Source of the DNA: an uncultured Flavobacteriaceae bacterium
GTDB taxonomy: Bacteria > Bacteroidota > Bacteroidia > Flavobacteriales > Flavobacteriaceae
Reading direction: 5' to 3'
DNA length: 48,896 bases
Assembly (NCBI GenBank): GCA_937923515.1
Contig: CALDUF010000073.1
Location: 1 to 48,896 of the forward strand
The notes below the pieces were generated by a model that had not been told where the DNA came from, did no database searches, and was given only the letters and a program-made list of their open reading frames with translations. Numbering within the stretch: the stretch's first letter is position 1; each line of letters begins with the position of its first letter. The translations under genes and the position numbers were made by a program. This document shows positions 1 to 48,896 of this stretch, in pieces.

Positions 1-3
1 ACG

Positions 4-3000
4 TTACTTCTTATAGTATTTCGCATAACCACGATACCCAAAAGCACCAAGTACCGCAATACAAGCAAAAGCAATAGCTATAAATTTAATGCTTATAATT
101 TGGTCGCCACTCGCATAAGAATGTAATCCTGCCAAGTAAAAGTTAACGCCAAAATACGTCATTAAAATACTGGCAAACGCTACAATAGACAATAAGTTAT
201 ATAACCAACGTCCGCGTAATCCTGGAACCAGGCGCATGTGCAATACAAACGCATATACCATAATACTTATTAACGCCCAAGTTTCCTTAGGATCCCACCC
301 CCAATAGCGTCCCCAACTTTCGTTAGCCCACATACCTCCAAGAAAATTACCTATGGTAAGCATCACTAAACCAACGGTTAGCGCCATCTCATTTATTATG
401 GTTAACTCTTGTATGTTAAGCCCCATAATTTTCTTATTCTTATCAGTTGTAAATGCCATTAAAAACAAAGTTACAACGCCCAAAATCATACCTAACGCAA
501 ACGGACCGTAACTACCCACAATAACTGCAACATGAATCATTAACCAGTAACTGTTTAATACAGGTTGAAGGTTTGCAATTGCAGGATCCATCCAATTCCA
601 ATGGGCAATCATTAAAATCATAGAGGTTACAAATGCAGCAGCTGCAATAGTTAAGTTTGATGATTTTGCGTTAATAATACTTTTTGATGCAACTTGTGAA
701 CCCTCTTTAGGTTTTGAGCTTGGTCTACTTATCCCAGTAATTAAACCAAATAACATGGTAGACCAAGCTACATAAATCATGGACTCGTAAGCATCACTCC
801 AAGGTGCATGTCCTGAAATATACCAACGTACAATTAAGCCAGCGGTATGCAATAAAAACAAGCCAATAATTATAAACTTAAATACGTTTACTAAAATGTT
901 TACAAAGCGACTTTTAGGTTTAAAAATTTGAATAATCAAAAATACAAACATCAACGCCCCAGCATACATAAACCATTTGTATAAGCGTTTAAAAATATCA
1001 TATTCATTATACAATACTTCTGTTTTTATTTTCTTGTCACTTAACATTACTTCAGCACCGTACTTACTTTGTGTTTTTTTGAAAGCTTCTAATAATTTTT
1101 CAGCTTGCGAAAAATCACCAGTCTGTTTTGCTTCATTTAGCGTATACAAATAGGTTGGAAAACCGTTTCTAACAAAATTGTTGTATAAAGAATCTTTAAT
1201 AACTGTAGGCTCTAAACGATATTCGTAATTAGAAATCCATTTGTTATTTTCGTCACCAGGAATAGGGAAAATTTTTAAAGAAGAACCTTCAATGGTATTA
1301 GATAATAGCGACACACGCTCGTGCGTTTCTCTCAACTTTTTTTCATAGCCATTAGGCACTGTGGTATTGTAAGCATCATTTAAGTATGGTGATAGTTTGT
1401 ATGAGCCATCCTCGTTCAAAAAATCTACCAAGGCAAAGTGCTTTCCTTTTTTTGAAACACCAATTATAGTACGCAAAGAATCTGTTTCCATTGGGCGCAA
1501 ATAAATAATAGGCACATTATACCACAATCTAGGACTTTCTTGTATAGATAAAAACACTTGGTTTTCATCAAACTCCTCATACGTATCACTTTTACTCAAC
1601 TTACGCAAAAACTCTGATGCATACGTATTTACAGGCATCATTCGCCCACTAATATCCTGTATCACCAAATTACCAAACTTCTCAGCATGGTCTTTTGGTG
1701 TTATATTTTCTCGTAATACCGAATCGATTTGTGCTTTATTAGGCTTTTCAAAACCTTGTGAATGGTTATGGCCATCATCATCAGAATGCTGTGTGTTTTG
1801 AGCAAAACTTGCTAAACCAAAACATAAAAAAACAATTGTAATTAAAGCTTCTTTTTTAGCTTTTACTTTCTTTAAGAATTCCTGCAAATCAGTAAAACGC
1901 GAACCTTTACTAAACATAATTGCCATTAAACCAAAGTATAGCATAATGTAACCGATATAGGTAATTAAAGTGCCCCAATAATCATGATTTACAGAAAGAA
2001 TGGTGCCTTTTTCATCTGGATCAAAACTTGCTTGAAAAAAGCGATACCCACGATGGTCTAAAATATTATTCATAAATATCTTATAATCAAAATCACCTTC
2101 TTGAGCATCCACAACAGTTACTTCACTAGAATACGCCGCATTTACTTCAGAACCAGGATATTTTTCAGCCTCAAAATCATTCAACTTTAATGCAAACGGA
2201 AGTTCTAGTACTTTAGAACCGTATTTTAATGCAATATCTAAACCGCCAACTTTAAGTTCTTTAAAATTTCTGTCTGAACCCTTACCGCCCAAAACACCAA
2301 CGCGCTTGGTCTCGCCATTACTAGTTACTTTTAAAACCAACCCGTCTGCGTCGTTTTTAAGGATTTTAGATTTCTGTACAATATCAAAAACACCTTTTAC
2401 AACGGGTTTAGGGAATACCAATTGCATATTGCCAATAACGTAACGCGAACGTAAATACAGTGGCTGCAAACTATCTTTCACTAACGTTCCTTGGGCTCTT
2501 GTTGCCATAGTCATGTACTCGCCTTCAAACGGAGATGTTATACTTAAAGAGTCTCCTTCAAAAGTAATATTAATAGCACCATCAGTTGGTTTATTTAATG
2601 CAAATAGAATATTGTGAATACTGGCTACTTGCCCAACTTTTAAAAAGTGATTATGAGGCCCGTTTGTACCGGCTTCTACCAATTTTAAGTACGACTCGCC
2701 ATTTTCGTCAGGAATGATGTCTTCTTCTGCGCCTGCAATAAACTTTTCAAGCGCTATGGTTACGGGCTGTCCGCCATAATCTGTTTCAATTATAAAATCA
2801 TTATCCAAACGTGGCGAGAAATCTACTTCTTCTTCAATGGTACGCATTTGGGTTTGCCCATTAATTTTATAATCACCATAAATTCTACCACTTACATAGG
2901 TTTTTTGAGATAAAAACGCATTTTCGGTAGCGCCTTCGCGAATCGCCATCATGCCCTCGTAACCAACATAACGAGTTATAAACGCACCTAACAGTATAAA

Positions 3001-3270
3001 AATGAAAGAAATATGCAATATAAACGTCGCCCACTTTTCTTTTTTATACAATCTGTATCTAAAAATGTTACCAACAAAATTTATAACAAATACACCCATA
3101 ATCGCCTCAAACCACCACGTGTTGTAAATTAAAGTTCTGGTGTAAGGTGTGGGAGAAGTATCTTGTCCTGCATCCATAAACGTTCCTGTAGCCATAGCAA
3201 CGGCAAATGCAACGAATAAAATAGCAGTAAGTCGTGTAGAAAAGAGAATTTTAGCGAGTTTATCTAACAT
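4..3270 (-). CDS. ccsBA: Fused cytochrome c biogenesis protein CcsB(ResB)-CcsA
   Basis: System II haem delivery and cytochrome c maturation at the inner membrane. The protein is 1088 residues. The N-terminal half is ResB-like: early membrane helices, a long periplasmic beta-rich stretch and a closing helix near residues 450-465. The C-terminal half is CcsA-like, with multiple helices and the tryptophan-rich haem-handling motif WGRYWGWDPKE near residue 990. I start at the Met of MLDKLAKIL, because the 16 codons before it (MAIIRIFARAKKVQ...) do not look like a ResB N-terminus. Between the two halves is a signal-peptide-like segment ending in ASFAQ (about residues 470-490), then a His/Asp-rich stretch, HSDDDGHNHSQ. 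This looks like the seam of an old gene fusion. The fused form is known in Bacteroidota and epsilonproteobacteria. The next gene on the same strand is separated by 134 bases. Confidence 0.93.
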   Translation of the reverse strand: MLDKLAKILFSTRLTAILFVAFAVAMATGTFMDAGQDTSPTPYTRTLIYNTWWFEAIMGVFVINFVGNIFRYRLYKKEKWATFILHISFIFILLGAFITRYVGYEGMMAIREGATENAFLSQKTYVSGRIYGDYKINGQTQMRTIEEEVDFSPRLDNDFIIETDYGGQPVTIALEKFIAGAEEDIIPDENGESYLKLVEAGTNGPHNHFLKVGQVASIHNILFALNKPTDGAINITFEGDSLSITSPFEGEYMTMATRAQGTLVKDSLQPLYLRSRYVIGNMQLVFPKPVVKGVFDIVQKSKILKNDADGLVLKVTSNGETKRVGVLGGKGSDRNFKELKVGGLDIALKYGSKVLELPFALKLNDFEAEKYPGSEVNAAYSSEVTVVDAQEGDFDYKIFMNNILDHRGYRFFQASFDPDEKGTILSVNHDYWGTLITYIGYIMLYFGLMAIMFSKGSRFTDLQEFLKKVKAKKEALITIVFLCFGLASFAQNTQHSDDDGHNHSQGFEKPNKAQIDSVLRENITPKDHAEKFGNLVIQDISGRMMPVNTYASEFLRKLSKSDTYEEFDENQVFLSIQESPRLWYNVPIIYLRPMETDSLRTIIGVSKKGKHFALVDFLNEDGSYKLSPYLNDAYNTTVPNGYEKKLRETHERVSLLSNTIEGSSLKIFPIPGDENNKWISNYEYRLEPTVIKDSLYNNFVRNGFPTYLYTLNEAKQTGDFSQAEKLLEAFKKTQSKYGAEVMLSDKKIKTEVLYNEYDIFKRLYKWFMYAGALMFVFLIIQIFKPKSRFVNILVNVFKFIIIGLFLLHTAGLIVRWYISGHAPWSDAYESMIYVAWSTMLFGLITGISRPSSKPKEGSQVASKSIINAKSSNLTIAAAAFVTSMILMIAHWNWMDPAIANLQPVLNSYWLMIHVAVIVGSYGPFALGMILGVVTLFLMAFTTDKNKKIMGLNIQELTIINEMALTVGLVMLTIGNFLGGMWANESWGRYWGWDPKETWALISIMVYAFVLHMRLVPGLRGRWLYNLLSIVAFASILMTYFGVNFYLAGLHSYASGDQIISIKFIAIAFACIAVLGAFGYRGYAKYYKK

Positions 3271-3404
3271 AACAATTTGCACTTTTTTAGCTCGTGCAAA
3301 AATACGGATTATTGCCAATTAAAACCTTTATTTTAACAGGGGTTTAATTAGTTTGTTTTTGTTTATACCAATTCTATATTGATACAAATAAACCCGCACC
3401 AAAT

Positions 3405-3833
3405 TTACCCTTCAATAACCTCTTTGTAGGTTTCAAAAAACGACTCAAATTTATCCATAGTCGTATTAAAAAACACCATAGCCTCTTGCCAGGTGTTTTT
3501 ATTATGTATAGATACCTTTTGTGGTAAAGGCACATAAATCCTAGAAATTTCTTTACCATTTTCCAAAATATAGGCCTCTTCAAAAATAGCTTCGGGTAAA
3601 TAATCTTCTAGTAGTATGGCTTTTAAAGCAGTAAGTTTTTCCCAGTAGTTTATGCGGTGTTCTAAATCATCTTCAATATCTAAAGCTACCAATGCTTTTT
3701 TTGTATCAAAATGAAATTTAAAACTTACGCCCTTAAGTTTTGTGTTGTATAAAATCCATTTTCTAGGAAACGATTTTCCAAAACTGGTCCAAAATTCTTG
3801 TCGTAATTGTCTAGATTCTTCTTTCGAAAACAT
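3405..3833 (-). CDS. DUF4268 domain protein
   Basis: 142-residue soluble protein with no signal peptide or membrane segment. The start MFSKEESRQLRQEFWTSFGK and the following KGVSFKFHFD stretch match what I recall of the flavobacterial DUF4268 family, whose function is unknown. Some DUF4268 relatives sit at the C-terminus of nuclease-like proteins, but this one stands alone. It lies upstream of ccsBA and downstream of a ZIP transporter, all on the minus strand. The 97-base gap to the transporter contains a perfect 7-bp hairpin (ATTCCCT/AGGGAAT, 3852-3871) without a T-tract. No catalytic motif is visible, so no function is assigned. Confidence 0.8.
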   Translation of the reverse strand: MFSKEESRQLRQEFWTSFGKSFPRKWILYNTKLKGVSFKFHFDTKKALVALDIEDDLEHRINYWEKLTALKAILLEDYLPEAIFEEAYILENGKEISRIYVPLPQKVSIHNKNTWQEAMVFFNTTMDKFESFFETYKEVIEG

Positions 3834-3930
3834 TAAAAATGCGCTTTTATCATTCCCTCAAAAAAGGGAATCTTATAAACATACTTAGTTTCAATTTTTA
3901 AGATGTCTCTTTTCACAAAACAAAAAACTA

Positions 3931-4605
3931 TTATATAAAATAAGCAATACCAACACCCAAAATTATAGCTATAAATTTACTTAAGTTAAACTTATGGCCT
4001 TCGCCACTTTCAAACAAAATAGTGGTAGAAATATGAAAAAATATACCAATAACTATGGCGTTTATGCTATGTGCCAAATGCTCGCCAATGTTAGCAGTAT
4101 TAGAAATTAAAGCACCCAAAGGCGTCATTACCGCAAAAACGGTTAAAAACAGTACAATTTGTGTATTACTAAAGGCAGATTTAAACAAAAACATACTCAC
4201 CAACGCAGCAATAGGTATTTTATGCACCAAAACACCAAATAACATATCGTTATGCTCGTGTATAGGAAAGCCCTCTAAAAAACTATGAATACATAAACTT
4301 ATAAACAATAACCACGGAAACGCAGTAGCATTTTTATTAATATGCATGTGCCCATGCTCTGCACCTTTAGAAAATAACTCTAGTATAATTTGCAGTAAAA
4401 TACCGCACATAATAAGCAAACCCGTAAGTTTTGCTTGCAAATGGCTGTAAACCTCTGGTAACAACTCAAAAAGCGTTAGTGCTAATAAAAAAGCACCACT
4501 AAACGATAAGAGTAGTTTTGTATTCCAAGTCGTTTTATTTTTGGTAAGTTTTGCAATAACCACACCAATAATAACAGCGTAAATAGGAAAAAGAAATGTA
4601 TTCAT
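3931..4605 (-). CDS. ZIP family metal transporter
   Basis: 224-residue inner-membrane protein composed almost entirely of hydrophobic helices. The two metal-path motifs of the ZIP family are visible: HSFLEG in the fourth helix region and HKIP in the fifth. A short His-containing loop (HGHMHINKN) precedes the first motif, at the position of the His-rich loop common in ZIP proteins. ZIP proteins move zinc, iron or other divalent cations into the cytoplasm; the substrate here cannot be read from sequence. It is probably independent of, or loosely coupled to, the methyltransferase gene 61 bases upstream on the same strand. Confidence 0.9.
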   Translation of the reverse strand: MNTFLFPIYAVIIGVVIAKLTKNKTTWNTKLLLSFSGAFLLALTLFELLPEVYSHLQAKLTGLLIMCGILLQIILELFSKGAEHGHMHINKNATAFPWLLFISLCIHSFLEGFPIHEHNDMLFGVLVHKIPIAALVSMFLFKSAFSNTQIVLFLTVFAVMTPLGALISNTANIGEHLAHSINAIVIGIFFHISTTILFESGEGHKFNLSKFIAIILGVGIAYFI

Positions 4606-4666
4606 TCAAAAAAACTAGTTAGTAATTAACAGTATTACCCGCAATGCCAAATAAAACAGCAACATA

Positions 4667-5398
4667 TTATTTAAAAATCATCACCAAACGCTCCGAAGTT
4701 TCCGCACGGTATCGGCTTAATTTATAATCGCCAAAAACATCAAGTAAATGCACACCAGCAGCCGCAAACAACGCCTCAAAATCCGCTAAAGTAAAGGCTT
4801 TTACCCGTTCCTCAAAATTATACGTTTCGCCATCAGCCTCAAAAGCTATTTCCTTAACTATGTAACCATCTTTAACAAAACGCTTTAAGTTAAAGGTAAT
4901 ACCATCTACAGTTTTACTATCCTCAGGCACTAAATTTGCAATAACACGTTCCGTATTCATAAAATCAATCACACCAAAACCCGCAGCATTCAAATTAGCC
5001 TTAATCGCCTTAATGGTGTTTAAGTTATCCTCATCATGCTCAAAATAACCAAAACTGGTAAACATATTAAACACAGCATCAAACGTTTTGTGGTACGGTT
5101 TGCACATATCGTGCACCTCAAATTTCAAACGGTTATTCTCAAACTGTTTCGCAAAAGCAATGCTATTTTCGCTCAAATCTATACCCGTAACATCATAACC
5201 CAAGGTATTTAAATAGCGAGAGTGTCGCCCTTTACCACAAGCCAAATCCAGTATAGTACCAGCCTCAGGCAAATTTAAATACTGCGTTAAATTATCCATA
5301 AATACCTGCGCTTCGGTAGCGTTTCTATCTCGGTATAGAATATGGTAAAACCGCGTATCAAACCACGATGCAAACCATTTTGTACTATTGTCTATCAT
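4667..5398 (-). CDS. Class I SAM-dependent methyltransferase
   Basis: 243-residue cytoplasmic methyltransferase. Motif I is clear (ILDLACGKGRHSRYL, about residues 45-60), followed by the acidic motif II GYDVTGIDLS and a motif-IV-like FDAVFNMFTSFGYF. This is the Methyltransf_25/11 type of Rossmann fold, and the substrate is unknown. The upstream region holds a hairpin-rich interspersed repeat (5411-5512). A candidate minus-strand -7 box (TAATTTTG, 5531-5538) lies beyond it, so the repeat may fall within the 5' leader. Confidence 0.88.
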   Translation of the reverse strand: MIDNSTKWFASWFDTRFYHILYRDRNATEAQVFMDNLTQYLNLPEAGTILDLACGKGRHSRYLNTLGYDVTGIDLSENSIAFAKQFENNRLKFEVHDMCKPYHKTFDAVFNMFTSFGYFEHDEDNLNTIKAIKANLNAAGFGVIDFMNTERVIANLVPEDSKTVDGITFNLKRFVKDGYIVKEIAFEADGETYNFEERVKAFTLADFEALFAAAGVHLLDVFGDYKLSRYRAETSERLVMIFK

Positions 5399-5410
5399 TT
5401 GTTTTATTTG

Positions 5411-5512
5411 GGGGTTACCCCGCTTTAATGGCGGGGTCGGGCTTTACGTTACAAGTCCTCGCTCGTGCCTCGCTGTGGGCTTTCCACTGCAATCCCTAAC
5501 CCATTATCTGCT
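5411..5512. repeat. Hairpin-rich interspersed repeat (copy A)
   Basis: GC-richer island in the divergent gap between two methyltransferase genes. It contains GGGGTTACCCC (5411-5421) and the perfect stem CCCCGC-tttaatg-GCGGGG (5418-5436). On the minus strand, 5477-5497 reads AGGGATTGCAGTGGAAAGCC(C), closely resembling the motif at 25067-25089. The base composition and self-complementarity suggest a REP-like intergenic element of a kind common in Flavobacteriaceae. Confidence 0.55.
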
Positions 5513-5541
5513 ATTGCCATTTATTTGCCGCAAAATTACAC

Positions 5542-5549
5542 TATTTTTG
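5542..5549 (+). promoter_or_regulatory. Candidate -7 promoter box TATTTTTG
   Basis: Matches the Bacteroidota primary-sigma -7 consensus TAnnTTTG, 36 bases before the chosen RNA methyltransferase start. No -33 TTG at the preferred spacing is seen (nearby TTG elements give spacers of 14 or 25 bases), so the support is the -7 box and its position only. Confidence 0.35.
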
Positions 5550-5585
5550 CAATCTTATTCCACTAAATTTATTTGGACGAAAACT

Positions 5586-6743
5586 ATGGCCGAAAATTTC
5601 AATATGGTAGCAAAAACCTTATATGGTTTTGAAGAGGTATTAGAAAAAGAACTCACACAACTTGGGGCAATGCATGTAAAAAAAGGCGTGCGCGTTGTAG
5701 AATTTGTAGGAGACCAAGGCTTTATGTACAAAGCAAACCTAGCCTTACGTACCGCCATAAAAATTTTAAAACCCATAAAAACCTTTAGAGTACGAAATGA
5801 AAACGACCTATACGACCAAATTAAAAAAATGCCTTGGGAAAACTATTTAAAACCCACAGGCGCCTTAGCGGTTGATGCTACAATACACTCCGATTTGTTT
5901 TCACACTCGCTCTTTATCGCACAAAAAACCAAAGATGCTATAGTAGACCGTTTTAGAGAAAACACAGGCCAGCGCCCCAATGTCGATTTAAAATTTCCCG
6001 ATTTAAAAATTAATGTGCGTATAGACCGAAAAGAATGCACCATATCATTAGACGCCTCGGGCGAATCGCTGCACAAACGTGGTTATAAATTAGCCACCAA
6101 TATTGCGCCCATAAACGAAGTATTGGCCGCAGGTTTAATAATGCTATCTGGTTGGGACGGACAGTCCGATTTTATGGACCCCATGTGCGGTTCTGGCACT
6201 ATACCCATCGAAGCAGCAATGATAGCCTGTAACATACCGCCAAACCTAATGCGTAAAGAATTTGCTTTTGAGCGTTGGCAAGATTGGGATGTAGAGTTAT
6301 TTGAAAAAATAGAAGAATCGCTCTTAAAGAAAACACGCGACTTCCACCACCAAATTATAGGATACGATAAAGCACCAAGTGCAGTACGTAAAGCCCAAGA
6401 AAATGTAGCAAATGCACAATTAGACGATTTTATTACCATAAAACACGAAGACTTTTTTAAAACCCAAAAAGGCGGACAAGAAAAACTACACATGGTATTT
6501 AACCCGCCTTACGGCGAGCGTTTAGATATAGATATGGAAAAATTTTATGCCGATATTGGCGATACCCTAAAACAAAACTACCCAGGCACCGATGCATGGT
6601 TTATTACCAGTAATTTAGATGCATTAAAACACGTAGGCCTTCGCCCTTCAAGAAAAATACAACTGTTTAACGCTAAACTTGAATCGCGTTTGGTAAAGTA
6701 TGTAATGTATGAAGGTAGTAAAAAGGGTAAGTATATGAAGTAA
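5586..6743 (+). CDS. THUMP-domain class I RNA methyltransferase (RlmL N-terminal-like)
   Basis: 385-residue enzyme expected to methylate a guanine N2 in rRNA, as in the COG0116 family that includes the N-terminal half of E. coli RlmL and YpsC. The N-terminus (NFNMVAKTLYGFEEVLEKEL) is the typical ferredoxin-like start before a THUMP domain at roughly residues 45-155. The catalytic part carries MDPMCGSGTIPIEAAMI (SAM motif I) and the NPPYGERL tetrapeptide region that positions the target amino group. The open frame continues 66 codons upstream through an interspersed repeat, but homology begins at the ATG chosen here. The RlmK-like C-terminal half found in E. coli is absent, which is normal outside gammaproteobacteria. 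Confidence 0.92.
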   Translation: MAENFNMVAKTLYGFEEVLEKELTQLGAMHVKKGVRVVEFVGDQGFMYKANLALRTAIKILKPIKTFRVRNENDLYDQIKKMPWENYLKPTGALAVDATIHSDLFSHSLFIAQKTKDAIVDRFRENTGQRPNVDLKFPDLKINVRIDRKECTISLDASGESLHKRGYKLATNIAPINEVLAAGLIMLSGWDGQSDFMDPMCGSGTIPIEAAMIACNIPPNLMRKEFAFERWQDWDVELFEKIEESLLKKTRDFHHQIIGYDKAPSAVRKAQENVANAQLDDFITIKHEDFFKTQKGGQEKLHMVFNPPYGERLDIDMEKFYADIGDTLKQNYPGTDAWFITSNLDALKHVGLRPSRKIQLFNAKLESRLVKYVMYEGSKKGKYMK

Positions 6744-6832
6744 AACACCAAGCCCCTAGCATCTTTACTTAGAAGATACGACCTAAGTAATCTCAAACAA
6801 CAAAAAGACTAACTCAGTACTACATTGCTAAG

Positions 6833-6854
6833 ATTGCTTCACTGCGTTCGCAAT
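6833..6854. repeat. Short interspersed palindromic repeat
   Basis: ATTGC-TTCACTGCGTTC-GCAAT, followed by GACG, in the 218-base gap between convergent genes. The 'attgcttcrctgcgttcgcaatgacg' pattern is, from memory, a very common intergenic repeat in Flavobacteriia and other Bacteroidota. The rest of this gap shows only a weak 5-bp hairpin (6761-6777) and no gene. Confidence 0.45.
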
Positions 6855-6961
6855 GACGCCCTTTTATTGATTTGGTAATATAAAACACTTGAATTGATTG
6901 AGATTTCGCATTAATAATTAGCGTATTAATTAATAACCATACTACATATTTTTTTGGCTTC

Positions 6962-8341
6962 TCATCCCGTAACATTATCAAGATATTCTTTACCAAAGTC
7001 GGTTCTTAACTCTATCCACATCGGTAAATGGTCAGACATCTTGTAAGTGCGCCAATCATTATATGATGTATTGGCTTTTAGCCCGTTACGGTCTTCATTT
7101 CTATAGATTGCTTCATCTTCCGTTTTAAAAACATGCTCAAAAAAATCAAATACGTTAGCGCCTTTAATATCCAATTTAGCATATTCTGTGTTTCTTTTAG
7201 GATTCCAAAAGGCAATCTGGTCGTAAGCCTTATCTTTTTTTACATTACTTCCCGGTATAGATTTAATTTCATCAGGAATTAAAAAGCCATTGGATTCTAA
7301 TGCCTCCATAGTAGGATGCCCTTTTCCAATAATATTAAAATCTCCTAAAACCCCTAAAAAAGCTTCTTTATCTTCTTTAAATTCAGCCTTTGCCTTATTT
7401 GCCAAGGCTTTAGTAAGCATTTCTATTTCGCTTCTGCGTTGTTCTAATTTTCTTTTGCTATTATCACCATAATATATGTGTACTGTACATAGATTAAGTT
7501 TTAGCCATCCTGCTTGAAACGATATTAAAAAAGGTGTTCTGGCAAATTGCCTCAAGGAATCATCAAAAACGTCATTCATAAATCGCAATCTATACGTGTC
7601 GCCAGAAATTATGTTAGGTATGGTTACATTGGCTTTTCCCCTTCCTGGGCTAGTAACACTGGAGTTTTTGGCTAAAGTTAAATACGTTCCCTCTGGGAGT
7701 TCTAAGAGTGTTTTATCAGGCAAAGGAATTTCTAAATCAGCATCAAGTTTCTTTGTTCCGTTTGATGTTTTTAATCGCGCGCTATAAGTACCTGAAAGAT
7801 TTACACTGTTAGGTAATTTCAATTTTAAACCTTGTTCTAACTTTATGCGTTCACCAAAATGTGCTTTTATTTTACCACCTTCTTTTAGGGTAAGTTCACC
7901 AACAATATTTTTAAAGAAAACCTTTTTACGGTTATATAAAAACACCATGCGCTCTTTATTTCCTGCACTTCCATCAGTGACGTCGGTAGCAATGTAAGTC
8001 CAGCTAGGGCCTAAAATCCTTAAAAGATTGTCAAAATCATCATAATCATCCATATCAATTCTAACTTCTTGCAACGCTACCAAATCAAAATGAGATATTA
8101 TTTCAGCTATATAATAAACGCACTCAAAATCGCGCCCTTTATATTTTGATCCTCCAAATTCTCTTAAATTCCAAGTTGCTATCCTAACAGATTCAGTTGT
8201 GTCTACCTGCGTAGAAGAGGCTTTAAAATGTGCTTGTAGTGCTTCTTTAAGATTTTTAATTCTTTGGGCAACGCGTTTCTTTTTATTCTTTTGTTTAATC
8301 GAATTAGAAGGGTATATTTTTAGTGAGGGATAGAATGGCAT
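6962..8341 (-). CDS. Endonuclease/exonuclease/phosphatase-fold protein with a large insertion
   Basis: 459 residues, no signal peptide. The EEP/DNase I-like motifs are present in order: IATWNLREFGG (Asn58), VALQEVR (Glu92), GDFNIIGKGHP (Asp334, Asn336), the YDQIAFW region and the terminal SDHLPMWIEL (catalytic Asp-His). The hydrolase should therefore be metal-dependent and active, on DNA or another phosphodiester. About 115 residues (151-265), rich in beta-strand-like and Lys/Gly/Ser/Thr sequence, interrupt the fold between LYNRKKVFFKNIVGEL and FARTPFLISFQ. An N-terminal basic stretch (residues 15-45) may be a helix or nucleic-acid contact. A minus-strand -7 box candidate (TATTTTTG, 8420-8427) lies about 80 bases upstream. 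Confidence 0.88.
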   Translation of the reverse strand: MPFYPSLKIYPSNSIKQKNKKKRVAQRIKNLKEALQAHFKASSTQVDTTESVRIATWNLREFGGSKYKGRDFECVYYIAEIISHFDLVALQEVRIDMDDYDDFDNLLRILGPSWTYIATDVTDGSAGNKERMVFLYNRKKVFFKNIVGELTLKEGGKIKAHFGERIKLEQGLKLKLPNSVNLSGTYSARLKTSNGTKKLDADLEIPLPDKTLLELPEGTYLTLAKNSSVTSPGRGKANVTIPNIISGDTYRLRFMNDVFDDSLRQFARTPFLISFQAGWLKLNLCTVHIYYGDNSKRKLEQRRSEIEMLTKALANKAKAEFKEDKEAFLGVLGDFNIIGKGHPTMEALESNGFLIPDEIKSIPGSNVKKDKAYDQIAFWNPKRNTEYAKLDIKGANVFDFFEHVFKTEDEAIYRNEDRNGLKANTSYNDWRTYKMSDHLPMWIELRTDFGKEYLDNVTG

Positions 8342-8419
8342 GATTATAAATTATTAACTTTTATTAAAGTTATAATTTACATAATTAATAAACAATACGC
8401 ACTCATACGTATTTATTTA

Positions 8420-8427
8420 CAAAAATA
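8420..8427 (-). promoter_or_regulatory. Candidate -7 promoter box TATTTTTG
   Basis: Read on the minus strand, this matches TAnnTTTG about 79 bases upstream of the EEP-fold gene. No -33 element is seen. The surrounding 113-base gap is otherwise featureless AT-rich sequence. Confidence 0.3.
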
Positions 8428-8454
8428 TTAGTTATAAAGTATGTTAATATATAT

Positions 8455-9204
8455 TTACTCTACACCAGGAATTACCTTAGTCTTTTTATAAAGCGGAATC
8501 CTATAGGATAAGGTATAGCCATACCCCACGCCAATAAGTGTACTGTCGTAGGTTTTGTTAAACCCAGGAATGTAGATGTTTTGAAAATTATCGGGTTTCG
8601 TTTCAGATAACCTTACTTTTAGTTGTGCATTTAGCCCAAAATAAAGATTGTTAAATAATTCTGCTTTTAAACCGATAATAATTTCTGTCCAAATTGCAGT
8701 TAAACCGTCTATTTCTATACCCTCGTCTACAATATTTTGAGGTGCCCAATACTGATTGGTAGTATAAACTTGATATTGATTTATGGTATGGTTAAAGGAG
8801 CTAAACCCTAAACGCGATCCGAAGAAAACCATATTATCCATGTCTAACCAATTTTGGTACAGGTTGTAATCTATTCCAGCCTTAAAATAGCTACCCTTTG
8901 TAGTGGTATTTAAAAAATCTGTGACATTTATGCGCTCTTCGTTACCAATTTCGCCTGCTAGGTATAATTTTTTGGTAATACGATAATCTGCAACCAACTC
9001 TAAACCGGTGTATTCATCATCTAAAAAGGAGCGTATCAATTTACCTGTATCTACACCAAAACGCAATCCGTATTTAATGTTTACCACAGTAGAATCTTGA
9101 CGTTTTTTTGAAGTGCCCTCATTTTGTGCTTGTACGTTAACTGAACAAACCAAAACCAGTAGCAGCGTACTAATGTAATAATGTAAAATGTGCTTCGGCT
9201 TCAT
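8455..9204 (-). CDS. DUF6048 family outer-membrane-type protein
   Basis: 249-residue exported protein. The signal peptide (hydrophobic stretch ending in SVNVQA, residues about 10-27) is followed by alternating aromatic/polar strands (KYGLRFGVDTG, LELVADYRITKKLYLAGEIG) that look like an outer-membrane beta-barrel. I recognise it as DUF6048, which in Flavobacteriia travels with DUF6452 and the RlmD methyltransferase gene, exactly as here. Its start codon lies 35 bases inside the upstream DUF6452 gene, so the two are probably translationally coupled. Function unknown. Confidence 0.82.
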   Translation of the reverse strand: MKPKHILHYYISTLLLVLVCSVNVQAQNEGTSKKRQDSTVVNIKYGLRFGVDTGKLIRSFLDDEYTGLELVADYRITKKLYLAGEIGNEERINVTDFLNTTTKGSYFKAGIDYNLYQNWLDMDNMVFFGSRLGFSSFNHTINQYQVYTTNQYWAPQNIVDEGIEIDGLTAIWTEIIIGLKAELFNNLYFGLNAQLKVRLSETKPDNFQNIYIPGFNKTYDSTLIGVGYGYTLSYRIPLYKKTKVIPGVE

Positions 9205-9715
9205 TTTCTACTATTTGGTTATCGTTTTCAGTTCGTATAGAGCGTATCCAAAGGTCATCATCTGTTCCATCGGCATTTACCTCTATTTGCACATTGTTAT
9301 AAATGGTTGAAAAACCACATGCTCTAGATATAAACACATCTTCAGTTATATATGTAACGGTAATTATATCTTGATTTCCGCCATTAGGATTACCGTCTTC
9401 ATCTTCAGAATAATCAAGATGTAATCTATATGTTGTAACATTAGAGTCTGTTCTTAAAGGCAACACCAACCTACTGGTAGTTTGCGCATTAAAACCTTCT
9501 AAAGCACCTATGCCTTCACCGTTATCATCTACACCTTCTACTCGTAAACGCACAATACTTTTACTTTCGTCTTGAGCAGAAACATCAAAGGCATCAATAA
9601 TTAATCTTGCTGTAGTTTGTGTGGAAGCAGGACACAAATCGTCGCGTTCACAACTTACCTGTGTTGCTACCAACACAAATATTAGACATAATGTATACCA
9701 CTTAAAATACCTCAT
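9170..9715 (-). CDS. DUF6452 family lipoprotein
   Basis: 181-residue protein with a lipoprotein signal sequence ending VATQVSC (Cys at about residue 22). Immediately after comes ERDDLCPA with a second Cys, and later RACGFS. I recognise it as DUF6452, a Bacteroidota family of unknown function that is syntenic with DUF6048 and rlmD. The mature part is acidic and predicted to be beta-rich. It lies 40 bases downstream of rlmD and overlaps the next gene by 35 bases, which fits a three-gene transcription unit rlmD-DUF6452-DUF6048. The pairing suggests the lipoprotein and barrel may form an envelope complex; that is inference. Confidence 0.82.
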   Translation of the reverse strand: MRYFKWYTLCLIFVLVATQVSCERDDLCPASTQTTARLIIDAFDVSAQDESKSIVRLRVEGVDDNGEGIGALEGFNAQTTSRLVLPLRTDSNVTTYRLHLDYSEDEDGNPNGGNQDIITVTYITEDVFISRACGFSTIYNNVQIEVNADGTDDDLWIRSIRTENDNQIVENEAEAHFTLLH

Positions 9716-9755
9716 TTTTTTATAAAATACTACCTATTATGTAACGTAATACATT

Positions 9756-11171
9756 TTACTTTTTTTCTAATAGCACCACATTTTCTACATGAAACGTTTG
9801 TGGAAACATATCTACAGGCTGCACCTTAGTTACCTTATACATATCGCTCATTAAAGCTAAATCTCTTGCTTGTGTTGCGCTATTGCAACTTACATAAACT
9901 ACTTTTTTAGCAGCAATATGTAGCAACTGCGCTACAACGTCTTTATGCATACCATCTCTTGGTGGGTCTGTAATAACAACATCTGGTTGCCCGTGTGTGG
10001 TTATAAATTCAGTATTAAATACCTGCTTCATATCACCAACAAAGAATTCAACGTTATTTATGTTATTTAATTGTGCATTTTCTTTCGCGGCTATAATAGC
10101 ATCTGGAACAGACTCTACACCCACAACTTTTTTTGCGTTTTTGGCAACAAACTGAGCAATTGTTCCTGTTCCTGTATATAAATCATATACTAATTCGTCG
10201 CCTTTTAAATCAGCAAAATCTCTGGTTATTTTGTACAATTCATATGCTTGTTCAGAATTGGTTTGGTAAAAAGATTTCGCGTTAATTTTAAATCGCAATC
10301 CTTCCATTTCTTCAAAAATATGATTTTGCCCTTTATACAATATTACATCTTGATCGTAAATAGTATCATTCCCTTTTCCGTTAATAACATATTGTAGTGA
10401 TGTGATTTCAGGAAATGTTTCTGCTATAAAATCTAAAAGTAGTTCGCGTTTTTCTGTGTTTTCTTTAAAAAATTGAACTAATACCATAATATCGCCAGTA
10501 CTTGAAGTGCGAATCATCATAGTTCTTAAAAGCCCTGTTTGGTTTCTAGCATTAAAAAACTCAAGTTGATGCGCTATAGCAAATTGTTTTACAGCATTTC
10601 TAATAGCGTTTGAAGGGTCTCTTTGCAAGTGGCATTTATCAATATCTAAAATTTTATCCCACATTCCAGGAATATGAAAACCTAAGGCATTTCTATCACC
10701 TAAATCGTCGTCAGACTGTATTTCTTCTAGCGTTAACCATCGGCTATCGCTAAATGAAAATTCCATTTTATTACGATAAAAGTATTGCGTTTTAGAACCT
10801 AATATTGGGGTAATTTCGGGTAAATTTAGATGTCCTATCCTGGTTAAATTATTTACAACTTCTTTCTGTTTATAAAACAATTGATGCTCGTAACCCATGT
10901 CTTGCCATTTACAGCCACCACATGTTCCAAAATATGCACACTCTGGTGTTACGCGCTTATTGGACAATTTATGGAATTTAGTAGCCTTACCCTCGTAATA
11001 GGCTTTTCGTTTTTTAAAGGTTTGTACATCTACAATATCACCAGGAACAGCATTAGATAAAAACACCACTTTACCATCAGGTGCTTTAGCTACAGTTTTT
11101 CCCTTAGCACCAGCATCTATAACCTCTAGCGCTTCAAATATTTTTCGTTTAGAATTTCTTCTTCTAGGCAT
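9756..11171 (-). CDS. rlmD: 23S rRNA (uracil-C5)-methyltransferase RlmD
   Basis: 471-residue SAM-dependent enzyme of the TrmA/RlmCD family, producing 5-methyluridine in 23S rRNA. A TRAM domain occupies about residues 10-65. Iron-sulfur cysteines follow at 78, 84 and 87 (CAYFGTCGGC), with a fourth at 180 (DKCHLQRDP). The methyltransferase core has YDLYTGTGTIAQF (about 329-341), TDPPRDG (about 401) and the catalytic VYVSCN with Cys429. Length and motif order are normal for the family, though whether it modifies U1939, U747 or both cannot be decided from sequence. A minus-strand TAnnTTTG element (11176-11183) lies so close to the ATG that it would give a nearly leaderless transcript, so the true promoter may be elsewhere. 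Confidence 0.94.
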   Translation of the reverse strand: MPRRRNSKRKIFEALEVIDAGAKGKTVAKAPDGKVVFLSNAVPGDIVDVQTFKKRKAYYEGKATKFHKLSNKRVTPECAYFGTCGGCKWQDMGYEHQLFYKQKEVVNNLTRIGHLNLPEITPILGSKTQYFYRNKMEFSFSDSRWLTLEEIQSDDDLGDRNALGFHIPGMWDKILDIDKCHLQRDPSNAIRNAVKQFAIAHQLEFFNARNQTGLLRTMMIRTSSTGDIMVLVQFFKENTEKRELLLDFIAETFPEITSLQYVINGKGNDTIYDQDVILYKGQNHIFEEMEGLRFKINAKSFYQTNSEQAYELYKITRDFADLKGDELVYDLYTGTGTIAQFVAKNAKKVVGVESVPDAIIAAKENAQLNNINNVEFFVGDMKQVFNTEFITTHGQPDVVITDPPRDGMHKDVVAQLLHIAAKKVVYVSCNSATQARDLALMSDMYKVTKVQPVDMFPQTFHVENVVLLEKK

Positions 11172-11353
11172 GCTGCAAAAATAACAATAGCGCGAAATAA
11201 ATTAGTTTTTATTTAAATTATCTTTAATAAAAAAGTTAAACAATTCTTTGGATACGTATAATACGTATGGTTTTATTCATTTCTAGCAGATAGCGCAATA
11301 CTAATTAGAGCCAAATACCAAAATGTATGAGGCCAAAACAGCTACATAACAAA

Positions 11354-11383
11354 AAAACTGCTTAGTATAACTAAGCAGTTTTT
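11354..11383 (-). terminator. Intrinsic terminator after the mechanosensitive-channel-like gene
   Basis: Perfect stem AAACTGCTTAG / CTAAGCAGTTT with a TATAA loop, flanked by A- and T-runs so that it can work on either strand. It sits 22 bases past the stop of the minus-strand channel-like gene. The rest of the 234-base gap (11172-11405) shows no gene. Confidence 0.85.
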
Positions 11384-11405
11384 ATTCATTATATAAAGTT
11401 ATAAA

Positions 11406-12575
11406 TTAGTTTTTATTAAACTTATCTAGAATTTTTTCCATTTGCTTTCCTGCTGCTGCTCTACCACCTAAGCCAAATGATAAAATGATAGTTAATGCTA
11501 CAGTACCTAAAGAAATACCAAACGCTAAATTAATAATGTCATCTGCTATTCCCATAGCTCTTAAACCTATAGCTAAGAAAATGGCGATAATGGCTATTCT
11601 AATAATTGAACCAATAAAAGCATTAGATTCTTTTTTAGAAAAACTACTAGCAGCTACTACAGACAACCAGTTTCCTACCATTAATATTACTAAACCAAAT
11701 AATATTTTACCAGAATAGTTAGTAACTGTGTATAAAATTTCAGAAAGGTAAGCGAAATCTAATTTTGCTACAGCTGTTGTTAAGCCAAAAAGCATAATGA
11801 AAAAGTACACTAAATTACTGATGATGGCTACGATATTTGAATTTCCTGCAATCTTATCAAGTCCAATCTTATTAAAAACAGTGTTTAAATTCATACTGTT
11901 CAACAAATCCTTCACTAATTCACTTAAGAAACGTCCACCAATAGCAAATAAAATTAATATAAGTGCAGCAACAATTACTTTAGGTATTGCTGCGAAAAAG
12001 TCTTTTAACATATCAGTTGCAGGCACCGAAATAGAATCCATGTTCAAAATATTAAAAGCAGAAATTAAAAGCGGTATAAAAATGAAAATAAATACTACTT
12101 TTTTGATGATTTTTATAAAATCAATATGCTCTGGTAATTTTAATTTCGGCACAAGCTTTTGTATAGAGTCTCCTGAAAGCTCTACCAGTTCTGATACAAT
12201 TGTGGCAAGCATATACCCAATATAACATACCAAACCAGCACCAATAATATTAGGTAAAAAGCCAGTGAAGCTATTAAGCATATTTTTTAATGGGTCTAAA
12301 ACATTATTCATTCCCAACTTTTCAAGCGCCAGCATGAATACAAATATCATTATTAAAAAGTAAACAAGCTTACTAATAAACTTTGATAAATTGATTTTAG
12401 ATTTACCCAATTTTTGATCTACTCCTGTTTTTCTAATAAGTTTCGCTATCATTCGTTTTAAAAAACCTGCAACAAACCAACCTATAATTAGAATTAATAA
12501 GGCTGCAATTGCGCTTGAAAGTTTACCACCTATTGATGGTATTAAATTGTCTAACAATTTTGATAAATAGTCCAT
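11406..12575 (-). CDS. Mechanosensitive-channel-family protein with repeated TM-helix units
   Basis: 389-residue polytopic inner-membrane protein. Hydrophobic helices recur with amphipathic linkers of the kind FLKRMIAKLIRK and FLSELVKDLLNS, suggesting two tandem copies of a 'conserved TM helix' unit (about 1-190 and 190-389). The last helix, GISLGTVALTIILSFGLGGRAAAGK, resembles the pore-lining helix of MscS (glycine/alanine-rich, ending FGLGGR). The protein stops about 13 residues later, so the cytoplasmic beta-domain and vestibule of true MscS channels are absent. Related proteins are annotated as mechanosensitive ion channel family in Bacteroidota. A role in osmotic protection is likely but not shown by sequence. 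Confidence 0.82.
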   Translation of the reverse strand: MDYLSKLLDNLIPSIGGKLSSAIAALLILIIGWFVAGFLKRMIAKLIRKTGVDQKLGKSKINLSKFISKLVYFLIMIFVFMLALEKLGMNNVLDPLKNMLNSFTGFLPNIIGAGLVCYIGYMLATIVSELVELSGDSIQKLVPKLKLPEHIDFIKIIKKVVFIFIFIPLLISAFNILNMDSISVPATDMLKDFFAAIPKVIVAALILILFAIGGRFLSELVKDLLNSMNLNTVFNKIGLDKIAGNSNIVAIISNLVYFFIMLFGLTTAVAKLDFAYLSEILYTVTNYSGKILFGLVILMVGNWLSVVAASSFSKKESNAFIGSIIRIAIIAIFLAIGLRAMGIADDIINLAFGISLGTVALTIILSFGLGGRAAAGKQMEKILDKFNKN

Positions 12576-12717
12576 GATCTATATTTTTTTGATTTTAAAT
12601 GGTTAACTAATATCTTTAAGACACAACATTACTTTGAAAAGACACATTTTAAATTAATTTTTATTAGAAAATTCTTAATTTGCAGAATATTCAGGGGTGA
12701 TTTCTCTCCCACGCTGC

Positions 12718-12738
12718 TTTTTCGAGTTCTTCGAAAAA
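12718..12738. repeat. Perfect palindrome upstream of rocD
   Basis: TTTTTCGA-gttct-TCGAAAAA, an 8-bp perfect inverted repeat 111 bases before the rocD start, preceded by a GGGGTGATTTCTCTCCC hairpin (12694-12710). It has no T-tract beyond the stem, so it is a poor terminator. It could be an operator, a leader hairpin or a small interspersed repeat. Nothing else is evident in the 273-base gap. Confidence 0.4.
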
Positions 12739-12848
12739 ATAAAGGTACAGAAGGAATGGTTATTTTACGCGTAACGCGAGATTAGCCGTAATTGCTTTTT
12801 ATTTTGAATTGCAATTTTATGGTTAAAAATCCTTTTATTTTATTTAAA

Positions 12849-14129
12849 ATGGCTGTTTTAAAACAATTAACATCAAAAGAAGCAATAGCTTTAGAAAACA
12901 AGTATGGTGCACATAATTATCACCCTTTACCCGTAGTATTAAGCCGCGGTGAAGGTGTTTATCTTTGGGATGCAGAAGGCAAGCGGTATTATGATTTTTT
13001 ATCGGCCTATTCTGCAGTAAACCAAGGGCATTGTCATCCTAAAATAATTGATGCGATGACGGCACAAGCAAAAACTCTAACATTAACCTCTAGAGCATTT
13101 TACAATGACGTATTAGGAAAATACGAAAAATATGCTACAACACTTTTTGGATTTGATAAACTTTTACCAATGAACACCGGTGCGGAAGCTGTTGAAACTG
13201 CACTTAAAATAGCTAGAAAATGGGCTTACGAGGTAAAAGGTATAAAAGAGAATGAAGCTGAAATATTAGTTTGCGAAAACAATTTTCATGGTAGAACTAC
13301 TACTATAATTTCATTTTCAAACGACCCCGTAGCGCGAGAAAATTTTGGGCCTTATACTAAAGGTTTTATAAAGATTGAATATGATAACCTAATAGCTCTG
13401 GAAAATGCTTTAAAAAATAACGCAAATATTGCTGCGTTTTTAGTAGAACCCATACAAGGAGAAGCTGGTGTATATGTACCAAATGACACCTATTTGATAG
13501 CTGCAAAAGCGCTTTGTGAAACCTATAATGTATTATTTATTGCAGACGAGGTACAAACAGGTATTGCAAGAACTGGGCGGCTTTTAGCTACTTGTGGTAA
13601 TTGTTCTTGCGAAAATAAAAATTGTAGTGGCACTCCTGATGTGAAAGCAGATATTTTAATTCTTGGAAAAGCGTTAAGCGGTGGAGCATACCCTGTGAGC
13701 GCTGTACTAGCAAACGATGCTATAATGAACGTTATTAAACCTGGAAATCATGGTAGTACGTTTGGTGGAAATCCTGTAGCTGCAGCAGTTGCTATGGCTG
13801 CTCTAGATGTTATTCAAGATGAAAACTTAGCCGAAAACGCTTATGTTTTAGGAGTATTATTTAGGGACGAATTAAATAAATATATCGCAAAAAGCAACAT
13901 TGTAAAATTGGTACGCGGTAAAGGTTTGTTAAATGCTATTGTTATTAATGATGCTAATGACAGCGATACCGCTTGGAATATTTGTTTAGCACTTAGAGAT
14001 AATGGTTTACTTGCAAAACCTACTCACGGTAATATAATTCGTTTTGCACCGCCTTTAGTCATGACAAAGTCGCAGTTATTAGATTGTGTTTCGATTATAA
14101 CCAAAACATTAAAACAATTTGAACATTAA
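12849..14129 (+). CDS. rocD: Ornithine--oxo-acid transaminase
   Basis: 426-residue cytoplasmic PLP enzyme that converts ornithine and 2-oxoglutarate to glutamate semialdehyde and glutamate. Recognisable elements are the N-terminal [67 protein letters not shown] and the PLP-lysine motif ILGKALSGG (Lys274). I start at [12 protein letters not shown] rather than 19 codons earlier because conservation with the family begins there. Between the DEVQTG region and the lysine is a Cys cluster, CxxCxCxxxxC (Cys249, 252, 254, 259), that the human enzyme lacks. I believe it occurs in other flavobacterial RocD proteins. It could bind metal. Confidence 0.93.
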
Positions 14130-14135
14130 AGCCAT

Positions 14136-14171
14136 AAAAAAACCAGAGCTTATAGACTCTGGTTTTTTTTA
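14136..14171. terminator. Bidirectional terminator between rocD and the TPR gene
   Basis: Stem CCAGAG / CTCTGG (14143-14148, 14157-14162) flanked by runs of A and T, extending the pairing to about 13 bp. It lies between convergent genes and can serve both. Confidence 0.88.
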
Positions 14172-14195
14172 TAACTTAATAAAGTAATGTTTTAA

Positions 14196-15443
14196 TTATC
14201 CTTCAAGTGTTGCCACTTTAGCTTTCATCGCTTTATATTTTTCAGTTTCTCCAAGAACACTATAAATGTTCATTAATGTTTTTGCAGCATTTATACTTTT
14301 AGGGTTTACCTCCAACGCTTTGGTTAAGTAAGGTACAGCTTCCTTGTATATGTTTTGACGCTGTTCGCGTAATTCATCGTAGCGTCTATCATCAGCAGCA
14401 GACGAACCTAATCCATTCATCTCTTCAATAATTGCAGTTTCTTTACCTAAAACTAGTGCAGCACTATTTATGTATGCATTTACATAAGTTGGATCTAACG
14501 CAATGGCTTTTTTATAATAATCTTTAGCCGCTTCTGGCTGTCCTGAGTCTGCAGAAATTACACCTAAGTTATATAGTAATTCTACATTCTCTGGATCTTT
14601 CTTATTAGCAATCTCTAATAATTCTTTAAACTTAGCTTTATCTCCTAATTTATAGTAAATATTAGCTTCAGATAGCACTAAGGACACATCATCAGGATCT
14701 GCTGCTCTTGCGTCTTTAATAGCTTCAATTGCTTTATCGTTATTTCCTTGAGAGATATAAATTAAAGCTACATTTTTTATGATTTCACCTCGTTTTGAAG
14801 GTGTATTTTCATCAGTAGGATTTATGTGTGTTTTTGCAGATATAGAAGCTTTACGTAATATATCACTACCAAAAGATTCTTTTTCATTAGTTTTTACATT
14901 AACAGCATAAAGTCTTTTCTCTACACCTGAATAGTTAAGATCTTTTAACTTTTGGTATAATACGATGGCTCTGTCATAATCTGGGGCACTAACTGCGGAA
15001 GCAGCAGCATAATACAGATAAGCAGTATCTTTTTTTCTTAAGTTGTATAACTTTTCAAAATACTGTGAGGCTGCATCAAATTTCTTGTCTTCGTATGCTT
15101 TATTACCCTTTTCTAAAATCTTATTAAGCATATCATTTTTTAACTGATTTACTTCAACTTTATAGTCGTCTTTAGCGTTATTCAAAAATTTGATAGACTT
15201 ATCAATTTCAGCATCAGTTCCTGCTCCGTTGGCAAATAAAGCTGCACCTTTTAAATAGTTATACTTACTCTTTAGCTTATCATCAAGCGAACCTAACATG
15301 GGTTCTACAACAGCAAGTGCTGCTTTGGCCTCAGCGAAATTGTTACTCTTAATGGCTTTTTCGACAGCTTTTAACTCTTTCTTTTGGGCAAAAGAAAATG
15401 CACTAACAGAAATAGCTAAAGCTATAATAAATTGTTTTTTCAT
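14196..15443 (-). CDS. Exported tetratricopeptide-repeat protein
   Basis: 415 residues with a signal peptide (MKKQFIIALAISVSAFSFAQ, cleavage after about residue 19) followed by alpha-helical TPR units across the mature protein. Clear examples are NKAYEDKKFDAASQYFEKLY, AIEAIKDARAADPDDVSLVL and AAKDYYKKAIALDPTYVNAY. It should be a periplasmic protein-interaction scaffold with an unknown partner. Only 18 bases separate it from gyrA upstream, so the two are probably co-transcribed. I recall this gyrA-TPR order in other Flavobacteriaceae. No enzymatic motif is visible. Confidence 0.87.
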   Translation of the reverse strand: MKKQFIIALAISVSAFSFAQKKELKAVEKAIKSNNFAEAKAALAVVEPMLGSLDDKLKSKYNYLKGAALFANGAGTDAEIDKSIKFLNNAKDDYKVEVNQLKNDMLNKILEKGNKAYEDKKFDAASQYFEKLYNLRKKDTAYLYYAAASAVSAPDYDRAIVLYQKLKDLNYSGVEKRLYAVNVKTNEKESFGSDILRKASISAKTHINPTDENTPSKRGEIIKNVALIYISQGNNDKAIEAIKDARAADPDDVSLVLSEANIYYKLGDKAKFKELLEIANKKDPENVELLYNLGVISADSGQPEAAKDYYKKAIALDPTYVNAYINSAALVLGKETAIIEEMNGLGSSAADDRRYDELREQRQNIYKEAVPYLTKALEVNPKSINAAKTLMNIYSVLGETEKYKAMKAKVATLEG

Positions 15444-15461
15444 TTTTAATTTCTATTTGTA

Positions 15462-18002
15462 TTATTCGTTATTGTTGTTCTCGTTATCAGTATTATCAAC
15501 AGTTGTGCCATTATTTGTAGGCGCAGTGTTTTCAGTATCTTCAACGTCTTCCACACTATCTTCATCGTGCATTACTTTTGCTACTGCCGCGATAGAATCA
15601 TTACCTTTAAGATTAATTAATTTAACGCCTTGAGTAGCTCTACCCATAACACGTAAATCTTTAACAGCCATTCTAATCGCTATACCAGATTTATTAATAA
15701 TCATTAAATCATCATTATCTGTCACATTTTTAATAGACACTAAATTACCTGTTTTTTCAGTGATAGAAATCGTTTTTACACCTTTTCCACCTCTATTTGT
15801 AATTCTGTAATCTTCTAGACTAGAACGTTTTCCATAACCATTTTCAGACACTACGAGAATATTGCTTTCCATATCATCAACGGCAATCATGCCAATTACT
15901 TCATCTGTTTTTTCATCGGCTAATCTAATACCACGAACTCCCGATGCATTTCTACCCATTGGTCGTGTTTTGGCTTCTTCAAAACGTATAGCCTTACCAG
16001 ATTTAAGTGCCAACATAACTTGGCTCTCGCCGGTTGTTAATTTAGCTTCTAGTAACTCATCATCATCTTTAATGGTAATTGCATTAATACCATTAGTTCT
16101 AGGACGTGAATATTGTTCTAATGATGTTTTTTTAACTTGACCTTTTTTGGTTGCCATAATTACATAATGGTTGTTTATGTAATCTTCATCTTTTAAATCT
16201 TGGGTACAAATAAATGCCATTACCTTATCATCTTGCTCAATGTTTATAAGGTTTTGTATGGCTCTACCCTTAGATGTTTTTGCACCTTCTGGTATTTCGT
16301 AAACACGCATCCAAAAACATTTTCCTTTTTGTGTAAAGAACAACATGTATTGGTGATTTGTACCTACAAAAAGATGCTCTAAGAAATCTTCATTTCTTGT
16401 GGTTGATGCTTTTTGGCCAACTCCACCTCTATTTTGTGTTTTATATTCGGTAAGCGATGTACGTTTTATATAACCAGCATGAGAAATGGTAATCACCACC
16501 TTCTTATTAGGTATCATATCTTCGATACTTAAATCGCCACCAGCGTATTCTATGACAGAACGACGTTCGTCACCATATTTATCACGAATTACTTCTAATT
16601 CGCCTTTTATGATGTTCATTCTACGCTCTTTATTATCAAGAATATCTTTTAAATCAGCAATAGTTTTGATGATTTCATCGTATTCTGCACGTAATTTATC
16701 TTGTTCTAAACCTGTTAACTGGCGTAATCGCATTTCTACGATGGCACGCGCCTGTATTTCAGACAGTTTAAAACGTTGTACTAAATTACTACGAGCTTCA
16801 TCAGCATTTGAAGATGCACGAATTATTTTAATTACTTCATCTATATTATCAGAAGCAATAATTAACCCTTCTAAAATATGTGCACGTTCTTCTGCTTTTC
16901 TAAGTTCATAAGTTGTTCTTCTAACTACAACTTCATGCCTGTGTTCAACAAAATAATGGATTAATTCTTTTAAGTTTAACAGCTGCGGTCTTCCATTTAC
17001 TAAAGCAATGTTATTCACACTAAATGAAGACTGTAGAGCAGTGTACTTGTACAATTTATTTAACACAATATTTGGTATAGCATCACGCTTTAAAACGTAT
17101 ACAATACGCATACCTTTTCTATCAGATTCATCTCTAATTGTAGAAATGCCTTCTAGCTTTTTATCGTTAACTAAGTCGGCAGTTTTTTTAATCATATCTG
17201 CCTTGTTAACTTGGTACGGAATTTCATCTACAATAATACATTCACGCCCGTTAACTTCTTCAATATTTGCCTTACCACGAAGCACAATTCTACCACGCCC
17301 CGTTTGAAATGCATCTCTAACACCGTCATAACCATAAATAGTTCCTCCTGTAGGGAAATCTGGCGCCTTAACATGCGTCATTAATTCATCAATCTCAATG
17401 GCATTATTATCTATATACGCAATTGTACCATTAACAACTTCAGTCAAGTTATGAGGCGGCATATTTGTAGCCATACCAACGGCAATTCCCGAAGCACCAT
17501 TAACTAATAGTCCTGGAATTCGCGTAGGTAATACTGTTGGTTCTTGCAACGTATCATCAAAATTCAATTTATGATCTACAGTTTCCTTATCAATGTCTGC
17601 CAACATTTCTTCAGAAATCTTTTGCATTCTTGCCTCTGTATAACGCATTGCTGCAGGACTATCACCATCAACAGAACCAAAATTTCCTTGACCATCTACT
17701 AACATGTAACGCAAACTCCATTCTTGAGCCATACGCACCATTGCATCATACACTGATGTATCGCCGTGTGGGTGATATTTACCTAAAACCTCACCTACTA
17801 TTCTTGCAGATTTTTTATGTGCCGAGTTTGCCCTAACACCAAGTTCGTGCATACCATAAAGCACACGTCTATGAACAGGTTTTAAACCATCTCTTACATC
17901 TGGTAGCGCACGTGACACAATGACCGACATTGAGTAATCAATGTACGCAGATTTCATCTCATCCTCAATGTTAATAGGTATCAGTTTTTCTCCTTCTGCC
18001 AT
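15462..18002 (-). CDS. gyrA: DNA gyrase subunit A
   Basis: 846-residue subunit that breaks and rejoins DNA in the GyrA2GyrB2 topoisomerase. The winged-helix region contains [17 protein letters not shown] and the catalytic [10 protein letters not shown] with Tyr121. The tower and coiled-coil ([13 protein letters not shown] type) and the C-terminal beta-pinwheel follow. A GyrA-box-like NRGGKG is present near residue 745, and the tail after about residue 810 is strongly acidic ([13 protein letters not shown], then Asn-rich). At the quinolone-resistance positions the sequence has Thr82 and Asp86 (E. coli 83 and 87); Thr is, from memory, the wild-type residue in flavobacteria, so this alone does not indicate acquired resistance. 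Confidence 0.97.
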
Positions 18003-18264
18003 ATATAATTTAATTTAGTTTTACGAATTTTTCAAAACATGCTAATATACTAATTTCATCAGTGAGAATAAGTGGTTTCTCATCCCATTTCAATACTTTT
18101 TATTAACAATTTCACCCCCTTTTTTCGTTAATAACTATAAACCCTTATTTTTTGATTTTTTGGTTAATTTTTCGTCAATTAGCACGACTACTATATTTTC
18201 AGGTACGATTTTTGTCGTGAGTAAAAGTATTTTAGTATTTTTAATGCAGAAAGGTATTTTAATT

Positions 18265-20817
18265 ATGGATGATAATTTTTCCCCAAGGGTAAAAGATGTA
18301 ATAGCTTATAGCAAAGAAGAAGCACTTCGGCTAGGGCATGACTTTATTGGTACAGAGCATTTAATGCTTGGACTTTTAAGAGATGGTAATGGCAAAGCCA
18401 TAGATATATTAAATGCTTTGGACGTAGACTTAAACCACTTAAGACGTAAAGTGGAAATTTTAAGTCCTGCAAACCCAAATATCAATATAGCCTCAAACCA
18501 AAAGAAAAACTTGCACCTAACGCGGCAAGCAGAACGCGCTTTAAAAACTACGTTTTTAGAAGCTAAACTGTTTCAAAGTACTTCTATTAATACAGCACAT
18601 TTGCTACTATGTATTCTTAGAAATGAAAACGACCCTACAACTAAACTACTTAATAAGTTGAAAGTAGATTACGATAATGTTAAAGAACAATTTAAACAGA
18701 TGATCACAAACGATAACGACGACTATATAGAACCAAAGGCAGAATCATTCCAAGACGATGATTCGAATTTAGGTGAAGAATCTCAGAAAGATAATATTTT
18801 TAATTCGCCTTCTGGCAAGTCTAATAAGAAGTCTAAAACCCCTGTTTTAGATAATTTTGGACGTGATTTAACGGCTTTTGCCGAGGAAGGTAAGCTAGAC
18901 CCTGTTGTGGGTAGAGAAGCTGAAATACAGCGTGTTTCACAAATTTTAAGTAGACGTAAAAAAAATAACCCGCTTTTAATAGGAGAACCTGGTGTTGGTA
19001 AATCTGCTATTGCCGAAGGTTTAGCCTTAAGGATTGTAAAGCGAAAAGTATCTAGAATTCTATTTAACAAACGTGTTGTTACACTAGATTTAGCAAGCTT
19101 AGTTGCGGGTACAAAATATCGCGGCCAGTTTGAAGAGCGTATGAAGGCAGTAATGAATGAATTGGAAAAGAATGACGATGTTATTTTGTTTATAGATGAA
19201 ATCCATACCATTGTTGGTGCTGGTGGCGCTACAGGAAGTTTAGATGCATCAAACATGTTTAAACCTGCTCTAGCGCGAGGAGAAATTCAATGTATTGGTG
19301 CTACAACACTGGATGAATACAGACAGTATATTGAAAAAGATGGTGCTTTAGAGCGTCGTTTTCAAAAAGTAATAGTGCAACCTACAACAGTAGAAGAAAC
19401 TATAGAAATTCTTAATAATATAAAAGGGAAATACGAAGAACATCACAATGTAGACTTTACACCAGAAGCTATAGAAGCATGTGTAAAGTTAACGAATAGA
19501 TACATGACGGATAGATTTCTTCCAGATAAAGCTATTGATGCTTTAGATGAAGCAGGATCTCGTGTGCATATCACTAATATTGATGTGCCACAACAAATAT
19601 TAGAGTTAGAAAAACAACTGGAGCAGGTTAGAGAAACTAAAAATTCGGTAGTTAAAAAACAAAAGTATGAAGAGGCCGCTAAACTAAGAGATGATGAAAA
19701 GCGCCTTGAAAAAGATTTAGCCATTGCACAAGAAAAGTGGGAAGAAGAAACGAAACAACATCGTGAAATTGTTACTGAAGAAAACGTGGCTGATGTCGTG
19801 TCTATGATGACAGGTATTCCTGTAAATAGAATTGCACAAACTGAAATTAACAAATTAGCCGAATTACCAGAGCTTATTAAAGGCAAAGTAATTGGGCAAG
19901 ATGAAGCTGTTGCTAAAGTTGTTAAGGCTATTCAACGTAATCGTGCTGGATTAAAAGACCCTAACAAACCTATTGGCTCTTTTATTTTCTTAGGACAAAC
20001 CGGTGTTGGAAAAACCCAACTCGCAAAAGTACTTTCTAAACAATTATTTGATAGCGAAGATTCTTTAATTAGAATTGATATGAGTGAGTACATGGAAAAA
20101 TTTGCCATATCGCGTTTAGTGGGTGCACCTCCAGGATATGTTGGTTACGAAGAAGGTGGGCAACTTACCGAAAAAGTAAGACGCAAGCCATACGCTGTAA
20201 TTCTTTTAGATGAAATTGAAAAAGCACATCCTGATGTATTTAATATGCTCCTACAAGTGTTAGATGATGGGCATTTAACTGATAGTTTAGGCAGAAAAAT
20301 TGATTTTAGAAATACTATTATAATCATGACCTCGAATATTGGTGCTAGAAAATTGAAAGATTTTGGCACAGGTATAGGTTTTGGTACTGCATCGCAAAAA
20401 GCACAAGAAGATGCCAATGCCGTTAAGGTTATTGAAAATGCACTTAAAAAATCGTTTGCACCAGAATTTTTGAACAGAATTGATGATGTGGTTGTATTTA
20501 ATGCGCTTGAAAAAGAAGACATCAATCTTATTATTGATATTGAACTTGAAAAACTTCTGTCTAGAATACAAGGTTTAGGCTATGAGTTAGAATTAACTAA
20601 AGCTGCTAAAGATTATATTGCAGATAAAGGTTTTGATAAACAATATGGTGCAAGACCGTTAAAACGTGCTATTCAAAAATATATAGAAGATGCCTTAGCT
20701 GAAGAAATTGTAGCTTCAAATTTAAGAGAAGGCGACAAAATTATTATCGACTTAGATAAGAAAACAGAAGAGTTAAGTATTGCAATTGAAAAAGCTGAAA
20801 AGCCTACTGAATCTTAA
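18265..20817 (+). CDS. clpC: ATP-dependent Clp protease ATP-binding subunit ClpC
   Basis: 850-residue AAA+ unfoldase that feeds substrates to ClpP. Two Clp_N repeats occupy about residues 1-145 (FSPRVKDVIAYSKEEALRLGH, then HLTRQAERALKTTF). The first ATPase module has GEPGVGKS near residue 241 and FIDEIHTIVGAG. A UVR-type coiled coil follows (YEEAAKLRDDEKRLEKDL), then the second ATPase module with GQTGVGKT near residue 577. The ClpP-docking loop is probably GIGFG. I chose MDDNFSPRV because the family starts there; the open frame extends 35 codons further upstream without homology. It is divergent from gyrA across a 262-base gap in which I find no gene and no convincing TAnnTTTG box. Confidence 0.96.
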   Translation: MDDNFSPRVKDVIAYSKEEALRLGHDFIGTEHLMLGLLRDGNGKAIDILNALDVDLNHLRRKVEILSPANPNINIASNQKKNLHLTRQAERALKTTFLEAKLFQSTSINTAHLLLCILRNENDPTTKLLNKLKVDYDNVKEQFKQMITNDNDDYIEPKAESFQDDDSNLGEESQKDNIFNSPSGKSNKKSKTPVLDNFGRDLTAFAEEGKLDPVVGREAEIQRVSQILSRRKKNNPLLIGEPGVGKSAIAEGLALRIVKRKVSRILFNKRVVTLDLASLVAGTKYRGQFEERMKAVMNELEKNDDVILFIDEIHTIVGAGGATGSLDASNMFKPALARGEIQCIGATTLDEYRQYIEKDGALERRFQKVIVQPTTVEETIEILNNIKGKYEEHHNVDFTPEAIEACVKLTNRYMTDRFLPDKAIDALDEAGSRVHITNIDVPQQILELEKQLEQVRETKNSVVKKQKYEEAAKLRDDEKRLEKDLAIAQEKWEEETKQHREIVTEENVADVVSMMTGIPVNRIAQTEINKLAELPELIKGKVIGQDEAVAKVVKAIQRNRAGLKDPNKPIGSFIFLGQTGVGKTQLAKVLSKQLFDSEDSLIRIDMSEYMEKFAISRLVGAPPGYVGYEEGGQLTEKVRRKPYAVILLDEIEKAHPDVFNMLLQVLDDGHLTDSLGRKIDFRNTIIIMTSNIGARKLKDFGTGIGFGTASQKAQEDANAVKVIENALKKSFAPEFLNRIDDVVVFNALEKEDINLIIDIELEKLLSRIQGLGYELELTKAAKDYIADKGFDKQYGARPLKRAIQKYIEDALAEEIVASNLREGDKIIIDLDKKTEELSIAIEKAEKPTES

Positions 20818-20842
20818 TATAATTTAAAATTTATAAATTAAC

Positions 20843-20869
20843 AAAGCCCAAAATATATTTTTGGGCTTT
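20843..20869. terminator. Terminator after clpC
   Basis: Long perfect stem AAAGCCCAAAA / TTTTGGGCTTT between clpC and the convergent lipoprotein gene. The loop is TATAT. The T-rich distal arm gives terminator character on the plus strand, and by symmetry on the minus strand too. Confidence 0.85.
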
Positions 20870-20890
20870 GTTAGTTTTACACGTTAAAGT

Positions 20891-21715
20891 TTAATCGAAA
20901 AATTCATTATCTAGAGAATAATCAAAAGTACCATCCTTACAATCAAAAGGACCAATTTCTTCAGAGGTTGTATTACTAGCTCTAATAAATGGAAATTCAA
21001 ATTCTCCTTTTATTACTCTGGTATTTAAATTAAACTCTGTTATGGTTAATTTACCACCCTCTCGCTCAAAAGCTAATGGAAAAGCACTACCTGTATCATA
21101 TACTATTCCGAAAAAAGGTGTAGCAACGCCATTCATATCTGTACTATCAATATTTAGATCGTAAACGCCTTCTTTCCAAATAGTTTCAGGAATAAATAAA
21201 GTTATTTCTTTGGCATTACCTGATACAACTAAACTTTGATACTCACTGTTACCTTGTATTCTTAGATAATTTACATCACTTCCTGAAAATGTTACAACAC
21301 CAACTGCTTTGTTAAGTATATTGTAACCATTAGGTTTTAAATCATCAAACTGTTCTCCTGCTATATTTGCCGTCATAAAAGCACGTTGTTGTGCAACATT
21401 CTCATCGCCACCTTCACAATCTCTTAAATTATCAATCAATAATTGAAATTCCCCACCTTGATCTCCACAAAGGGTTATTTGGTTTTCTAAAGCCGTTCTA
21501 TAAGCAACACACAATTCTGAAAAATTAGCATCGGTAGGCGTTGCATTTACGTAGTTTACAGCTGCAACGGTTGCAACACCAACAGCGTTTTCGCAATTTG
21601 CAGGAAGACTATTTGATTGATCAATAATCTCACCATCAAAAGGCTCTATGTTACAGGATAAAAATGTGGTTAAAAATAGTAATACTAAAAAGCGAGTGTG
21701 CATTTTAAATGTCAT
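20891..21715 (-). CDS. Lipoprotein of unknown function
   Basis: Up to 274 residues. The signal sequence ends LLFLTTFLSC|N, a good lipobox. The alternative Met at codon 5 (MHTRFLVL, start 21703) gives a more compact signal peptide and may be the real start. The mature protein has a first half with spaced cysteines (ANCENAV, LCVAYRTAL, LCGDQGGEF, LRDCEGG). The second half is beta-rich, in the style of flavobacterial DUF6252-type lipoproteins, but I am not certain of the family. A minus-strand -7 box (TACTTTTG, 21739-21746) sits just upstream. It is transcribed separately from the MFS gene behind it. Confidence 0.75.
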   Translation of the reverse strand: MTFKMHTRFLVLLFLTTFLSCNIEPFDGEIIDQSNSLPANCENAVGVATVAAVNYVNATPTDANFSELCVAYRTALENQITLCGDQGGEFQLLIDNLRDCEGGDENVAQQRAFMTANIAGEQFDDLKPNGYNILNKAVGVVTFSGSDVNYLRIQGNSEYQSLVVSGNAKEITLFIPETIWKEGVYDLNIDSTDMNGVATPFFGIVYDTGSAFPLAFEREGGKLTITEFNLNTRVIKGEFEFPFIRASNTTSEEIGPFDCKDGTFDYSLDNEFFD

Positions 21716-21738
21716 AATAAGCAGTAAGTTAATTTGCT

Positions 21739-21746
21739 CAAAAGTA
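21739..21746 (-). promoter_or_regulatory. Candidate -7 promoter box TACTTTTG
   Basis: Minus-strand match to TAnnTTTG, 23 bases before the longer lipoprotein start. No TTG is found at the -33 spacing. Confidence 0.38.
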
Positions 21747-21810
21747 GAAATTAATCCCTTTTTTAAAAGCTTTATACTTTAAAAAGTTATTTTTTTGGTT
21801 GAGTTGATTG

Positions 21811-23190
21811 TTAGTCCGTTTTTAGTCTTGGCACTCGAAATAACAATATAACGCCTATCAAAAAGAACACAAATAAAAATAAAATAGCATAACGCATATT
21901 ATATTTTTCATCTACAATAGCAAAAATAGACATACCAATAACGATCCCTATCTTTTCAGCAACATCATAAAAACTAAAATACGATGTAGTATCTTTTGTT
22001 TCTGGAAGAAATTTAGAGTATGTAGATCTACCCAAGGATTGTACGCCTCCCATAACAAAACCAACCAATGTTGCTGCTATATAAAATTGCACTGGGGTTT
22101 TCATAAAATAGGCATAAAAACAAAGCCCCATCCAGATGATATTTATAATGATTAGGGTTTTAATATTACCATAACTTTTAGACAATCGCGATGTAACTAC
22201 AGCACCAAGTACTGCTACTAACTGTATGGCTAAAATACTTACTATTAAACCAATGGTTTTTTGCGCTTCACTCTCCCAAAGTATTTCTTTTTCCCCAAAA
22301 TAAACTGCCATAAGCATTATAGTTTGTACTGCCATACTAAAAACAAAAAAGGCATTTAAATACCGTTTTAGTCTTAGGTTATTTTTCAAGTCTGTCCATA
22401 CCGACTGTAATTCTCTAAAACCATTAAACACAATAGCCTTAGTTACTTTACGACCTTTAAAGCTTCCTTTTGGCAAGTGGTAGAATGTATATTGACTAAA
22501 TAATACCCACCACAAGCCAACTGTAATAAATGAAATTTTCATAGCTTCAAAAGATGCTGCATTTTTAGCTTTTTCTAATGCTGCTGCAATTTCAGTCTCA
22601 CTGCCATTTATACTTAATGCTTTAGAAATACTTACATCAAAACCAAACCAACTAGGGTACATCACCATAGCTAAGTTTAATAATAGTAAGAGGACACTGC
22701 CAAAATACCCCCAAGAAAAGCCTTTAGCGCTAATGCTATCTTGTTGTTCAGGAAAAGCAATATCTGGCAAATACGAATTATAAAACACTAAACTACCCCA
22801 ATAGCCTAGTAAGCCCATAAAATAAAAAAGCATGCTAATATGTATGCGGTCTTTATCAAAAAAATACAACCCTATGCAACCCAAACCACCCATGTAGCAA
22901 AAAAATTTCATGAAGTTTTTTTTGTTACCTACATAATCTGCAATGCCAGATAATAGAGGTGACAAAAACGCTACAACTAAAAACGTAAAAGCGGTAACTA
23001 TTGAAATTAAAACGGTTTGTTTCATTTCAAAACCAAAGGCATACACCAATTCTTCTTTAGTATCAAATAGGTTTGAATAGAATAATGGAAATATAGAAGA
23101 TGCTATGGTTAAGGTGTAAACTGAGTTTGCCCAATCGTAAAACGCCCAAGCATTTAAAAGTTTTTTACTTCCCTTTTTAAGTTGACTCAT
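21811..23190 (-). CDS. UMF1/Atg22-type MFS transporter
   Basis: 459-residue inner-membrane protein with about 12 hydrophobic helices. The start LNAWAFYDWANSVYTLTIASSIFPLFY and the internal FYNSYLPDIAF are hallmarks of the UMF1 (Atg22-like) branch of the major facilitator superfamily. Yeast Atg22 exports amino acids from the vacuole; the bacterial substrates are unknown. The start codon directly follows the eight-T tract of an intrinsic terminator that ends the upstream M48 gene, leaving no room for a ribosome-binding site. Expression therefore depends on read-through of, or on initiation very close to, that hairpin. Confidence 0.9.
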   Translation of the reverse strand: MSQLKKGSKKLLNAWAFYDWANSVYTLTIASSIFPLFYSNLFDTKEELVYAFGFEMKQTVLISIVTAFTFLVVAFLSPLLSGIADYVGNKKNFMKFFCYMGGLGCIGLYFFDKDRIHISMLFYFMGLLGYWGSLVFYNSYLPDIAFPEQQDSISAKGFSWGYFGSVLLLLLNLAMVMYPSWFGFDVSISKALSINGSETEIAAALEKAKNAASFEAMKISFITVGLWWVLFSQYTFYHLPKGSFKGRKVTKAIVFNGFRELQSVWTDLKNNLRLKRYLNAFFVFSMAVQTIMLMAVYFGEKEILWESEAQKTIGLIVSILAIQLVAVLGAVVTSRLSKSYGNIKTLIIINIIWMGLCFYAYFMKTPVQFYIAATLVGFVMGGVQSLGRSTYSKFLPETKDTTSYFSFYDVAEKIGIVIGMSIFAIVDEKYNMRYAILFLFVFFLIGVILLFRVPRLKTD

Positions 23191-23221
23191 AAAAAAAAGT
23201 CACGCTTTAATTGCGTGACTT
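23191..23221 (-). terminator. Intrinsic terminator abutting the MFS start codon
   Basis: On the minus strand a perfect 9-bp stem AAGTCACGC / GCGTGACTT (23213-23221 and 23197-23205; loop AATTAAA) is followed by T8, and the ATG of the MFS gene begins at the next base (23190). It is placed 30 bases past the stop of the M48 peptidase gene. Confidence 0.85.
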
Positions 23222-23251
23222 CTAAAATAAACAAATATTTTGTTCTAAGTA

Positions 23252-24073
23252 TTAATTATTTCTAAAGGTTGTAACACCGTACTTTCTTGCTTCCTCTTTG
23301 GCTTTAGGCGCCCACTTTTTTAGATTAGCAATTCTAGTATCATTCGACGGGTGCGTGCTCATAAATTCTGGTGGTGCTTGTCCACCACTGTTAGCTTTCA
23401 TACGCTTCCATAATTCGGCAGCTTCCTCAGGATTATAACCTGCTATAGCCATTAAATGCACACCAATTAAATCAGATTCGGTTTCATGACTTCTACTAAA
23501 AGGTAGCATTAACCCTACTTGAGAGCCTATACCGTAAGCTTGATTGAAAATTGCTCTAGTTTGGTTGTCTTTAATGGCAACATTTCCTGCAACCGCGCCT
23601 AACTGTTGTAAAATCCCAGCACTCATACGCTGTTGTCCGTGGTTTGCTAAAGCATGAGCTACTTCGTGCCCCATTATTGCTGCTACACCAGCCTCATTTT
23701 GCGCAATTGGCAATATACCTGTATAAAATACAATTTTACCTCCTGGCATACACCAAGCATTAACCGTTTCATCGTTTACTAAATTGTACTCCCACTTATA
23801 ATCTTTTAGATAGCCTTGATGCCCATTTGCATTTAAATAACGTTCTGCAGCTACGGCTATTTTTTGCCCTACACGCTTTATCATTTCTGCATCTTTTGTA
23901 CCTGTAACCACATTATTCTCGTTAAGAAATTGGTTATACTGCGCAAAAGCTGTTGGAAATAATTGTGAATTTGGCACTAAAGCCATGGTTTTCTTTCCTG
24001 TAAATGGATTTGTAGCACATGCTATAACCAGCATTGCGATACCAAACCCTATTATAATTTTAAAACGTTTCAT
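23252..24073 (-). CDS. M48 family metallopeptidase lipoprotein
   Basis: 273-residue zinc protease. The signal sequence has the lipobox MLVIAC (Cys19), so it is probably anchored in the envelope. Zinc ligands are His136 and His140 in HEVAH and Glu199 in ETESDLIG, with Glu137 as catalytic base. The length and the start after the lipobox (ATNPFTGKKTMALV) match the LoiP/YcaL/BepA-like M48C group, which does quality control of outer-membrane proteins in proteobacteria. It is divergent from the lipoprotein MsrB gene. The promoter is not obvious. Confidence 0.92.
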   Translation of the reverse strand: MKRFKIIIGFGIAMLVIACATNPFTGKKTMALVPNSQLFPTAFAQYNQFLNENNVVTGTKDAEMIKRVGQKIAVAAERYLNANGHQGYLKDYKWEYNLVNDETVNAWCMPGGKIVFYTGILPIAQNEAGVAAIMGHEVAHALANHGQQRMSAGILQQLGAVAGNVAIKDNQTRAIFNQAYGIGSQVGLMLPFSRSHETESDLIGVHLMAIAGYNPEEAAELWKRMKANSGGQAPPEFMSTHPSNDTRIANLKKWAPKAKEEARKYGVTTFRNN

Positions 24074-24414
24074 AATATTATTTAATTTAGAGTTAAAAAT
24101 ACAAAAAGTAAACTTATACTATTAAGACACATATTTATTTTATTTGTCACAATAATAAAGACATACAAACATAAGGCAATAAAAACATTTACATTAATGC
24201 TTTTAAACAATATTTTGATACTATTTGGAAACATAATATGTTATTAAAAATGATTAGTAACGACATAACTATAGTGTTATTTAAAACAATTTATCTTTGA
24301 TAGGGAATCTAAAAATAATGATTGGAGTACTCAATTTTTAAAGTATTAAAAAATGCCGTTTTTATTCCTTACCTTATAAAATGAACTTGAAAATAAAAAA
24401 ATATTTATTTTGCT
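24074..24414. other. 341-base intergenic region, divergent promoters
   Basis: Very AT-rich gap between the divergent M48 and msrB genes. I see no ORF with coding character and no RNA gene. A plus-strand TAnnTTTG match, TATCTTTG (24292-24299), could start msrB transcription and would leave a leader of about 110 bases. Confidence 0.5.
24292..24299 (+). promoter_or_regulatory. Candidate -7 promoter box TATCTTTG
   Basis: Exact TAnnTTTG match upstream of msrB. No clear -33 TTG. The distance to the start codon is long (116 bases). Confidence 0.3.
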
Positions 24415-24900
24415 ATGAACAAATTTTTAACATTACTCGCTTTATTATTTCTTTTTAACTGCAACTCTAACGCTCAAAAAGAAGCAGATACTGCTAAAAA
24501 CAAAACCTATGAAGTCACTAAAACAGATGAAGAATGGAAAACGCAGTTAACAGAAATGGAATATTATGTGCTTAGAAAAGCAGGTACAGAACGCTCTTTT
24601 AGCAGCCCTTTAAATAAAAATTATGAAGCAGGTATTTACGTTTGTAAAGCTTGCGACACACCCTTGTTTAAAAGTGAACATAAGTTTGATTCTGGTACAG
24701 GTTGGCCTAGTTTTGATAGAGAAATTAAAGGGAATGTAGCATATTCTACTGATTACCATTTAGGATATGCCAGAACAGAAGAACACTGTGCTACTTGCGG
24801 CGGCCATTTGGGACATATATTTAATGATGGCCCTAGAGCAACCACTGGAAAAAGACATTGTATTAACGGGGTGTCTTTAAAATTTATTCCGAAAGAATAG
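24415..24900 (+). CDS. msrB: Peptide-methionine (R)-S-oxide reductase, lipoprotein form
   Basis: 161-residue enzyme that reduces methionine-R-sulfoxide in proteins. An N-terminal signal with lipobox LFLFNC|N (Cys16) places it on the envelope, unlike cytosolic MsrB. Zinc ligands are Cys77/Cys80 (CKAC) and Cys125/Cys128 (CATC). The catalytic Cys149 lies in RHCINGVSLKF, and the SGTGWPSF substrate motif is at about residues 93-100. No second resolving cysteine is obvious near the usual position, so recycling may use an external thiol. Its neighbour across the divergent gap is an envelope protease, which fits a surface protein repair theme. Confidence 0.94.
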   Translation: MNKFLTLLALLFLFNCNSNAQKEADTAKNKTYEVTKTDEEWKTQLTEMEYYVLRKAGTERSFSSPLNKNYEAGIYVCKACDTPLFKSEHKFDSGTGWPSFDREIKGNVAYSTDYHLGYARTEEHCATCGGHLGHIFNDGPRATTGKRHCINGVSLKFIPKE

Positions 24901-25017
24901 GTGGGCTTTCAAAACATCAAAATTTAGATGATTTGAAATTTTTAAGATGGTATTTTTTGAAACACGGCTTTTACAAAATAGCTAATACAGAAAGACCAAG
25001 AAATATAGTTGGCAGAT

Positions 25018-25090
25018 GCGCCCCGCGAGAGGGATTGAACGGCATGTTTGAAATCCCCGACGCAGGAGGGATTGAGTAGTGAAAGCCCGT
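25018..25090. repeat. Hairpin-rich interspersed repeat (copy B)
   Basis: GC-richer block in the convergent gap between msrB and the NDH-2 gene. It has internal copies of GGGATTGA (25031-25038 and 25069-25076), and the segment at 25067-25089 runs AGGGATTGAGTAGTGAAAGC, then CCG. The last part resembles the minus strand of 5477-5497. Immediately after, TTGCCAT-tttt-ATGGCAA (25091-25108) forms a hairpin without a T-tract. Confidence 0.5.
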
Positions 25091-25123
25091 TTGCCATTTT
25101 TATGGCAACTCGCCCAAATAAAA

Positions 25124-26407
25124 TTAAACTTTGTGATTGCTTTTAAAGGGCCTGATGATTAATCGTGCTTCTCTATCGAAACGCACGTAATTGTATACCC
25201 AGTTTACAAACACCACCATGCGATTTCTAAAACCTATAAGGAAAAATAGGTGTACAAACATCCAGACAAACCACGCAAAAACGCCTTGAAATTTCCAGTA
25301 TTTTAGGTCTACCACGGCTTTGTTTCGGCCTATGGTTGCCATAGCACCTTTATCGGTATACTCAAAAGGTTGCATGGGTTTTTCTTCAATAATACGCAGT
25401 AAATTATCGCCTAACTGATCGCCTTGTTGAATGGCTGGTTGTGCCATCATTGGGAAACCTTCGGGGTGGTTTTTAGTAACCATAGCGGCAATATCGCCAA
25501 TGGCAAATATATGCTCGAACCCTTTTACTTGGCTAAATTCGTTAACTTCTATTCTGTTGCCACGTGTTACAAAATCTTCTGCATCTAAGCCTTTTATTGT
25601 GGCGCCTTTTACACCCGCAGCCCAAACTACAGTGGCGGCTTGAAAGGTTAAATCGGTATTAGTGGTAACGGTTTTACCATCGTAATTGGTAACGCGCACG
25701 TTTTTCCAAATATTAACGCCTAGTTTTTCTAAAAAATCCTCGGCCTTTTGTGAAGCATTGGCACTCATACCTTTAAGAATACAATTACCTGATTGAATGA
25801 TGTGTATTTGCGCTAAACGGGTATCTAAATCTGGATAATCCTTTGGTAGGATGCCTTTTTTTATTTCGGCTAAAGCACCGGCAAGCTCTACCCCTGTTGG
25901 CCCACCACCTACTATTACAAAATTCATTAGGGCATTGCGCTCGTTTAAATCTGATGTAAGTAGGGCGTCTTCAAAATTCTCAAGAATTAGACTTCTTAAA
26001 TTAAGCGATTGCGGTATGGTTTTCATTGCCATACTGTGTTTTTCGATTTCAGAATTACCAAAAAAGTTAGTTGTAGAGCCTGAGGCCACAACGAGATAAT
26101 CGAACTTTAAATCGCCAATATTTGTTTTTACTTGGTTTGTTGTTGTATCAATTTCTTCTACCGAAGCAAGACGGAAATAAAAATTGGGAAAATCTTTTAG
26201 AATTTTACGAATTGGGTATGCAATAGAATCTGGCTCTAAGCCGCCTGTAGACACTTGATATAAAAGGGGCTGAAAGGTGTGGTAATTGTGTTTGTCTAAC
26301 AATACAACCTGAACTTCTTGTTTTGATAATTTTTTGGCTAATGCTACACCGGCAAAACCACCGCCAATAATTACAACACGTGGAAAACTGGTTCTAGGTA
26401 TATTCAT
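25124..26407 (-). CDS. Type II NADH dehydrogenase-like FAD oxidoreductase
   Basis: 427-residue pyridine-nucleotide-disulfide family protein. The FAD-binding motif VVIIGGGFAGVALAKKL is at about residues 11-27, the NAD-binding motif FVIVGGGPTGVELAGALAE at about 163-181, and the C-terminal FAD motif AIGDIAAM near residue 305. The C-terminus has a hydrophobic stretch, WFVWMFVHLFFLIGF, as in membrane-associated NDH-2 enzymes that pass electrons from NADH to quinone without pumping protons. A minus-strand -7 box (TACCTTTG, 26426-26433) lies 19 bases upstream of the ATG. Confidence 0.9.
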   Translation of the reverse strand: MNIPRTSFPRVVIIGGGFAGVALAKKLSKQEVQVVLLDKHNYHTFQPLLYQVSTGGLEPDSIAYPIRKILKDFPNFYFRLASVEEIDTTTNQVKTNIGDLKFDYLVVASGSTTNFFGNSEIEKHSMAMKTIPQSLNLRSLILENFEDALLTSDLNERNALMNFVIVGGGPTGVELAGALAEIKKGILPKDYPDLDTRLAQIHIIQSGNCILKGMSANASQKAEDFLEKLGVNIWKNVRVTNYDGKTVTTNTDLTFQAATVVWAAGVKGATIKGLDAEDFVTRGNRIEVNEFSQVKGFEHIFAIGDIAAMVTKNHPEGFPMMAQPAIQQGDQLGDNLLRIIEEKPMQPFEYTDKGAMATIGRNKAVVDLKYWKFQGVFAWFVWMFVHLFFLIGFRNRMVVFVNWVYNYVRFDREARLIIRPFKSNHKV

Positions 26408-26425
26408 ATCTTAAAAATTGCAACG

Positions 26426-26433
26426 CAAAGGTA
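26426..26433 (-). promoter_or_regulatory. Candidate -7 promoter box TACCTTTG
   Basis: Minus-strand TAnnTTTG match just ahead of the NDH-2 gene. The nearest -33-like TTG is too close (11-base spacer). Confidence 0.38.
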
Positions 26434-26487
26434 GTAATAAGATGCAAATTAATAAGGTTGTAAATTCTTTATTAGAATACGATTTTG

Positions 26488-26495
26488 TAAATTTG
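26488..26495 (+). promoter_or_regulatory. Candidate -7 promoter box TAAATTTG
   Basis: Exact TAnnTTTG match 18 bases before the lpdA start, implying a short leader. A TTG at 26458-26460 lies 27 bases upstream, longer than the usual spacer of about 20. Confidence 0.42.
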
Positions 26496-26513
26496 CAGCC
26501 TAAAATTTAACAC

Positions 26514-27890
26514 ATGAGTAAATACGATATTATAGTTCTTGGAAGTGGTCCTGGTGGTTATGTAACTGCTATTAGAGCATCACAATTAGGTTTTAAAACC
26601 GCTATTGTTGAAAAGGAAAACCTTGGTGGCGTTTGTTTAAATTGGGGTTGCATCCCTACAAAAGCCCTATTAAAATCTGCCCAAGTATTTGAATATCTGA
26701 AACATGCAGAAGATTACGGACTAACAGTAAAGGATGCTGCGCATGATTTTGATGCTGTTGTAAACCGTAGCCGTGGTGTTGCCGATGGAATGAGTAAAGG
26801 TGTTCAATTTTTAATGAAGAAAAATAAAATTGACGTTATAGATGGTTTTGGCAAGTTAAAACCAGGTAAGAAAGTTGATGTTGATGGTACTGAATATAGC
26901 GCTGATAACATTATTATTGCTACAGGAGCACGTTCTCGTGAGTTACCTAGCTTACCGCAAGACGGTAAAAAGGTTATTGGGTATAGACAAGCCATGACTT
27001 TAAAAAAGCAACCTAAAAAAATGATTGTGGTTGGTTCTGGAGCTATTGGTGTAGAGTTTGCCTACTTCTACAACTCTATGGGTACAGAGGTAACTATCGT
27101 TGAGTATTTACCAAATATAGTGCCTGTTGAGGACGAAGAAGTATCTAAACAACTAGAGCGCTCATTTAAAAAGAATGGTATAAAAATTAAAACATCTGCT
27201 GAGGTGACTTCGGTTGATACATCAGGAAAAGGTGTTAAAGCTACAGTAAAAACTAGCAAAGGCGAAGAAGTTTTAGAAGCCGATATTATTTTATCTGCTG
27301 TAGGTATTAAAACAAATATTGAAAATATAGGATTAGAAGATGTTGGCATTGTTGTAGACAGAGATAAAATTTTGGTGAATGATTTTTACCAAACCAATAT
27401 TCCTGGATACTATGCCATTGGTGATGTTACACCTGGGCAAGCATTGGCGCACGTAGCCTCTGCTGAAGGTGTTTTGTGTGTTGAGAAATTAGCAGGCCAC
27501 CATGTAGAGCCAATTGATTATGGCAACATCCCAGGATGTACGTATTGTTCTCCTGAAATTGCAAGTGTTGGTTTAACTGAAAAGCAAGCTAAAGAAAAAG
27601 GCTTTGATATAAAGGTTGGTAAATTCCCCTTCTCTGCATCTGGTAAAGCAAGTGCTGGCGGAAACAAAGAAGGTTTTGTAAAAGTAATTTTTGATGCAAA
27701 ATATGGCGAATGGTTAGGGTGCCACATGGTTGGCGCTGGTGTTACCGATATGATTGCTGAAGCCGTTTTAGGTAGAAAGCTAGAAACTACAGGCCATGAG
27801 GTATTAAAAGCAATTCATCCACACCCAACGATGAGTGAAGCTGTTATGGAAGCTGTTGCAGCCGCGTATGATGAAGTGATACACATCTAA
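26514..27890 (+). CDS. lpdA: Dihydrolipoyl dehydrogenase
   Basis: 458-residue FAD enzyme that reoxidises lipoamide as the E3 component of 2-oxoacid dehydrogenase complexes, or of glycine cleavage. It has the FAD motif IIVLGSGPGGYVTAI at the N-terminus, the redox pair Cys41/Cys46 in GGVCLNWGCIPTK, the NAD motif VVGSGAIGVEFAYF, AIGDVTPG for the FAD ribityl region, and the C-terminal HPHPTMSEAV with the catalytic His-Glu pair. No other complex subunits are adjacent. A strong bidirectional terminator follows 22 bases downstream. Confidence 0.96.
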   Translation: MSKYDIIVLGSGPGGYVTAIRASQLGFKTAIVEKENLGGVCLNWGCIPTKALLKSAQVFEYLKHAEDYGLTVKDAAHDFDAVVNRSRGVADGMSKGVQFLMKKNKIDVIDGFGKLKPGKKVDVDGTEYSADNIIIATGARSRELPSLPQDGKKVIGYRQAMTLKKQPKKMIVVGSGAIGVEFAYFYNSMGTEVTIVEYLPNIVPVEDEEVSKQLERSFKKNGIKIKTSAEVTSVDTSGKGVKATVKTSKGEEVLEADIILSAVGIKTNIENIGLEDVGIVVDRDKILVNDFYQTNIPGYYAIGDVTPGQALAHVASAEGVLCVEKLAGHHVEPIDYGNIPGCTYCSPEIASVGLTEKQAKEKGFDIKVGKFPFSASGKASAGGNKEGFVKVIFDAKYGEWLGCHMVGAGVTDMIAEAVLGRKLETTGHEVLKAIHPHPTMSEAVMEAVAAAYDEVIHI

Positions 27891-27911
27891 GTTTACGACA
27901 CATATAATATT

Positions 27912-27944
27912 AAAAAGGTTTCAGTAAATACTGAAACCTTTTTT
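27912..27944. terminator. Bidirectional terminator after lpdA
   Basis: Perfect stem AAAAGGTTTCAG / CTGAAACCTTTT with loop TAAATA, between the convergent lpdA and beta-barrel genes. Confidence 0.9.
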
Positions 27945-27968
27945 GTTTAACATATAAAAGCTTTAGCT

Positions 27969-28457
27969 CTAAAGTTTTAATTCTGCACCTACAAACAAAC
28001 CATTTGGCGTAATTTCTTGAAAACCTATAGTGTATTTGAGATGTACAGCAATGTTTGAAGAGATATTATATGCAGTTGCTATATCTGCTCTAATTTTAAA
28101 TTTATTGGTAAAAAAATCAAAAAAATAATTTAAGCTTGGACCAACGCTTAAATAAAAATTATTTCCAACTTTATATTTAGCATAAATGGGTGCATTAATA
28201 AAATTAAAATCATTTAAAACTATATATAAGATTTCTGGTTGGATAGAAAAATCATGACCATTATTAAAATCTAAGAAGAGTCCGCCATAAAAACCAGTAG
28301 CCGTTTCTGGATTAGTCCCAAAATTTGCTTCAGTTATTTTAAAGAATGTTAAATTAACGCCACCTTTTAAACCAACATCAACTTTTGATTGTGCGCTTGA
28401 TGTAACACTTGTTAGCGCAAATAAAACACTAAGTAAAAGTGTAATATTCTTTTTCAT
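27969..28457 (-). CDS. Outer-membrane beta-barrel protein (porin-like family)
   Basis: 162-residue exported protein with a signal peptide (MKKNITLLLSVLFALTSVTSSAQS). The mature part is a short set of amphipathic strands (VDVGLKGGVNLTFFKI, FYGGLFLDFNNG, AYNISSNIAVHLKYTIGF), ending in a strand with VGAELKL. This is the small outer-membrane beta-barrel type common in Bacteroidota, of about eight strands. Function unknown. It lies 9 bases downstream of aroQ and is probably co-transcribed with it. Confidence 0.83.
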   Translation of the reverse strand: MKKNITLLLSVLFALTSVTSSAQSKVDVGLKGGVNLTFFKITEANFGTNPETATGFYGGLFLDFNNGHDFSIQPEILYIVLNDFNFINAPIYAKYKVGNNFYLSVGPSLNYFFDFFTNKFKIRADIATAYNISSNIAVHLKYTIGFQEITPNGLFVGAELKL

Positions 28458-28466
28458 ATTAAATCA

Positions 28467-28883
28467 CTATAAAAAACTCTGTATAGCCAGCTCATAACTT
28501 TGTAAACCAAACCCTAGAATAACACCTTTAGCGTTTGGTGATATGTAAGATTGATGCCTAAACTCCTCTCTACCAAATGTATTAGAAATATGTACTTCAA
28601 CAACAGGAGTTTCAATAGCTTTAATCGCATCACCTAAACCTACCGAAGTATGAGTGTACGCCGCAGCATTTAATACGATACCGTCGTAATTAAAACCAAC
28701 GTCGTGTAATTTATCAATTAACTCACCTTCTATGTTTGATTGGTAGTACTCTAAATTTACTTCTGGGTATTTACGTTTTACTTCATCCATAAATTCTGTA
28801 AACGTTAAGCTGCCATAAATATTTGGTTCGCGCTTGCCTAATAAATTAAGATTTGGGCCGTTTATGATGATTAGTTTCTTCAT
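28467..28883 (-). CDS. aroQ: Type II 3-dehydroquinate dehydratase
   Basis: 138-residue shikimate-pathway enzyme (3-dehydroquinate to 3-dehydroshikimate), normally a dodecamer. Key elements are the N-terminal IINGPNLNLLGKREPNIYG with the catalytic Arg and Tyr lid, NAAAYTHTSVGLGDAI, and VEVHISNTFGREEFRHQSYI with the catalytic His. Length is slightly short of the usual 145-150 residues but all motifs are present. It lies in a minus-strand run with an unknown exported protein upstream (29-base gap) and a beta-barrel protein downstream. Confidence 0.95.
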   Translation of the reverse strand: MKKLIIINGPNLNLLGKREPNIYGSLTFTEFMDEVKRKYPEVNLEYYQSNIEGELIDKLHDVGFNYDGIVLNAAAYTHTSVGLGDAIKAIETPVVEVHISNTFGREEFRHQSYISPNAKGVILGFGLQSYELAIQSFL

Positions 28884-28912
28884 GCGTTAAAAGTACAAAA
28901 AACAGAATTCTT

Positions 28913-29785
28913 TTAATTTAAAATATCAATCTGAGTCGTTTCACCAGCTTTTAAATTAGACAAAGCTTTAATATCGTTAACACCATCGTTAAGTTTTACT
29001 ATAACTGTATTTGGTGCAATTTCGCCTTCATTATTAGCCTTTATAATTATAGAAGTTTTTTTGTCTTGCAATGCCACGGTAACTACTTTTTCTTTACTAT
29101 CAGCTATATAATTGCTTAATATTGTTTTATCGTTTATAATAATGTCTACACTATCACCATCTAATTTACCACCATCAAATAAGATGAGTTTAATTGATTT
29201 AGACGCTGTAAATACAGTTAAGGTTTGGTCTTTTTTCAAAATATTCATTTTTAGAATATTCATCATATTAACCTTATTTATTTTTTGTTTTATACTGTCG
29301 GCAATTTTATTAGAACTATTTATTTTTTTAATTACTTTTTGAACTCTTTGTTCTGCTTTTTCTTGACTATTTAATAGAATTTCACCATTAACGCACTGCG
29401 TATTGTCTGAAAATAAGCCCACGAAATTTGCTTTTGCCTTTTTTGTTTTACCGAATTCGAAATTTTTAAATGTTGTATTAAGAAAACAGAAGTCATTTTG
29501 AGAGGTTGTGGATTTTGTATAAACAATCCCTATTTCTCTAAAATTTAATATATGCGCTTTAGTATCATATTCTCCAAAAATATTGGATCTAGTTTCGTGT
29601 TCACCACCCAAATCTGTTATGGAATACCCTTTAATTTCGCCGTTGTTTTCAAAAAAACTAATCTTATAAGATATCACTAATGAGTCATTTAACTTAAGCC
29701 CGCCTACATAGTCAAATTTATTTTGGGCACTAAAAAATAAGGTGAATGAAAAAAATGCTAAAAAAAGTAATCTAATTCTCAACAT
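28913..29785 (-). CDS. Exported protein of unknown function
   Basis: 290 residues with a signal peptide ending FFSAQ. I do not recognise the family. The first 140 residues look beta-rich (YVGGLKLNDSLVISYKISF, RSNIFGEYDTKAHILNFREIGIVYT). A Lys/Ile-rich helical linker follows (about 145-185), then a second beta-rich part (about 190-285) with repeated patterns such as KLILFDGGKLDGDSVDIIIND and IVKLNDGVNDI. It may be a two-domain periplasmic or surface protein. A minus-strand -7 box (29813-29820) is well placed about 28 bases upstream. It is divergent from the TM2 gene. Confidence 0.75.
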   Translation of the reverse strand: MLRIRLLFLAFFSFTLFFSAQNKFDYVGGLKLNDSLVISYKISFFENNGEIKGYSITDLGGEHETRSNIFGEYDTKAHILNFREIGIVYTKSTTSQNDFCFLNTTFKNFEFGKTKKAKANFVGLFSDNTQCVNGEILLNSQEKAEQRVQKVIKKINSSNKIADSIKQKINKVNMMNILKMNILKKDQTLTVFTASKSIKLILFDGGKLDGDSVDIIINDKTILSNYIADSKEKVVTVALQDKKTSIIIKANNEGEIAPNTVIVKLNDGVNDIKALSNLKAGETTQIDILN

Positions 29786-29812
29786 GAAAGTGTTTTTTTT
29801 CTAAATTGCATA

Positions 29813-29820
29813 ACAAACAT
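29813..29820 (-). promoter_or_regulatory. Candidate -7 promoter box TATGTTTG
   Basis: Minus-strand TAnnTTTG match 28 bases before the exported-protein start, and probably the promoter for the run through aroQ. No -33 element is visible at 19-21 bases. Confidence 0.4.
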
Positions 29821-29833
29821 AAACCAATTAATT

Positions 29834-30196
29834 ATGAAAATTAAATTATTATTATCTTTCTTAGTAGTTATGCTTAGCTACTCTACCTGTTATGCTTCTT
29901 TTCCAGTAAAAAGAACTACAACAACAAACACTGAAATTACAACAAACGACGGTGTAGAAGAAGTATACACACCATTAGCTATGGCAGGTCAAAAAAGCCA
30001 AGGTGTTGCACTTTTATTATGGCTTTTCTTAGGTGGTTTTGCTGCACATAGATGGTACTTAGGAAGTCCTTGGTATTGGAATGTGTTATTTATCATTACT
30101 TTAGGAGGTCTATTGGTTTGGGCAGTTATTGACCTTATAGATATTATAACAGGAAATTATCCTACTGACGGAGGTTTTCAAAATGATTTCTTTTAG
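29834..30196 (+). CDS. TM2 domain-containing membrane protein
   Basis: 120-residue protein with a signal-like N-terminal helix (residues 4-22) and a TM2 domain at about residues 55-108: KSQGVALLLWLFLGGFAAHR, then WYLG, a second helix VLFIITLGGLLVWAVIDLIDII and a terminal GNYPTDGG. The two helices joined by the short His-Arg-containing turn are the family signature. TM2 proteins are widespread and their function is not settled. A terminator follows 21 bases later, so it is monocistronic. Confidence 0.88.
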   Translation: MKIKLLLSFLVVMLSYSTCYASFPVKRTTTTNTEITTNDGVEEVYTPLAMAGQKSQGVALLLWLFLGGFAAHRWYLGSPWYWNVLFIITLGGLLVWAVIDLIDIITGNYPTDGGFQNDFF

Positions 30197-30216
30197 TAGT
30201 TTTCTTATATGATTTT

Positions 30217-30248
30217 AAAAAGGGAAGCAGTACTGCTTCCCTTTTTTT
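30217..30248 (+). terminator. Terminator after the TM2 gene
   Basis: Stem AAAAGGGAAGCAG / CTGCTTCCCTTTT with a TA loop and a seven-T run, located in the 81-base gap before xerD. Confidence 0.9.
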
Positions 30249-30277
30249 ATTTAATAAATACTAGTAATTTTACTATC

Positions 30278-31174
30278 ATGAAATGGATTGATGCGCTTAA
30301 AGACTTTAAATTATATCTGAAGATAGAACGCGGGCTATCTCAAAACTCAATTGATAGCTATAGTAGAGATATACTAAGCTTAATATCATATTTAGAAGCG
30401 CATGCGATTACTATCACTCCCATTGATATTTCATCAGAACTCATACAACAATTTATATATGAATCTGCAAAACATATTAACGCTAGGTCGCAATCACGAT
30501 TAATTTCTGGATTACGCAGCTTTTTTAGTTATTTAATATTTGAAGATTATAGAACAGATAATCCATTAGATTTGATTGAATCTCCTAAAATAGGTAGAAA
30601 ATTACCTGATACACTTTCAGAAGAAGAAATAGATAAAATTATACAAGCTATAGATTTAAGCACACCCGAAGGCGAACGCAACAGAGCTATTTTAGAAACT
30701 CTATATGGTTGTGGTTTAAGAGTTAGTGAATTGGTTAATTTAAAACTATCAGATTTATTTTTTGATGAAGGCTTTATAAAAGTAACGGGTAAAGGTGATA
30801 AACAACGGTTTGTACCCATCGTAGATTCTACAATAAAATATATAAATATATACCGAAGCGAAATTAGAAACCATATAAATATTCAATCAGGATTTGAAGA
30901 CACACTATTTCTAAACAGAAGAGGAAAACAATTAACACGTGCTATGATTTTTTCTATCATAAAACAATTGGTTAAAAAAATTGGACTTAATAAAAATGTC
31001 TCTCCCCACACCTTCCGCCATTCTTTTGCAACTCACTTACTACAGAATAATGCTGATTTAAGAGCCATCCAATTAATGCTAGGTCATGAAAGTATAACAA
31101 CAACGGAAATTTACGTTCATTTAGATAAAAGCCATTTAACTGAGGTTGTAGAAAAGTACCATCCTAGGAAATGA
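30278..31174 (+). CDS. xerD: Tyrosine recombinase XerD
   Basis: 298-residue site-specific recombinase that resolves chromosome dimers. It has an N-terminal SAM-like core-binding domain (residues 1-95, FKLYLKIERGLSQNSIDSYS). The catalytic residues are all visible: Arg148 (GLRVSEL), Lys172 (GKGDKQR), His244 and Arg247 (HTFRH), His270 (LGHESI) and the nucleophile Tyr279 (TEIYVHLD). I start at MKWIDAL; the longer frame would run through the upstream terminator. The genomic context (housekeeping, no mobile genes) favours chromosomal XerD over an integrase. The stop codon shares its last two bases with a long heptamer array. Confidence 0.92.
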   Translation: MKWIDALKDFKLYLKIERGLSQNSIDSYSRDILSLISYLEAHAITITPIDISSELIQQFIYESAKHINARSQSRLISGLRSFFSYLIFEDYRTDNPLDLIESPKIGRKLPDTLSEEEIDKIIQAIDLSTPEGERNRAILETLYGCGLRVSELVNLKLSDLFFDEGFIKVTGKGDKQRFVPIVDSTIKYINIYRSEIRNHINIQSGFEDTLFLNRRGKQLTRAMIFSIIKQLVKKIGLNKNVSPHTFRHSFATHLLQNNADLRAIQLMLGHESITTTEIYVHLDKSHLTEVVEKYHPRK

Positions 31175-31288
31175 GTTTAGAGTTTAGAGTTTAGAGTTTA
31201 GAGTTTAGAGTTTAGAGTTTAGAGTTTAGAGTTTAGAGTTTAGAGTTTAGAGTTTAGAGTTTAGAGTTTAGAGTTTAGAGTTTAGAGT
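31173..31288. repeat. Perfect heptamer tandem array (GAGTTTA)n
   Basis: The seven-base unit GAGTTTA is repeated without error for 116 bases, about 16.6 copies, beginning with the GA of the xerD TGA stop. The period of seven puts stops in every frame, so it is not coding. It ends five bases before the A-run of the next terminator. Perfect identity suggests recent slippage-driven expansion and probable length variation among strains. Confidence 0.97.
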
Positions 31289-31293
31289 AAAAT

Positions 31294-31326
31294 AAAAAAA
31301 TCCAGCTAAATTGGCTGGATTTTTTT
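31294..31326. terminator. Bidirectional terminator between xerD and rny
   Basis: Stem AAAAAATCCAGC / GCTGGATTTTTT around TAAATTG, placed between the heptamer array and the end of the convergent rny gene. Confidence 0.9.
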
Positions 31327-31352
31327 ATTATGATGCTATTTAAAAACTACTA

Positions 31353-32927
31353 TTATTTCGCAATGTTTATAGCTCTAGTTTCTCGTATCACAGTAACTTT
31401 AACTTGTCCTGGATAGGTCATGTCTGTTTGTATTTTTTGAGAAATATTAAACGATAATTCTGAAGCTTTCTCGTCATTTACTTTTTCGCTTTCTACAATT
31501 ACACGCAACTCTCTACCCGCTTGTATCGCATATGCCTTTTTAACACCGTTAAACCCAAAAGCAATATCCTCTAAGTCTTTTAAACGTTGAATATAACTAT
31601 CTAATACTTGGCGACGTGCACCTGGTCTTGCTCCAGAAATCGCATCACACACTTGAATAATTGGTGCCAATAGCGATTTCATTTCTATTTCATCGTGGTG
31701 TGCGCCAATAGCATTACAAACATCATCTTTTTCGCCGTACTTCTCCGCCCATTGCATACCTAAAATAGCGTGTGGTGTTTCCATATCGGTTTCAGCATCT
31801 GGTACTTTACCAATATCATGAAGTAATCCTGCGCGTTTGGCTAACTTAGGATTTAACCCTAACTCTGCTGCCATAACGCCACATAATTTAGCCACTTCTC
31901 TAGAGTGCTGTAACAGGTTTTGACCGTAAGACGAGCGGTATTTCATTCTACCTACAGTTTTTATCAATTCAGGATGCAAGTTGTGAATTCCTAAATCTAT
32001 AACTGTACGCTTACCTACTTCAATAATTTCTTGCTCTATTTGTTTTTGTGTTTTCTTTACAATCTCTTCAATTCTAGCAGGGTGAATTCTACCATCTGTC
32101 ACTAATTTATGAAGCGATAATCTCGCAATCTCACGACGCACAGAATCAAAACACGATAATATGATAGCTTCAGGCGTATCATCAACAATAATTTCTACAC
32201 CAGTTGCTGCTTCTATCGCTCTAATGTTTCTACCTTCTCTACCTATGATGCGTCCTTTAACGTCATCAGATTCAATATTAAAAACAGACACACAATTATC
32301 AACAGCTTCTTCTGTGCCTATACGCTGTATCGTATTTATAATAACTTTTTTAGCATCTTGCTCTGCAGTCATTTTTGCTTCCTCTAAAGCACCTTGAATG
32401 TAAGCCATAGCATCATTCTTCGCTTCTCCTTTAAGAGATTCAACCAATTGTGCCTTAGCTTCCTCTGCAGATAAACTAGAAATAACTTCTAGTTGCTGCA
32501 CCTGACTCTTGTGAAGTTTATCAAGCTCAGATTGTTTCTTTTCCAAAACATCTAGTCGGTGGTTGTAATCCTTAACCTTATTTTCAATATCCGAGTTTAG
32601 CTTTTTATTTCTTGAAAGCTCACTAGAAACTTGAGATTCTTTGTCGCGTGTACGTTTTTCAGCTTCAGCCATTTTCTTATCACGAGATAAAATCACTTTT
32701 TCGTGTTCAGACTTAAGCTCAATAAACTTTTCTTTAGCTTGTAAAATCTTATCTTTCTTTAAAGCTTCGCCTTCGCTTTTGGCTTCTTTTAATATAGATG
32801 CTGCACTCTTTTTAGCATCTTTTATTACTTTAGACGCGTTATTTTTCTCCATTGTCTTAGCTATAATAAATCCTATTACAAGCCCTACAATTGCGCCTAC
32901 TACAATTAATATAATTGTGCTATCCAT
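31353..32927 (-). CDS. rny: Ribonuclease Y
   Basis: 524-residue membrane-anchored endoribonuclease that initiates mRNA decay. An N-terminal helix ([20 protein letters not shown]) anchors it. A long charged coiled coil (about residues 30-175) follows, then a KH domain with [19 protein letters not shown] near residue 225. The HD domain has [17 protein letters not shown] and [10 protein letters not shown] near residue 368. Length and order are standard. On the minus strand it follows the coiled-coil protein, zapA and a structured RNA, but the RNA ends in a terminator-like stem before rny. I do not see a clear rny promoter in the remaining short gap. Confidence 0.96.
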
Positions 32928-32951
32928 TTTAATTTAGTTGATTAGTATATA

Positions 32952-33136
32952 TAAAAAAACCTACATCAGTATAGTGTTTTGTATAAACTCCTTAAAAACA
33001 AGTTTAGGGTTAACAAGCTGATCAAGGGTCTGCCCAAATGCATTACACATTAGCAGCATGCTTTTACAACTTCAACTCACCCTTTTTAAAAGAATTAACG
33101 TTGAGTTTATCAAAAAAATAACCGATGTAGGTAGTA
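32952..33136 (-). ncRNA. ssrS: Probable 6S RNA (flavobacterial type)
   Basis: About 185 bases between zapA and rny, on their strand. The ends pair perfectly: ACCTACATC (33125-33133, minus strand) with GATGTAGGT (32960-32968), and the 3' arm runs into a T7 tract as an intrinsic terminator would. Inside are further coaxial pairings: 33104-33111 with 32984-32991 (8 bp), 33084-33090 with 32993-32999 (7 bp), 33080-33083 with 33008-33011, and a small apical GGGTCTGCCC-type hairpin (33027-33036). A rod-like RNA with internal bulges downstream of zapA fits 6S RNA, which in proteobacteria also lies beside zapA; I recall the flavobacterial 6S family in this position. 6S RNA binds and restrains RNA polymerase. 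The identification rests on position and hand folding, and the 5' end is approximate. Confidence 0.75.
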
Positions 33137-33162
33137 ACTTCTACTTTTTATTTTAAAGAACG

Positions 33163-33456
33163 TTAAGCACTTAAATGAGCTTGCAACATGTTGTTTAAAG
33201 CTTCTAGCTTTTCTTCAACAACCTCATTATGTACTTCTTTATCTATAGTTTTTTGTTCCACTTGAGATGCAAATTGTAAAGCACACATGGCTAATACATC
33301 TTGTTTATCTCTAACGGAATAACTTTGCTCAAATTGCTTTATCATAATTTCGATATTCTTTGCCGCTTTTCGCAAACCTTCTTCCTGCGTTGCATCAATA
33401 GTTAAAGGATATACCCTATTTGCTATAGATAGCTTTATTTTAAGCTTTTCAGACAT
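33163..33456 (-). CDS. zapA: Cell division protein ZapA
   Basis: 97-residue FtsZ-associated protein that bundles protofilaments at the division ring. The N-terminal globular part (KLKIKLSIANRVYPLTIDATQEEGLRKAAKNI) and the C-terminal helix (EVHNEVVEEKLEALNNMLQAHL) match ZapA in length and character. It lies 16 bases downstream of a coiled-coil gene and 27 bases upstream of the structured RNA, all on the same strand. The transcription unit starts at the promoter at 33788-33818. Confidence 0.9.
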   Translation of the reverse strand: MSEKLKIKLSIANRVYPLTIDATQEEGLRKAAKNIEIMIKQFEQSYSVRDKQDVLAMCALQFASQVEQKTIDKEVHNEVVEEKLEALNNMLQAHLSA

Positions 33457-33472
33457 CGAAATTTATGTTACC

Positions 33473-33763
33473 TTAATCAGATAATTGAGCAATACAATGG
33501 TCTATATCTCTAATTAATGCGTTTATTTTAAGCTTAGTTTCTCTTTTATTATCGTCACTACCAAGCATTGAATTTGCAATTTTTAGAGCCTTATATTTTT
33601 CTTCCCAATCGGTATTTAACTTTACTTGGGTTTGAATTTGATGTCTTGCGCTAGCTAAATCTTCAGTCAATTTCAAATTAGCTTGTTTTAAATGGTCTAC
33701 CTTAAGCAGTACCTTGCTAATTTTATGTTCTAAAGAATCGACAATTCCTTCAATATTACTCAT
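33473..33763 (-). CDS. Small coiled-coil protein, ZapB-like by context
   Basis: 96-residue soluble protein that is almost entirely helical. A heptad-patterned stretch at about residues 5-65 (ISKVLLKVDHLKQANLKLTEDLASARHQIQ) predicts a coiled coil, and the tail INALIRDIDHCIAQLSD is also helical. I recognise it as the protein commonly encoded just upstream of zapA in Bacteroidota. Its size, coiled-coil structure and pairing with zapA resemble ZapB of enterobacteria, which works with ZapA at the Z-ring, but I see no strong sequence signature for ZapB. The division role is inference from context. Confidence 0.8.
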   Translation of the reverse strand: MSNIEGIVDSLEHKISKVLLKVDHLKQANLKLTEDLASARHQIQTQVKLNTDWEEKYKALKIANSMLGSDDNKRETKLKINALIRDIDHCIAQLSD

Positions 33764-34112
33764 TTACAAAAATCAATACTTAATAAACAAAGTTAATATA
33801 CCTAGGGCGAAATTACAATAGTTTTTTCTATAATTTTTAAAAATAATATTTTAACTATTAGTTTATGATATTCACCTCAAACAGTCGTGCTTTACGTATA
33901 GATTTAAGGTTAATTAATATATTATTTATTATGTATATTTTACTACGCAATTCCCTCACACATCTACCTAAAAATACATTTACATGTCTAAACATCTCTG
34001 TTTTATTACATAATTATCTGTCAAAATATATTAATTACAAACCCATGGCTTGATTTTTGTTTTGAACTTTGCCAATTGCTATCAAATTAATATTTTAGCC
34101 CAATACAATTTT
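33764..34112. other. 349-base divergent intergenic region
   Basis: AT-rich gap between the coiled-coil/zapA unit and the M23 peptidase gene. It holds the zapA-operon promoter at its left end. I see no coding signal, RNA gene or strong palindrome in the rest, and no good TAnnTTTG box for the M23 gene. Confidence 0.5.
33788..33818 (-). promoter_or_regulatory. Bacteroidota-type promoter for the zapA operon
   Basis: On the minus strand, TTG (33816-33818), a 20-base spacer and TAACTTTG (33788-33795) match the -33/-7 arrangement of Bacteroidota primary-sigma promoters. Expected transcription start is near 33782, about 20 bases before the coiled-coil gene. Confidence 0.65.
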
Positions 34113-35792
34113 ATGCGAATTATACTAGCCCTCGTTCTCCTACTTACATCTACATTACATTCACAAAACATATATCCTCAGGATTATTTTTCTAGTCCGC
34201 TAGATATACCACTGGTTTTATCTGGCACGTTTGCGGAACTCCGCTCCAACCATTTTCATTCAGGAATGGACATAAAAACCCAACAACGCACTGGATTAAA
34301 AGTTAAAGCTGCTGCAAGTGGTTATGTAAGCAGAATAAAAATATCGCATTATGGTTACGGTAAAGCGCTTTACATTACACACCCTAATGGCTACACAACA
34401 GTTTATGCACATTTAAATAGATTTGCTCCTGAAATAGAGCGCTATATAAAAAAGTTACAATACAAAAAAGAGTCGTACGAGGTAGAAACATTTCCTAAAC
34501 CAGATGAATTATTAGTAACTAAAGGAAATCTGGTTGCTTACAGCGGCAATTCTGGAGGTTCTGGAGGACCGCATTTGCATTTTGAAATTCGCGATAATGC
34601 AGAACGCCCAATAAACCCAATGCTTTTTGGTATAGATATTAAGGATTCTAAATTACCTACCATTACATCCATTTACGCATATCCACTTGATGATAATTCA
34701 TATGTAAATAATTCTAGCCAAAAACAAAACCTAACCCTAATTCCATTAAAAAATGGCGATTACATGGTTAAAAACATTGAAGCTTTTGGCAATATAGGTT
34801 TTGGAATTACTACATGGGACAGACAAGATTTGGCAGCCAACAAAAACGGCGTCTACAACATTCAAACATTTGTTAATGGAAGCAAAAATTTTGAGTTGGA
34901 TTTTAAAAGATTCTCTTTTGATGAAACCAAACACATCAATCAACTGATAGATTACAAACACTTTAGAACCAAAAGACAGCGCATTCAAAAATTGTTTAGA
35001 ATAAACAATCCTTTAAGTATTTATAAAAACATGTATAGAGACGGCGTGGTAACTATTGAAGACAGTACGTATTCAGTATATAAAATTAAAGTTAGTGATT
35101 TTAAAAACAATACATCTTGGGTAACCATATCGGTAAAAGGTAAAAAAAACACAACACATACATCCACTACAAAACCTAAAACACCTTATTATATTTACGC
35201 TGATAAGAGCACCGCTTTAAAAGAAAAAAGCATAGATGTAACTATTTTTCCTAATACATTTTATGAGGATTTTTACATGAATTTTGAGGTGAATGCTGAT
35301 ACCTTAAAACTTCATAAAGATGTTTTACCTTTAAAAAAGAGTGTTAAGATAGCCTACGATATTAGTAAATATAATACCGAAGATAAGAACAAACTTTTTA
35401 TAGCTAGACTTTCTGGATATAAGAAAACACCATATTATACGTTTACAAAACGAGAAGGCGACACATTAAGCACATTTACCAAAAAATTAGGTACATACGC
35501 TTTAGCTATGGATAATGAGAAACCTACTATAACCCCTGTTAACTTTAAAAAAGGGCAATGGCTTAGCAAGTACCGCTATTTAAAACTTAAAATAGATGAT
35601 AAAATTTCAGGCATATCGAATTACAGGGCAACAGTGAACGGAAAATGGATTTTAATGGAATACTATAAAGGCACATACACTTACGATTTTAATGATGGGA
35701 TTGTTACTGATACAAAAAATAATTTGAAGGTGATTGTTACCGATAATGTTGGAAATAGTGCTACTTTTGAAACTATATTCTATAGAAAATAA
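34113..35792 (+). CDS. Exported M23 family metallopeptidase
   Basis: 559-residue envelope protein with a signal peptide (MRIILALVLLLTSTLHSQ). The LytM-type domain is at about residues 30-175. Its zinc ligands lie in NHFHSGMDI (His-x3-Asp) and GPHLHFEI, with the third His region TVYAHLNRF, so it should be an active peptidoglycan endopeptidase. About 380 residues follow with beta-sandwich character, including an Ig-like final stretch (DDKISGISNYRATVNGKW). I start at MRIIL because the preceding 21 codons lack a signal-peptide pattern. The stop is followed directly by the ATG of a TonB-dependent receptor, implying coupled expression. Confidence 0.92.
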   Translation: MRIILALVLLLTSTLHSQNIYPQDYFSSPLDIPLVLSGTFAELRSNHFHSGMDIKTQQRTGLKVKAAASGYVSRIKISHYGYGKALYITHPNGYTTVYAHLNRFAPEIERYIKKLQYKKESYEVETFPKPDELLVTKGNLVAYSGNSGGSGGPHLHFEIRDNAERPINPMLFGIDIKDSKLPTITSIYAYPLDDNSYVNNSSQKQNLTLIPLKNGDYMVKNIEAFGNIGFGITTWDRQDLAANKNGVYNIQTFVNGSKNFELDFKRFSFDETKHINQLIDYKHFRTKRQRIQKLFRINNPLSIYKNMYRDGVVTIEDSTYSVYKIKVSDFKNNTSWVTISVKGKKNTTHTSTTKPKTPYYIYADKSTALKEKSIDVTIFPNTFYEDFYMNFEVNADTLKLHKDVLPLKKSVKIAYDISKYNTEDKNKLFIARLSGYKKTPYYTFTKREGDTLSTFTKKLGTYALAMDNEKPTITPVNFKKGQWLSKYRYLKLKIDDKISGISNYRATVNGKWILMEYYKGTYTYDFNDGIVTDTKNNLKVIVTDNVGNSATFETIFYRK

Positions 35793-38267
35793 ATGCAACT
35801 ACTCTTGAAAACAAGTTATAGATTATCTACCATAGTTTTACTTTTCTCTATTTTGATAAGTTTCGGTCAAGAAGCTACCGTAAAAGGTATTATACTGAAT
35901 GAGAATAATTTACCAATTTCTAATGTTGCTGTAAAAACAGGAAATGTAGGTACACAAACTAACGAAAACGGATTTTACTCTATAGCTATTACACCAAACA
36001 AAGATGTAACACTAGAATTTACACATATTTCTCATGAAAAAGTAGTGGTAACATTTAATTTAAAAAATGGTGTTATTAAAGAATTTAATCCTGTACTTAG
36101 CGAATCTGTAGAACAAATTGGCGAAGTGGTGATATCTGGTGACAGACGTAAGGAGGTTGAAGGTATAATTACCCTAAAACCTGAAACCATTAGAAAAATA
36201 CCTGGTGCCAACCCTGGTGTTGAAAATTTATTACTCAGTTTACCAGGAGTTAGTAATAATAACGAACTTAGTACACAATATTCTGTTAGAGGCGGTAATT
36301 ACGATGAAAACTTAGTATACATCAACGGTATAGAAGTATATCGCCCATTTTTAGTGCGTTCTGGACAACAAGAAGGCTTGAGTTTTGTAAACTCTGATTT
36401 GGTGAAAAACGTAGACTTTTCCGCGGGTGGGTTTCAAGCTAAGTACGGTGATAAATTATCATCTGTACTAGACATCACTTATAAAACGCCTTATAAATTT
36501 GAAGTAAATGCCGATTTAAGTTTACTAGGAGCAGCTGTTTCCGTAGAAAATATGAGCAAAGACTCTAAATTTACTAGTATTGTTGGTGCTAGATACCGTA
36601 ATAACAGTCTGTTTGTAAATGCTAAACAAACCGAAACAAACTTCCGCCCTGTTTTTGGCGATTTACAAGGGTATTTTACTTATAAATTTACCAATAAGTT
36701 TCACTTGAGTTTTTTAGGAAATGCATCTCTAAACAGTTATGATTACGAGCCTTTAACACGACAAACCAATTTTGGAACCCTAGCAGACCCTGTGGCACTT
36801 GTTGTGTTTTATGAAGGGCAAGAAAAAACAGAATATCAAACCTATTTTGGTGCATTCCAAGGCACTTATTTTGCGAATGAAAATTTAACTTTGAATTTAA
36901 CAGCCTCGACATATCACACTACCGAAGAGGAGTATTTTGATGTTTTGGCACAATACAATATAGGTGAAGTAAATAGTAATATTGGTGACGAAGATTTAGG
37001 TGAAGTTGAATTTACTGAGGCTATTGGTAGCCAACTTACCCATGGTAGAAACGATTTAGACGCTCTAATTTCAACTGTGCAAGCCAAAGGTGATTTAAGA
37101 ATTAACGATAACAGATTTGAGTGGTCTTTAAAATACACACACGAAGATATTCGAGATCGAGTTGTAGAATGGGAAGTTATAGATTCTGCTGGGTTTTCTA
37201 TTAGACCTCCTAGAACATTACCAAGAAACGAGCAGCCTTATATACCATTTGAAGGACCGTTAGAACCTTTTATAAACGTAAGAGCAAAGAATAACACTCA
37301 AATTAGCCGTTTGCAGGCGTATGCCCAATGGAGTAAAAGAGCTACTTTGGGAAAAAGCGATGTTTGGTATAATGCTGGTGTGAGAGCACACAATTGGAGC
37401 GTTAAAGGCGAGGGAATTGCCACAACCAATCAAATAGTTTTTAGCCCGAGAGGACAATTTGCCATTAAACCAAACTGGAAAAGCGATATGCTTTTTAGAG
37501 CAGCCGCAGGTGTATACTACCAACCGCCATTTTATAGAGAACTGCGCGACTCAATGGGTGTTGTACAACCTAACGTAAAAGCTCAAAAATCTGTACATTT
37601 AGTATTAGGTAACGATTATAGTTTTAAAATGTGGGACAGACCTTTTAAACTAACATCAGAACTATATTATAAAAACATAACAGACGTTAACCCTTATACT
37701 TTAGAAAACGTACGTATTAGATATCGCGCTCGTAATAACGCTAAAGCTTATGCGTATGGTGTGGATATGCGCTTAAATGGCGAGTTTGTTCCAGGTACAG
37801 AGTCTTGGTTTAGTTTTGGGTATTTAAAAACCGAAGAAAACATTGATAATAGAGGCTATATTTCTAGACCGACGGACCAGCGCTTAAAATTTGCAGCACT
37901 GTTTCAAGATTACGTACCTAATATTCCAAATATGCGCGTATACCTTAATTTGGTTTATAATACTGGACTTCCTGGAGGCTCGCCTAGTTATGCAGATCCT
38001 TACGATTTTCAATTAAGACTACCTGACTATACCCGTGCAGACGTTGGGTTTCAATTTGTTTTAGTTGACGAGAACAAGCAATTTAAAAGCGGTTGGAAAA
38101 AGCCTTTTAAAAATTTAGCATTTGGTTTCGAAATTTTTAACATATTTGATGTGCAAAACTCTATCACAAATACCTGGGTGAGAGATGTTAGCACCCAAAG
38201 GCAGTTTGCTATTCCTAACTTTTTAACGCCACGCGTGTTTAACGTGCGAACTACAATGCGATTTTAA
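35793..38267 (+). CDS. TonB-dependent receptor with carboxypeptidase-regulatory-like N-domain
   Basis: 824-residue outer-membrane protein. A signal peptide (ending ISFGQ) is followed by a CarboxypepD_reg-like beta-domain (about residues 27-115, ATVKGIILNENNLPISNVAV), a plug (about 125-230, including YSVRGGNYDENLVYINGIEV) and a long beta-barrel ending in the typical C-terminal aromatic strand RVFNVRTTMRF. No SusD partner, substrate-binding lipoprotein or obvious TonB box is seen, so a polysaccharide-utilisation role is unlikely and the ligand is unknown. Its start codon abuts the stop of the M23 peptidase with no spacing. The motif GGNYDENLVYINGIEVYRP is typical of flavobacterial receptors. 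Confidence 0.93.
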   Translation: MQLLLKTSYRLSTIVLLFSILISFGQEATVKGIILNENNLPISNVAVKTGNVGTQTNENGFYSIAITPNKDVTLEFTHISHEKVVVTFNLKNGVIKEFNPVLSESVEQIGEVVISGDRRKEVEGIITLKPETIRKIPGANPGVENLLLSLPGVSNNNELSTQYSVRGGNYDENLVYINGIEVYRPFLVRSGQQEGLSFVNSDLVKNVDFSAGGFQAKYGDKLSSVLDITYKTPYKFEVNADLSLLGAAVSVENMSKDSKFTSIVGARYRNNSLFVNAKQTETNFRPVFGDLQGYFTYKFTNKFHLSFLGNASLNSYDYEPLTRQTNFGTLADPVALVVFYEGQEKTEYQTYFGAFQGTYFANENLTLNLTASTYHTTEEEYFDVLAQYNIGEVNSNIGDEDLGEVEFTEAIGSQLTHGRNDLDALISTVQAKGDLRINDNRFEWSLKYTHEDIRDRVVEWEVIDSAGFSIRPPRTLPRNEQPYIPFEGPLEPFINVRAKNNTQISRLQAYAQWSKRATLGKSDVWYNAGVRAHNWSVKGEGIATTNQIVFSPRGQFAIKPNWKSDMLFRAAAGVYYQPPFYRELRDSMGVVQPNVKAQKSVHLVLGNDYSFKMWDRPFKLTSELYYKNITDVNPYTLENVRIRYRARNNAKAYAYGVDMRLNGEFVPGTESWFSFGYLKTEENIDNRGYISRPTDQRLKFAALFQDYVPNIPNMRVYLNLVYNTGLPGGSPSYADPYDFQLRLPDYTRADVGFQFVLVDENKQFKSGWKKPFKNLAFGFEIFNIFDVQNSITNTWVRDVSTQRQFAIPNFLTPRVFNVRTTMRF

Positions 38268-38306
38268 AGCAGAATACTTTTACCGCTATATTTTCTTCAA
38301 AAATAG

Positions 38307-39452
38307 TTAAGCAGCAATAAATGCCTTTAAAACACCAATAACATAATCAATTTCTGTTTTAGTATTAAATTTACTAAACGAAAACCTAACGGAAGGTTGT
38401 TCTAAATCATTAGTATTTAAAATCTCAGAAAGCACATGAGATTTTTGATTACTTCCACTTTGGCAAGCACTCCCTTTTGAACAAGCAATGCCTTTTAAAT
38501 CTAATTGAAATAGAAACATTGCAGACTTTTCTGGAGCTATTGGCAACCGCACATTTATAAGCGTGTAGGTACTGCTATCAAAATCTCCTGAAAGCCCATT
38601 AAAAGCAATATTTGGAATTTGCGCCTTAAGTTGTGCTATAAAATAATGCTTTAATTCTTTGATATATCTAGCTTCTTCTTCTAAATTATCATAAGCCAAA
38701 ACCATAGCCTTTTCTAAACCTGCAATATCATGAATACTTTCTGTTCCTGCGCGCAAACCGCGTTCCTGCTCCCCTCCTACAATCAAGGGCTTAATGCCAC
38801 TATTCTTTCTTATAAACGCAAAACCTACACCTTTAGGCCCATGAAATTTATGTGCACTAGCTGCTAAAAAATCCACTTTAAGCTCCTGTAAATCTATAAC
38901 GTAATGCCCAACAGCTTGTACTGCATCAGTATGAAATAAGGCATTATATTGTTGGCATAAATCTGCTACTGTTTTTGCATTTAAAATATTGCCTATTTCA
39001 TTATTTACAAACATTAAGCTCACAAGTGCATTGGTGGTATTGCTTAATAATTGCTCTAACTCGTTATAATCAATCTTACCGTTGTCATCTAATGTTAAAA
39101 AGCTAACTTCAATACCATACTCTTTTTGTAATGCGTTAACCGTATGCAATACGGCGTGATGTTCAATTTTAGTCGAAATAATATGCGTAACTCCAAGATC
39201 TCTAACCGCACTACGCAACACCAAATTATCGGCTTCTGTTCCTCCAGATGTAAAAACAATTTCACTTGCAGATACATTTAAAAGTTTGGCAATTGTTTTT
39301 CTTGAATTTTCAACTAAAGCTTTAGATGAACGCCCTAAATTATATGAAGATGAGGCATTTCCATAGTAATCGGTTAACGTATTGGTTATTACATCTATAA
39401 CCTCTTTACGCAATTGAGTAGTAGCGGCATTATCAAAATACACCTGTTGCAT
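38307..39452 (-). CDS. Cysteine desulfurase (NifS/IscS family)
   Basis: 381-residue PLP enzyme that removes sulfur from cysteine for Fe-S cluster, tRNA thiolation or other uses. Visible motifs are YFDNAATTQLR at the N-terminus, TSGGTEADNL (about 68-77), HTDAVQAVGH, the PLP-lysine SAHKFHGPKG (Lys202) and the active cysteine loop CSKGSACQSGS (Cys330; a second Cys at 324). The loop type matches the IscS/NifS class I group. No isc or suf genes are nearby, so this may be a dedicated or general-purpose donor. A minus-strand -7 box (39470-39477) lies just upstream. Confidence 0.93.
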   Translation of the reverse strand: MQQVYFDNAATTQLRKEVIDVITNTLTDYYGNASSSYNLGRSSKALVENSRKTIAKLLNVSASEIVFTSGGTEADNLVLRSAVRDLGVTHIISTKIEHHAVLHTVNALQKEYGIEVSFLTLDDNGKIDYNELEQLLSNTTNALVSLMFVNNEIGNILNAKTVADLCQQYNALFHTDAVQAVGHYVIDLQELKVDFLAASAHKFHGPKGVGFAFIRKNSGIKPLIVGGEQERGLRAGTESIHDIAGLEKAMVLAYDNLEEEARYIKELKHYFIAQLKAQIPNIAFNGLSGDFDSSTYTLINVRLPIAPEKSAMFLFQLDLKGIACSKGSACQSGSNQKSHVLSEILNTNDLEQPSVRFSFSKFNTKTEIDYVIGVLKAFIAA

Positions 39453-39469
39453 ATCTCTTAAATTTACAA

Positions 39470-39477
39470 CAAAAGTA
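39470..39477 (-). promoter_or_regulatory. Candidate -7 promoter box TACTTTTG
   Basis: Minus-strand TAnnTTTG match 17 bases ahead of the cysteine desulfurase start; no -33 TTG at standard spacing. Confidence 0.42.
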
Positions 39478-39526
39478 CTCTAAATAAAATTATTAATAAA
39501 TGATGACGTTATATAGTCAATTCTAT

Positions 39527-39534
39527 TATTTTTG
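39527..39534 (+). promoter_or_regulatory. Candidate -7 promoter box TATTTTTG
   Basis: Plus-strand TAnnTTTG match 16 bases before the TSP3-repeat lipoprotein start; no clear -33 element. Confidence 0.4.
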
Positions 39535-39550
39535 CTAAAAACAAAATGCT

Positions 39551-40570
39551 ATGCGACATCTTTTTATCCTGATTTTATCTTGTAGTTTTTTCACAATATT
39601 GTCGTGTGACGATGGAGATATTATTACAGTTGAATTAGATTTTGATGACACTTTTGAAAGCTGTGAAGAAAGTGATTTGTTATTTTTTAAAACCAAGGAA
39701 GATCCGTTAGAGTCCTTATCATTATTGTTTACATCACTCGACTATGAAGATTTATTTGAAATAAGCGAGGATTCTATTCAATATAATGGCGGCACTACTT
39801 CCATGGATATGGTGGCAGATTTTAATTATAGAACATATAATAGAGCAGATAGACCAGATAATTTATTTTGTAGCCTTATACCGCCTAGAGATTTAAATGT
39901 TGTGATAGACGAAGATAGTAGAGTAAACGTAGGCATAACTAGAACACTAACTGAAGATGATAACGATGGTATACCAAGTGCTCTTGAAGGCCCAAGAGAC
40001 CCACTAGGAGACGATGATGGCGATGAGGTGTTTAATTTTTTAGATGATGCCCCTGACAATGCAGAAATAGGTGATGCAAATGGCGCTATTGAAAACGGAT
40101 ATGATACTGACAATGACGGATTACCCAACTTTATTGATGAAGATGATGATGGTGATAATGTGCTTACTAGAGTTGAAAATCCTGATCCTAATAATGACGG
40201 CGACCTATCTGATGCACAAAATACAGATAATGATGCCTTACCAGATTATTTAGATAATGATGATGACGGTGATGGTACTTTAACAATTGACGAAGAAATA
40301 GATACGCAAGATTTAAATCCTACTAATGACATTTCTAATAATAGTATTGCAGATTACTTAAATCCGTTAAGAACAGAATCTGTTTCAACAACTGCTTACA
40401 GACAACACAACATATCTGTAAATTTTAATATTAGAGCCATTGTGCAAGATATACGCTTAGATTTTTTATCGCAACAGGTCTTAGACTTTGGCACCTTATC
40501 ATCAACCAATAGCAGCGAAAATCAGTTCTCAATAGACCAAGACAGAACAGCAACACCAGTTTTCCCTTAG
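39551..40570 (+). CDS. Lipoprotein with thrombospondin type-3-like calcium-binding repeats
   Basis: 339 residues. The signal sequence ends FFTILSC|D, a good lipobox, followed by an acidic mature protein. A central run of Asp-rich units (DTDNDGLPNFIDEDDDGD, DPNNDGDLSDAQNTDNDALP, DYLDNDDDGDG; about residues 150-255) has the DxDxDGxxD spacing of thrombospondin type-3 repeats, which bind calcium and often act as rigid stalks. The flanking N- and C-terminal parts are not recognised. The C-terminus lacks a T9SS sorting domain. It converges on the Smr gene with a 4-base overlap of the two stop regions. Confidence 0.85.
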   Translation: MRHLFILILSCSFFTILSCDDGDIITVELDFDDTFESCEESDLLFFKTKEDPLESLSLLFTSLDYEDLFEISEDSIQYNGGTTSMDMVADFNYRTYNRADRPDNLFCSLIPPRDLNVVIDEDSRVNVGITRTLTEDDNDGIPSALEGPRDPLGDDDGDEVFNFLDDAPDNAEIGDANGAIENGYDTDNDGLPNFIDEDDDGDNVLTRVENPDPNNDGDLSDAQNTDNDALPDYLDNDDDGDGTLTIDEEIDTQDLNPTNDISNNSIADYLNPLRTESVSTTAYRQHNISVNFNIRAIVQDIRLDFLSQQVLDFGTLSSTNSSENQFSIDQDRTATPVFP

Positions 40571-41124
40571 TTGGTGTTTTGGTAAATATAAACCTCGGTA
40601 GCGCCTAAACCATATTTTTGATAATTAGCATCGTAGTATGTTATATTATCGTAACGCCTAAATAACGTTTCAAGCTCTTGCTTAAGCACACCTTCGCCTA
40701 CACCATGAATAAAAACAATGCGTGGTATGCGTTTTTTAATAGCAAATTCAAGTTGGTATTTTGCCGTTTGTATTTGCTTGTTTAGCATATCAAAATTAGT
40801 CATACCTCGAGAAGATTTCACCAAGTGATTAATATGTAAGTCTATTTCAACAGCTGCTTGGGCTTGCGCCTTAGGCTTCATTTTTTTGGATGATTTTCGC
40901 TTAGCCTGTTCCTTTTCAGCAATTACATCTTGTATATTGGTATTACTAATTTTAGAAGCAATATTGTAACTAGATGATGCTTTTAAAATCAATTCGGTTG
41001 CATCAAAGTTTAACAAAAACCCATCATCAGTTTCTATAGAAATCTCTTTACCATCAATTGCTTTAATTATACCCGACAAGTCCTCATCCAAAACTAAAAC
41101 ACTATCACCAATTTCAAATTTCAT
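40567..41124 (-). CDS. Smr-domain protein with MutS2-like N-terminus (DUF2027 type)
   Basis: 185-residue soluble protein. The N-terminal part is a small beta-domain (MKFEIGDSVLVLDEDLSGII), then a basic linker (KEQAKRKSSKKMKPKAQ) and a C-terminal Smr domain with EIDLHINHL (DLH) and FIHGVGEGVLK (HGxG). Smr domains are nucleases or nucleic-acid-binding modules, seen free-standing and in MutS2. I start at MKFEIG (41124), four bases after the stop of the upstream small membrane protein, rather than at the longer in-frame start inside that gene. Its stop overlaps the convergent lipoprotein gene by 4 bases. Confidence 0.9.
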   Translation of the reverse strand: MKFEIGDSVLVLDEDLSGIIKAIDGKEISIETDDGFLLNFDATELILKASSSYNIASKISNTNIQDVIAEKEQAKRKSSKKMKPKAQAQAAVEIDLHINHLVKSSRGMTNFDMLNKQIQTAKYQLEFAIKKRIPRIVFIHGVGEGVLKQELETLFRRYDNITYYDANYQKYGLGATEVYIYQNTN

Positions 41125-41128
41125 AAGA

Positions 41129-41314
41129 CTAACTAATGCTATTATCGTCGTTATTATCTTTTTTACTCGGTATTGTTTTAGCAATTCTATATATACCTAT
41201 CATCAAGACTACGATACCTGCAATTAAAATTAATTGATTTTGTGCGCCGCCTGCTTTAGCATACAAAGCCACTAGTGCTCCAAGCACAATTAAAAAATAG
41301 TTAATGTTTTTCAT
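41129..41314 (-). CDS. Small membrane protein
   Basis: 61 residues with two hydrophobic helices (INYFLIVLGALVALYAKAGG and LILIAGIVVLMIGIYRIA) and a charged cytoplasmic-looking tail (KKDNNDDNS). It lies four bases upstream of the Smr gene start, which makes a two-gene unit likely. I do not recognise the family. The size, two-helix topology and good start argue that it is a real gene. Confidence 0.72.
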   Translation of the reverse strand: MKNINYFLIVLGALVALYAKAGGAQNQLILIAGIVVLMIGIYRIAKTIPSKKDNNDDNSIS

Positions 41315-41425
41315 TCGTGTTAATTATGAAACAAAATTAAATTAAAAACGAGTTACGACACTGAAAATAATGAAAATAAAAATCCACAAAGTGTTCACAA
41401 AACAAGACATAAAGATATATTTTAT

Positions 41426-41433
41426 TATATTTG
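41426..41433 (+). promoter_or_regulatory. Candidate -7 promoter box TATATTTG
   Basis: Exact TAnnTTTG match 38 bases before the T9SS cargo start; no TTG at the usual -33 distance. Confidence 0.42.
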
Positions 41434-41470
41434 TAATAAAAATATTATAATCTTTAAATAATTCAGCTTA

Positions 41471-43423
41471 TTGCTTTCAAATCTAAATAAAATATTAGTA
41501 AACGTTTTTACAACTGCGCTTGTTGTATTTGGAATAAACACTTGCTTTTCTCAAGATTTATATGTTGACAACAACTCATACCTATACGCCAGAGATGTTG
41601 TACTATTTGTAAATAACGATATAAGACTAGAAACTGCAACATCAAACATCTACATGAGAGGTGATGCGCAATTAGTTCAAAATACTGATATAAAAAATTC
41701 TGATGCAGGCGAATTATCCATCTATCAAAACCAAACTACAGGCATTTACGAATACAATTTTTGGTGCTCTCCAGTTGGCGTAAGTACTGATGGTATTGTT
41801 AATACTAATGTTGATTTTGATGGGACTAATATACACGATCCAGCTGATGATGTAGATTTAACCAATGTAACTTCAACACCATATGGTTTTATTGGTAATT
41901 CTTATAATGGCACAGCAACACAATTAGCCACTTATTGGATATTTACTTTAGTATCAGCAGGAGGTTATGCCGATTGGTCTCAAGAACTCAATACAGGCAA
42001 TATCCCTTCAGGCTATGGCTTTACTTTAAAAGGAAGTCCTAATATTAATAATGTTTTAGACTTGAGAGGCAGACCAAACAATGGTGACATTCCTGTAGAA
42101 TGCATCTTTACTGGTGTTGATTCCGATCCACTATCTGGAGCAACAAATCAAGTTGAAACACTAACAGGCAATCCATACCCGTCTGCTTTAGATTTAAAAC
42201 TTTTTTTAACTGACGGATTTGGTACCGCTTCGCCTACTGGCACAAATAATAGAATTGTTCTTAACGGTGAAGTATTCTTTTGGGAACAAAAAAATGTAAA
42301 TTCTCACAATCTTAATGACTATGAAGGCGGATATAGTGTGTATACGCCAGGAGACCCTACAGATTTAACAGATAATGGTAGTTATGCAACAGCACCGTTT
42401 GAAAACTATAATTTAGATGGTAGTACCAATGGCACAACAACAGGAACCACACAAAATTTTACTGCAAACAACGCACGACGTTTCGCTGCAGTTGGACAAG
42501 GTTTTATAGTAAGTAGTTTTGATAATGGAGGTGCGCCTGGAGGTGGTATTGCTGTATTTAACAACGCTATGCGATTGTATTTAGCTGAAGACTCAACAAC
42601 TGGTGGTAACGGTTCCGTTTTTGCAAAAAACACTTCAGAAGAAAAAAATAACGAAGACCAAAAACCAGAAATACTTGCAATGTCTCATAATGGCATTAAC
42701 TATAAAGACATTATAAACAACCCTACTACTATTCCAGAAATAAGAATTCACACCAAAATTAACAATACATTTTATAGAGAAAGCGTAATTGCCTTTAGAG
42801 AAGGTACACCAAACAACAATACTTACAATAGGTTTTTTGATGGTAGAAATTATGAAGGTGAATTAACAAGAGATGCCTATTTGCTTTCAGAGGATAAAGA
42901 ATTAGTTATAAAATCTATTAAATACTCAGAAGACACAAAAATACCTTTAGGTTTAAAAACCAACAGAGATAATACATCTTTTGAGGTAAAGATTTTTGAT
43001 CTAAGAGCTATTCCTGAAAACATTTCAATTTATATTTATGATAAACTAAATGATAGTTATACCGATTTAAGAAATACTACTTTCAGTATAAATTTAGATA
43101 AAGGCATGCATAATGAAAGATTTGAAATTACATTTAGTAAGCAAAGTACACTAAGTACTGATGTTTATAATATCTCTGACTTTAAAATATTTAAAAACGT
43201 AAAACGCAGCCAGTTAGAGATTATCAATACTAACCGATTAGAAATGCATAACGTGAAACTTTATGATGTTTCAGGAAAAGTAGTGTTAGAAAAAACCATT
43301 TTTGATACTGCGCGCAAAATTACAATTCCAACAAAATCACTTAGCTCTGGTATGTATGTAGTATCCCTTAAATTATCAAACAACCAAACACTTAGTAAGA
43401 AAATTATTATTTCTGGCAACTAA
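41471..43423 (+). CDS. T9SS type A sorting-domain secreted protein
   Basis: 650 residues, secreted through the type IX system. A signal peptide (LVNVFTTALVVFGINTCFSQ) leads to a long Asn/Thr/Gly-rich, beta-rich region without a recognised catalytic domain, typical of flavobacterial surface proteins. The C-terminal 75-80 residues form the type A sorting signal (RLEMHNVKLYDVSGKVVLEK, then SLSSGMYVVSLKL and KKIIISG). The only possible start is TTG: an in-frame stop lies at 41459-41461, and no ATG occurs before the signal peptide. Function, adhesin or otherwise, cannot be read from the sequence. Confidence 0.88.
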   Translation: MLSNLNKILVNVFTTALVVFGINTCFSQDLYVDNNSYLYARDVVLFVNNDIRLETATSNIYMRGDAQLVQNTDIKNSDAGELSIYQNQTTGIYEYNFWCSPVGVSTDGIVNTNVDFDGTNIHDPADDVDLTNVTSTPYGFIGNSYNGTATQLATYWIFTLVSAGGYADWSQELNTGNIPSGYGFTLKGSPNINNVLDLRGRPNNGDIPVECIFTGVDSDPLSGATNQVETLTGNPYPSALDLKLFLTDGFGTASPTGTNNRIVLNGEVFFWEQKNVNSHNLNDYEGGYSVYTPGDPTDLTDNGSYATAPFENYNLDGSTNGTTTGTTQNFTANNARRFAAVGQGFIVSSFDNGGAPGGGIAVFNNAMRLYLAEDSTTGGNGSVFAKNTSEEKNNEDQKPEILAMSHNGINYKDIINNPTTIPEIRIHTKINNTFYRESVIAFREGTPNNNTYNRFFDGRNYEGELTRDAYLLSEDKELVIKSIKYSEDTKIPLGLKTNRDNTSFEVKIFDLRAIPENISIYIYDKLNDSYTDLRNTTFSINLDKGMHNERFEITFSKQSTLSTDVYNISDFKIFKNVKRSQLEIINTNRLEMHNVKLYDVSGKVVLEKTIFDTARKITIPTKSLSSGMYVVSLKLSNNQTLSKKIIISGN

Positions 43424-43497
43424 AATTGTAATTTAATAGCTACTACTATCTTTTGTTTATATTCATTTTCATTATATTTATCTCAAATAAAGCATAA

Positions 43498-43791
43498 GTG
43501 TTACTACTTACCGATTTAGAAAAATACATGTTACCATGCCTAAATAAAAAGCTTTTAGGTATAGAATGTATGGGTTGTGGCTTACAACGTAGTGTGTCTT
43601 TATTAATTCAAGGGGAATTTGTTGCGGCATTTCAGATGTATCCAGCGATTTACAGCTTAATTGCGCTCTGTGTGTCTGTTGCTGCGAACGTTTTCTTTAA
43701 ATTTAAGCATTCAAACAAAATTATAACCGTACTAGCAATAGTAACGATTTCAACAATTATTATAAATTTCACAATTAAATTAATCAATTAA
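43498..43791 (+). CDS. DUF2752 domain membrane protein
   Basis: 97 residues (GTG start), or 87 if translation begins at the ATG at 43528 (MLPCLNKKLLG), which better fits the family start. The signature is the cysteine segment GIECMGCGLQRSVSLL followed by two to three hydrophobic helices. DUF2752 is widespread in Bacteroidota; the CxxCG motif is invariant but its function is unknown. The CCC-motif gene begins ten bases downstream, so the two probably form an operon. Confidence 0.82.
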   Translation: MLLLTDLEKYMLPCLNKKLLGIECMGCGLQRSVSLLIQGEFVAAFQMYPAIYSLIALCVSVAANVFFKFKHSNKIITVLAIVTISTIIINFTIKLIN

Positions 43792-43800
43792 AATTCATAC

Positions 43801-44124
43801 ATGAAACAAAAACTCAATCCAACAATCGTATATGTCCTAGCTATATTAGGTCTTTTATGCTGCTGCATAGGAGGACTTGGCTTTATCTTAGCTGGTATTG
43901 CATTTTTTATAGCTCAAAGCAAATTGAAAGATGCTAAATTAAATCCTGAAAATTATGACTTGGCTAGTATCAAATCTATGAACACAGCCAAAACAGTAGC
44001 ACTAGTTATTTTAATTATAAATATTCTATATCTCGTTATGACTATTTACAGAATATCCACAGTTGGATTTGATGAGTTAATGAGACAATCTCAAGAAATG
44101 ATGGAGCAAATGCAAAATCAGTAA
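43801..44124 (+). CDS. CCC-motif membrane protein
   Basis: 107 residues. The first helix contains three adjacent cysteines (LGLLCCCIGGLGFILAG), the hallmark of a small flavobacterial family named for this motif. A short soluble loop (LKDAKLNPENYDLASIKSMN) and a second helix follow, then a Met/Gln/Glu-rich tail (ELMRQSQEMMEQMQNQ). Function unknown. The pairing with a Cys-containing DUF2752 gene suggests a shared membrane role, for instance metal or thiol chemistry, but that is speculation. A terminator follows. Confidence 0.85.
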   Translation: MKQKLNPTIVYVLAILGLLCCCIGGLGFILAGIAFFIAQSKLKDAKLNPENYDLASIKSMNTAKTVALVILIINILYLVMTIYRISTVGFDELMRQSQEMMEQMQNQ

Positions 44125-44144
44125 AATTCGAATATTTTAACAGT

Positions 44145-44180
44145 AAAAAGCCTTGAAAACTTAAATTTTTGAGGCTTTTT
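44145..44180 (+). terminator. Terminator after the CCC-motif gene
   Basis: Stem AAAAAGCCT / AGGCTTTTT (44145-44153, 44172-44180) with a long loop and a T7 run. Confidence 0.75.
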
Positions 44181-44297
44181 TTAATTTACAACTGTACGCT
44201 TTTATTTTGAGTATGTTAAAGTTTGGGTTACAACAAAATAAGCTAAGAAATTATATAAATAATAACAAAAGCTAATACGTTTTATTTATTTAAAAGC

Positions 44298-44332
44298 AAA
44301 AAGCCAATAATCTTATAGATTATTGGCTTTTT
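44298..44332 (-). terminator. Terminator after tRNA-Pro
   Basis: 15-bp perfect stem AAAAAGCCAATAATC / GATTATTGGCTTTTT with loop TTATA, starting four bases beyond the tRNA 3' end on the minus strand. Symmetric, so it may also act as a second plus-strand terminator. Confidence 0.88.
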
Positions 44333-44335
44333 TTG

Positions 44336-44410
44336 TCGGGGTGGCAGGATTCGAACCTGCGACCTCCGCGTCCCAAACGCGGCGCGATAACCGGGCTACG
44401 CTACACCCCG
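44336..44410 (-). tRNA. tRNA-Pro(TGG)
   Basis: Cloverleaf on the minus strand: acceptor CGGGGTG / CACCCCG, D-arm region TAGCGTAGCCCGGTTATCGCG, anticodon stem CCGCG / CGCGG around loop TTTGGGA (anticodon TGG), and T-arm GCAGGTTCGAATCCTGC. The discriminator is A at 44336. The CCA end is not encoded. Confidence 0.97.
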
Positions 44411-44445
44411 ATTTTGGTTATCTAATTTCTATTTTAAGTTACTCG

Positions 44446-44453
44446 CAAAACTA
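44446..44453 (-). promoter_or_regulatory. Candidate -7 promoter box TAGTTTTG for tRNA-Pro
   Basis: Minus-strand TAnnTTTG match 35 bases upstream of the tRNA 5' end. A second match, TACGTTTG, lies at 44465-44472. No -33 TTG at 20 bases. Confidence 0.38.
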
Positions 44454-44517
44454 AGCAACTCTTTCAAACGTATTACTAAAAAATAAGCAAAATAGTAAAC
44501 CTATTTCTTAACTAGTG

Positions 44518-44536
44518 GTCACGCCTCTAGCGTGAC
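44518..44536. repeat. Perfect inverted repeat at the edge of the tRNA-Pro remnant
   Basis: GTCACGC-CTCTA-GCGTGAC, directly abutting the truncated tRNA copy at the point where its T-arm should begin. Confidence 0.85.
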
Positions 44537-44622
44537 GACCTCCGCGTCCCAAACGCGGCGCGATAATAACGCCAAGGCGTCATCTACGACAGGGCTACGC
44601 TACACCCCGATTTTGGTTATCT
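44537..44622 (-). pseudogene. Decayed partial copy of tRNA-Pro(TGG)
   Basis: Two blocks are identical to the intact tRNA-Pro locus. 44537-44566 equals 44361-44390 (30 bases: anticodon arm, variable region and part of the D-arm). 44592-44622 equals 44393-44423 (31 bases: rest of the D-arm, 5' acceptor strand and 13 bases of 5' flank). Between them 25 bases (44567-44591), containing the palindrome ACGCCAAGGCGT, replace two bases of the D-loop. The T-arm and 3' acceptor strand are missing. It cannot fold as a tRNA. The shared 5' flank indicates a tandem duplication of the locus, later disrupted. Confidence 0.9.
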
Positions 44623-44631
44623 TGTTTTTTG

Positions 44632-44715
44632 CGGAGAGACCGGGATTCGAACCCGGGCAACACTTACGCGTTGACAGATTAGCAATCTGCTCCATTACCA
44701 CTCTGGCACCTCTCC
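44632..44715 (-). tRNA. tRNA-Ser(GCT)
   Basis: Minus-strand type II tRNA: acceptor GGAGAGG / TCTCTCC (last pair G-T), D-arm TGCCAGAGTGGTAATGGAGC, anticodon stem CAGAT / ATCTG around TGCTA (anticodon GCT), long variable arm CAACGCGTAAGTGTTG and T-arm CCGGGTTCGAATCCCGG. Discriminator G at 44632; no encoded CCA. Confidence 0.97.
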
Positions 44716-44750
44716 TATTAAAGAACTTTCGCAACGTAAAATTGCGGATG

Positions 44751-44781
44751 CAAATGTATATTAAACATTATAAGAACGCAA
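44751..44781 (-). promoter_or_regulatory. Bacteroidota-type promoter for tRNA-Ser
   Basis: Minus strand: TTG (44779-44781), 20-base spacer, TACATTTG (44751-44758), then about 35 bases to the tRNA 5' end. Both elements and the spacing match the consensus. It may also drive the tRNA-Pro locus downstream. Confidence 0.7.
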
Positions 44782-44806
44782 CTATTTATTTAAATTTTTA
44801 AAAAAT

Positions 44807-46855
44807 TTATTCAGGATATTCTATACGCAAATGGTAAATATTTGCAAGCTTGTGTTTTAGCACTTTTTTTATAGATTCAATTTCTTTAAATGTAATGTTA
44901 GCATTTAAAAATTGCTCCTCTTCTATCTGCTTATTTATTATATTTTCTACAAATGCATCTATTTTAGTAGACGTAGGATTTTTCAAACTTTTAGAGGCTG
45001 CTTCAACACTATCGCACATCATTAAAATAGATGTTTCTTTACTAAAAGGCTTTGGCCCTGGATATCTAAACAAATCTGCATCAATTTCTTTGTCTAGCTC
45101 TTTGGCCTTTCTATAAAAATAATAAACAACGCTAGTGCCATGGTGTGTTCTTATAAAATCTATAACGCGGTCTGGTAAATTATTTTTCTTAGCTATTTCT
45201 ATACCGTGTATCACGTGGTCTGTTATAATTCTAACACTTTCTTTTGAAGACAATTCATCATGTGGATTAATTCCTGTTGATTGATTCTCTGTAAAATAGT
45301 TTGGCGTCATCATTTTACCTATATCGTGATACAACGCACCAACTCTTACCAACATAGCATTTGCACCAATTTCGTTTGCTGATGCTTCAGCAAGATTTGC
45401 AACATTTAACGAATGGTGAAATGTACCTGGAGACACATTCGATAATTCTTTTAAAAGCTTGGTGTTTGTATCTGATAATTCTAATAGAGAAACATCAGAT
45501 ACTAAACCGAACAACTTTTCATAAACATAAATTAATGGCTGTACAAATAGTGTTGCGAGTCCGCATAAAATAAACAGTAAAAATGTACTCCAGTCTATTG
45601 TTTCAATACTGCCCTCATGTATCACAAAAAATGCAAAATACGCAATGATATAAATAAGTGTTATTTGCCCAACAGAAATAAACAAATTAGCACGTTTGTA
45701 AAGCTCAGAAACCGTTAAAATTGTAACAATGCCTGCAAGAATTTGTAAAAACATATACTCATAACTATTTGGCACAATTGAGCCTAACAGTAACACCGTA
45801 ATTACATGAGTAAACATACCCAATCTTGCATCAAAAAATGCTTTTAGAACTAACGGTAATACACATAATGGCACTACATACAAATACTTTGAATTATAAT
45901 TTACTACCAGTGTAGTAATAAATACCATTAATAGAATATTAAAAAATATAAAAGTGACTTTGGTGTTATTCTCAAAAACCTCTACCCGATACTTTCTTAA
46001 AAACAGTAGCAGCATCAAAAGCGCTAAAGCAACCAATAAGGTATAGGCAAATAAAATCCAGCTGTAATTCGCATCATTCCATACCTGCGATTCGTACTCA
46101 GATTGTAAGGATTTTAACTTTTGAAATTTGTCGCCCTCTACAACTTCACCTTTAGAAATTAACAACGTTCCACGTTCTACACTGCCTCTGGTGTATGATA
46201 TAGTATTTAACTCATTCTGAAGTACTTTTTGTGTAAAGGATTTATTAAAACTTAGATTAGGTTCTACAATATCAAAAAACAACGACGTAAATCTAGGAAT
46301 ATAAGCGTTTAATCCTTCATTCTGCAAGCGTTTTGTAATAAACGATTTAACTTCGTCTTGATGTATTAGCTTGCCATACACTGTGGTTGTCTTTTTTACG
46401 TTTCCGCTTAAAATTTCAACAATTCTATCGGCTTCAAACGCATAATTATCAGAAAGTATCCCAAAGCTGTATAACGCCTCTAATGTTGCTTTTCCAGCTG
46501 TTTTTAAAGTATTTAAGGTGTTTTGAGATAGTGAATCTGGGAAGGTTCTTAAAAATTCATCTTCGTAAGTACGCGTTACACTTTTAATAACAGACTCATC
46601 CATATCAAAATACAAATGCGACTCGTTTTCAATTTTAGAAGTTTCTTTATTTAGCTCATCTTCAGCTTTTTTAATCGCAAAATTAAAAGGCGCGTATAAA
46701 TTTTCAGATTGCCAAGGCTTCCCTTTTTCAAAACTATATTTAAACTTTCCGCTCTTAGGAAACAAATACACAATTAAAAACGTAGTGCACACAAATAATA
46801 ACGCTTTATAAATCAAAGCATGATTTCTATATAGCTTATTTATGAAGTCTTTCAT
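44807..46855 (-). CDS. 7TM-HD family (PgpH-like) phosphohydrolase
   Basis: 682-residue membrane protein. An N-terminal helix (residues 15-30) is followed by a large extracytoplasmic domain (about 35-265), a bundle of seven hydrophobic helices (about 270-455) and a cytoplasmic HD domain with TFHHSLNVANLAEASANEIG and ALYHDIGKM near residues 475-512, plus later HHGTSVVYYFY. In Listeria, PgpH of this architecture hydrolyses cyclic di-AMP; the same role is likely here, though no c-di-AMP synthase is in the window. A minus-strand -7 box (TACATTTG, 46875-46882) is 20 bases upstream. Confidence 0.92.
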   Translation of the reverse strand: MKDFINKLYRNHALIYKALLFVCTTFLIVYLFPKSGKFKYSFEKGKPWQSENLYAPFNFAIKKAEDELNKETSKIENESHLYFDMDESVIKSVTRTYEDEFLRTFPDSLSQNTLNTLKTAGKATLEALYSFGILSDNYAFEADRIVEILSGNVKKTTTVYGKLIHQDEVKSFITKRLQNEGLNAYIPRFTSLFFDIVEPNLSFNKSFTQKVLQNELNTISYTRGSVERGTLLISKGEVVEGDKFQKLKSLQSEYESQVWNDANYSWILFAYTLLVALALLMLLLFLRKYRVEVFENNTKVTFIFFNILLMVFITTLVVNYNSKYLYVVPLCVLPLVLKAFFDARLGMFTHVITVLLLGSIVPNSYEYMFLQILAGIVTILTVSELYKRANLFISVGQITLIYIIAYFAFFVIHEGSIETIDWSTFLLFILCGLATLFVQPLIYVYEKLFGLVSDVSLLELSDTNTKLLKELSNVSPGTFHHSLNVANLAEASANEIGANAMLVRVGALYHDIGKMMTPNYFTENQSTGINPHDELSSKESVRIITDHVIHGIEIAKKNNLPDRVIDFIRTHHGTSVVYYFYRKAKELDKEIDADLFRYPGPKPFSKETSILMMCDSVEAASKSLKNPTSTKIDAFVENIINKQIEEEQFLNANITFKEIESIKKVLKHKLANIYHLRIEYPE

Positions 46856-46874
46856 ATAGTACGATTAATATTTT

Positions 46875-46882
46875 CAAATGTA
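46875..46882 (-). promoter_or_regulatory. Candidate -7 promoter box TACATTTG
   Basis: Minus-strand TAnnTTTG match 20 bases before the 7TM-HD start, identical to the tRNA-Ser -7 box. No -33 TTG at 19-21 bases. Confidence 0.42.
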
Positions 46883-46986
46883 ATAAATTCTAGGGGGTTA
46901 TCTTAAATCTAATAATGAAGTTAAGCGCCACAGCTATCAATTAAAAAATGATTATTTTAGCTTTAAGTAATTTTTAAATGTTCAGT

Positions 46987-48165
46987 ATGAATTCAGAAGT
47001 TGTTATTGTCTCCGCTGTAAGAACACCTATTGGTAGTTTTTTAGGTGCATTATCAACTGTACCAGCTACTAAATTAGGTTCGGTTGCCATAAAAGGTGCA
47101 TTAGATAAAATTGATTTAAAGCCAGAAATGGTTGATGAAGTATTTATGGGCAACGTGGTGCAAGCTGGTAACGGTCAAGCACCTGCAAGACAAGCCGCTT
47201 TAGGTGCCGGAATACCTAATACCGTGCCTTGTACAACTGTTAATAAAGTATGTGCTTCTGGCATGAAAGCCATAATGCATGCTGCACAAGCAATTGGTTT
47301 AGGCGATGCTGAAATTGTAGTTGCCGGCGGAATGGAAAATATGAGTTTAATACCGCATTATTTATATGCAAGAACAGGTACTAAATTTGGACCTAGCACA
47401 TTAATTGACGGTTTACAACGCGATGGACTGGTTGATGCTTACGACCAGAATGCTATGGGTGTTTGCGCAGATGCCTGTGCAACAGGACACGATTTTTCTC
47501 GTGAAGATCAAGATGCTTATGCCATACAATCCTATAAAAGATCTGAAGCAGCTTGGAGCAGCGGAAAGTTCAATAACGAAGTTATTCCTGTAGAAGTACC
47601 GCAACGTCGCGGTGAACCTATACTTGTCACTACCGATGAAGAGTTTACTAAAGTAAAACTTGATAAAATACCTAGTTTGCGCCCTGCGTTTACAAAAGAT
47701 GGCACTGTAACGGCTGCAAACGCATCTACCATTAATGATGGTGCTGCTGCTGCGGTTTTAATGACGAGAGCTAAAGCTGAAACGCTTGGGTTGCATATTT
47801 TAGCAACTATAAAAAGTTACGCCGATGCTGCGCATGAACCAGAATGGTTTACAACCGCACCAGCTAAAGCATTACCAAAGGCGTTAGCCAAAGCAGGAAT
47901 TTCTCAAGATGATGTTGATTATTTTGAATTCAACGAAGCCTTTTCGGTTGTAGCACTAGCCAACATGAAACTTTTAGGATTAAAAGACGATACTGTTAAT
48001 GTAAACGGTGGCGCTGTATCTTTAGGTCATCCACTAGGCTGTTCTGGCGCTAGAATTTTAATTACTTTGCTTAATGTGTTAGCACAAAACAATGCCAAAA
48101 TTGGTGCTGCAGCTATTTGTAATGGTGGCGGTGGCGCTTCTGCAATGGTTATTGAACGGCCGTAA
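46987..48165 (+). CDS. Acetyl-CoA C-acyltransferase (thiolase)
   Basis: 392-residue thiolase that makes or cleaves acetoacetyl-CoA or longer 3-ketoacyl-CoA. Residues: nucleophile Cys89 in TTVNKVCASGMKA, His near 348 in GHPLGCSGAR, and the second catalytic Cys in AAICNGGGGAS near the C-terminus. The N-terminal EVVIVSAVRTPIGSFLG is typical. I use the second Met (MNSEVV); an ATG three codons earlier (46978) is also possible. No other beta-oxidation genes are adjacent, so whether it acts in fatty-acid breakdown or acetoacetyl-CoA formation is open. Confidence 0.95.
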   Translation: MNSEVVIVSAVRTPIGSFLGALSTVPATKLGSVAIKGALDKIDLKPEMVDEVFMGNVVQAGNGQAPARQAALGAGIPNTVPCTTVNKVCASGMKAIMHAAQAIGLGDAEIVVAGGMENMSLIPHYLYARTGTKFGPSTLIDGLQRDGLVDAYDQNAMGVCADACATGHDFSREDQDAYAIQSYKRSEAAWSSGKFNNEVIPVEVPQRRGEPILVTTDEEFTKVKLDKIPSLRPAFTKDGTVTAANASTINDGAAAAVLMTRAKAETLGLHILATIKSYADAAHEPEWFTTAPAKALPKALAKAGISQDDVDYFEFNEAFSVVALANMKLLGLKDDTVNVNGGAVSLGHPLGCSGARILITLLNVLAQNNAKIGAAAICNGGGGASAMVIERP

Positions 48166-48171
48166 TTAAGT

Positions 48172-48201
48172 GTGCAGTAACAGTTTGCAGTACGCAGCTG
48201 T
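48172..48201. repeat. Degenerate ~7-base periodic sequence
   Basis: CAG occurs at 48175, 48181, 48188 and 48195 (steps 6, 7, 7), with GCAGTA twice, just after the thiolase stop. It looks like a decayed heptamer array. The rest of the 207-base gap to the next gene shows nothing recognisable. Confidence 0.35.
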
Positions 48202-48372
48202 AGTTGCCACGAACATTCAATGTAAAATCTTCTTTTTATTACCGATTACTTTTTAATATGAATATGATATTCCAACAAAATTCAGTTTATTTGATTGTTA
48301 AAACAAATGATAGCCATAACCAGTATAACAGTTTTAATAATTAATAAGAATAAGAAATAGTTTAAAATTCTT

Positions 48373-48896
48373 ATGCAATACGGTATTTGTAATTTAAGCA
48401 TCGTTCCATTACGATTTGAAGCGTCCGATAAAAGCGAGTTGGTATCGCAGGTATTGTATGGCGAATGGTTTAAGGTGATTGAAAAACGCAAACATTGGAG
48501 CAAAATACGTTTAGCGTTTGACACCTATGAAGGTTGGATTGACAATAAGCAGTATTTAAGTATTGAGGCAGAAGATTACAACCAATTAAATGCTCAAAAA
48601 CCAAGGCTTTCTACAGATTTAGTTGAATTTGTACAAGACGAAAACGAGCAACTCTACCCTATTCAGTTAGGTGCGTCATTAAATGGGTTATCGCTTTTAA
48701 AACATAGTTTTGATGGTAACCTTACGGAAGGCGCTAACCTAAAGTCTAACATTATACAAACTGCATTTTTATACCTTAATAGTCCGTATTTGTGGGGTGG
48801 AAAAACACCGTTTGGTATAGACTGCTCTGGCTTTACCCAAATGGTTTACAAACTTAATGGCTACAAGCTTTTACGCGATGCATCGCAACAAGCCAC
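48373..48896 (+). CDS. NlpC/P60 (C40) family peptidase, truncated by the window end
   Basis: 174 residues are visible and the gene runs off the end. The N-terminal part (about residues 1-70, ICNLSIVPLRFEASDKSELVSQVLYGEWFKVIEKRKHWSKI) looks like SH3-type cell-wall-binding modules. The NlpC/P60 domain begins with LNSPYLWGGKTPFGIDCSGFTQMVY and contains the catalytic Cys (DCSGF). The catalytic His and third residue lie beyond the window. No signal peptide is evident at the chosen ATG, which is usual for this flavobacterial group. A role in cleaving cell-wall peptides is expected. Confidence 0.9.
   Translation, partial: MQYGICNLSIVPLRFEASDKSELVSQVLYGEWFKVIEKRKHWSKIRLAFDTYEGWIDNKQYLSIEAEDYNQLNAQKPRLSTDLVEFVQDENEQLYPIQLGASLNGLSLLKHSFDGNLTEGANLKSNIIQTAFLYLNSPYLWGGKTPFGIDCSGFTQMVYKLNGYKLLRDASQQA

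Follow-up and report, generated by a model that had tools for sequence, protein, structure and literature searches.

A hairpin-bearing pseudo-tRNA-Pro in a Flavobacteriaceae genome as the probable left end of a tRNA-docked GIY-YIG element lacking its nuclease gene

Organisation of the tRNA-Ser/tRNA-Pro locus

The window, that is the whole 48,896-nt stretch of DNA analysed, belongs to a Flavobacteriaceae assembly (G000) of 2.71 Mb in 136 contigs that is 87.6% complete. Between genes for a DUF2752 protein and a 7TM-HD protein, the minus strand carries, in this order, a tRNA-Ser gene, a pseudo-tRNA-Pro, a spacer and an intact tRNA-Pro gene (Table 1). The octamer TACATTTG upstream of tRNA-Ser is presumably a -7 box, as it resembles the Bacteroidota consensus.

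Table 1. Features of the tRNA-Ser/tRNA-Pro locus (window coordinates)
Feature	Position	Strand	Evidence
Flanking gene, DUF2752 protein	43498-43791		
Intact tRNA-Pro (anticodon UGG), docked, presumably functional	44335..44410	-	ARAGORN; Rfam RF00005, 67.8 bits
Leader repeat copy adjoining intact tRNA-Pro, within exact 31-nt block	44411..44423	-	Repeat comparison
107-nt spacer with no ORF left; related elements have an ~80-codon GIY-YIG gene (~250 nt) there	44411..44517	-	
Whole pseudo-tRNA-Pro, probable left end of the element	44512..44609	-	MFE -43.3 kcal/mol, z -2.25
What is left of the pseudo-tRNA 3' acceptor strand	about 44514..44517	-	Sequence and comparison with related loci
Perfect 7-bp hairpin GTCACGC-TAGAG-GCGTGAC in the place of the T-arm	44518..44536	-	Sequence
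Exact 31-nt block: 3' side of D-arm, anticodon arm (44542-44558), variable loop	44536..44566	-	Repeat comparison
25-nt D-loop insert, foreign to tRNA-Pro; its hairpin spans 44566-44583	44567..44591	-	Sequence, fold
Exact 31-nt block: 5' acceptor strand and 5' side of D-stem (to 44609), 13-nt leader (44610-44622)	44592..44622	-	
tRNA-Ser (GCU), upstream gene, same strand as tRNA-Pro	44631..44715	-	ARAGORN
TACATTTG, presumed Bacteroidota-like -7 box upstream of tRNA-Ser	44751..44758	-	
Flanking gene, 7TM-HD protein	44807-46855		

Comparison of the window with itself revealed that both blocks of the pseudo-tRNA are exact over 31 nt, the one in the anticodon region being identical to 44360-44390 and the one at the 5' end to 44393-44423; 13 nt of the latter represent the 5' flank and lie outside the tRNA. 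A preliminary description of the locus had given the blocks as 30 and 31 nt, correct to within one base, and had rightly recognised 25 foreign nucleotides, unrelated to tRNA-Pro, that split them in the D-loop. It had also regarded the T-arm and 3' acceptor strand as missing; the T-arm is indeed gone, but a hairpin takes its place and a residue of the acceptor strand remains. The window has a single match to the palindrome TCACGCN3-6GCGTGA, and 0 of 100 shuffled versions have any.

tRNA prediction at both tRNA-Pro loci with ARAGORN and Rfam recognised the intact gene, along with tRNA-Ser, and did not call the copy. Over 43900-45000 only the two tRNAs exceeded the Rfam gathering score. A known RNA family other than tRNA was rejected, the plastid 3'UTR match in this interval being below its gathering score, as was a group I intron, with no group I match in Rfam up to E 10 in the same interval and an uninterrupted adjoining tRNA. 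No GIY-YIG match at 1e-6 was found on the window contig.

Related copies and occupancy of the orthologous site

A search of G000 itself revealed a second pseudo-tRNA with 97% identity on contig C59 (C59:27772-27867), and among 60 genomes searched a sister genome, G004, was found to contain three copies. The D-loop insert is common to the window, C59 and G004 copies. In G004 the pseudo-tRNA is followed by an ORF of ~80 codons encoding a GIY-YIG protein, with an intact tRNA-Pro at the end; the C59 copy is likewise followed by a GIY-YIG gene and an intact tRNA, while on contig C20 of G004 two tandem units precede a single intact tRNA. The locus had been interpreted earlier as a decayed tandem copy of tRNA-Pro; a partial copy with a palindromic insert it is, but a stand-alone decayed duplication does not agree with the same insert and hairpin on C59 and in G004. 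A simple tRNA pseudogene, which would share no structure with other loci, was rejected on the same grounds. Directly 3' of an intact tRNA-Pro, a region of C59 (L035, 2297-2435) consists of tandem units of ~40 nt with the hairpin of the T-arm position (T-slot) and the 3' acceptor strand; single units similar to these lie 3' of tRNA-Pro at L264 and L267.

The orthologous tRNA-Ser/tRNA-Pro locus was compared in 12 congeneric genomes, of which two (G000 and G004) are occupied, eight show nothing but a 16-21-nt spacer and two contain a different insert. Presence and absence at a defined site were thus found between species, not within one species. The different insert, at L009 and L011 (G010 and G007), exceeds the usual spacer by about 50-60 nt. 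At many empty sites (L006-L020) tRNA-Pro is preceded by a leader motif like GATAACCA, which is similar to the 3' end of the nuclease ORF and possibly a scar of former occupancy.

A GIY-YIG family docked on tRNA genes

With one G004 protein as a query, GIY-YIG matches at 1e-6 were obtained in 16 of 60 genomes, and 24 of the 29 loci from this first protein search contained a tRNA call (5 did not). A contig search with eight aligned proteins confirmed 234 relatives, the best 80 of which were kept. Among these best 80 of 234, a same-strand tRNA lies within 150 nt in 66, and in 64 of these it is tRNA-Pro; 10 have no tRNA call in the locus, several being contig ends, and in four the tRNA lies beyond 150 nt. 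Matches at 1e-12 occur in at least 91 of 299 Flavobacteriaceae genomes. For more distant homologues, 60 loci were picked by hand among the matches listed, mostly lower-scoring ones; 52 of them surround a tRNA call or come within 200 nt of one, in every case on the same strand, six have no tRNA call and two are far from one. Their tRNAs are specific for Ala, Val, Met, Arg, Asn, Asp, His, Phe and Pro, with one pseudo 'Stop' call. As a control, none of 13 HNH-nuclease loci from 60 genomes had a tRNA within about 2-3 kb.

On a tree of 130 proteins (excluding those with stops, those shorter than 60 aa and those with no same-strand tRNA within 200 nt), tRNA type requires 26 changes compared to a shuffled mean of about 69, with 0 of 200 shuffles as low, and docking side requires 11 changes compared to 31.8; the alignment has few columns and 68 of the 124 inner branches are open. 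tRNA-SeC and Stop calls were ignored, and one Ser label refers to a neighbour at a contig end. The clustering of tRNA type on the tree indicates that the choice of target is largely inherited with the protein, with switches. Regarding carriers, one family protein gave no match at 1e-6 against 50,697 phage records or against a plasmid collection, and phages and plasmids were rejected in this role on that basis. One locus, L246 (G190:C1:541000-544900), contains seven tandem GIY-YIG matches spaced by about 381 nt and no tRNA call. At L053, L062, L069, L071 and L076 (1406-1480, 1729-1803) ARAGORN labels apparent pseudo-tRNAs of the elements as tRNA-SeC(tca) or tRNA-Pro; false tRNA annotations of this kind are likely in Bacteroidota genomes.

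The G004 ORF encodes a GIY-YIG domain (PF01541, 2.5e-14). Residues Y4, Y15, R25, H29 and E61 (numbering of the first row), which we take to be the GIY-YIG catalytic positions, are invariant in all eight aligned proteins. For 42 of the 80 CDS (237 nt, no stop), the median dN/dS over 355 pairs differing by 3-25% with dS of 0.05-1.5 was 0.167, and no pair exceeded 1; the nuclease is under purifying selection. The predicted structure of 79 aa is a single compact domain (mean pLDDT 93.4). Homing endonucleases usually have a separate DNA-binding domain, which is absent from this predicted structure. The fold resembles UPF0213, Slx1 and the catalytic domain of I-TevI; the best Foldseek E-value, 1.8e-3, is weak, with a probability of 1.00 for the first two, and among the 50 Foldseek rows listed the TM-score is highest for Slx1 (0.69, rmsd 1.7 A).

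Anatomy of the elements

Two arrangements were recognised. In 5'-docked elements the order is the 5' part of a pseudo-tRNA, the ORF and the intact tRNA; in 3'-docked ones it is the intact tRNA, the ORF and the 3' part of a pseudo-tRNA, several with a second terminator. The periods of tandem elements are only 304-381 nt. In 5'-docked elements the ORF often runs into the tRNA gene before its first in-frame stop; this applies to 46 of the best 80 of 234 relatives, with the stop at position 8-10 in 37 of these, and to 19 of 28 other loci, with the stop at position 8 or 21. A candidate promoter-like sequence, TANNTTTG, was found within 70 nt upstream of the pseudo-tRNA in 23 of 49 cases.

A palindrome is present upstream of the ORF, in any slot, at 50 of the best 80 of 234 loci. 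In the Pro-UGG sort the T-arm is usually swapped, and the strict pattern of T-slot plus acceptor was found in 38 of the best 80 of 234; extra hairpins occur at the acceptor/D junction, in the D-loop or in the anticodon arm. The anticodon arm is swapped with no T-slot hairpin in Christiangramia (L086, L087, L097, L108) and Gillisia (L099, L110). In 10 of 15 aligned 5'-docked loci (Arg, Ala, Asp, Met) the homology ends at position 22, just past the D-loop. At the junction of the tRNA piece and the ORF, a palindrome with a stem of at least 7 was found in 19 of 30 alignable loci (of 50 loci, 20 gave no alignment to the tRNA piece on the other side), and the mean stem is 6.6 compared to 4.0 in ORF interiors.

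The closing pair of the slot-1 hairpin is C-G in 11 and T-A in 7 sequences, with no mismatch (18 of the 41 pattern-matching sequences). Alignment A2 comprises 26 of these 41 distinct sequences, two of the 41 being artefacts of the C59 array; its T-slot stem is paired in 26 of 26, with six of the seven pairs invariant, a constancy explained by the choice of the A2 sequences by that very stem. The TCACGC..GCGTGA palindrome is dispersed, with 2-21 sites per genome in six congeneric genomes and 0 for the reversed control; the T-hairpin was therefore rejected as an element-specific signature, as the palindrome also occurs away from GIY-YIG genes. At L182-L198 it is seen at terminator tips and in intergenic hairpins, as if tips were swapped genome-wide.

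ORF-less derivatives and the window spacer

A scan of 397 Flavobacteriaceae genomes with the strict T-slot pattern, which misses variants, found 34 sites in 16 genomes. A GIY-YIG match follows 21 of the 34, a few with an in-frame stop; three sites are cut by contig ends and five sit 3' of an intact tRNA-Pro. Five sites are of the 5' type with no usable ORF, namely the window, two in G231 and two in G254; the G231 pair represents tandem, internally deleted copies. The window copy is thus one of several ORF-less derivatives.

The window spacer shows no significant match when compared with all elements (44 of 200 shuffles equally good), and no ORF remnant is claimed on this result. Taken singly, the comparison with C59 was equalled by 7 of 1000 shuffles, that with G008 by 19 of 1000 and that with contig C11 of G004 by 892 of 1000. 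Since the spacer matches no lost ORF significantly, loss of the ORF at the window copy is argued by analogy.

The pseudo-tRNA resembles the local tRNA

The anticodon stems of tRNA-Pro vary by species (CCGCG, CCTGC, CCTCG, CCACG). Both arms could be read at 34 of 80 loci; among these, the anticodon arm of the pseudo-tRNA is nearest to the tRNA of its own locus in 32, tied in two and nearer to another variant in none. Mismatches total 12 compared to a permuted mean of 72.6, and none of 10000 permutations was as low; the genera are related, so this figure is not a probability. Both capture at insertion and later conversion fit this identity, consistent with the earlier suggestion that the identical blocks reflect either recency or conversion from the intact gene. 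Gene conversion alone, with no nuclease, could also keep the copies alike.

Proposed mechanism and alternative explanations

The window segment is interpreted, with a probability of roughly 0.7, as the left end of a tRNA-docked GIY-YIG element minus its nuclease gene. Such an element is tiny and probably selfish. From their sequences, these elements may be classed with free-standing homing endonuclease elements, with putative cutting and mobility. A full element, as found in relatives, comprises the leader and the 5' part of the target tRNA, one or more arms being replaced by palindromic hairpins, then the gene of ~80 codons for a single-domain GIY-YIG protein, and then the leader again with the whole tRNA, in which the ORF often has its stop. 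The nuclease would cut the tRNA gene wherever an allele or locus is empty. Repair from the occupied allele, by way of leader and tRNA homology on both sides, would then install the element, with one tRNA still functional and the other copy disarmed. Through the repeats that flank the ORF, elements would be able to multiply in tandem, to stay alike by gene conversion and to lose the ORF, which would be the condition of the window copy. The parts of this model that we infer are the cutting, the homing and what the hairpins do. At occupied alleles the pseudo-tRNA lacks its T-arm and the neighbouring tRNA is intact; the docked tRNA keeps all the sequence needed by a tRNA-specific cutter, and the model leaves the immunity of occupied alleles unaccounted for. 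Structure-directed (Slx1-like, hairpin) or RNA-directed action would avoid the problem of the intact tRNA as a target.

A GIY-YIG protein acting in the Slx1-like manner on hairpins or branched single-stranded DNA, with the junction palindrome as its substrate, and moving at tRNA arms in the way of REP/RAYT, is unlikely, though it is the alternative to which we give most weight. The long palindromes at the junction, the top TM-score of Slx1 among the rows listed and the joint change of both sides of the slot-1 closing pair argue for it. The palindrome is also found at terminators and in intergenic hairpins with no GIY-YIG gene, and is therefore not specific to the elements; moreover, there is no tyrosine transposase, and the constancy of the A2 T-slot stem counts for nothing in sequences selected by that stem. 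There is still less reason to view the pseudo-tRNA as a functional RNA (an mRNA 5' cap, a processing signal or an sRNA) that serves host or nuclease expression independently of mobility. Arm swaps that preserve a tRNA-like fold, covarying anticodon stem pairs, an acceptor that is 89% paired and the fold z-scores of the window copy and of a G004 copy (-3.51) are consistent with such a role, but host tRNA is the source of the covariation in the anticodon stem, and 12 of 26 sequences no longer have the distal acceptor pair. Covariation was accordingly rejected as proof of RNA function, the anticodon stem deriving from host tRNA variants and the A2 T-slot stem being biased by selection of the sequences. 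It is also very doubtful that the pseudo-tRNA transcript, directly upstream of the ORF and sharing the sequence of the target tRNA, would guide or position the nuclease as a specificity subunit, a tRNA mimic armed with hairpins, with RNase P cleavage at the docked tRNA limiting nuclease expression. With the ORF stop inside the tRNA, RNase P, if it matures the docked tRNA, would also deprive the nuclease mRNA of its stop codon.

Simple tandem duplication of the tRNA-Pro region and subsequent decay, without a mobile element at the locus, would leave direct repeats of tRNA and leader as expected from unequal crossing-over, and the window contains no nuclease gene; this explanation is nevertheless highly improbable, given that the same D-loop insert and T-slot hairpin occur at other loci and in another genome with the nuclease attached, and that most T-slot sites have the nuclease gene. 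Misassembly, by which two tRNA-Pro loci would have been fused in a draft that is fragmented, incomplete and furnished with repeats of the pseudo-tRNA kind, is the least credible of all, since the 107-nt spacer has no significant match to any other element and the Ser-pseudo-Pro order agrees with the occupied G004 locus.

If the interpretation as a tRNA-docked GIY-YIG element is true, a selfish element of ~300 nt parasitises essential tRNA genes without destroying them, and few autonomous mobile elements are smaller. In Bacteroidota genomes, such an element would account for many tRNA fragments that look out of place, selenocysteine-tRNA calls that are false and GIY-YIG ORFs of small size. It also raises the question of how an 80-residue nuclease with no extra domain selects one tRNA yet spares the needed copy; overlap of the ORF with the tRNA may couple nuclease translation to tRNA maturation.

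Comparison with known systems

GIY-YIG genes docked on tRNA genes in Bacteroidota were not found among the literature matches listed, a scope outside which most subscription papers and all bioRxiv preprints lie. A single compact GIY-YIG domain is shared with UPF0213/YhbQ-type proteins and Slx1 (best matches 1zg2, Slx1 4xlg and 7cq3), which are housekeeping or structure-specific nucleases and, to our knowledge, have no tie to tRNA genes. Another GIY-YIG family, Ssn in Neisseria, comprises single-strand nucleases.

Islands with tyrosine recombinases that insert at tRNA genes duplicate a tRNA fragment and keep a functional tRNA. The elements described here differ in that only a GIY-YIG ORF of ~80 codons, and no integrase, lies between the tRNA pieces at L035-L037, the periods are 304-381 nt and the fragment is disarmed by hairpins. 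In REP/RAYT systems, palindromic hairpins lie beside a small nuclease gene, that of the Y1 transposase TnpA_REP; the present elements share this layout, but encode a GIY-YIG protein instead of a Y1 transposase and are bound to tRNA genes.

SegB of phages T4/T6 is longer than the proteins of the present family. In the accessible text of the sources, it is a free-standing GIY-YIG gene adjoining tRNA genes, as here; it differs in being a phage gene, and that text mentions neither a pseudo-tRNA cap nor an ORF ending inside a tRNA for SegB. According to the same partial text, SegB cuts inside tRNA genes, with the motif RAWTSGAAC at 23 of 83 sites (PMC13096335), and drives tandem amplification (PMC13096335; PMC2988022). 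The motif can be read as complementary to the T-loop; the arm missing from the Pro-type pseudo-tRNA is the T-arm. SegB is the closest known system and a precedent for the putative cutting of tRNA genes by the GIY-YIG proteins described here.
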